The translations under genes and the position numbers were made by a program. From positions 1 through 29,393 of the IMG/VR virus record IMGVR_UViG_3300043409_001530: 29,393 nt of DNA; one strand, given 5' to 3'. Under the pieces are notes generated by a model. It saw only the letters and a list, made by a program, of their open reading frames with translations, was not told the origin of the DNA and ran no database searches. Source of the DNA: a virus. Positions 1 to 29,393 of this stretch are shown here, one piece after another (position 1 is the stretch's first letter; every line of letters starts with the position of its first letter).

Positions 1-148
1 GATGATCATTATCTGCCCTCTCGCGCCACCAATTCTGTGATGCGGTCAGCGCGGCAACCCGCGCCTCTAGTTCTGCGATGCGTAATTGCATTCTTTGATA
101 TTCGGCCCTTGCAGAATACATCGTTGGATGATTGTCCCAAGGTATCAT
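1..148 (-). CDS. Small coiled-coil protein, C-terminus cut by window edge
   Basis: This open frame starts at the ATG read leftward from base 148 and leaves the window after 49 codons. The visible protein begins MIPWDNHPTMYSARAEYQRM and then has a heptad-like segment (RIAELEARVAAL). The first 24 residues are identical to those of the gene at 1358-1648, and the two genes share 82 identical bases that include the ribosome binding site. The sequence ahead of the start is AGAGGTGACGAA, the junction used throughout this array. It is the downstream-most member of the leftward early operon seen here. Function is unknown; the only supportable description is a small, probably helical, oligomerising protein and a diverged paralogue of its neighbour. 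Confidence 0.7.
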   Translation of the reverse strand, partial: MIPWDNHPTMYSARAEYQRMQLRIAELEARVAALTASQNWWRERADNDH

Positions 149-159
149 TTCGTCACCTC
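78..159. repeat. 82-bp direct repeat, copy 1
   Basis: Bases 78-159 are identical to 1578-1659, exactly 1500 bases apart. The repeat covers the ribosome binding site, start codon and first 23-24 codons of two paralogous small genes. Identity stops within the codons of the I-(A/E)-E-L-E motif. Confidence 0.95.
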
Positions 160-160
160 T

Positions 161-232
161 TTAGCGAAAAAACAATATCGTTATAAGAATAATTAGAACG
201 ATAATAATTGCCATCGTAAATCTCCAATTCAT
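161..232 (-). CDS. 23-residue single-membrane-segment peptide
   Basis: A short frame starts with the ATG that overlaps the stop of the 229-486 gene (ATGA) and ends in TAA at 161. The peptide is MNWRFTM followed by a hydrophobic run of I, V, L and T (about residues 7-22) and a final FFR. That is long enough to cross a membrane once. The GAGGTGACGAA ribosome binding site lies at the end of the upstream gene, and the next gene's own copy follows directly after this stop. The exact fit between two junctions is the main reason to believe it. Function is unknown; membrane insertion is inferred from composition. Confidence 0.55.
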   Translation of the reverse strand: MNWRFTMAIIIVLIILITILFFR

Positions 233-486
233 TTCGTCACCTCTTCCAGATATTCAGCCGCTTTCATGTCCTCATCCAGACAATAACAACCCTCAACCGT
301 GTCGTTGTGTCCCTGTGCGTAGCCTGCTTTAAACGCGGCTACCGCTTGCCGCTCCAGTTCTGCAATGCGCTGTAGCAACCTGTTTAGTTCTTTTGCTGCG
401 CTTACTTCGCGATCTGAGTTTGGTCTAACGCCCCATCCTGCTGTCGTGGCATTTATGTAAAAATCGCGTGGTGGATTACGTTTCAT
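229..486 (-). CDS. Small coiled-coil phage protein
   Basis: An 85-residue protein with a predicted helical middle (LNRLLQRIAELERQAVAAF, about residues 34-52) and a short C-terminal segment with two cysteines (CYC). It ends in EEVTK because its last codons contain the Shine-Dalgarno sequence of the next gene. Its start overlaps the stop of the 483-701 gene by four bases. The RIAELE motif is shared with most other proteins of this array and is encoded by nearly the same bases each time. No known family is recognised. Early timing is inferred from the operon with ssb and the recombination genes. Confidence 0.65.
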   Translation of the reverse strand: MKRNPPRDFYINATTAGWGVRPNSDREVSAAKELNRLLQRIAELERQAVAAFKAGYAQGHNDTVEGCYCLDEDMKAAEYLEEVTK

Positions 487-701
487 CCCGTCACCTCTTC
501 TGGCTCATCCTTATAAAACTCTTCTTCGATTCTCGGTTTTGGTCGCTGTGCGCGTAGTTCGTAATGCGTAGCGGTTTCAGCGTCTATTCCGTTCCAATAA
601 TTGTCAGCAAGTCTGTCGTAGTCAATTCGGTCAGGGTCACCGCCTGATCTCCAAACTTCATAAAATACATCTGCTTCATAATCCCTTCTTTTATCACTCA
701 T
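483..701 (-). CDS. Small acidic hypothetical protein
   Basis: A 72-residue acidic protein rich in Asp, Glu, Tyr and Arg, with the sequence DRIDYDRLADNYWNGI in its centre. It lacks the IAELE coiled-coil motif of its neighbours, so it is a different kind of cassette in the same array. It ends in EEVTG, which places GAGGTGACGGG just ahead of the next start, and it overlaps genes on both sides by four bases. No family is recognised. Small acidic early phage proteins sometimes mimic DNA or bind host enzymes, but nothing here shows that. Confidence 0.65.
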   Translation of the reverse strand: MSDKRRDYEADVFYEVWRSGGDPDRIDYDRLADNYWNGIDAETATHYELRAQRPKPRIEEEFYKDEPEEVTG

Positions 702-961
702 TCCGTCACCTCTTCCTTGATTGTTTCAAGCCCACAATTACATTCTGGATGAAATGCGTAGTGTTGTTGCACAATTGCGCAATCTCTCTTGTGTTGGACA
801 TATGGACGTATTTTGTCCAGTCGCGCTTCCAGTTCTGCGATGCGCGTCAGCAGTTCGCCACGGTCTTCATCCGCTAAATGCAACTCATCAGTGAATATGA
901 TTTTCCCGTAAGCATTTCTGTTCTTGGTGTCATGCCGCGCTTTGATCTCTTCAATGCTCAT
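698..961 (-). CDS. Small coiled-coil protein with Cys/His-rich tail
   Basis: An 87-residue protein. The N-terminal half is charged; residues about 35-50 carry the array motif (LLTRIAELEARLDKI); the C-terminal half holds His and Cys residues (HKRDCAIVQQHY, then HPECNCG), which could bind one metal ion. This C-terminal pattern (C-A...H...HxxCxCG) resembles one found in many short phage proteins of unknown role. It ends EEVTE with the embedded ribosome binding site and is coupled by ATGA to both neighbours. No function is assigned. Confidence 0.65.
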   Translation of the reverse strand: MSIEEIKARHDTKNRNAYGKIIFTDELHLADEDRGELLTRIAELEARLDKIRPYVQHKRDCAIVQQHYAFHPECNCGLETIKEEVTE

Positions 962-1128
962 TTCGTTTCATCTTCCTTTGGTATTGGTACACCATCATGA
1001 CATTCAGGACACTCCAGAATGGTTGCAATACTTGGAAATACAGCTACCCACTCTCGGCCACAATGGTTACAGCAAATCAATGAAACGGTATGCGGCCTAA
1101 CAGAGTCTATGTCCGTGACTGTTGCCAT
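958..1128 (-). CDS. 56-residue zinc-ribbon-like protein
   Basis: The frame opens at the ATG read leftward from 1128, two bases after the stop of the upstream gene, and closes with a TGA that overlaps the next start. The protein has two paired-cysteine knuckles, CCNHCGREW near residues 19-27 and LECPECH near 39-44, the spacing expected of a small zinc ribbon. It ends EDETK, a variant of the EEVTK ending, so its junction has a weaker Shine-Dalgarno sequence (GAAGATGAAACG). It fills what would otherwise be a gap in a tightly packed operon. The partner is unknown. Confidence 0.65.
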   Translation of the reverse strand: MATVTDIDSVRPHTVSLICCNHCGREWVAVFPSIATILECPECHDGVPIPKEDETK

Positions 1129-1130
1129 AT

Positions 1131-1361
1131 TCACTTCGTCACCTCTTTGAGTGCCGCATTAAGATGGGAGACTGCCACCCATTTAGGTTCACCCCATGAT
1201 TTGTCAATACCCGTCACATCACTAATTTTATTGGCAGTCCAGCGTCGCAAGTCGCGTATACGCTCAACCCGCGCCTCCAGTTCTGCGATGTGCTTTTTTA
1301 ACTGGGTATTTTCTTGTCGCGCTTCATCACGTTCATCTTGCAGCAAGTCCAGTAAGTTCAT
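1131..1361 (-). CDS. Small coiled-coil protein
   Basis: A 76-residue protein that is almost entirely helical in appearance at its N-terminus: an acidic/basic heptad stretch (DLLQDERDEARQENTQLKKH) followed by IAELEARVERI. The start MNLLDLL was chosen over an upstream ATG because AAAAGGTGACGAA precedes it and because it overlaps the stop of the 1358-1648 gene by four bases. It ends KEVTK. The C-terminal half contains ISDVTGIDKSWGEPKW. It most likely forms a parallel dimer or trimer through the coiled coil. Function unknown. Confidence 0.65.
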   Translation of the reverse strand: MNLLDLLQDERDEARQENTQLKKHIAELEARVERIRDLRRWTANKISDVTGIDKSWGEPKWVAVSHLNAALKEVTK

Positions 1362-1648
1362 TTCGTCACCTTTTCCCGATACCAACGATGGTCACGTTCC
1401 AAAATGTATTTTTTATCGTTGATGATTATTTCATACAGGTTTGGGTTTGTAAGTGCAGATGCATACCGCTCAACTATCTTTTCCAGTTCTGCGATGCGCT
1501 TATTTGCTGCAATATGCTCATCTTTCCAGTATTGTGATGTGCGCTCTCTGGTTTTTAATTCAGCCTCCAGTTCTTCAATGCGTAATTGCATTCTTTGATA
1601 TTCGGCCCTTGCAGAATACATCGTTGGATGATTGTCCCAAGGTATCAT
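1358..1648 (-). CDS. Small coiled-coil protein, paralogue of the leftmost gene
   Basis: A 96-residue protein. Residues 1-24 match the leftmost gene exactly; after the motif IEELEAELKT the two diverge, though TSQYWKDE here resembles ASQNWWRE there. A second heptad segment, KRIAELEKIVERY, follows at about residues 49-61, and the end is EKVTK. Start and stop overlap the neighbouring genes by four bases each. The pattern suggests duplication or recombination between array members, with the break inside the shared coiled-coil codons. No catalytic motif is visible. Confidence 0.65.
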   Translation of the reverse strand: MIPWDNHPTMYSARAEYQRMQLRIEELEAELKTRERTSQYWKDEHIAANKRIAELEKIVERYASALTNPNLYEIIINDKKYILERDHRWYREKVTK

Positions 1649-1659
1649 TTCGTCACCTC
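1578..1659. repeat. 82-bp direct repeat, copy 2
   Basis: Second copy of the repeat at 78-159, without mismatches. It spans the junction and 5' end of the 1358-1648 gene and the last codons of the metallopeptidase gene. Confidence 0.95.
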
Positions 1660-2520
1660 CACTCTCGCTATCCCGTCAACAAAACTCAAATACGCCACCG
1701 CAAACCCATTCGGCAACGTCCGCTTATCCCCCGGCATCATGTCCTCATATTTGAGCGTGGCGTTTGCAAAGTCGCCCTCCAGATCAGGATGCCCGTTGGG
1801 AAATAATTCATGGATGTACAGTTTTTCCGCCACGTTCTCGCCCGAATCAAATGGGTAGTCAAGGCGGGTGGATAGGTACACGTTCTTGCCATCATTCCGC
1901 AAAACTACGTGCTTGTATTCATCAGGATGCAGGCCAGCCATCTCGACGGGCGCAATTAGCACTTGCTGGCTTGATACAATCGTCACCGACTCCTTTTCAC
2001 GAAACCACCCCATGCAGACGATCAGCGGCGAGATCATGCCGACGATATGGTCGTTGCTGCCCATGATGCTGGTATTGTCGCCCAGCTTGTCGACCTTGCC
2101 ATTGCGGATGCTGTGGCTATGCCCCAACCCGCTGCCGAAGGTTCCCTTACCATTGTGAAGGACCTCATGAATCGTGGTCTTATCACCGCACCCATACGTG
2201 TCGAATGCAACGCTTTCATTGCCGCCGCCGCCCTCGGCCTCACCGCAGCGGTTGCCGCCGATGTTGCCGCCCAGGATGTGGCGGAAGAATGGATCGAAGC
2301 CACTCGTGCCGCCCGCCTTGATAAAGGCATCAATATCCTTCCGCGCCCATGTCGGGCCAGAGGTGGGCTGCGTACCTTCGTAGGTGAAGCCGCGCACATC
2401 GAAAGACTGGTCCGAGTAAAAATCCAGATAGCGTTTCAGTTTCTTCGCACGGTCCACAGGATCGAACTTGACCTGTGACCCGGCGCGGTGGAATATGCCG
2501 ATGGTGTTTTTATCTTTCAT
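1645..2520 (-). CDS. Gametolysin (M11)-like zinc metallopeptidase
   Basis: A 291-residue protein with the zinc-site signature HEVLH (His118, Glu119, His122). Asn123 follows, and then SGLGHS with His134 as the likely third ligand. A Met-turn-like GDNTSIMG comes at 147-154 and GW at 171-172. In the M11/M6 families the order is HExxHNxGLxH, then a D-x-S/T-x-MG turn, then LGW; here six residues (GKGTFG) are inserted between Asn123 and Ser130. Removing them restores HExxHxxGxxH. A glycine-rich stretch lies at 84-100. There is no signal peptide, so the protein is probably cytoplasmic or carried in the particle. The C-terminal 110 residues look like a separate beta-rich domain. It sits in the early operon, ATGA-coupled on both sides. 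A substrate cannot be inferred. Confidence 0.6.
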   Translation of the reverse strand: MKDKNTIGIFHRAGSQVKFDPVDRAKKLKRYLDFYSDQSFDVRGFTYEGTQPTSGPTWARKDIDAFIKAGGTSGFDPFFRHILGGNIGGNRCGEAEGGGGNESVAFDTYGCGDKTTIHEVLHNGKGTFGSGLGHSHSIRNGKVDKLGDNTSIMGSNDHIVGMISPLIVCMGWFREKESVTIVSSQQVLIAPVEMAGLHPDEYKHVVLRNDGKNVYLSTRLDYPFDSGENVAEKLYIHELFPNGHPDLEGDFANATLKYEDMMPGDKRTLPNGFAVAYLSFVDGIARVEVTK

Positions 2521-2521
2521 T
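2501..2521. repeat. 21-bp direct repeat at start of peptidase gene
   Basis: Bases 2501-2521 equal 2677-2697. Both copies encode the start and MKDKNTI of two adjacent but otherwise unrelated genes. Confidence 0.9.
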
Positions 2522-2696
2522 CAATAATCTCCGGCAGCGTCTGTATATCCTGCATTTTTCCGCAACCGTCACAGCGGAACCCTATCATGTCACGCCGTCC
2601 TTCGCGCCAGCAAAAAACCTTTCCGTAGTTCCACTTTAATAGATGTGCGATCCAGTGCATAAATAGCTTCACGCCTATGGTGTTTTTATCTTTCAT
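2517..2696 (-). CDS. 59-residue CxxC mini-protein
   Basis: The start is the ATG at 2696, preceded by ACAGGTGAAGAA; a longer frame would run into the ssb gene. The protein begins MKDKNTIG, the same eight residues that begin the peptidase next door. It then has a hydrophobic/aromatic stretch (LFMHWIAHLLKWNYGKVF) and a CDGCGK knuckle at about residues 42-47, preceded by Cys29. It may bind one metal ion. Its stop overlaps the start of the peptidase gene, so the two are translationally coupled. No family recognised. Confidence 0.6.
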   Translation of the reverse strand: MKDKNTIGVKLFMHWIAHLLKWNYGKVFCWREGRRDMIGFRCDGCGKMQDIQTLPEIIE

Positions 2697-2697
2697 T
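2677..2697. repeat. 21-bp direct repeat at start of CxxC mini-protein
   Basis: Copy of 2501-2521, 176 bases away, at the start codon of the upstream gene. Confidence 0.9.
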
Positions 2698-2716
2698 TCT
2701 TCACCTGTTGTTAAAT

Positions 2717-2775
2717 GCCGCTGCCAGTGTTGGCCCGGTAGCCGCTCGTTGGATCGGTTCCCGGCAGGCAGCGGC
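2717..2775. repeat. Inverted repeat downstream of ssb
   Basis: GCCGCTGCC at 2717-2725 pairs perfectly with GGCAGCGGC at 2767-2775; the enclosed 41 bases contain further GC-rich complementary pieces. It fills the untranslated gap between the ssb stop and the next start, so the operon mRNA should form a large hairpin there. No uridine run follows, so an RNA-stability or translation-control structure is more likely than a terminator. Confidence 0.6.
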
Positions 2776-2782
2776 GGTAAAC

Positions 2783-3169
2783 TCAAAAGGGCGTGTCATC
2801 GTCGATAAAGTCGGGTTGCGGTTCTGGCTTTCGGAATCCTGCCGCCTTTGGCTTGTCCTCAGTCGGCTTGCCGCCCTGCAACGCAACCTCCGCAACCTTC
2901 AGTTCCAGGCTTGTGCCTGCTTTCCCGTCCTTTTCCCATGTGCGAAGATCAAGCTCACCGGATACCGTTACGGGCGTTCCCTTCGTTACGTGCGGCGCTA
3001 ATGCCTCACCACGCTTGCCCCACATTGAACACTTGATGAACAGTGCGTGCTTCTTATCGCCGTAACCGACATCAGACGCAACGGTGAACCCAAGAACGGC
3101 ATCACCACCCGCCGTGTACCTCTGCTCGGCGTCTGCCGTGACGCGCCCTACTGCTGTAAATACGTTCAT
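2783..3169 (-). CDS. ssb: Single-stranded DNA-binding protein
   Basis: A 128-residue protein with the OB-fold layout of bacterial and phage SSB. It starts MNVFTAVGRVTADAEQRYT, continues through VLGFTVASD, ALFIKCSMWGKRGEAL and GTPVTVSGEL, and has a disordered Pro/Lys-rich linker and the acidic tip DDDTPF, which docks partner proteins. The length is typical of short phage SSBs. It coats single-stranded DNA during replication and recombination. Its neighbours, the exonuclease and ERF annealing protein, make a standard recombination set. Its stop is followed by an 86-base structured gap before the next gene. Confidence 0.93.
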   Translation of the reverse strand: MNVFTAVGRVTADAEQRYTAGGDAVLGFTVASDVGYGDKKHALFIKCSMWGKRGEALAPHVTKGTPVTVSGELDLRTWEKDGKAGTSLELKVAEVALQGGKPTEDKPKAAGFRKPEPQPDFIDDDTPF

Positions 3170-3170
3170 T

Positions 3171-3800
3171 TCAATCCTCTGCCATCTTGCGGAATGTTAA
3201 AACCATTGCGTCCAGTTCACTGATAAACCGATCAGTCTCGGCCTTGATCTCTGCGATCTTCGCATCATCCCGCCAGACCTTGACGAGGTGGTGCATCTTG
3301 AAAGCGTCCGGGTGGTATGAGAAGAAATCGCACCACTGCGTACCTGTGACCCACATCTGCCCTTGAACCTGTAACTGATATTCAGCAGGCAGACCGCCAT
3401 CCAGCACGTAGCTGATATGTGTCTCAAGGTTTGGGTTTTTGAACTCAACCAGTCCCCTGTCCTCAATCATCCCGTCAACGCTTGCGCCTACGCGCTTGTC
3501 CTCGTCCAGGTAGATAAGGCCGTGCTGCATTACGTCATGCCCGGTCAGCATCGAATAATAGTCCCTGCTTTCCGGTTCACGCCGCGTACCTTCTGCCATT
3601 GCCGCGTTCGTATATCCCTCTGCCGCCGGTCTGCCGGTCACAATGGAATTGGCAAGCGTGATCATGTACTTCTTGCGGGTCAGTGATGGCTCAGAACCGC
3701 GACCTTTCGACATGACCGCCTTAAACTGCGAAGCGGTCACGACTGTTGCTCTGGCGTCCAGCCATTCCTGACTGCCCTGCTCTGCTGGGTGAATAATCAT
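3171..3800 (-). CDS. YqaJ/lambda-exonuclease-type recombination nuclease
   Basis: A 209-residue protein of the YqaJ viral recombinase family (PD-(D/E)XK fold). The N-terminal EQGSQEWLDARATVVTASQF is the characteristic W-x-x-x-R...TAS signature. The active-site pieces are GASVDGMI (Asp of motif II) and LVEFKNPN (E-x-K), followed by EYQLQVQGQMWVTG. The start at 3800 was taken because it overlaps the ERF gene stop by four bases (ATGA) and a GG-rich site precedes it; a start 30 codons earlier would lie inside ERF. The family degrades one strand of DNA ends to give 3' tails for annealing by the neighbouring ERF protein. Confidence 0.88.
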   Translation of the reverse strand: MIIHPAEQGSQEWLDARATVVTASQFKAVMSKGRGSEPSLTRKKYMITLANSIVTGRPAAEGYTNAAMAEGTRREPESRDYYSMLTGHDVMQHGLIYLDEDKRVGASVDGMIEDRGLVEFKNPNLETHISYVLDGGLPAEYQLQVQGQMWVTGTQWCDFFSYHPDAFKMHHLVKVWRDDAKIAEIKAETDRFISELDAMVLTFRKMAED

Positions 3801-4507
3801 TTGGCTACCCTCTTCTTGGCTGCGATAGCCTTCTGTGCAACTGGCAACCGGAATACCGGCATATCTTCCAGAGACTGAATCTTCATCCATGTGCAGAACT
3901 TCTGTTCATCGGCATCAACCGCCGCCAGTTCATCCCGCAGGGTTGCCGCGACCTTTTTGCTGATCGTTTCAACGCTCGCACGGTAGCCGTCATCATCCTC
4001 ATCGGAAGCAACCAGGTTGAGCGCGTTCATCAGCGCGTACCGTTTCGCGTATGAGTTCGCTGAACCCACCTTCTGCGTGTCGTTTACCTTCATGGCATCG
4101 TCTATACAGGCCGCGAACTCGGACACCTCAGAATGACCGTCACGGTGCGTCACAGTGCATACTGCGGTGATCACCGTGTCACCCGTCATGTAGGTGCTGA
4201 ACCTTACCGCCAGACCGCAACGCTCAAGGATCGGCCTGATCGTCTTGATCACGGTATCCAATGGCGCGTAAACGTACCTGTCAGCCTTACGCGTCTTCTC
4301 AATCGTCGGACATGACGCTTGGAAGTCTGCCAGAGCGCGACTGAAGGCTATTCTGGCCTCGTTTGCCTGCCACCGCTCCTGAAGGGTAAGCATTTTGTCT
4401 AACTGGTCTGCATCAACGCCACGCTCGATCATAGCCTGCATTAACTGCATCGGTGTCGGTGTATGTTGCACCTCGGCGGGTGCGGTCAATTCGAATGTTT
4501 TGTTCAT
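3797..4507 (-). CDS. erf: ERF-family single-strand annealing protein
   Basis: A 236-residue protein. The core has the ERF signature: FSRALADFQASCPTIEK, then YVYAPLDTVIKTIRPIL..GLAVRFS, the glycine/serine turn KVGSANSYAKRYALMNALN, and the acidic DEDDDGY. The start MNKTFEL at 4507 is preceded by GGAGATTGCTAAT; the stop of the upstream gene is two bases away. ERF proteins form rings that anneal complementary single strands and, with the exonuclease and SSB beside it, drive recombination and genome circularisation. The C-terminal 45 residues are rich in Lys and Ala and are not part of the conserved core. Confidence 0.92.
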   Translation of the reverse strand: MNKTFELTAPAEVQHTPTPMQLMQAMIERGVDADQLDKMLTLQERWQANEARIAFSRALADFQASCPTIEKTRKADRYVYAPLDTVIKTIRPILERCGLAVRFSTYMTGDTVITAVCTVTHRDGHSEVSEFAACIDDAMKVNDTQKVGSANSYAKRYALMNALNLVASDEDDDGYRASVETISKKVAATLRDELAAVDADEQKFCTWMKIQSLEDMPVFRLPVAQKAIAAKKRVAK

Positions 4508-4508
4508 A

Positions 4509-4745
4509 TTAGCAATCTCCATCGTAATCACGTTCAGGCATTTCCACTTCGCGCCCGTTACGCATTACAGCCGCTTCGCAGCAGTCGGAAACATACTCAG
4601 GGCTGGAATCGAATCCCTTTTGTCCCCAGTATTCGTACTCGCCTATGCCATTGTCCACGACGATGCCCTTGCAGGGTTGTAGGCAGTTGTCGCAGTAATC
4701 CTCATCTTCTGGCAGATTGTCAGCATCATAGACTTTCATGGTCAT
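4509..4745 (-). CDS. Small Cys-rich, probably metal-binding protein
   Basis: A 78-residue acidic protein with cysteines in two groups, YCDNCLQPCKG at about residues 17-27 and SDCCEAAV near 53-60, ending in DGDC. CxxCxxxC plus CC is compatible with a zinc knuckle. The start at 4745 overlaps the previous stop (ATGA); an ATG two codons later is also possible, and neither has a strong Shine-Dalgarno sequence. It lies directly ahead of erf in the same operon. Function unknown. Confidence 0.65.
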   Translation of the reverse strand: MTMKVYDADNLPEDEDYCDNCLQPCKGIVVDNGIGEYEYWGQKGFDSSPEYVSDCCEAAVMRNGREVEMPERDYDGDC

Positions 4746-5008
4746 TCCGGCGCCGGCAGGCAAAGCAACTCGGCTTTGCGCTGCTCAAGGACGTTGTTCA
4801 TGGCGGTATTCGTTGCGATCTCTTCGTTGAGAGTGTCGGTAGCGGACTTTACGACCTCCGAGTGATCAACATCAATGTCGATTTCAATCTGCTTCACGAC
4901 AATCCACTTCTCGACTGTTGGCTTATGATCGAAAAGGGAGAGGCAATCATAATTGCCACGGGCAAACTTCTCCGGGTTGGTTATCACTAAATATTGGGTT
5001 AATTTCAT
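4742..5008 (-). CDS. Hypothetical early protein
   Basis: An 88-residue protein with a mixed alpha/beta look (MKLTQYLVITNPEKF, then WIVVKQIEIDIDVDHSEVV). The start is well supported by AGGAGAATACT ahead of the ATG. The leader CAACCACAGGA also occurs ahead of the 5226 start, so the first two genes of the operon share a translation-initiation leader. No family recognised. Confidence 0.7.
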   Translation of the reverse strand: MKLTQYLVITNPEKFARGNYDCLSLFDHKPTVEKWIVVKQIEIDIDVDHSEVVKSATDTLNEEIATNTAMNNVLEQRKAELLCLPAPE

Positions 5009-5052
5009 AGTATTCTCCTGTGGTTGTTAATGTAACTCGGTTGATTCTCAAA

Positions 5053-5226
5053 CTATGCGACATACCAGCTACAGAAAATCTGCGCCGCTGCCCGCGCCAT
5101 CAGGCCGGTGGTGAAGCCGGTTCCCTCGCCAAGCAGCCTACCCGTCCATGCATCATGGACTTTGAAAGACCACACGGTCTTGTATTCGTTGGGCTGTACG
5201 TCGATTCTGAATTTCGAATCTTTCAT
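5053..5226 (-). CDS. 57-residue hypothetical, first gene of leftward operon
   Basis: The start at 5226 (MKDSKFRIDV) has CACAGGACAAAACACC before it. Upstream ATGs would place the start at or before the promoter's -10 region. The protein has an antiparallel-strand look (YKTVWSFKVHDAWTGRLLG) followed by a short hydrophobic helix (GLMARAAAQIFCSWYVA). The transcript start predicted from the promoter at 5257-5285 leaves a leader of only about 20-25 bases. No known family. Confidence 0.65.
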   Translation of the reverse strand: MKDSKFRIDVQPNEYKTVWSFKVHDAWTGRLLGEGTGFTTGLMARAAAQIFCSWYVA

Positions 5227-5256
5227 GGTGTTTTGTCCTGTGGTTGTCATGTGTCC

Positions 5257-5285
5257 ATAGTAAACCCGCTTAATGCAGTTTGCAA
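5257..5285 (-). promoter_or_regulatory. Leftward early promoter (candidate)
   Basis: Read on the minus strand: TTGCAA (5285-5280), 17 bases, TACTAT (5262-5257). This is a good sigma70 match just upstream of the first gene of the left operon and back to back with the rightward promoter. Confidence 0.65.
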
Positions 5286-5305
5286 GTGTTTTTCGCACAT
5301 TTCGC

Positions 5306-5334
5306 TTGTTTGTTTATATTTCGAGTGCTATGAT
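5306..5334 (+). promoter_or_regulatory. Rightward early promoter (candidate)
   Basis: TTGTTT (5306-5311), 17 bases, TATGAT (5329-5334), ending 31 bases before the start of the HTH gene. TTTCG occurs three times in this interval (5291, 5300, 5319) and could mark operator half-sites between the two promoters. Confidence 0.65.
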
Positions 5335-5365
5335 TCACTCACAGTACACAACAGAGGAAAACGCA

Positions 5366-5578
5366 ATGATCTCAAACACCATCAGGAAAGGTATCAAAAT
5401 CGCACTGATTCAGGCCGACGAGAATGTCACTTCAGCAGCCAAGCGTGCAGGCATAGGCCGGTCAAGCATTTACCGCTTCTGCAAAGGGTCGAATGATATT
5501 AACGTCAACAAGCTGGATGCATTTTGCAACAAAGGGCTGGGCAAGACGCTGGCTGAAATCCTGGAGTTGGGCAAATGA
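5366..5578 (+). CDS. Small helix-turn-helix regulator (Cro-like position)
   Basis: A 70-residue protein with a helix-turn-helix at about residues 21-41 (VTSAAKRAGIGRSSIYRFCKG), followed by the segment that completes a lambda-repressor-like or Fis-like fold. The start at 5366 is preceded by AGAGGAAAACGCA; earlier in-frame ATGs lie over the promoter and were rejected. As first gene of the rightward operon and divergent from the leftward operon, it occupies the place of Cro in lambdoid phages and probably represses one or both promoters. No larger CI-type repressor is encoded nearby. Confidence 0.8.
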   Translation: MISNTIRKGIKIALIQADENVTSAAKRAGIGRSSIYRFCKGSNDINVNKLDAFCNKGLGKTLAEILELGK

Positions 5579-5682
5579 GCGCCGCCATCGACTTTGGGCT
5601 TGTCATGAGTTTCGCGGCAGTGGTGTTTATCATCGTCGCTTACGTTGCCGAAAAGATCGTCAACATGTTTACGGACAGATAA
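5575..5682 (+). CDS. 35-residue single-membrane-segment protein
   Basis: The ATG overlaps the stop of the HTH gene (ATGA). The peptide has a hydrophobic stretch (LVMSFAAVVFIIVAYVA, residues 9-25) flanked by an acidic N-terminus and a basic C-terminus (EKIVNMFTDR), as in a one-pass inner-membrane protein. It is translationally coupled to the regulator and lies in the rightward early operon. Function unknown; superinfection exclusion or membrane signalling would be guesses. Confidence 0.6.
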   Translation: MSAAIDFGLVMSFAAVVFIIVAYVAEKIVNMFTDR

Positions 5683-5686
5683 ACAA

Positions 5687-5716
5687 AAGGCTCGCGCCAT
5701 GACAGCACCGAGCCTT
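5687..5716 (+). terminator. Hairpin, weak terminator or mRNA structure
   Basis: AAGGCTCG (5687-5694) pairs with CGAGCCTT (5709-5716) across a 14-base loop. It is followed only by AAGTTTC, so termination would be weak or partial; it separates the regulator/TM pair from the next genes. Confidence 0.4.
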
Positions 5717-5757
5717 AAGTTTCTCAACAACCACATCGAGTAGAAGGATTATACATT

Positions 5758-6114
5758 ATGAATTACTCTTCGTCAGGACTCTCCATTTTCGGTACAGGTA
5801 CTTTCACATGTGAATCAGCCAAAGAACGCATCCCGCGCGCAGGTGAGGCCATCTTCCACACCCCCGCGACCGGATGGCGGGATAGCACACTCGGCGTGCT
5901 TGCAGAGGCCAAGCCGCAGCCTGGAGAAGCGGGATGGGCAATTCGTCAAAGCCAACACGAATTAGCTTTCTTTATCTTGAGCCAGTACCCGCGTTACAAG
6001 GACAACACCGAGTGTCAGGTTGGACGCGCATCGACCATGACGGCTATCCGCGTGGGCGATATCGAGTTTCGATCTAAGAACAGCACCCTGTACCCGATGA
6101 GGGTGGCGAAATGA
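5758..6114 (+). CDS. Hypothetical early protein, 118 residues
   Basis: A 118-residue protein starting after AGAAGGATTATACATT, a good ribosome binding site. It is hydrophilic, with a Gly/Ser/Thr-rich beginning (SSSGLSIFGTGTFTCES) and a mixed C-terminal half (MTAIRVGDIEFRSKNS). No membrane segment, coiled coil or catalytic motif is visible. It is ATGA-coupled to the next gene. No family recognised. Confidence 0.7.
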   Translation: MNYSSSGLSIFGTGTFTCESAKERIPRAGEAIFHTPATGWRDSTLGVLAEAKPQPGEAGWAIRQSQHELAFFILSQYPRYKDNTECQVGRASTMTAIRVGDIEFRSKNSTLYPMRVAK

Positions 6115-6353
6115 AAACTTACACAGGATGGGCTATCGACACGCAAAGCGAAGAAGGGCTTGGCCTGATAGGGAGGTTCTGGTGGTTTGGTCTGACTCCT
6201 CCAAACATACCAAAAAACATGCGCGGCCACAGGATAAGTTTGTTCGAAACACGCCGAGAAGCGCGTGAAAACCTGCCGTCTGTTAAGCGCGCCTATCCTC
6301 GCGCTATCGTTATCAAAGTTGATATCTCTATTTCAAAGCAGGTGAAGCCATGA
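6111..6353 (+). CDS. Hypothetical protein, 80 residues
   Basis: An 80-residue protein with an aromatic-rich first half (GRFWWFGLTPPNIP) and a basic second half (FETRREARENLPSVKRAYPRA) ending in a beta-strand-like IVIKVDI. The second half reads like a short motif found in phage and bacterial proteins that relate a field of values to a position (F-x-T-R-x-x-A), but no activity is known. Start and stop overlap the flanking genes by four bases. Confidence 0.65.
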   Translation: MKTYTGWAIDTQSEEGLGLIGRFWWFGLTPPNIPKNMRGHRISLFETRREARENLPSVKRAYPRAIVIKVDISISKQVKP

Positions 6354-6520
6354 ACACCTACACCGCCACGGTAACGCTGCCCAACCAGCCGCCCGAAACG
6401 CGCCAGGTTGAGGCCGAGTGCATGATAGACGCGATCAAATTGATCAGGGCCGAGTACATCACCGCCCGCATATCGCTGGTGGGCGCAAAGATCAAGGTTG
6501 TTAGAAATGACCGCCCATAA
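6350..6520 (+). CDS. Hypothetical protein, 56 residues
   Basis: A 56-residue protein starting at the ATG that overlaps the previous stop (ATGA), with AGGTGAAGCC before it. It reads as strand (YTATVTL), helix (VEAECMIDAIKLIRAEYI) and strand (ISLVGAKIKVVRN), a compact alpha/beta mini-protein. The stop lies against the terminator hairpin, so it is the last gene of this operon. No family recognised. Confidence 0.65.
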   Translation: MNTYTATVTLPNQPPETRQVEAECMIDAIKLIRAEYITARISLVGAKIKVVRNDRP

Positions 6521-6522
6521 AA

Positions 6523-6556
6523 AAGCCCGCACTTCGGGGGGACCTGGTGCGGGCTT
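6523..6556. terminator. Intrinsic terminator, bidirectional
   Basis: AAGCCCGCAC (6523-6532) pairs with GTGCGGGCTT (6547-6556), a 10-bp GC-rich stem. On the plus strand it follows the operon's last stop but has a poor T run. On the minus strand the stem is followed by six T's, so it should also stop leftward transcription well. Confidence 0.75.
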
Positions 6557-6913
6557 CGTATCATCCACTTGCGTGCTTGGGGCAATCAAGCGTATGATCA
6601 ATCCGTCAAAGCGGTCTGCCGACGCTCTGATAAGTCAATCATACACCAAAACTATCAGAAGCGGCAAATCCATAGATTCAGATCATGCTTTGATCAGTCC
6701 GAAGCACTGTGAGATTAGCGTTTTTGGTTCGCTGACCTTCAAAAAAGACCAAAATCTGTTTAACCAAGAGTGGACTACAGACCGACCCCTGTCTGCCACG
6801 ACCTGCATAGCCTTGAATGGCGATGTCTGGGAACGACGAGTACCAAGCTATCCCGTTTGTGGGATGCAGGGAAAGTGGGGGAGATTTACCCAAAACAACC
6901 ACGGGAGGCAGGA
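6557..6913. other. 357-base gap without a convincing gene; regulatory elements
   Basis: No open frame here has a ribosome binding site and a protein-like sequence. Three elements are visible: a candidate promoter at 6569-6598; an inverted repeat TCTGATA (6626-6632)/TATCAGA (6653-6659); and an 11-base repeat TGATCA(A/G)TCCG at 6595-6605 and 6691-6701. The segment separates two plus-strand operons and looks like their control region. Confidence 0.45.
6569..6598 (+). promoter_or_regulatory. Candidate promoter for the replication operon
   Basis: TTGCGT (6569-6574), 18 bases, TATGAT (6593-6598). The spacer holds the inverted repeat GCTTG...CAAGC, and TGATCA overlaps the -10 box, so a repressor site is possible. 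Confidence 0.4.
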
Positions 6914-7261
6914 ATGGACGACCAATTAGACAGGATAGAAGCTAAACTCGATCTGATAATCGAGTACATCGTCAAATCGCATGATGGAAAACCGCAGCGT
7001 GGCAGTCGCCTTCCCGCTGATTGGCAACCAAGTGCCGATGAACTGGCGTGGTGCATGAGTAAGAGGCCAGACTTAGACCCTGATGTGACAGCAGAGAAGT
7101 TTAAGGACTACTGGACAGCGGTTCCAGGCCAGCGCGGTCGGAAAGTCAGTTGGACAGCAACATGGCGCACATGGGTACGCAATGAAAAAGCGCCAAGTGG
7201 ATTCAAGTCAATCGAACAACAGAACGCTGAAACACTGCGAAGGCTGGTGGCAAATGCATGA
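6914..7261 (+). CDS. Replication-associated protein (initiator/helicase-loader partner type)
   Basis: A 115-residue protein with a strong ribosome binding site (GGGAGGCAGGA) before the ATG. An N-terminal amphipathic helix (MDDQLDRIEAKLDLIIEYIV) looks like a dimerisation coil. Then comes LPADWQPSADELAWC, and a domain with spaced tryptophans: FKDYWTAVPGQRGRKVSW..TWRTWVRNE. This W-rich F-x-x-Y-W...W...W-x-x-W pattern is the C-terminal domain found in many phage replication O/DnaT-like proteins. Here the usual DNA-binding N-terminal domain is missing or replaced. It overlaps the next gene by eight bases, which supports a joint role in starting replication. The exact function is inferred. Confidence 0.6.
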   Translation: MDDQLDRIEAKLDLIIEYIVKSHDGKPQRGSRLPADWQPSADELAWCMSKRPDLDPDVTAEKFKDYWTAVPGQRGRKVSWTATWRTWVRNEKAPSGFKSIEQQNAETLRRLVANA

Positions 7262-7874
7262 CGTAGACCGGACAGAGTTTTACGCGGTATGGGTTGCACT
7301 TGCTGACCTGTACGGCAAGACGATACAGCCAAAGTCGGCAGAGATTGTTTTTGCCGTCCTGCGGCGGTATGACATAGGCACGATAAAACGCGCCATAGCC
7401 GCGCACCTTGCAGATACCGAGTCAGGGCAATTCATGCCGAAGCCCGCCGACATTATCAGGCAGATCGAGGGCGGTTCCGATGTACGCGCACTCAATGCGT
7501 GGACTAAGGTAGATGATGCCATCCGCAACGTAGGGTCTTGGGCGTCACTGGTATTCGATGATCCTGCTATCCATTGCTGCGTTGAGGACATGGGCGGTTG
7601 GATGCAGTTCGCATCTGTGACCAATGACGAGTTGCCATTCCTGCGTAACCAGTTCACCAAGCGATATCAGGGCTACATCACAAACCCGCCAACCAGATGG
7701 GCAAAGCGGCTTATGGGTGAGGGCGGCACAGAGTCGGTCCGTTTCATCGGCCTTGAGGAAAATTGCAGAGAGGTCATGCTGGGCGGTGACGGAGGCATCA
7801 AACAGATATCCGCACCGCAGGGCATGGCTGCAATCCTGGATGACGCTAAAAAGCTGCTTGGGGTGCAATCATGA
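7254..7874 (+). CDS. DUF6475-like protein, putative replication factor
   Basis: A 206-residue protein. The N-terminal part FYAVWVALADLYGKTIQPKSA..FAVLRRYDIGTIKRAIAAHL and GQFMPKPADIIRQIEG has the form of helicase-loader/replication proteins of phages; the middle (VDDAIRNVG..LVFDDPAIH..VEDMGGWMQF) is the conserved part of the DUF6475 family as I know it. The start at 7254 was chosen because it overlaps the upstream stop; the Shine-Dalgarno sequence is weak, so coupling is likely. Together with the gene before it, it may load the host helicase, but this is inference from position and similarity. Confidence 0.6.
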   Translation: MHDVDRTEFYAVWVALADLYGKTIQPKSAEIVFAVLRRYDIGTIKRAIAAHLADTESGQFMPKPADIIRQIEGGSDVRALNAWTKVDDAIRNVGSWASLVFDDPAIHCCVEDMGGWMQFASVTNDELPFLRNQFTKRYQGYITNPPTRWAKRLMGEGGTESVRFIGLEENCREVMLGGDGGIKQISAPQGMAAILDDAKKLLGVQS

Positions 7875-8293
7875 AACGCTACGTCACGACCCGCGAGGGT
7901 GCGAAGGCGGTTGGCGATATCATTGCCGCGCACCCTTTGCCGATTAACGATCATGGCGGGAGTTATGGGTTCTGCGTTGAGATATTGGAAACCCGGACGC
8001 TTCCGCAAAACAACGCCCTGTACAAGTTTTTTGAGTTATTGGCTGCGGCACTCAACGACAAGCACCTGTATATCCAGATGGACTTTCTTGGCAAGCACAT
8101 CGAGGTCGAGTGGTCCAAGGATGAAGTTAAAAAGCGTATCTGGAAACCTGTGATGCAAGCCAAGACGGGCAAGACCAGCACAACCAAGCTGGAGAGGGCC
8201 GAGGTCGGGGCGATATACGACACGCTGAACCTGTTTTTCATTGAGAAGTACGATTTGTTTTGTCCATTTCCGGAGGATAAGGATAAGCCATGA
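7871..8293 (+). CDS. NinB-like recombination protein
   Basis: A 140-residue protein. ETRTLPQNNALYKFFELLA matches the conserved R-x-x-x-QN-x-x-(L/Y) element of the NinB family, and EVEWSKDEVKKRIWKPVMQ with GKTSTTKL matches its second half. NinB of lambda (Orf) binds single-stranded DNA and assists RecA- or Red-dependent exchange. The protein begins in an ATGA overlap with the upstream gene and ends in the same way, so it is part of one translationally coupled run. The family call rests on motif reading; a general phage protein related to NinB is the alternative. Confidence 0.6.
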   Translation: MKRYVTTREGAKAVGDIIAAHPLPINDHGGSYGFCVEILETRTLPQNNALYKFFELLAAALNDKHLYIQMDFLGKHIEVEWSKDEVKKRIWKPVMQAKTGKTSTTKLERAEVGAIYDTLNLFFIEKYDLFCPFPEDKDKP

Positions 8294-8634
8294 GGTCGAG
8301 AAACGATGAACTGAGGGAAGCGGTGCAGCAGTTCCACCGCGCCCATCCTGCCGTGTGGACTTTGTTCTGCGAGTTCACGCAGGACAGGATTGCGCGGGGT
8401 TTCACGCACTATTCTGCGAAAGCTGTGATGGAACGCATACGCTGGGAGACTGACCAGTCAGGCGATGCCGATTGGAAAATAAACAATAATTTTGCTTCGT
8501 TTTATGGTCGCCGCTGGATGAAATTGCATCCTGAACACGATGGCTTTTTCAGGACGCGCAAGCAAGTCAGCGAGGATCAACCGGCGCGTGGGCTGCGTGA
8601 ACTGCGGCGGGTGGATTGGGAGGCGAGGGTATGA
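8290..8634 (+). CDS. Conserved hypothetical phage protein of nin-type region
   Basis: A 114-residue protein with the pattern FHRAHPAVWTLFCEFTQDRI, then GFTHYSAKAVMERIRWETD, INNNFASFYGRRW and a terminal FFRTRKQ. I recognise this pattern from many phage and prophage proteins that sit beside small nucleases, but no biochemical role is known to me. Basic and aromatic residues are abundant, so nucleic-acid binding is conceivable. It is ATGA-coupled on both sides. Confidence 0.65.
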   Translation: MRSRNDELREAVQQFHRAHPAVWTLFCEFTQDRIARGFTHYSAKAVMERIRWETDQSGDADWKINNNFASFYGRRWMKLHPEHDGFFRTRKQVSEDQPARGLRELRRVDWEARV

Positions 8635-8942
8635 CCGGCCCACGTTTTGCCCGGCGCACCGACTCCAACCATGCAGAACTGCGCGAATGTATCCGAGATT
8701 GCGCGAAGGCGTTTCCTGCGATGCAGATTGCGTGGATGGACACAAGCAATTTAGGCGGCAAGGTTGGTGATGGGATAATCCAGTTCTGGTCTGATAACGG
8801 ATTTGAAACCCATTTGCTTGAGTTCAAGGCGAGCAAGAAAAAGAAACTCACGGTCAGCCAGGAAACCAATCCGCTTAAACTGGTTAGGATTAATTGCCGT
8901 GCGGATATATTTGATTTGCTTGAAATGAATGATTGGCTATGA
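8631..8942 (+). CDS. PD-(D/E)XK-type (VRR-NUC-like) nuclease
   Basis: A 103-residue protein. The layout is RTDSNHAELRECIRDCAKA, then a glycine-rich turn GGKVGDGIIQFW with Asp52, then THLLEFKASKKKKLTVSQE with the E-x-K pair. Related phage proteins read G-x-G-x-PDL...EVK...LTxxQ, so Asp52, Glu69 and Lys71 are the likely metal-binding and catalytic residues. In lambdoid phages a small structure-specific nuclease at this place resolves recombination intermediates. The start at 8631 is an ATGA overlap. The nuclease call is by motif; the exact family is uncertain. Confidence 0.55.
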   Translation: MTGPRFARRTDSNHAELRECIRDCAKAFPAMQIAWMDTSNLGGKVGDGIIQFWSDNGFETHLLEFKASKKKKLTVSQETNPLKLVRINCRADIFDLLEMNDWL

Positions 8943-9268
8943 AGAAACTGACCAAGATACAGGAATCGGCGCGTGGTGAGGAATGCACAATACGGATTGC
9001 AGGCATATGCAATCATGACCCATCGACTGTTGTCCTGTGTCACGCGCCATACCCCGGCAAATCAGGTACGCGCACCCACGACTGGTGGGCGGCTTATGGC
9101 TGTTCATCCTGCCACGACGCAGTCGATGGGCGGGCAAGAATGAATTATGATCTCTCCTTATTCTGGCTTCCTGCGATCCATGAAACCCAACAGCGCCTAA
9201 TGGAAAAGGGACTGATCGTGATTGTCGGTGAGGATGCGCCGGTCAACAAGATTCTCCCACGACGTTGA
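8939..9268 (+). CDS. DUF1364 / YbcO-like putative nuclease
   Basis: A 109-residue protein. QESARGEECTIRIAGICNHDPSTVVLCH, then DWWAAYGCSSCHDAVDGR, reproduces the DUF1364 pattern: a Cys/His cluster (Cys in EEC and ICN, then CSSCHD) as in the YbcO family, whose fold is HNH/beta-beta-alpha-metal-like. It is the last gene of the ninR-like coupled run and starts in an ATGA overlap with the PD-(D/E)XK gene. The role in the phage cycle is unknown; it is likely to act on recombination or replication DNA. Confidence 0.85.
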   Translation: MKKLTKIQESARGEECTIRIAGICNHDPSTVVLCHAPYPGKSGTRTHDWWAAYGCSSCHDAVDGRARMNYDLSLFWLPAIHETQQRLMEKGLIVIVGEDAPVNKILPRR

Positions 9269-9292
9269 CCATGCTGCAAAAAAGCGTATCCT
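9265..9292 (+). promoter_or_regulatory. Candidate promoter behind the YbcO-like gene
   Basis: TTGACC (9265-9270), 16 bases, TATCCT (9287-9292). It overlaps the stop of the upstream gene and would drive the small genes from 9316 and the Q-like regulator. Confidence 0.5.
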
Positions 9293-9315
9293 AAAGGGCA
9301 ATATGAAAAGAACAT

Positions 9316-9516
9316 ATGAAAATGTTGACGCAGCGAGTTGCACCACGAGCAACAATTTTAACGGCTCGTGGAAGGTATACAGCAAGTCCGCTCAGTAAGC
9401 ACGAGTTGACCAGGGTGCTGTCTGCGCTCGAAAATTGCGAAGTCAGGGATGCGTTTCAGAGGTTGATAGATGACTCAGTACGCTACGCGCTGGATCAGTT
9501 GTTAGAAGACATTTAG
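9316..9516 (+). CDS. Small helical protein, 66 residues
   Basis: The C-terminal two thirds (LSKHELTRVLSALENCEV, then AFQRLIDDSVRYALDQLLEDI) reads as two amphipathic helices; the first 25 residues are basic. The start is not certain: the ATG at 9316 has a weak purine tract before it, and an ATG two codons later is possible. A different 31-codon frame starts at 9303 with a better-placed AAAGGG, but its product looks random. The gene follows a candidate promoter directly. No family recognised. Confidence 0.5.
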   Translation: MKMLTQRVAPRATILTARGRYTASPLSKHELTRVLSALENCEVRDAFQRLIDDSVRYALDQLLEDI

Positions 9517-9529
9517 TCACGGGGGTGTC

Positions 9530-9622
9530 ATGAGTATAAAGTGGCTTGACCGTTTCCTCGGCATCGTGGCCTTGATCATGGTGGTTCTCTGGGCGCTCTC
9601 GCTCGATAGGGTTTTCTCATGA
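9530..9622 (+). CDS. 30-residue single-membrane-segment protein
   Basis: Preceded by GGGGGTGTC, this peptide starts MSIKWLDRF and has a hydrophobic stretch LGIVALIMVVLWALSL (10-25) before DRVFS. It overlaps the next small membrane gene by four bases (ATGA). A pair of tiny membrane proteins next to the late regulator could be lysis-related (holin or pinholin types) or exclusion proteins, but size and sequence alone do not decide. Confidence 0.5.
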   Translation: MSIKWLDRFLGIVALIMVVLWALSLDRVFS

Positions 9623-9702
9623 ACCGCCGCCGCGCCAACGCACTCTTTACCCTGACCGTCCTCTGTTTCGCCGCTGCTTTGATGCTGCCGTGTTTGCTAT
9701 GA
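9619..9702 (+). CDS. 27-residue membrane peptide, possible lipoprotein-like
   Basis: A peptide with a basic start (MNRRRAN) and a hydrophobic core (ALFTLTVLCFAAALMLPCLL) containing two cysteines. The n-region/h-region form resembles a signal or membrane anchor. It starts and ends in four-base overlaps with its neighbours, which is the main support. Function unknown. Confidence 0.45.
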   Translation: MNRRRANALFTLTVLCFAAALMLPCLL

Positions 9703-9866
9703 ACCGCGACGAGTTAGCCAGAGCCGTCTTCGACAAAGAGATGCCCGCCAGCGAAACGGCGCAATTCATCCGCGACAATTTCCCCGAACACGAATGCCCT
9801 CATTGGCGCGAGGGTGTTTGTGAACGTCCAGACCTATGCGGAGAGCAGGGCCTTGACGCGCTTTGA
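9699..9866 (+). CDS. 55-residue Cys/His-containing protein
   Basis: The protein begins MNRDELARAVFDKEMPASE and has Cys/His residues in EHECPHWREGVCERPDLCG (residues 30-48), consistent with a small metal-binding site. It is ATGA-coupled to the upstream membrane peptide. Its last 17 codons overlap a possible GTG start (9814) of the next gene in another frame. No family recognised. Confidence 0.5.
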   Translation: MNRDELARAVFDKEMPASETAQFIRDNFPEHECPHWREGVCERPDLCGEQGLDAL

Positions 9867-9873
9867 GCGGGAC

Positions 9874-10164
9874 ATGGATAGCCCGCTACACTTCGACGAT
9901 AATACCGAATCCCAACCCTACCGCCTCCGTAACGCTTTCCTGATCGACGGTCATACAGTTTCAGACCCCACCGACAATGTAACAGCCCAAATCCATCACC
10001 AGCGCGTGGCTGCGGAGCGGTTCGGACAGTTCGGAACCGAGGGTGGCGGTAAGGCAAAGCAATTCGCCAAAACGCTATGTAAAAACCTTCACCATGAATC
10101 CGAGTGGTGTCCCTGTCGATCTTTAACACCTGACGAGATCAAGGCACTGTATGAATCAGGATGA
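9874..10164 (+). CDS. Hypothetical protein, 96 residues
   Basis: The frame is open from a GTG at 9814, but the ATG at 9874 avoids a long overlap and is preferred; its ribosome binding site (GAGCGGG) is mediocre. The protein is hydrophilic, with TLCKNLHHESEWCPCRS near the C-terminus, which could hold a metal through Cys and His. It overlaps the Q-like gene by 14 bases. No family recognised. Confidence 0.5.
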   Translation: MDSPLHFDDNTESQPYRLRNAFLIDGHTVSDPTDNVTAQIHHQRVAAERFGQFGTEGGGKAKQFAKTLCKNLHHESEWCPCRSLTPDEIKALYESG

Positions 10165-10582
10165 CAATGAACTGGTCACGGCAAGGCTGATCAACTGGGG
10201 ACTATGGGTCAGAGGCGGTATGCCCTATCTTGGATACCCTGCATGGGCAGACGTATGGCATGGCTACTTTCCCTCGAAGGTGCATATCACACCGGACTGT
10301 GATGACGCAGAACATATCGAATACATCGTATCCAGTCTGGATATCGCTGGCAGGGTAGGATTGGGATTAGGTGACATCTACGCTTTCATCTGCCGCTTGG
10401 AATATGTTGAAATCGAACGTCCGAGAATCGCAAAGGCCGAGCATGTCAGACGCAAATACAACGTACCCTGCTCTGAAAGGACGTTTCGCTACCACTTGTA
10501 CAATGCCAAGCGTGCAGTTCACATGCTTTACGATAAACCACTTGCGTTGCCAGCAAACATACGATATGCTGTAAGCTGTTGA
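10151..10582 (+). CDS. Q-like late transcription regulator
   Basis: A 143-residue protein. It starts with LVTARLINWGLWVRGG (the L-x-x-WG-x-W-x-R opening of many antitermination-Q and related phage late regulators), has the mid-segment DDAEHIEYIVSSLD, and ends with a helix-turn-helix of the sigma/RinA type: KYNVPCSERTFRYHLYNAKRAVHML. Such proteins switch on the morphogenesis genes, either as antiterminators at a paused polymerase or as activators. Position supports the call: last gene of the early/middle operon, with a strong terminator right behind it and the first virion gene beyond. Whether it acts by antitermination or activation cannot be read from sequence. Confidence 0.65.
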   Translation: MNQDDNELVTARLINWGLWVRGGMPYLGYPAWADVWHGYFPSKVHITPDCDDAEHIEYIVSSLDIAGRVGLGLGDIYAFICRLEYVEIERPRIAKAEHVRRKYNVPCSERTFRYHLYNAKRAVHMLYDKPLALPANIRYAVSC

Positions 10583-10592
10583 TGTTGCACCC

Positions 10593-10617
10593 AAACCACC
10601 CGCGAGGTGGTTTTTTT
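10593..10617 (+). terminator. Strong intrinsic terminator behind the Q-like gene
   Basis: AACCACC (10594-10600), loop CGCGA, GGTGGTT (10606-10612), running into seven T's (10611-10617). The A at 10593 and the T at 10613 can extend the stem. It lies between the regulator and the first late gene. Confidence 0.85.
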
Positions 10618-10628
10618 GTGGAATAAAT

Positions 10629-11423
10629 ATGGCCGACAATCTCACGCTTAACAGTGGTTCAGGCGGTAGCACACTTGCGACCGATGAGGACGCATCCGGC
10701 TACCATTACCAGAAAGTGAAGCTGACGGACGGCACGGCAGACAGCACCACGGTCATTGCCGCAGGTAACGGCGTAGCCGCAGGCGCATTGCGCGTCACGA
10801 TGGCATCTGACAGCACCGGGCAGGTCAAGCTCGCCGCCGGTAGCGCGAGTGTTGGGACCGTCATACTCGGTGCAGGCTCGGCGGCTGTTGGTACGGTCGC
10901 ACTCGGTGCTGGGACCGCTGCTGTAGGGACCGTAAAGGCACAGGGAACGACGGCGCATGATGCGGCGGGTACATCCATCAGCCCTATCCTGACGGGTCAA
11001 ATAGCGGTTGCCGTAGACGGTACAGCGCCGGGCACGGCAGTTTCAGAAAATGACCTCGCATACAATCGTTGCGATCTGAGTGGAATTGCACTCGTAAACC
11101 AGACGCACCCTTACTTGTTCAACGCGCATGTGGCCTATGCCGCATCCGCTCAAACCAACGCGACCGTAAAAGCCGCAGTTGCCGCAGTCAGCATCTGGAT
11201 AACGGATGTGGTGATAACCAACGGCCCATCTGCCGTGAATTACGTTAAACTTTTAGATGGGTCCGGCGGTGCGATCAAGTGCAGTGCATACATGGCCGTA
11301 AATTCGAGTGTGGCCATGTCATTCCGCAACCCGCTCAAGCTGACATCTGCAACCTTGCTTGCCGTCACATCTACCGGCAACAGTGAACTGGATATTACGG
11401 TAACGGGATACCATGCAGCATGA
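10629..11423 (+). CDS. Virion protein with tandem VGTV repeats
   Basis: A 264-residue protein, rich in Ala, Gly, Thr and Val, with no charged core. Residues about 70-104 hold a short repeat of some 12-13 residues (SVGTVILGAGSA, AVGTVALGAGTA, AVGTVKAQGTTA), as in beta-helical or fibre shafts. The start (KLTDGTADSTTVIAAGNG, then LRVTMASDSTGQVKL) is a pattern I know from phage structural proteins. The C-terminal 130 residues (CDLSGIALVN...YVKLLDGSGGAIKCSAYM...ITVTGYHAA) look like a globular head. It is the first gene beyond the late terminator. A fibre or decoration protein is likely; a receptor-binding role is inference. Confidence 0.65.
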   Translation: MADNLTLNSGSGGSTLATDEDASGYHYQKVKLTDGTADSTTVIAAGNGVAAGALRVTMASDSTGQVKLAAGSASVGTVILGAGSAAVGTVALGAGTAAVGTVKAQGTTAHDAAGTSISPILTGQIAVAVDGTAPGTAVSENDLAYNRCDLSGIALVNQTHPYLFNAHVAYAASAQTNATVKAAVAAVSIWITDVVITNGPSAVNYVKLLDGSGGAIKCSAYMAVNSSVAMSFRNPLKLTSATLLAVTSTGNSELDITVTGYHAA

Positions 11424-11830
11424 CCTGGTTATTAAACCTCGGATTTGCCGGGGGAGAGGCAGAGGCGGAATGGTCGCTGGAAACGCTGCATGTACCGTTC
11501 GAAAAGCGGACGTGGTATGTGCATCGTGGGACTTTTGACGACATGAATTTGTATCTGAACGAAGGCAATACCAAGCGCGTGGTCATAGATTGGTCCCGTT
11601 GGCTCACCAGCGGTGTCAGCGTATCTTCTGTAGCGTGGGAGTCAGACCCCGAAGGTTATGTGACCATAGCCAACACGTCCAATAATTCGACCAGTGCAAC
11701 GGCATACATAACGGCGGATTCGGATATTTTGGATATAGGGCTGGACGTAAAAGCCACTATGATTACCGACGCTGCCATACCTGAAATTGACAGCCGCAGC
11801 ATACAAGTGAAGATACTCAGGACGTATTGA
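11420..11830 (+). CDS. Ig-like virion protein (fibre-tail adaptor-like)
   Basis: A 136-residue protein whose second half follows the pattern of phage fibre-tail adaptor proteins: RVVIDWSRWLTSGVSVSSVAWES, then YVTIANTSN..TAYITADSD and SRSIQVKI, i.e. D-W-x-x-W-L-x-x-G, a Ser-rich strand, and a last strand with an R-S-I-x-(V/I) motif. This is a beta-sandwich. It starts in an ATGA overlap with the previous gene and has hydrophobic MTWLLNLGF at its front. It probably joins the neighbouring fibre to the tail or capsid. Confidence 0.55.
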   Translation: MTWLLNLGFAGGEAEAEWSLETLHVPFEKRTWYVHRGTFDDMNLYLNEGNTKRVVIDWSRWLTSGVSVSSVAWESDPEGYVTIANTSNNSTSATAYITADSDILDIGLDVKATMITDAAIPEIDSRSIQVKILRTY

Positions 11831-11854
11831 GACGTAAAAACGAGACGTAAAAAG
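11829..11854. repeat. Two tandem 13-bp repeats between convergent genes
   Basis: GAGACGTAAAAAC (11829-11841) is followed directly by GAGACGTAAAAAG (11842-11854). It lies exactly between the ends of a plus-strand and a minus-strand gene. On the minus strand it gives two T5 runs, which may help end leftward transcription. Confidence 0.7.
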
Positions 11855-11935
11855 CTATTTGATAAACCTGATCACCGCTTCGATCAAAGCGGCAACCAGG
11901 GCGACGGTAAAGAGTGCGACAACAAAGCCGGTCAT
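11855..11935 (-). CDS. 26-residue membrane peptide
   Basis: A short frame starting in an ATGA overlap with the upstream membrane peptide. The sequence MTGFVVALFTVALVAALIEA is hydrophobic and is followed by a basic IRFIK end. It is the last gene of the minus-strand block. A membrane location is inferred from hydrophobicity; no function known. Confidence 0.45.
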   Translation of the reverse strand: MTGFVVALFTVALVAALIEAVIRFIK

Positions 11936-12024
11936 ACTAACCGTGCCAGGCTGCCAATGATAAGCAGCAGGGACAGCACGATAACGGCAGTGGCGATTGT
12001 GTTCAGTTGACGTAAAAGGTTCAT
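11932..12024 (-). CDS. 30-residue membrane peptide
   Basis: The ATG has AAGGGGGTCTGACT before it, a good ribosome binding site. The product MNLLRQLNTI has a hydrophobic stretch of about 16 residues (ATAVIVLSLLLIIGSL) and a short ARLV end. It follows the stop of the gene upstream by two bases and overlaps the next gene by four. Two adjacent one-pass membrane peptides may act together. No family recognised. Confidence 0.5.
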   Translation of the reverse strand: MNLLRQLNTIATAVIVLSLLLIIGSLARLV

Positions 12025-12026
12025 AG

Positions 12027-12197
12027 TCAGACCCCCTTGTAATAACGGATTAATGACTTGATGCCTTCCAGCGTATCGGCTTGAACTGGCTGGAAGCAGT
12101 GACCGCCATTGACACGGTCACGCGTGTACACGCTAGCGGTAAAATAGCCGCGATAATCACGCTCTATCAGTGTTCCTTTGTATGTTCTAGCTTTCAT
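12027..12197 (-). CDS. Hypothetical protein, 56 residues
   Basis: A 56-residue protein, MKARTYKGTLIERDYRGYF and so on, with a strand-rich front and a short helix (DTLEGIKSLIRYY) at the end. The start has GGATGAAACC before it. It reads as a small strand-strand-helix domain like those that fetch a modified residue or DNA, but no match is known to me. It is one of six small genes on the minus strand in the late region. Confidence 0.55.
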   Translation of the reverse strand: MKARTYKGTLIERDYRGYFTASVYTRDRVNGGHCFQPVQADTLEGIKSLIRYYKGV

Positions 12198-12201
12198 GGT
12201 T

Positions 12202-12465
12202 TCATCCTGACCGCTGATTTATGCCTTTTCCAAAAGGCCATGTAGGATTGGACCTGCAAGAGTGGAAGCGCCTGTCTAAAGTGCCGTCTTTCTTTGTCTC
12301 GAAGTATGTATTGCGTAACCAATCGCAATCATCCGTAAAGTGGGGATATTTGACATAGTTTCCGCTGACCCATTGCGGAACATGTGAGATAGTAAAACGG
12401 TGGACAAAAGCGCTTAAAACGTGCTTTTTGTCGGTTTCGCTTAGGTTAATGCCTAATGTTTGCAT
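12202..12465 (-). CDS. Hypothetical protein, 87 residues
   Basis: The start MQTLGINL at 12465 has GGAGAATGAT in front; a start eight codons upstream has none. The protein has a helical front (SETDKKHVLSAFVHRF) and an aromatic, cysteine-containing back (HFTDDCDWLRNTYF, DRRFHSCRSNPTWPFG). No membrane segment, no known motif. The stop lies four bases before the next start. Confidence 0.6.
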   Translation of the reverse strand: MQTLGINLSETDKKHVLSAFVHRFTISHVPQWVSGNYVKYPHFTDDCDWLRNTYFETKKDGTLDRRFHSCRSNPTWPFGKGINQRSG

Positions 12466-12513
12466 ATCATTCTCCACGTGGGTTATCATTTGTGGTCGTT
12501 AAAAGCATATATT

Positions 12514-12535
12514 GCCGGACTGAAGTCAATCCGGC
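12514..12535. repeat. Intercistronic hairpin
   Basis: GCCGGA (12514-12519) pairs with TCCGGC (12530-12535), with inner TGA/TCA also complementary. It stands between two minus-strand genes and lacks a T run, so it is probably an RNA processing, attenuation or protein-binding structure. Confidence 0.5.
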
Positions 12536-12543
12536 GCGTATGC

Positions 12544-12864
12544 TCAGAATGATTGGTAAACGATAGTACCGGCATCAGTAACACCACAGACTGAAGTGTT
12601 ATCGTTAAGGTATTCTTCAACGACTTCGGCCATAGTAAGGTCGTCGTCGTCAATGCTGTAATTGCTGGCGATATCTTCGGGCGTGTCTTCGCTGAACTCG
12701 CAGCAGAGCGCTATAACGTCCAGATCATATTCAGTGCCGGTATCGTCTGACAAGTCTTCGAGCCAGTCATACAGGACGCGCAGACCGTCATTAGAGAATT
12801 GATTTTCCCGGCCATGTGCAACAAAGGCACGCTCAAAATCGTAAAAGGTAATTGATTGTTTCAT
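12544..12864 (-). CDS. Acidic conserved phage protein, 106 residues
   Basis: The start MKQSITFYDFERAF at 12864 follows CCACGGAGTAATAT. The sequence is strongly acidic (LEDLSDDTGTEYDLDV, CCEFSEDTPEDIA, IDDDDLTMAEVVEEYL). The pattern F-x-x-x-F-x-x-x-(N/R)-x-F-S-x-x-G-L-x-x-L-x-D-x-L-E-x-L-x-x-x-T-G-x-E is one I recall from a widespread small phage/plasmid protein of unknown function. Strong acidity would fit DNA mimicry and defence evasion, but that is a hypothesis only. Confidence 0.65.
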   Translation of the reverse strand: MKQSITFYDFERAFVAHGRENQFSNDGLRVLYDWLEDLSDDTGTEYDLDVIALCCEFSEDTPEDIASNYSIDDDDLTMAEVVEEYLNDNTSVCGVTDAGTIVYQSF

Positions 12865-12868
12865 GATA

Positions 12869-13048
12869 TTACTCCGTGGTTGGTTGGCATATCTGGCATT
12901 GCTTCGCCATAATGAGCGGGCATGTTCTTGCAGTAGTACTCCATGACCTGGGATAAAACCCACAGGTCCCTAACTGACCTTCCGGTCTGACCGCATAACG
13001 GCCATTACGTAATTCAGTCGCTTCTAACTTGCTTTCAATGGTATCCAT
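12869..13048 (-). CDS. Hypothetical protein, 59 residues
   Basis: The start MDTIESKLEATEL at 13048 follows ACGGGAGACAAGTC. The product continues GRYAVRPEGQLGTCGFYPRSW and then has several cysteines (ARTCPLIMAKQCQICQ). It is the first gene of the minus-strand block and divergent from the terS-like gene. Related short phage proteins with G-R-(Y/N)-x-V...G-T-x-G-(F/Y)-x-P exist, without known function. Confidence 0.6.
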   Translation of the reverse strand: MDTIESKLEATELRNGRYAVRPEGQLGTCGFYPRSWSTTARTCPLIMAKQCQICQPTTE

Positions 13049-13115
13049 GACTTGTCTCCCGTTGGTTAATGAATTGTCCATATGCATAGAATAGCCGATG
13101 TAACACATATACCGC

Positions 13116-13124
13116 TGTGCATAA
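13116..13124 (-). promoter_or_regulatory. DnaA box 1
   Basis: TTATGCACA on the minus strand, a match to the consensus TTATNCACA. It lies in the gap between the minus-strand block and the terS-like gene. Confidence 0.5.
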
Positions 13125-13169
13125 CTCAACGCCTTATCGCATTGTGGGAAATAATCAGGTAGATATACA

Positions 13170-13637
13170 ATGAGTCAAACAGCACACAAGATTGACTATG
13201 ACCAATCAGAACAGGATATGGTCAATAGACACGGTAATGTCGCTGTACACTCATTAAATAAGGAAGAACTGATTGAATCAGAATTAGCAGACCGATATAC
13301 ACCAGGTCACCAGCTGTTCAAGCCAGGTCAGTCAGGAAACCCTGCAGGGCGCAAAGTAGGCTCACGTAATGCACTAAGTGAAGCATTTATAAAGGATATA
13401 CACGATAAATGGCTACAGCACGGCTCAGAGGCTCTGGACGTTATGTTAGCGCACGAGCCGGTGAAGTTCTGCCAGTTGGTGGCGCAGATCATCCCCAAAG
13501 ACTTCCAGGTCAACGTCACTGAGGACCGTATGCAGTGGGTAATCAACGCCCAGCCCGGTCTGTCAACGGATGAATGGCTGGCTGCACATGGATTAGGGCG
13601 CTCAGACACGCAGGTAATTGAAGATACAAGTGATTGA
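13170..13637 (+). CDS. Terminase small subunit candidate (DUF5681-like)
   Basis: A 155-residue protein with the signature FKPGQSGNPAGRKVGSRNAL at about residues 50-70 and a helical C-terminal region (SEAFIKDIHDKWLQHG, then PVKFCQLVAQIIPKDF). This signature is DUF5681, present in many phage proteins encoded just before the large terminase. The ribosome binding site is AGGTAG. Small terminases recognise the packaging start. Here terL is not immediately next: 394 bases and a minus-strand gene come between. The call rests on signature and position. Confidence 0.65.
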   Translation: MSQTAHKIDYDQSEQDMVNRHGNVAVHSLNKEELIESELADRYTPGHQLFKPGQSGNPAGRKVGSRNALSEAFIKDIHDKWLQHGSEALDVMLAHEPVKFCQLVAQIIPKDFQVNVTEDRMQWVINAQPGLSTDEWLAAHGLGRSDTQVIEDTSD

Positions 13638-13657
13638 TATTGCTTACGTTAGTTGGG

Positions 13658-13666
13658 TTATCCACA
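13658..13666 (+). promoter_or_regulatory. DnaA box 2
   Basis: A perfect TTATCCACA, 20 bases after the terS-like gene's stop. Confidence 0.6.
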
Positions 13667-13748
13667 GCTACCATTGCGTATAACATACATTATGTTAACT
13701 TGATCAATCATTGAGCAGCATAGGGCGCAGCTATCAATACCAGGCTGA

Positions 13749-13788
13749 CCATAGCACGCGCCTATGGGGTAGGGGGGGGTAGGCTGGG
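13749..13788 (+). repeat. Hairpin plus G-quadruplex-prone run
   Basis: CCATAG (13749-13754), loop of seven, CTATGG (13762-13767), running into GGGG TA GGGGGGGG TAGG CT GGG (13766-13788). The G-run could fold into a four-stranded structure on the plus strand. Confidence 0.6.
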
Positions 13789-13918
13789 TTTCTTGGCGAT
13801 GATTATTGTTATATACCCCCACGCGCAACTCAGCCCAATTTGGATTCGTGTTACGTGGCGTAGGGTTTATGAGTGTGTTGCCCTAAAAAAATTGGGAAAA
13901 AAATGGAAATGGGATGCC

Positions 13919-13927
13919 TGTGGATAA
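13919..13927 (-). promoter_or_regulatory. DnaA box 3
   Basis: TTATCCACA on the minus strand, inverted relative to box 2 and 252 bases after it. Confidence 0.6.
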
Positions 13928-14031
13928 GTTTGGTATAAACCCCGTGTTTTCGGGTACACATTAGGAAAGTGTAATATACGATTGCTTGGAAATCAGGCAG
14001 TTACAAAAACGGGCAATTGGTCAATTTTTGA

Positions 14032-14244
14032 TCAAATGGGTTGCCTCTTGAGTGCTTCGGACAGATATTTGCTGATCTCGTTGTTGATGCTGAGGCGTTC
14101 TTCTGGTGTCAGGTAGACGGGTGTGTTGTCGATGCTGTCGATGAGCCTGGAGACGATGAATTGTGACAGGTTCTTGCCGCAGTGGGCTTTGATGGTGGTA
14201 TATTCCTCTGGTGTACAGCGGAAGGTGAGGTGTTTGGATTTCAT
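14032..14244 (-). CDS. Ribbon-helix-helix DNA-binding protein
   Basis: A 70-residue protein: basic strand KSKHLTFRCT, then helix PEEYTTIKAHC, turn GKNLSQFI and helix VSRLIDSI, the layout of Arc/MetJ/CopG-type ribbon-helix-helix proteins. The second half (LTPEERLSINNEISKYLSEAL) is an added helix. The start at 14244 follows ACAGGAGGAACAACC, a very strong ribosome binding site. It is divergent from terL, and a tandem 10-base repeat lies between them, so it probably represses itself and perhaps affects terL expression. MobC-like relaxosome proteins share this fold, but nothing else here suggests mobilisation. Confidence 0.7.
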   Translation of the reverse strand: MKSKHLTFRCTPEEYTTIKAHCGKNLSQFIVSRLIDSIDNTPVYLTPEERLSINNEISKYLSEALKRQPI

Positions 14245-14255
14245 GGTTGTTCCTC

Positions 14256-14275
14256 CTGTGACACACTGTAACACA
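14256..14275. promoter_or_regulatory. Tandem 10-bp repeat, candidate RHH operator
   Basis: CTGTGACACA (14256-14265) followed directly by CTGTAACACA (14266-14275), one mismatch. It touches the ribosome binding site of the RHH gene and lies 18 bases before the terL start. Confidence 0.55.
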
Positions 14276-14293
14276 AGCAAGGGTCTGTAGACA

Positions 14294-15730
14294 ATGCCCA
14301 ACACGATCTGGACGCCGCAGCCGGGCCCGCAAACCCTCCTCGTGAACTGTCCGGTGAAGGAAATCTTCTACGGCGGCGCCAGGGGTGGTGGCAAAACGGA
14401 CGGCATGATTGGCAAGAACGCCATCAAGGCCGCCGTTTATGGCGAACACCAGAAGGGCATCTTCTTTCGTAAGGAGTTGCCACAGCTTGAGAGCGCTATA
14501 GAACGCTGCAAGCAGATATATTTGCCTCTGGGATGGAGTTGGGGCGAGCAGAAGAAGACCTTTGTCGCCCCCAACGGTGCTACCCTGAAGTTTCGCCCGT
14601 TCGAGAAGGATTCTGACGGTGAAAAGTACCAGGGCCAGGACTTCACCGACATCTACATGGAAGAATTGACGAACTATTCTTCGTCTAAACCCGTAGACAG
14701 GCTCTGGGCGACGTTGCGTTCTGCCCACGGTGTCCCTTGCCAGATGCACGGTACGGGCAATCCCGGCGGTCCCGGCCATCACTGGGTGAAGGCACGGTAT
14801 ATCGACCCGAATCCTGCGGGTTTTGAGGTCATTAATGCCAGGTTGAGGAACGGCAGCACGGTCGAGCGGATTTTCATCCCCGCCAAACTGGATGACAACC
14901 TCAAACTGATGCAGAACGACCCCGGTTATGAGAACAACCTGTACATGTCCGGTTCCGAGGCTTTGGTAAAGGCATGGCGTTGGGGCGACTGGAACATCGT
15001 CGAAGGTGCATTCTTCGATTGCTGGTCGCCGAAGATGGTTTTGCGACCGTTTATCTTCCCCGCCGACTGGACACGGGTGGTCGGATTCGACTGGGGCAGT
15101 TCAAAACCCTTCTGCGCACAGTGGTGGGCGGTGGTCCCCGACGATTATAAGACGCAGGAAGGCATTGTCCTGCCACGTGGCTACCTCTTGTGCTACCGCG
15201 AGTGGTATGGGGCAAAAGGCCCCGATATCGGCCTTAAAATGACCGCTGAAGCGGTTGGTACAGGGATTAGAGAGCGGACAAAAGAACATATCAACGACTG
15301 GGTGGCCGATCCTGCCATTTTCAAGGAGGACGGCGGTCCGAGTCAGGCTGAAAGAATGGGTTTACGCTTCAGACCTGCGGATAATTCAAGGGTAGCCAAA
15401 TCCGGCCACATGGGCGGCTGGGACCAGATGCGCTCACGCATGGTTGGTACACGCACTTACGGTAAAGATGGGGTTCTGAGCGAGGAAGGCTGGCCGATGA
15501 TGGGATTTTTCAACACCTGCAAGGACTCCATCCGCACGATTCCTGCCTTACAGCACGATTCGCACAATGTCGAGGATGTCGACAGCGATTCCGAGGACCA
15601 CGCGGGTGACACTGCACGGTATGTGTGCATGTCAAGACCGTGGCGGACACGCCCTGAGGCTGAAAAGGTGGTGGAGATGGACTTCTGGGGCAGGCGCAAA
15701 CAGGTGGTCAACGGCTGGAAAACACAATAA
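14294..15730 (+). CDS. terL: Terminase large subunit
   Basis: A 478-residue packaging motor. ATPase: Walker A GGARGGGKT at 27-35, Walker B DIYMEE at 119-124 (catalytic Glu123 or Glu124), coupling motif TGNPGG at 154-159. Nuclease (RNase H-like): FDWGSS with Asp266, ADP with Asp339, and DSEDHAGD with Asp435/Asp439, three acidic clusters that bind metal. The length is normal for the Terminase_6-type group. It cuts concatemeric DNA and pumps it through the portal encoded next. The ribosome binding site is weak (AAGGG, far from the ATG), and the candidate RHH operator lies just upstream. The final A is shared with the portal start (TAATG). Confidence 0.96.
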   Translation: MPNTIWTPQPGPQTLLVNCPVKEIFYGGARGGGKTDGMIGKNAIKAAVYGEHQKGIFFRKELPQLESAIERCKQIYLPLGWSWGEQKKTFVAPNGATLKFRPFEKDSDGEKYQGQDFTDIYMEELTNYSSSKPVDRLWATLRSAHGVPCQMHGTGNPGGPGHHWVKARYIDPNPAGFEVINARLRNGSTVERIFIPAKLDDNLKLMQNDPGYENNLYMSGSEALVKAWRWGDWNIVEGAFFDCWSPKMVLRPFIFPADWTRVVGFDWGSSKPFCAQWWAVVPDDYKTQEGIVLPRGYLLCYREWYGAKGPDIGLKMTAEAVGTGIRERTKEHINDWVADPAIFKEDGGPSQAERMGLRFRPADNSRVAKSGHMGGWDQMRSRMVGTRTYGKDGVLSEEGWPMMGFFNTCKDSIRTIPALQHDSHNVEDVDSDSEDHAGDTARYVCMSRPWRTRPEAEKVVEMDFWGRRKQVVNGWKTQ

Positions 15731-17640
15731 TGGATGTAAAGGATTTCAAAGACCAGTTCGAGGCGTGGAAGAACGCCACCATCGAAGCCCGTGCAGCCTC
15801 CGAGCGCGACCAGGACTACGACGACCACCACCAGTGGACCGATGCCGAGGTGCAGAAGCTCACCGCAAGGAATCAGGCTCCTGTCGTCATCAACCGGGTA
15901 AAAACCAAGGTCAACCTGCTGACCGGCATCCAGACCATGCGCCGCACCATGCCGAGGGCTTTACCGAGGACGCCAAAGCACGAAGAGGCTGCGGACGCGG
16001 CGACCGAAGCTTTGCGTTTCGTCATCCAGAACACCGTGTTCGAGATGAAAAGCTCCGCCGTGTTCAGGGACAAGTGTGTTCCCGGTTATGGTGGGGTCAT
16101 CATCGAAAAGGAGGAACGCGGCGGCGAAACCTGGGTGGCGATCACGAAAATCCCGTGGGACCGGTACTATTTTGACCCGTTTTCACGCGAACTGGACTTT
16201 TCCGACAAGAATTATGACGGAATCGTCCTGTGGATGGACAAAAAGGACGTCATAGAGACTTTTCCCGACAAGGAAAAGGATATCGACCTGCTGATGACAT
16301 CCGAAAGCGGCAACGATACCGACGATGACAAGCCGATCTGGATAGACCGGAAAAGGGACAGGATCAAGGTCTGCCAGCACTTCTATAAAGATGGTGGCTG
16401 GAAGATGTGCTATTTCACCGAGAACCTGCATCTTACAGACCCTGCCGACAGTCCTTTCCTCGATGAGTTTGGCGAACCGCAGAATCCCATCGAGATGGAG
16501 ACCGCCTATATTGACCGTGAACTTAACAGATATGGAGAAGCGCGCTCCTACATCTGGTTGCAGGACGAGATCAACCACAGACGCTCAAGGCTCCTCTACG
16601 CAGGCAGCGTCAGCAGGACGATGGGCGAGGACGGTGCTGTAGACGATGTAACCGTCATGAAGCAGGAGATGGCCAAGGCCGACGGCCACATCAAGGTCAA
16701 TCCCGGCTTCAGCGAGAAGTTCCAGGTCCTGCCCAACGATGCCATCTCCGAAACGCAACTCCTTTTATACCGCGAGTCGAAGCAGGAAATCGACGAACTG
16801 GGCGCGAATGCGGCCCTTGCCGGAAAGGGCAACGCCAGAAGCGGCAGGCAGGACCAGATACAGCAGCAGGCAGGCATTGCGGAACTTGCAAGCCTGTATG
16901 ACGGTCACCGCGATTGGGAAAATCGGGTCTACCGGCAGGTCTGGAACCGCATCAAGCAATATTGGACCGCCGAGAAGTGGATTCGTGTGACGGACGACAA
17001 GACCGATCTCGAATGGGTCGGGCTGAACCAACCCATCACCGCCGGCCAGATGCTTCAGGAAGCGGCGCAGGCGGGCGATCCGAACGCACAGGCAGGCTTA
17101 CAACAGATGATTGCGATGCAGGATCCACGGTTGAACGAAGTGGTACGGGTCGAGAACAACGTGGCCGAGATGGATGTGGACATCATCATTGCCGATGCGC
17201 CCAACCACACGACGCTGAGACAGGAAACCTTCGAAACCATGATGGCGCTGGCCGAGAGATACGGTCCTGAGAACGTGCCGTTCACGGTGGCCCTTGAACT
17301 TTCCGACCTGCCGAACAAGAAGGAGGCCAAGGCTCTTCTCAATCCGCCGGTCGATCCCGAAGCGCAGGCGAAGCAACAGCAGTTGCAAGAGCTTATGATC
17401 TCGCTGGACATCCAGGACAAGCAGGTCAAGATCAAGGCCACCGAGGCCAAGGCGACAAGGGATATGGTTGAAACCGAGGCGCAGATGATCGAGAACGAGA
17501 TCGTCAAGTCTGGCTTTGGTAATCTGGTGGCCGACCGCGACGCGGATACCACTGCCAAGCACTTGGACAACATCCAGAAGCAGGTCGAAACCCTGAAACT
17601 GGCGCAGGAACCTAACGTCAGTGCGAGCGTAAGCGTATGA
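15730..17640 (+). CDS. P22-like portal protein
   Basis: A 636-residue protein resembling P22 gp1. The N-terminal helix WKNATIEARAASERDQDYDDHHQW leads to QAPVVINRVKTKVNLLTGIQ and the wing sequence IPWDRYYFDPFSRELDFSD. Then come the clip/stem region and a long C-terminal helical tail (QLQELMISLDIQDKQVKI...EAQMIENEI) that would form the barrel. Length is close to other P22-type portals. It forms the twelve-fold ring through which terL pumps DNA and onto which the gp4-like adaptor binds. It overlaps terL by one base and the next gene by four. Confidence 0.9.
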   Translation: MDVKDFKDQFEAWKNATIEARAASERDQDYDDHHQWTDAEVQKLTARNQAPVVINRVKTKVNLLTGIQTMRRTMPRALPRTPKHEEAADAATEALRFVIQNTVFEMKSSAVFRDKCVPGYGGVIIEKEERGGETWVAITKIPWDRYYFDPFSRELDFSDKNYDGIVLWMDKKDVIETFPDKEKDIDLLMTSESGNDTDDDKPIWIDRKRDRIKVCQHFYKDGGWKMCYFTENLHLTDPADSPFLDEFGEPQNPIEMETAYIDRELNRYGEARSYIWLQDEINHRRSRLLYAGSVSRTMGEDGAVDDVTVMKQEMAKADGHIKVNPGFSEKFQVLPNDAISETQLLLYRESKQEIDELGANAALAGKGNARSGRQDQIQQQAGIAELASLYDGHRDWENRVYRQVWNRIKQYWTAEKWIRVTDDKTDLEWVGLNQPITAGQMLQEAAQAGDPNAQAGLQQMIAMQDPRLNEVVRVENNVAEMDVDIIIADAPNHTTLRQETFETMMALAERYGPENVPFTVALELSDLPNKKEAKALLNPPVDPEAQAKQQQLQELMISLDIQDKQVKIKATEAKATRDMVETEAQMIENEIVKSGFGNLVADRDADTTAKHLDNIQKQVETLKLAQEPNVSASVSV

Positions 17641-17975
17641 GGAACCTCGTCAGGGCCTTGGGCCGCAATCTGGGTTCCGGCATCACCGAAACGGTGGAAC
17701 TGGAGGGCGAAGGCCAGTTCATCGTGCTGGACATGGATGCCAATCCCTTTACCGTGAGTAATGTCGTGCTGGATTCCGATGGCATCCCCTATGAAGTTGT
17801 AATGGGGATTCTGGACGCGGACGGCAACTCCTTCATCACGCCTGCCCATAGCGTTCTGGATATGGACGGCAATGCTTTCAACGTCACCTTGCAGGTGCTC
17901 GATGCGGACGGCAACACGCTGACCGTGGTGTCACCGGTGCTGGATTCGTCCGGCGCATCCTTCACAGTCAATTAG
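17637..17975 (+). CDS. Repeat protein with DxDGN-type units
   Basis: A 112-residue protein made mostly of about six units of 15-16 residues with the form V-L-D-x-D-G-x-x-F-x-V (for example VLDSDGIPYEV, ILDADGNSFIT, VLDMDGNAFNV, VLDADGNTLTV, VLDSSGASFTV). The regular spacing implies a stacked beta structure; the DxDG(N) loops could bind calcium. The start is an ATGA overlap with the portal. A small virion part (fibre root or decoration) is likely from position; no family is recognised. Confidence 0.6.
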   Translation: MRNLVRALGRNLGSGITETVELEGEGQFIVLDMDANPFTVSNVVLDSDGIPYEVVMGILDADGNSFITPAHSVLDMDGNAFNVTLQVLDADGNTLTVVSPVLDSSGASFTVN

Positions 17976-17983
17976 GAACCACT

Positions 17984-19099
17984 ATGGCCACAAGAGAAGT
18001 CATTGTATTAAACAAAGCCACGCCGCAACTGCAAGCCGCACAGGTTGGGGACGTTTATTTGTTCCCAAGAGCGCAGATCAACGACGGCACGATCTTTATC
18101 AAGGAAGGCGCAGCTGCTGCCGCTGACACCGCCGCTTACGGGCAGTTGTGGGTCAAGACCGTAACGCCGAACCAGTTGTGGTTTACCGACGATGCCGGTA
18201 CGGACTTTCAGGTCGCCACTCTGACCGGTCAGGAGACCTTCACCAACAAGACCCTGACCAGCCCGGTTATCGACACCATTGTCGCCGATCTTTCGGTTAC
18301 AGGAACGATTGAATCGGCCGATGCCACGACCCCTATTCTCTCTACAGCAGCGGGCAAGACCAATACCGGCTACCTGTCGCTGACGGGCAAGACCAGCGGT
18401 TCGCTAAAGGTTTTACCGGCGGATGCAATGGCACAGATCGTGACGATTGCACCGGCGGCACAGACTAGCGGCGCATGCACCCTGACCATCCCCGATCAGG
18501 CCGGTGTGAGCAGCAATTTCGTTTTCGATACGCTGGCTGCAACACTGACCAACAAGACGCTGACCGCACCCGCCATCAACGGCGGCGACTACAACGGCGT
18601 GGCCCTGACCACCGAAAAGGGAACCGGCTGGGCGGGTGCAACCGCATATTCGAGTGAGATCACCAAGGTGGGCAAGATCGTCAAGACCCACATCTTCGTC
18701 GATATCCAGGCGCTGGTTGTTTCGACCACGTTGCTGGATATCATCGGCGATAACGATGCCGCCAACTCACACGCCGGTCGCATCTTGCCTGCCGAATGTG
18801 GCGTGGCCATCCGCGGACAGATCACCTGTCTGGAAGCACCGACCGTGGGTGTTGCTGACATCGACTTCTACGCATCCAGCGCCGCTACCGGTGCGGAGGA
18901 TGCGGATGTTTCTGCATTGGCTGCACCAGTGGTATTGCTGGCAAATGCCGAGGCATGGACGGCTGGCATGACCAAGCCCATGACGGCTGTACCCAATGCC
19001 ACCTCGCAGTACATCTATCTCGCTGCGGGTGCTGCGGGTACGCCCGGCACTTATGGTGCTGGCCAGTTCCTTATCGAACTCGAAGCCTACGAAGCATAA
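17984..19099 (+). CDS. Fibre-type virion protein
   Basis: A 371-residue Ala/Thr-rich protein. An N-terminal part with AAYGQLWVKTVTPNQLWFTDDAGTDFQV (a motif known from phage fibre proteins) is followed by shaft-like repeats (FTNKTLTSPVID, then LTNKTLTAPAIN) and a C-terminal globular region of about 150 residues ending in QFLIELEAYEA. The FTDDAGTDF module recurs in the gene at 20056. It is probably a trimeric fibre or spike. The start follows AGGAACCACT. Confidence 0.65.
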   Translation: MATREVIVLNKATPQLQAAQVGDVYLFPRAQINDGTIFIKEGAAAAADTAAYGQLWVKTVTPNQLWFTDDAGTDFQVATLTGQETFTNKTLTSPVIDTIVADLSVTGTIESADATTPILSTAAGKTNTGYLSLTGKTSGSLKVLPADAMAQIVTIAPAAQTSGACTLTIPDQAGVSSNFVFDTLAATLTNKTLTAPAINGGDYNGVALTTEKGTGWAGATAYSSEITKVGKIVKTHIFVDIQALVVSTTLLDIIGDNDAANSHAGRILPAECGVAIRGQITCLEAPTVGVADIDFYASSAATGAEDADVSALAAPVVLLANAEAWTAGMTKPMTAVPNATSQYIYLAAGAAGTPGTYGAGQFLIELEAYEA

Positions 19100-19109
19100 G
19101 GAGCCTACG

Positions 19110-19415
19110 ATGTCATTCTTACCAACCAAAGAACAGACCCTCACCGAAGATGGTTCGACCGATTGGGTCAAGATCAAGGGCGAATGCTGGGTATCCCTTT
19201 CGGGGACATTCGGTGGTGGAACCGCCACGATAGAACGGAAGAACCAGTCCGGTACTGCTGTGGCAATAGCGGGTGAAAGCCATACGGTTGCCGCCGACCG
19301 CCTGATCGACTTTCCCGACCGCTCAACCAATGAGGTGCGGGTGACGATTGCATCAAGCACCTCCCCTGCCCTCGTATGCTCGGTGCAGTGGTCGAGTCCG
19401 TTTGCTGATCTCTGA
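19110..19415 (+). CDS. Small beta-sandwich virion protein
   Basis: A 101-residue protein with AAGGAGCCTACG before the start. The pattern DWVKIKGECWVSLSGTFGGG followed by TATIERKNQSGTAV, IDFPDRSTNEVRVTIASS is that of short Ig-like phage proteins found beside fibre genes. It lies between two fibre-type genes, so it probably decorates or links fibres. The last base overlaps the next start. Confidence 0.6.
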   Translation: MSFLPTKEQTLTEDGSTDWVKIKGECWVSLSGTFGGGTATIERKNQSGTAVAIAGESHTVAADRLIDFPDRSTNEVRVTIASSTSPALVCSVQWSSPFADL

Positions 19416-20059
19416 TGGGTAATCTCGCACACCTGACCGGCGGGATCGAACGGATCAGGGAGAAACTCGAACAGGCAGATGCGATGGGCCTTGACCTGTC
19501 CGACCTCTTGGGCAAGAAGTTCGCCGCTGTCAATGACAGTCTGGAGAAGAACCTCAAGACCCTGGTCGAACAATCCAGCCAATCGCAGAGCCGCGCTTTC
19601 CAGACGGCGGTGCAGGAGGCGGTGCTGAATATCACCCGCAGCCAGCAGATTATGTTAAATAGCAATGTCGGTGTATTGCAGGAACTTCTGAAGCTGAAAG
19701 AGGAGTTATCCGAAGAGGTTGGAGAAGTCAAAAATGGTGTCGGCAGCAGCAGTGAGTCCCTGTCTGGTCAGATAAACGCGATAGCCAAGGGCATAGAACT
19801 CCTGCCGACATCGTTTCCCGAACCGGAGAAAGTTGATCTGAGCAAGGTGCTGAGTGGTATCAGCAATCTCGGTACGATGGTCAAATCCATTCCCGCGGAA
19901 ATCCCGAAGGCTGAAAAGACCGATTTGAGTGCCATCGAGAAACGTCTCACCGCACTGGAAGATGCCATTAAGAAGCGCGTCCACAAGTTTGATGTAAAGC
20001 GGATTGATGATCAGGATGAAACAAGCCCTATTAAGACGATCATAGTGAGTACCAAATGA
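19415..20059 (+). CDS. Coiled-coil structural protein
   Basis: A 214-residue protein dominated by heptads: GIERIREKLEQADAMGL, LEKNLKTLVEQSSQSQ, LQELLKLKEELSEEVGEVK and LSAIEKRLTALEDAIKKRV. The repeats EKVDLSKVLSGIS and EKTDLSAIEKRL are internal paralogues. The C-terminal end (VHKFDVKRIDDQDETSPIKTI) looks like a docking tail. No enzyme motif. A trimeric stalk or connector of the fibre group is the likely role. Start and stop overlap its neighbours. Confidence 0.6.
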   Translation: MGNLAHLTGGIERIREKLEQADAMGLDLSDLLGKKFAAVNDSLEKNLKTLVEQSSQSQSRAFQTAVQEAVLNITRSQQIMLNSNVGVLQELLKLKEELSEEVGEVKNGVGSSSESLSGQINAIAKGIELLPTSFPEPEKVDLSKVLSGISNLGTMVKSIPAEIPKAEKTDLSAIEKRLTALEDAIKKRVHKFDVKRIDDQDETSPIKTIIVSTK

Positions 20060-20958
20060 CCGTAACCATCGACCCCATCCTGATCGGACGGTACGACAAC
20101 GACCCCGACACGGCCCTGAACGATACCGCCCGCAGTGGTGCGGCCAAGATCAACGCCAATCTCAGTGCACTGGCGGCAGCTGTCAACGCCTTTACGGGTG
20201 GCGATGTTGTAGATGATCTGACCCCGCAGTTGGGTGGCGATCTGGATGTCAATGGTCAGAAGATCGTCAGCGTTTCAAACGGCAACATCGACATCGAGCC
20301 GAATGGTACGGGCAATGTGCTGTTGGGCAATTTCACCTTCAACGCAGACGCGACCATCGGCGCGGGACAGGACAATTACGTCCTGACCTATGACCATGCC
20401 ACCGGATTGTGGAATCCCGAAGCTGTCCCCGCTGCCGGATTATCCAACGTCTCCGAGGACACAACCCCCTCACTGGGTGGGCCTTTGGACGCAGACGGCT
20501 ACGACATCAACGACGCTGGCGTGATATTCCTGCGCGAACAGGCTTCGGCAGAGGCGGATGTATCGGGTCAGGGTCAGTTCTGGGTGCAGACGGCAACGCC
20601 CAACGTGCCGATGTTCACCGATGACGCGGGGACGGACTTCAACCTGTTACAGGACATCTTCACGACCGACATCACCACGGTAGCCGATGGCGATTATGTC
20701 CTCTGGTATGACGCGCCCTATGCCGGTGCGGTGACGATGGTACGGACTGAATCCGTATCGGGCACATGCACCCTGACCGGCAAGGTGAATACAACGGCTT
20801 TGGGCGGAACTGCCAACTCTGTGAGCAGTTCAGCGCAGGAGCAGGCGCATTCGACCACCAACACTTTTTCGAAGGGTGACAAGCTGCAATTCACGATCAG
20901 CAGCAATTCGACCTGTCTGAATCTGGCGGCGGCTTTTTACATCACGAGGACGGCATGA
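20056..20958 (+). CDS. Tail-fibre-type protein
   Basis: A 300-residue protein. The first half carries classical fibre elements: LTPQLGGDLDVNGQKIVSVS, then GNIDIEPNGTGNVLLG, and a second DTTPSLGGPLDADGYDIND. The middle repeats the FTDDAGTDF module of the gene at 17984 (GQGQFWVQTATPNVPMFTDD). The last 100 residues (GAVTMVRTESVSGTCTLTG..FTISSNSTCLNLAAAFYI) look like a beta-sandwich tip. Trimeric fibre with shaft and tip is the reading; receptor binding is inferred. Confidence 0.7.
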   Translation: MTVTIDPILIGRYDNDPDTALNDTARSGAAKINANLSALAAAVNAFTGGDVVDDLTPQLGGDLDVNGQKIVSVSNGNIDIEPNGTGNVLLGNFTFNADATIGAGQDNYVLTYDHATGLWNPEAVPAAGLSNVSEDTTPSLGGPLDADGYDINDAGVIFLREQASAEADVSGQGQFWVQTATPNVPMFTDDAGTDFNLLQDIFTTDITTVADGDYVLWYDAPYAGAVTMVRTESVSGTCTLTGKVNTTALGGTANSVSSSAQEQAHSTTNTFSKGDKLQFTISSNSTCLNLAAAFYITRTA

Positions 20959-22118
20959 GTTTCCATAAGAGCTTTCCTGCTGCTGACAAGGCGTGGCGCA
21001 GGCATACGTGGGGCGGAAGCACAAACGAAAATGGGCAGAACTATTTTTTTACTTTGTATGTTGTCGAAACAGCCGCCGGTCATTTGTATCAAGTTTTTTA
21101 CTCTGTTAATTACATATTTTATTCCAAGTCCACAGATGGTGGATTGTCATGGAGTCTGCCCATCAATTTCGGGTCACTCGTAAATCCATTGGGAGTGGCT
21201 ATTTGGTATGACCGGTGGAGTGGTATTGCTGCCGGGAAGATACACATGGCATATGTAGATAATCAAAACGATGACATAAATTATCGTTCCCTTGACACGG
21301 AAAACAGCGACACACTGAGCGCCGAGGTGGTTATATTTGACGGCGCAACGGCTGCCAACGGACAAAATCTCTCCATTACCCGTTCCCGTGGTGGCAATCT
21401 CTATGTTCACGGCGTCATCGACACGGGCGCAGAGGGTGGCTTTTACAAATCGACGGATGTGGGCGCAAACTGGAGTTCGGTAACGGTCAATGAGGCCATA
21501 GCTTCGGGCGATCAGATCATCCTGCTGCCGGGCTGGGCGGCTGATGATGAGGACATTATGGCGTTCTTCTGGGATACCTCTGCCAACGAAATATCCCGAC
21601 AGTTATATGATGACTCTGCGGATACGTGGAGTGAAACGAGTATTGTATCGGCAACGGACACAAATGTCGGTATGCCGCACTTCGCTGCTGCGGTGGATAT
21701 CGCCAACTCGCAGAACGTGCTGATTGCGTGGACTGCCATTGATACGTTAAACGCGGATTTGAAATGCTACACAGTGACTGAGGGCGCGATCACCACCAAG
21801 ACCGATGTAGTGCTTAACAGCACCGACGATCAAGGGCTTGCAGCAATCGGCATAAACACCACGAATGGCGACTGGTATGCTTTTTACGCGGGCAAATCGG
21901 ACGGCTCGGAAACGTGGACTACTTCACTTAACTTGTATTACAAGATTTCCACCGATGATGGCGCAACGTGGGGATCGGAAACGGCATTGACGGATGAATT
22001 GTATGCTCGCAAGGGTCTGTGGATGACGCCGCGCTTTGCCAGTTATCCGACCGTAAGCAATCTTGTTTATACCGCAGTCGGCACTGTCTACCACCGTCAA
22101 CTACTGGCCTACGCATGA
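20955..22118 (+). CDS. Sialidase-like (Asp-box) beta-propeller receptor protein
   Basis: A 387-residue protein with at least three Asp-box (BNR) motifs, S-x-D-x-G-x-x-W: STDGGLSW near residue 60, STDVGANW near 165 and STDDGATW near 335. Spacing and strand pattern fit a six-bladed propeller as in sialidases and exo-alpha-glycosidases. The Arg triad of true sialidases was not identified, so binding rather than cleavage of a surface sugar is possible. The first 300 bases are visibly richer in A/T than neighbouring genes, hinting at acquisition. It follows the fibre genes and overlaps the one before it by four bases. A host-receptor binding or depolymerising role is likely. Confidence 0.6.
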   Translation: MSFHKSFPAADKAWRRHTWGGSTNENGQNYFFTLYVVETAAGHLYQVFYSVNYIFYSKSTDGGLSWSLPINFGSLVNPLGVAIWYDRWSGIAAGKIHMAYVDNQNDDINYRSLDTENSDTLSAEVVIFDGATAANGQNLSITRSRGGNLYVHGVIDTGAEGGFYKSTDVGANWSSVTVNEAIASGDQIILLPGWAADDEDIMAFFWDTSANEISRQLYDDSADTWSETSIVSATDTNVGMPHFAAAVDIANSQNVLIAWTAIDTLNADLKCYTVTEGAITTKTDVVLNSTDDQGLAAIGINTTNGDWYAFYAGKSDGSETWTTSLNLYYKISTDDGATWGSETALTDELYARKGLWMTPRFASYPTVSNLVYTAVGTVYHRQLLAYA

Positions 22119-22426
22119 CCGCCGTAACCGATTTTACACAAATCTGCACGATCCTGAAGGGATCAGCGCCGACCAACGCGCAGGTGGGCAAGGTCGCCGC
22201 GCTGTTCATGGATGTCGCCGACAACGCCACCGCCGAGCAGAAAGCCGCGAGCGCGATAGCAGGAATGCGGTCGCGCTTGCGGGAAATGTTGCGCGAGAAC
22301 GCAAAGCAAGCGGTCTACAGCACCGCGCTCAAGGTCGCCCATCTACCCAGCCAACAGGGCGCAATGATCGCCGCCGTGAAGGATGCTGCCGATGCGGCGG
22401 GTAGTGCGGCTGAAGGCAATCTGTGA
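22115..22426 (+). CDS. Small helical Ala-rich protein
   Basis: A 103-residue protein starting in an ATGA overlap. It is helical and rich in Ala (AQVGKVAALFMDVADNATAEQKAASAIAGMRSRLREML, here in parts) with LPSQQGAMIAAVKDAADAAG at its end. It is not a known enzyme. It lies between the receptor-like gene and the scaffold. It may be a capsid-interior or chaperone protein; this is position-based only. Confidence 0.55.
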   Translation: MTAVTDFTQICTILKGSAPTNAQVGKVAALFMDVADNATAEQKAASAIAGMRSRLREMLRENAKQAVYSTALKVAHLPSQQGAMIAAVKDAADAAGSAAEGNL

Positions 22427-22611
22427 ACCTCTGGACATGGGGTGACGACCACTTTTTCATGTCGGACACGCGCCATTTGATGAGCGGTCTGCACGCGCAC
22501 GGCGCGATGCAACCGACCCTAAAGCCGCAGAATAAATACCGTTTCCAGATAGCCGAAGAGGACCGGCTGTTGATGGATATCGTCAGGGAATACGTTAAAA
22601 GAATTGTTTAG
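22423..22611 (+). CDS. Small hypothetical protein with GTG start
   Basis: A 62-residue protein starting from GTG, whose last two bases with the next A form the stop of the gene before (GTGA overlap). It has an aromatic/His-rich front (LWTWGDDHFFMSDTRHLM) and a helical end (EEDRLLMDIVREYVKRIV). No family recognised. Its stop lies in the first unit of a 27-base tandem repeat. Confidence 0.5.
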   Translation: MNLWTWGDDHFFMSDTRHLMSGLHAHGAMQPTLKPQNKYRFQIAEEDRLLMDIVREYVKRIV

Positions 22612-22665
22612 TGGACGCCGCACAATCGGGCGATAGAGTGGACGCCGCACTTTCCGGGCGCATAG
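22610..22665. repeat. Tandem repeat (about 27 bases, two copies)
   Basis: AGTGGACGCCGCAC occurs at 22610-22623 and 22637-22650, each followed by a short A/T-containing stretch and CGGGCG. It fills the space between a stop codon and the scaffold's ribosome binding site. Confidence 0.75.
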
Positions 22666-22674
22666 GAGTAGTCC

Positions 22675-23358
22675 ATGAGTAGCTTAGAAGGGTTTGAAGA
22701 TTTACTGGATGACCCGCAACAAGAGGTCGAGATAGTCGAGGAAACAGCGGAAGCAACACCGGAAACACCCGAAGCGGAGCCGGTAGCCCCTGAAGTTGTG
22801 GAACCAAAGGTTGAGACGACAGCAACCGAAGAAAAGCCGTGGACGCTCTCAGCAGTGCTGGACGAACGTGAAAAACGCCAGGCGGCGGTCAGACGGGCAG
22901 AAGAACTTGAAGCGAAGTTAAAAGCCTACGAAAAGACCGAGCCGGACGTTTCCATCTTCGATGATGAAAAGGGTTTTGTAGAACGTCTGAAACATGACAC
23001 CGATGTTGCCCTGCGTAATACCGCGCTCAATATGAGCGAGGCATTTGCGAAAAAGGAGTTCGGTGCAGACAAGGTTGCTGCCGCCAAGGCGTGGATGATA
23101 TCGGAAGGTATCAAAAGCCCCTACGCGCTGGAGCAATTCAATGCTGCCGAACTGCCCTACCATGCCGCCGTCAAGCTCTACGAGGACGATATGGTCAGGC
23201 GCGACCCGGAAGCCTACAAGGCCAAGCTGCGTGAAGAGATTCTCGCAGACCTGAAGAAGGAAAAACCCAAGCCCAGCACACCCTCTCTCGCATCCAAGAG
23301 GTCTGTCGGCGATACCCATCGGGGTCCCGAAGGCTTTGAGGACTTATTAAAGGATTAG
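22675..23358 (+). CDS. Capsid scaffold protein
   Basis: A 227-residue protein directly before the major capsid gene. It has an acidic, Pro/Glu/Val-rich disordered front (EIVEETAEATPETPEAEP), a charged helical middle (DEREKRQAAVRRAEELEAKL) and a basic tail region (KKEKPKPSTPSLASKRS). Acidic front, coiled middle and basic end are usual for scaffolds. The termini carry near-identical tags: GFEDLLDD at residues 6-13 and GFEDLLKD at the end. The start has AGGAGTAGTCC before it. It guides procapsid assembly. Confidence 0.8.
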   Translation: MSSLEGFEDLLDDPQQEVEIVEETAEATPETPEAEPVAPEVVEPKVETTATEEKPWTLSAVLDEREKRQAAVRRAEELEAKLKAYEKTEPDVSIFDDEKGFVERLKHDTDVALRNTALNMSEAFAKKEFGADKVAAAKAWMISEGIKSPYALEQFNAAELPYHAAVKLYEDDMVRRDPEAYKAKLREEILADLKKEKPKPSTPSLASKRSVGDTHRGPEGFEDLLKD

Positions 23359-23362
23359 GACA

Positions 23363-24457
23363 ATGGCTGAACAAACCATCAGCACCGATCTGCAAACCAT
23401 CAGGTTCAGAACTGATTTTGCAAAAGAGTACGTTCGCAAGAACCGTTTCTCGCCCTATTCGGGTAAAAGCGTCAACAATGTCATCTGTCAGAAACTTGAC
23501 AGCTTTCACACCATCCGGCATCCGCTGGTCACCCGTTTGCAGGGTGCAGGCGTTTCCGGCAGCTCCATGCTGCGCGGCAATGGTGAGTCCATCGGTAACT
23601 ATTCGTGGGATACCGTGCCGACCTACTACCGCCATGCGGTCGAGTTCAACAAGGAAGACTACGATAAGACCAACCTGGACCTGATGGGCGAGGCCCGTCC
23701 GTTGCTGCTCGAATGGGCAATGAACGAAACCCGCGACCGCCAGATACAGGCGTTTTCCGCACACTACAATGGCACGACCTACGCCAATCTGGGTGGGACG
23801 GGCTGGACCGAGGGTATTGCGGATACATGGCTGTCGAACAACACCGACCGCGTGATCTTTGGTGCAACGGCCTACGCGCCTTCATCTGGTGACCATTCAG
23901 CCGGGCTTGCCCAGTTGGACAGCTCTGGGGACACCTTCACGTACTCGCGTGCCGATGACATGCGCCGGTTGGCAGAAGATGCCGACCCGCACATCCATCC
24001 GTACCAGACCAACGAAGAAGGCGAGGTCTACGTGGTGTTCTGCGGTTCGGGTACTTTCAAGGCACTCAAGAACAGCCTGATCACCATCAACACCTCTGCG
24101 GATGTGCGTGGTATGAAGCTCACTTCGGGCGGCAATATCCTTGCCCGCGATGGCGACCTTTATTACAACGGCATGATCTTCAGAAAAGTTCCTGAGATCA
24201 CGCAGTTGTTTTCCGTCAGCGGCAAGCCGTTGTACAACACGGGAACGTCTGGCACGAACAACGTCGAGCCGGTATTCTTCTGCGGTACACAGGCGCTGTT
24301 TCACGGTATGGGTCAGGCTCCAGAGATCATCGTCGATCGTGATTATGACTTCAAATTCCGTCCGGCGGTTGCCGTGGAACTGAAGGAAGACATCAAGAAA
24401 GCCTTCTTCAACAACAAGCAGCACGGTATGGTTACCGGCTACTTTGCCGTAGCATAA
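23363..24457 (+). CDS. Major capsid protein (N4-gp56-like)
   Basis: A 364-residue HK97-fold candidate. YVRKNRFSPYSGKSVNNVIC, then HPLVTRLQGAGVSGSSMLRG, NYSWDTVPTYYRHAVEFNKE and LLLEWAMNETRDRQIQAF follow the N4-gp56/DUF4043 group of major capsid proteins. A central insertion (TYSRADDMRRLAEDADPHIHPYQT) and the C-terminal KAFFNNKQHGMVTGYFAVA complete it. The ribosome binding site (AAAGGATTAGGACA) is strong, as expected of the most abundant protein. It lies between scaffold and decoration-type gene. Confidence 0.9.
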   Translation: MAEQTISTDLQTIRFRTDFAKEYVRKNRFSPYSGKSVNNVICQKLDSFHTIRHPLVTRLQGAGVSGSSMLRGNGESIGNYSWDTVPTYYRHAVEFNKEDYDKTNLDLMGEARPLLLEWAMNETRDRQIQAFSAHYNGTTYANLGGTGWTEGIADTWLSNNTDRVIFGATAYAPSSGDHSAGLAQLDSSGDTFTYSRADDMRRLAEDADPHIHPYQTNEEGEVYVVFCGSGTFKALKNSLITINTSADVRGMKLTSGGNILARDGDLYYNGMIFRKVPEITQLFSVSGKPLYNTGTSGTNNVEPVFFCGTQALFHGMGQAPEIIVDRDYDFKFRPAVAVELKEDIKKAFFNNKQHGMVTGYFAVA

Positions 24458-24468
24458 GGAGGACGACA

Positions 24469-24960
24469 ATGACTGCACGTACCTTTACCGCGACCGAACG
24501 TCGCGCACACCTGTTATCATCCGTCTCTCACGGCGGCGCCTACACGGTCAAAAACCTGAGTGCCACTGTCGAGATCACCATAGCCACCACCGTAGGACGT
24601 ACCATCCTGTTCGGGCGTATTCCGTCGAACGCACGTATTGCCGGTTGTTCACGGCTGTACTGGGATGACCTTGCCACCAGCGGTTCTCCCACGCTGGATG
24701 TGGGTCTGGCCGCAGTGAACGGCAATCTTGCCAATGCAGACGACCCCAACGCCCTCTTCGATGGCGGAGATATCTCTGGTGCTGGAACCGGCGCGAATGT
24801 GCCGACCGGCATTGAGCTTATCGGGTTGCCCGCATGGGACCTGGTCGCCAGCGAAACCGTCGATCCAGGTGGTGAGTTGGAAGTCTATGGCAGCATGGTT
24901 GATGCACCCGTCAACAAGGCTGGCACGATCACGCTTGATCTGTACTACGTCGTAGACTGA
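24469..24960 (+). CDS. Capsid decoration-type virion protein
   Basis: A 163-residue protein after AAGGAGGACGACA. VGRTILFGRIPSNARIAGCS and LYWDDLATSGSPTLDVGLAA form a pattern I know from proteins encoded right after the major capsid gene in many podo- and siphoviruses. It is beta-rich and ends in TITLDLYYVVD. A decoration or head-surface role is inferred from position. A hairpin follows its stop. Confidence 0.7.
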   Translation: MTARTFTATERRAHLLSSVSHGGAYTVKNLSATVEITIATTVGRTILFGRIPSNARIAGCSRLYWDDLATSGSPTLDVGLAAVNGNLANADDPNALFDGGDISGAGTGANVPTGIELIGLPAWDLVASETVDPGGELEVYGSMVDAPVNKAGTITLDLYYVVD

Positions 24961-24968
24961 GTTACGGG

Positions 24969-24992
24969 GGCAGGGGCAGCAATGTCCCTGCC
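24969..24992 (+). terminator. Hairpin after the capsid genes, probably partial terminator
   Basis: GGCAGGG (24969-24975) pairs with CCCTGCC (24986-24992), loop of ten, followed by TTTCCT. The T run is short, so it may lower transcription of the following genes relative to capsid genes. Confidence 0.55.
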
Positions 24993-24998
24993 TTTCCT

Positions 24999-25586
24999 AT
25001 GAAAGATGATATCTGCCCACTGGAGTTGATGGACGCGCCCAATGAGCCGTTCCTGTGGGCGTTGGTTGCAAAGAATGTTTTTTCGGGTAACAAGCAACGA
25101 CCGGCGGCGTGGGCCGAGTTCGGCGTGGCCGGTGGTCAGAGTGCAACGTATTTCCTGACGGCGGCGACCCCCTACACCACGTTTCACCTGTTCGATTCCT
25201 ACCTGGGATTACCGGAGGAATGGGACTTCAACGGCGATATAAATCACATAGGGCGTTATGCCCAACCGCATCCGCCGAGGATCGAGGATACGCGGGTGGT
25301 CTGGCACAACGGCATGTTTGCCGATACGTTGCCGGTAGCCGATATGGGAACATTGGACTTCATTCACATCGACTGCGATATATACTCTTCAACGAAAACG
25401 GTGTTCGACCACATACAGGTGCGCGAAGGCACGCTGATCCTGTTCGACGAATACTGGGGTTATCTGGATTATCGGAACCATGAACGTAAAGCGTTTTTGG
25501 AATGGTCGGAACGCACCGGATACGAACTGGAATGGATGGGAAAAAACCGCAGTCAGGCAGCAGGGATCATAAGAAGCTCGCCATAG
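24999..25586 (+). CDS. TylF/macrocin-O-methyltransferase-like SAM methyltransferase
   Basis: A 195-residue class I methyltransferase: motif I AEFGVAGGQSATYF (residues 39-52), then HLFDSYLGLPEEW (63-75), LDFIHIDCDIYSSTKT (119-134) and LILFDEYWGY (146-155). HIDCD...S-T-K-T and the later FDE are the metal-binding and catalytic elements of TylF-like sugar methyltransferases. It has no signal or membrane segment. It lies in the head module, 38 bases behind the decoration gene, and overlaps a DUF115-like gene. Modification of a glycan or polypeptide of the particle or host is the inferred role. Confidence 0.75.
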   Translation: MKDDICPLELMDAPNEPFLWALVAKNVFSGNKQRPAAWAEFGVAGGQSATYFLTAATPYTTFHLFDSYLGLPEEWDFNGDINHIGRYAQPHPPRIEDTRVVWHNGMFADTLPVADMGTLDFIHIDCDIYSSTKTVFDHIQVREGTLILFDEYWGYLDYRNHERKAFLEWSERTGYELEWMGKNRSQAAGIIRSSP

Positions 25587-26314
25587 TTTGCGGCGCACCA
25601 TCGAGCGAGATGGAAGCACCGTTTGAGAATCCCGAGTACGAGGTCTGGGTTCTGGGCAACCGTTCGCAGAACTATCCTCGCTTCGACCGGATATTCGAGA
25701 TACACGATGACCTGACGGAACATGACCCCCGCTACGCGCAGTGGCTGGTGGACAAGGGCGTACCGATGGTGGTCGGCGGAAATTTCCCTCTGGAAGCTTC
25801 CCACATAGAAAAGTTCCCCTACGACAGGTCGGTCGAGTTATTTGGCAGCCTGTACCTGACCTCAAGCCCGGCGATGATGGTCTGTTATGCCATCCTGCAC
25901 GGCTACATGCACATCGAGCTTTATGGCGTAGACCTCGCCATAGATGACCACGAATACTTCTGGCAGCGTCCCTGCATGGAAGCGTGGATTGGCTTTGCGA
26001 GAGGAAGAGGACACACGGTCATCCTTCACCGGCTTTCTCCCGTATGTCGGGCGAGTTATGTCGAGGGCATGGACTGTGGTGGCAAGCCGGACTTCTCCTG
26101 CCCGCCGTTCACCGAGGACGAGTTGCTGAAACTCGCCTCCAAGCACACGCAGAAGATAGACGCTGCGACCAACGAGATCAACCGTCTGAAGGGCATCATC
26201 CAGAGCAACGATGGAGCCAGACAGGCGTATCTGCACCTTGCCAGAACCGCAAGGGCAATCGAGGCCGGTGTTGTCATCGAGACACTGGACGTTACCGTCA
26301 GACACAAGGAATGA
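25532..26314 (+). CDS. MptE/DUF115-like protein, substrate unknown
   Basis: A 260-residue protein from the ATG at 25532, 55 bases inside the methyltransferase gene in another frame; in-frame ATGs at 25502 and 25609 are alternatives. The nucleotide-binding-like front KKLAIVCGAPSSEMEAPF, then EVWVLGNR, IFEIHD, SSPAMMVCYAILHGYMHIELYGVDLAI and EYFWQRPCMEAWIGFARGRG match a protein group common in phage structural regions, related to 6-hydroxymethylpterin diphosphokinase MptE-like/DUF115 proteins. The C-terminal 70 residues are a coiled coil (LASKHTQKIDAATNEINRL). It may be a glycan or nucleotide transferase acting with the methyltransferase; activity is unknown. Confidence 0.6.
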   Translation: MDGKKPQSGSRDHKKLAIVCGAPSSEMEAPFENPEYEVWVLGNRSQNYPRFDRIFEIHDDLTEHDPRYAQWLVDKGVPMVVGGNFPLEASHIEKFPYDRSVELFGSLYLTSSPAMMVCYAILHGYMHIELYGVDLAIDDHEYFWQRPCMEAWIGFARGRGHTVILHRLSPVCRASYVEGMDCGGKPDFSCPPFTEDELLKLASKHTQKIDAATNEINRLKGIIQSNDGARQAYLHLARTARAIEAGVVIETLDVTVRHKE

Positions 26315-26316
26315 AT

Positions 26317-26529
26317 ATGCCACGCAAAAAGAAAGTCATTGAAACAGAACTGGTCATGGAACCGAAACCACTTTCGAATGAATTTGTTTTCATCGGTAAC
26401 GGCAAGGATGACCCCGCGTGGATTTCGATGTTCGGCTATATGTTCGGATTGAACGGCAGGGCGATTGAGGTCAAAAACGAATGGCTGGCCATCAAGTTGC
26501 GTGGTAACAGTCACTTTCGGGAAGTCTAA
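26317..26529 (+). CDS. Small conserved protein of the head-tail region
   Basis: A 70-residue protein. The start at 26317 is preceded by AAGGAATGAAT with good spacing; a start two codons earlier (26311) overlaps the previous stop. A basic front (MPRKKKVIE) is followed by FVFIGNGKDDPAWISMFGYMF, GLNGRAIEV and KLRGNSHFREV. The pattern F-I-G-x-G-x-x-D-P...N-G...K-L-x-G-N-x-H-F is familiar from phage proteins next to the gp4 homologue. Its role is unknown. Confidence 0.65.
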   Translation: MPRKKKVIETELVMEPKPLSNEFVFIGNGKDDPAWISMFGYMFGLNGRAIEVKNEWLAIKLRGNSHFREV

Positions 26530-26877
26530 ATGGCAACCAGCGCACAGGTGCGGGAAACCGCCGCCGAGATATTGGGTATCCTGGGAGAAGGTGAGGTCCT
26601 GCCTTCCTACGAAACCGCCGACCTCGACCAGGCTATCACTGAAATCTATTATGAACTGCGCCAGCGCAACCTGGTGACATGGGCGGAAACCGCCGATGTA
26701 CCGGATGAATACGTGCGCTCGTTCGCCATGATGGTCGCCGAATCAAGGGCAGTGAAATACCAGATACCCGATGCCCGTTACCAGCGTATCAAGCTGGAGG
26801 CGCAGGAGGCGATGGTACGCCTGAGGGCCTTGCAGGCGCGGCAGAAACTTGGCGTAACGCAGATCGAGAATTACTGA
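26530..26877 (+). CDS. P22 gp4-like head-tail adaptor
   Basis: A 115-residue helical protein: VRETAAEILGILGEGEVLP, then DLDQAITEIYYELRQRNLVTW, VPDEYVRSFAMMVAESRAVKY and QEAMVRLRALQARQKLG. Four helices with this order and length fit the P22 tail accessory factor gp4 (adaptor that binds the portal after packaging). The gene directly before the gp10 homologue is its standard place. The stop overlaps the next start (TGATG). Confidence 0.75.
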   Translation: MATSAQVRETAAEILGILGEGEVLPSYETADLDQAITEIYYELRQRNLVTWAETADVPDEYVRSFAMMVAESRAVKYQIPDARYQRIKLEAQEAMVRLRALQARQKLGVTQIENY

Positions 26878-29393
26878 TGCCGCGAGTTGAAATCCCGCTG
26901 ATCGGACCGGCCTACATGAGCAGGGAAAGACCCCTGTCGGCGCAGAAAGCCATCAACATGTGGCCTGAGATCAACCCCGAAGCGCGTAGCGAGGTCTGCC
27001 TGCACAATGTCGCGGGGATAAAGATATTCGCCACCCTGTCCGGTATCGACCGTGGGATGCACGATTTCAACGGTGTCCTGTATGCCATCAGCGGTCAGAC
27101 GCTCTATTCGATAGATGCCGATGGCGTGAACCTCGCCGTGGGTACGATAGCGGGTTTCGACCGTTGCCAGATGGCCAGCGATACGGAACAACTGATCATC
27201 GTTACAGGTGCTACCCCCTACCGTTATACGATGGCGGGCGGGGTTGAAGCCATTACCGATCCAGACCTTGTAAACCCGACCTGTGTCGCCTATATCAATT
27301 CGCAGTTCGTGTTCGATAACAACTCCGTCACGACGGGCGAGTTTGTCACCTCCAGCATTCAGGCGGGTCTTGCTGTGGACGCGCTGGACTTCGCCACGGC
27401 GGAAAGCCATCCCGACGATATATTGGCCATCATTGCCTACCGGCAGTTGATCTATTTCTTTGGCTCGAAATCGGTCGAACCGTGGTCGAATACCGGAACC
27501 GGTAATCCGCCGTTTGCAAGGGCATCCAGTGGTGTAAGACCCTTCGGCGTGGCGGGTCGTGATGCGGTTATAACCACCTCCGAATACATCTACTTCCTCG
27601 ACAACAACCGTATTCCCCGCAGGTCAAATGGACTTGATTTCCCCTCTATCGGAAACCCTGCCTTGGGCGTGGAGTTCGCCAAGTATTCGCGTATCAGCGA
27701 TTGCATCATCTTCCAGTACATCCAGGACGGGCAGCAGTTCGTAGCCTTTACCTTTCCCACGGCGGATAGGACATGGTGCTTCCATGAGCCGAGCGGTTCG
27801 TGGTTCCAGATGGTCTATGGGGTGGGCGAGGACCGTCACAGGGCATCCAGTATGCTCAACATCTATGGGCTGAACTATTGCGCTGACCACACCAACGGTT
27901 TGATCTACGAATATTCGCTGGACATCTATTCCGACAACGGTGATCCCATCATCAAGCAACGGGATACCGCCACAATCCACGGTGGGTTGTTCGGTGTACC
28001 GGGCAAGAGGCTGTATATCGACGAGGTAGTATTTAACATCGCCGCCGGTCAGACCGAGGTCGCGGGGACGGGACCGGGACCCGTTGCCGTATATCCTCCG
28101 ACCGGGCTTCCTGATGAAGATGGCTACAATCCGATTTACGCACTGGCGCATGAGTTTTCAACCAGGACTATCTATTACTTTGCAATGGATACCGTCAACC
28201 GTACCACCGAGGTGCTTGGAACGGTAACGACCGCAGGTGCTGCATCATTACCGAATGTCCTGAGTGATGGAACGCTGGTCTTGGCTACCTATGGGACCAA
28301 TGATCTTGAAGTGTTCAGTTGGGATGGGGCGGTGTTTAACTCAATGGTGCAGCAGGCCAACGTTGATACCAACAATGTAAACTTTCTGAATGGTCGCGCA
28401 GGGACAGATAATAACGTATGGATATGCGCTGGCTCTGGCCCTTTCGGTGAAGGGGTTACAACTGGAACATGGTCTGCAACCGCTATTTCCACGGGTACTG
28501 TATATACCTATACAGATGACGATGCCCCTGAAAATATCCTTGACTTCAGGCGGACATCGGATGCACAGGGCGAATTTGATGGTTATGGAAACCTGTTCGT
28601 TGCATTTACCTACGGTGCCGCGCCTCCTGAAAAACTGGCGTCGTTCAGCGTCAGCGATACGGGGGTTGTCAGTATCTTATCAACAGTTACACATCCCGAT
28701 GCAGCCCATTCACGACCATTGGGGTGGGACCGCGATACAGGCGATATGTGTTCGTGGCGCAACATGGACGTCCATCATCTCACCGTTAATCTCGATACCG
28801 GAGCGTTGGCGAATGCCGGTACGATATCCATCGGCTATACCGTCCAATGCGCGACCTTCAAATACAGTCATCTGGTGGTCTGTAGCACTGGCAACATATT
28901 GCGATCCTATACGGTCACGGGTGCTACACCGACACTGGTAGACACCTATGATGTTGGTATCCCAATCGACTCCCCATACCAGATATTCACTGATCCGTTT
29001 ACCAATAACCTGATGCTGAATCCTTACGGTCAGGATCGCATGTATGTGATATACATGGGGCAGGATGGCATATTTGACACTGAAAGATGTTTTTCCATCG
29101 ACACGACCGGGGTTCATATTCCAAAGGAACACGCCATACATTTTCTCAGGCGACCCCTGTATGAATACAACGCTCTTCCCAATCCACCGGCAGATGATGG
29201 ACGCACCGAGATCGTCGCACCCTTCTGGGAAAACACCGGCAACTGGATCAACTTGAGCGCACTGACACAGACCACCTTTGCAACCATGTTCGGCGCAACC
29301 ATCGAGGGCGCGGACTTCAACGCCGTCTTTGCGGTCAACAAGGCGGCTCTGGTCAATACCTCCGATGCCGACAACCGCCTGCAGATACAGGAC
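26877..29393 (+). CDS. P22 gp10-like packaged-DNA stabilisation protein, enlarged, cut by window edge
   Basis: The frame runs without a stop from 26877 through the right edge, at least 839 codons; P22 gp10 has 472. Residues about 1-400 follow gp10: IPLIGPAYMSRERPLSAQKAINMWPE, HDFNGVLYAISGQTLYSI, then HPDDILAIIAYRQLIYFFG, SVEPWSNTG, GVRPFGVAGRDAVITTSEYIYFLDNNRIPR and CADHTNGLIYEYS. From about residue 420 to 750 comes extra sequence with repeated strand units (TLVLATYGTNDLEVFSW, YGNLFVAFTYG, HLVVCSTGNILRSYTV) resembling a beta-propeller. gp10 plugs the portal channel with gp4. The extra part could lie on the outside of the tail. Confidence 0.85.
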   Translation, partial: MPRVEIPLIGPAYMSRERPLSAQKAINMWPEINPEARSEVCLHNVAGIKIFATLSGIDRGMHDFNGVLYAISGQTLYSIDADGVNLAVGTIAGFDRCQMASDTEQLIIVTGATPYRYTMAGGVEAITDPDLVNPTCVAYINSQFVFDNNSVTTGEFVTSSIQAGLAVDALDFATAESHPDDILAIIAYRQLIYFFGSKSVEPWSNTGTGNPPFARASSGVRPFGVAGRDAVITTSEYIYFLDNNRIPRRSNGLDFPSIGNPALGVEFAKYSRISDCIIFQYIQDGQQFVAFTFPTADRTWCFHEPSGSWFQMVYGVGEDRHRASSMLNIYGLNYCADHTNGLIYEYSLDIYSDNGDPIIKQRDTATIHGGLFGVPGKRLYIDEVVFNIAAGQTEVAGTGPGPVAVYPPTGLPDEDGYNPIYALAHEFSTRTIYYFAMDTVNRTTEVLGTVTTAGAASLPNVLSDGTLVLATYGTNDLEVFSWDGAVFNSMVQQANVDTNNVNFLNGRAGTDNNVWICAGSGPFGEGVTTGTWSATAISTGTVYTYTDDDAPENILDFRRTSDAQGEFDGYGNLFVAFTYGAAPPEKLASFSVSDTGVVSILSTVTHPDAAHSRPLGWDRDTGDMCSWRNMDVHHLTVNLDTGALANAGTISIGYTVQCATFKYSHLVVCSTGNILRSYTVTGATPTLVDTYDVGIPIDSPYQIFTDPFTNNLMLNPYGQDRMYVIYMGQDGIFDTERCFSIDTTGVHIPKEHAIHFLRRPLYEYNALPNPPADDGRTEIVAPFWENTGNWINLSALTQTTFATMFGATIEGADFNAVFAVNKAALVNTSDADNRLQIQD

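What the first reader, a model, noticed from the sequence alone, without database searches (positions are those of the whole stretch)
1645..2520. Gametolysin-like zinc peptidase with a split active-site motif in an early operon
The product has HEVLH, then six inserted residues, then SGLGHS, then GDNTSIMG. Removing the insert gives an exact HExxHxxGxxH plus Met-turn as in M11/M6 peptidases. Such enzymes are mostly secreted by bacteria or made by algae. Here there is no signal peptide, and the gene lies between tiny coiled-coil genes and ssb in a phage early operon. It might cleave a host or defence protein, or a rival's product.
Basis: partly seen in the sequence, partly recalled or inferred. 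Interest (0 to 1): 0.62.

Follow-up and report, generated by a model that had tools for sequence, protein, structure and literature searches.

The report
Phage M11-type metalloprotease with lengthened zinc motif
An uncultured phage carries, among its early genes, a stripped-down and divergent relative of gametolysin-type zinc proteases (normally secreted enzymes) in which six extra residues split an otherwise strictly spaced zinc-binding motif; it looks like an enzyme for use inside the infected cell, but its activity and target are unknown.

Summary
Window 1645-2520 (-) encodes 291 aa with HEVLH, GKGTFG as the extra residues, SGLGHS and GDNTSIMG. The protein alone hits no Pfam, PHROG, NCBIfam or PADLOC family. 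A DNA pattern for the motif pair fetched 53 relatives (50 bacterial, 3 phage). A profile built from them, without the window protein, matches the unaltered protein over residues 36-290 (E 5e-17; best of 10,000 shuffles 2.6). Of 45 aligned members, 42 match Pfam Peptidase_M11. An AlphaFold2 model on that alignment (pLDDT 79.5, pTM 0.80) finds metzincins first in the PDB. All 53 relatives have the third His exactly 6 residues after the second; here it is 12. It also has Leu where 52 of 53 have Gly. Zinc ligands, Glu119, Met-turn, Arg219 and His237 are kept. Unlike 46 of 50 relatives it has no hydrophobic leader. Its first 25 nt duplicate the neighbouring gene's start, and its end lies in a 15-nt box repeated at 9 gene joints, so it sits like an inserted cassette in a P22-like left operon. 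Best reading: a captured M11-type peptidase domain, probably active on a protein inside the infected cell (inferred). Phage M11 genes are rare, not unique.

The parts
1645..2520 (-). M11-type metzincin-like gene, 291 aa (P0001)
   Evidence: ORF; profile of 53 relatives matches residues 36-290, E 5e-17; AF2 pLDDT 79.5, pTM 0.80
2155..2169 (-). HEVLH, residues 118-122 (zinc ligands H118, H122; general base E119), in predicted helix 112-122
   Evidence: invariant H118 E119 H122 N123 in alignment A3; these were in the search pattern; helix
2134..2151 (-). six extra residues GKGTFG (124-129) that split HExxHxxGxxH
   Evidence: absent from 53 of 53 relatives; gap in A3
2119..2133 (-). SGLGH, residues 130-134: turn Gly131 and third zinc ligand H134
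   Evidence: H134 invariant in A3 although not in the search pattern
2059..2082 (-). GDNTSIMG, residues 147-154, Met-turn
   Evidence: G147 D148 M153 G154 invariant in A3 (part of the search pattern)
1648..1998 (-). C-terminal all-beta part (residues 175-291), kept in the family; R219 and H237 nearly invariant
   Evidence: strands in the model, block pLDDT mostly 90-98
2497..2521 (-). 5' joint: first 25 nt of the gene region duplicate the start of the neighbouring 59-aa gene (2673-2697)
   Evidence: 24 of 25 identical, similarity ends sharply on both sides
1645..1659 (-). 3' joint: box GAGGTGACGAAATGA, encodes the last residues EVTK, the stop and the overlapping start of the next gene
   Evidence: 9 copies at gene joints (<=3 mismatches), all minus strand within 2.6 kb; 10 matches in all against 0.88 expected in the window
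1563..1659 (-). 97-nt repeat (copy at 63-159, 97% identical) covering the start of the downstream coiled-coil gene and the joint box
   Evidence: family D4
2517..2696 (-). 59-aa gene with CxxC, upstream of and overlapping (ATGA) the M11-type gene
1358..1648 (-). 96-aa coiled-coil gene, downstream, start overlaps the M11-type stop
   Evidence: weak coiled-coil matches only
2783..3169 (-). ssb
   Evidence: phrog_44, 8e-34
3171..3890 (-). YqaJ/RecE-type exonuclease
   Evidence: phrog_149, 2e-38
3797..4531 (-). Erf-type annealing protein
   Evidence: phrog_155, 2e-38

Best explanation
The gene is a bare M11-type (gametolysin-like) metzincin peptidase domain captured by a P22-like phage into the accessory end of its left (early) operon. 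Capture removed the leader that secreted relatives have, and the gene was joined to the operon through short shared sequences at both ends. The most likely mode of action is a zinc endopeptidase that stays in the host cytoplasm early in infection and cuts a particular host, defence or rival-phage protein. Shown: homology to M11 over nearly the whole length, retention of all catalytic residues, the insert, lack of a leader, the operon position and the repeat joints. Inferred: zinc binding with the longer loop, activity, cytoplasmic action, timing, target.
For: Profile match E 5e-17 with the unaltered protein. 42 of 45 aligned members hit PF05548. Catalytic residues invariant, R219 and H237 kept. 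Model pLDDT 79.5 and pTM 0.80 with metzincins as the nearest solved folds and a giant-virus protein of the same two-part build (A0A3G5A2V9, E 5.7e-14, TMq 0.73). No leader against 46 of 50 relatives. Operon with ssb, exonuclease, Erf, arranged as in the P22-like phage CBW1004C-Prop1. 5' and 3' joint repeats. None of 56 phage loci that share the exonuclease has an M11-type gene within the flanks held, which marks it as an accessory gene. Its GC3 (0.69) is that of the core genes, not of the small cassette genes (0.34-0.47).
Against: Six residues split a motif whose spacing is fixed in 53 of 53 relatives, and Gly121 is Leu; this could abolish zinc binding. The protein fails Pfam's M11 threshold on its own. 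No substrate evidence. The two nearest phage relatives both lie in the virion/lysis block, which points to lysis or the virion rather than early intracellular action. No promoter evidence for early expression (chance level).
Confidence: 0.45

Rival explanations
1. It is a lysis- or virion-associated protease: it is made in the cell without export, is freed by lysis or carried in the particle, and loosens surface proteins or matrix of host or neighbouring cells, as gametolysin does for algal walls and as the prophage metzincin Mtz does for Listeria lysis.
For: The other phage M11-type genes lie between virion genes and lysis genes (L022, L023: next to SU10-type portal/capsid genes and an endolysin-like gene; L021 with a leader). 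Listeria mtz-tim lies downstream of holin-lysin in prophages and sensitises cells to lysis (PMC8235301).
Against: The window gene is not in the late block but in the left operon with ssb/exonuclease/Erf, has no leader, and lacks the extra ~280 C-terminal residues of L022 and L023.
Confidence: 0.2
2. It is a catalytically dead or decaying M11-type domain (binding protein or relic): the insert and the G121L change spoil the zinc site.
For: Insert in the most conserved segment, unique among 53 relatives; Leu for Gly121 and for Tyr146; long branch in the tree.
Against: Open frame of 291 codons with all ligands, Glu119, Met-turn, R219 and H237 intact; leishmanolysins carry 62-residue and longer inserts before the third His (PMC11957388) and the Leishmania enzyme is active (own knowledge).
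Confidence: 0.22
3. It regulates the phage's own programme by cutting a repressor (its own or a rival's), as ImmA/IrrE proteases do.
For: Cytosolic position, left operon of a P22-like genome with a Cro-type gene at 5273-5578.
Against: ImmA/IrrE are a different family (M78); no repressor gene was identified in the window; no partner gene is conserved with M11 in the other phages.
Confidence: 0.08
4. The insert is an assembly or sequencing artefact and the true protein has a canonical motif.
For: Only one copy of the sequence is known; no reads are available here.
Against: 18 extra in-frame bases are not a typical error, and the repeat search lists no duplicate of that stretch nearby.
Confidence: 0.05

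Closest known systems
Peptidase family M11 (Pfam PF05548, gametolysin and bacterial relatives)
   Same: Homologous over residues 36-290, HExxH, third His, Met-turn, GD before the Met-turn, C-terminal beta part with near-invariant Arg and His
   Different: Third His 6 residues later than in all 53 relatives, Leu instead of Gly121, no leader, below Pfam's own cut-off, phage early operon
Phage M11-type proteins of L022, L023 (SU10-like phage contigs) and L021
   Same: Sequence relatives; with L022 the best pairwise match (25.7% over 284 columns, E 3e-11); shared SSQQ..P.E stretch; L022 and L023 join P0001 in the tree (95/59, long branches)
   Different: Those are 508-665 aa, in the virion/lysis block, with an uninterrupted motif; L021 has a clear leader
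Leishmanolysin family M8
   Same: Metzincin with extra residues before the third zinc His (62 in Leishmania, more in some T. cruzi groups; PMC11957388)
   Different: There the insert follows the turn Gly; here it precedes it. No sequence match to M8 was found
Mtz of the Listeria prophage mtz-tim locus (PMC8235301)
   Same: Metzincin of phage origin carried as an accessory gene
   Different: Mtz is secreted, paired with a TIMP-like lipoprotein, near holin-lysin; no such partner here
Start-associated sequences of cluster K mycobacteriophages (PMC3203893) and lambdoid boundary sequences
   Same: Short repeats at gene starts or joints in phage operons (comparison from titles and own knowledge)
   Different: Here the box is 15 nt, contains the ribosome site and the overlapping stop/start, and is confined to 2.6 kb of one operon

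Membership tests
Peptidase family M11 (PF05548) | Passes Pfam's gathering score on its own | tested here: not met
   0 families for P0001
Peptidase family M11 (PF05548) | Full-length homology to M11 proteins (profile built without it) | tested here: met
   E 5e-17 over 36-290, shuffles no better than 2.6; 42 of 45 alignment members are PF05548
Peptidase family M11 (PF05548) | C-terminal beta part after the metzincin domain | tested here: met
   alignment and model
Metzincins, clan MA(M) | HExxHxxGxxH/D with fixed spacing | tested here: not met
   third His at +12 instead of +6
Metzincins, clan MA(M) | Two His, Glu, turn Gly, third His and Met-turn all present in order | tested here: met
   H118 E119 H122 G131 H134 M153
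Metzincins, clan MA(M) | Metzincin fold | tested here: met
   Foldseek PDB top hits are metzincins, E 7e-5 to 1e-3, TM about 0.35-0.39 of the query; moderate, and the model leans on metzincin relatives
Metzincins, clan MA(M) | Three His placed round one zinc | not testable with these tools
   model coordinates are not given
Metzincins, clan MA(M) | Zinc-dependent proteolysis | not testable with these tools
   bench test
Leishmanolysin M8 | Insert between turn Gly and third His; M8 sequence | tested here: not met
   insert lies before Gly131; no M8 hit
Listeria-type mtz-tim pair | Adjacent TIMP-like lipoprotein and leader on the metzincin | tested here: not met
   no leader; neighbours are coiled-coil and CxxC small genes

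The most novel reading that the evidence does not exclude
A cytosolic, early-expressed phage metzincin whose zinc site works with a lengthened motif (HExxHx(8)GxxH), acquired by cassette exchange through repeated gene-joint boxes, and used to cut a specific host defence or rival-phage protein.
Probability: 0.18. Interest if true: 0.72.

Novelty: new variant of a known kind. Interest (0 to 1): 0.45.

Why it matters
Metzincins are nearly always secreted and their zinc motif spacing is treated as diagnostic, so a motif search would miss this one. If active, it would show that the spacing before the turn Gly can stretch, and it would be a rare case of a metzincin built for use inside a bacterium, in the part of a phage genome where anti-host and anti-defence genes collect. 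It also gives a concrete example of how a phage operon may take in foreign genes at repeated translation-coupling boxes.

Tried and rejected
Plain single-sequence searches gave nothing: Pfam, PHROGs, NCBIfam, PADLOC, PDB sequences, phage and plasmid tblastn, IMG/VR and GTDB peptide patterns. Pieces before and after the insert also miss Pfam on their own. The single-sequence AlphaFold2 model was useless (pLDDT 31.5). In one search one of three queries was a fragment in which I had replaced the insert by one residue; it scored just under the M11 cut-off (20.7 against 21). I do not use it as evidence and did not repeat that kind of edit; with the unaltered protein replaces it. P0001 alone against 398 genomes of one phylum found nothing, but that search also missed a genome known to hold an M11 protein, so it is uninformative. 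A second viral scan for longer spacings found none. Relatives by terminase (L002-L008) do not share the early operon. An M8 (leishmanolysin) assignment was considered and rejected. The promoter/terminator scan was at chance level. The tree grouping of the phage proteins is only suggestive because long branches meet.

Full report
What was checked. The ORF at 1645-2520 (-) is real and reads as reported. HEVLH (118-122) is followed by N123, six extra residues GKGTFG (124-129), SGLGHS, and GDNTSIMG (147-154). The third candidate ligand H134 is 12 residues after H122, not 6.

Is it a family member or chance? Alone, the protein finds no family in Pfam, PHROGs, NCBIfam or PADLOC and no tblastn match in 50,697 phage or 72,556 plasmid records. 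I therefore scanned for a DNA pattern covering HExxHN and the Met-turn, with 13 to 23 residues between, so that both inserted and uninserted proteins could match. It gave 3 viral and 50 bacterial loci. A profile of those 53, without the window protein, matches the unaltered window protein at E 5e-17 over residues 36-290; 10,000 shuffles reach at best 2.6. In a 45-row alignment H118, E119, H122, N123, H134, G147, D148, M153 and G154 are invariant. Most of these were in the search pattern, but H134 was not, nor were the nearly invariant R219 and H237, all of which the window protein keeps. 42 of the 45 match Pfam Peptidase_M11 at E 0.001 or better. So the protein is an M11 homologue, although it fails Pfam's own threshold.

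Structure. AlphaFold2 on that alignment gave pLDDT 79.5 and pTM 0.80, with the active-site helix at 112-122 and a C-terminal all-beta part. The block that holds most of the insert has mean pLDDT 72; the block after it, with the third His, 90. Foldseek against the PDB returns metzincins first: Amuc_1438 and OgpA glycopeptidases, ADAM8, acutolysin C. TM-scores are modest (about 0.35-0.39 of the query), and the model leans on an alignment of metzincin relatives, so this is support rather than independent proof. In the viral library a giant-virus protein (Gaeavirus A0A3G5A2V9) matches the whole two-part build (E 5.7e-14, TMq 0.73).

The insert. All 53 relatives have the third His exactly 6 residues after the second; 40 of 53 have Gly at the turn position; 52 of 53 have Gly where the window has Leu121. 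The insert is therefore unique in this sample. A known parallel is leishmanolysin, with 62 residues between the turn Gly and the third His, and 150-270 in one T. cruzi group (PMC11957388). There the insert follows the Gly; here it precedes it.

Surroundings. The window is a 29,393-base virus record with a P22-like order: ssb, YqaJ/RecE-type exonuclease and Erf on the minus strand, a Cro-type gene, replication genes, a YbcO nuclease and a Q-like gene, then terminase, portal and a capsid gene (Phage_capsid_3) on the plus strand. The nearest annotated phage by portal is CBW1004C-Prop1 (44.6%), with integrase, small genes, YqaJ and ERF on the left strand. The M11-type gene thus lies where such phages keep accessory genes. 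None of 56 phage loci that share the exonuclease has an M11-type gene within the flanks held.

How the gene got there. The first 25 nt of the gene region repeat the start of the neighbouring 59-aa gene (24 of 25 identical), with similarity ending sharply on both sides. The 3' end lies in the box GAGGTGACGAAATGA, which holds a ribosome site and an overlapping stop/start; the box occurs at 9 gene joints within 2.6 kb, all on the minus strand, against 0.88 matches expected in the whole window. A 97-nt repeat (63-159 and 1563-1659) gives two different genes the same start. I read these as seams along which genes are exchanged, perhaps with help from the phage's own Erf and exonuclease (inference). 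The gene's GC3 (0.69) equals that of the core genes; the small genes have 0.34-0.47. The N-terminus has no hydrophobic segment, whereas 46 of 50 relatives have one upstream of the domain by a simple scan.

Other phages with M11-type genes. L022 and L023 (SU10-like portal and capsid genes) carry 665- and 606-aa versions next to lysis genes, and L021 a 508-aa version with a leader. None has a relative among the 50,697 phage records. Phage M11 genes are therefore rare but not unique.

Function. Most likely a zinc endopeptidase acting inside the infected cell (0.45). Rivals are a dead domain (0.22), a lysis or virion protease as the other phages suggest (0.20), a repressor-cutting regulator (0.08), and an artefact of the insert (0.05). 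Phage-origin metzincins that aid lysis are known (Mtz of Listeria, PMC8235301). Nothing here shows activity or target.

Verdict. A new variant of a known kind: homologous to M11, failing the strict metzincin spacing and Pfam's threshold, in an unusual setting. Interest 0.45.

Noticed in passing
window 145-2707 (-): The box GAGGTGACGAAATGA marks 9 successive gene joints (ribosome site plus overlapping stop/start), so the operon looks like a row of exchangeable small-gene cassettes.
   Followed up: partly
window 161-232 (-): A 23-codon ORF MNWRFTMAIIIVLIILITILFFR, a single hydrophobic stretch, sits between two joint boxes as a cassette of its own.
   Followed up: no
window 1-148 (-) and 1358-1648 (-): Two genes share the same N-terminus (MIPWDNHPTMYSARAEYQRMQLRI.ELEA) through a 97-nt repeat and then diverge.
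   Followed up: partly
L022:8467-10464 (-) and L023:8836-10656 (-): SU10-like phage contigs with large M11-type proteins between virion and lysis genes; their last ~280 residues look like a shared domain of unknown kind.
   Followed up: partly
L021:4362-5888 (+): Phage contig with an M11 protein bearing a leader, between virion genes and a gene resembling a lytic transglycosylase (judged by eye, not searched).
   Followed up: partly
window 24999-26314 (+): A TylF/Methyltransf_24-type methyltransferase and an unknown 270-aa gene lie downstream of the capsid gene.
   Followed up: no
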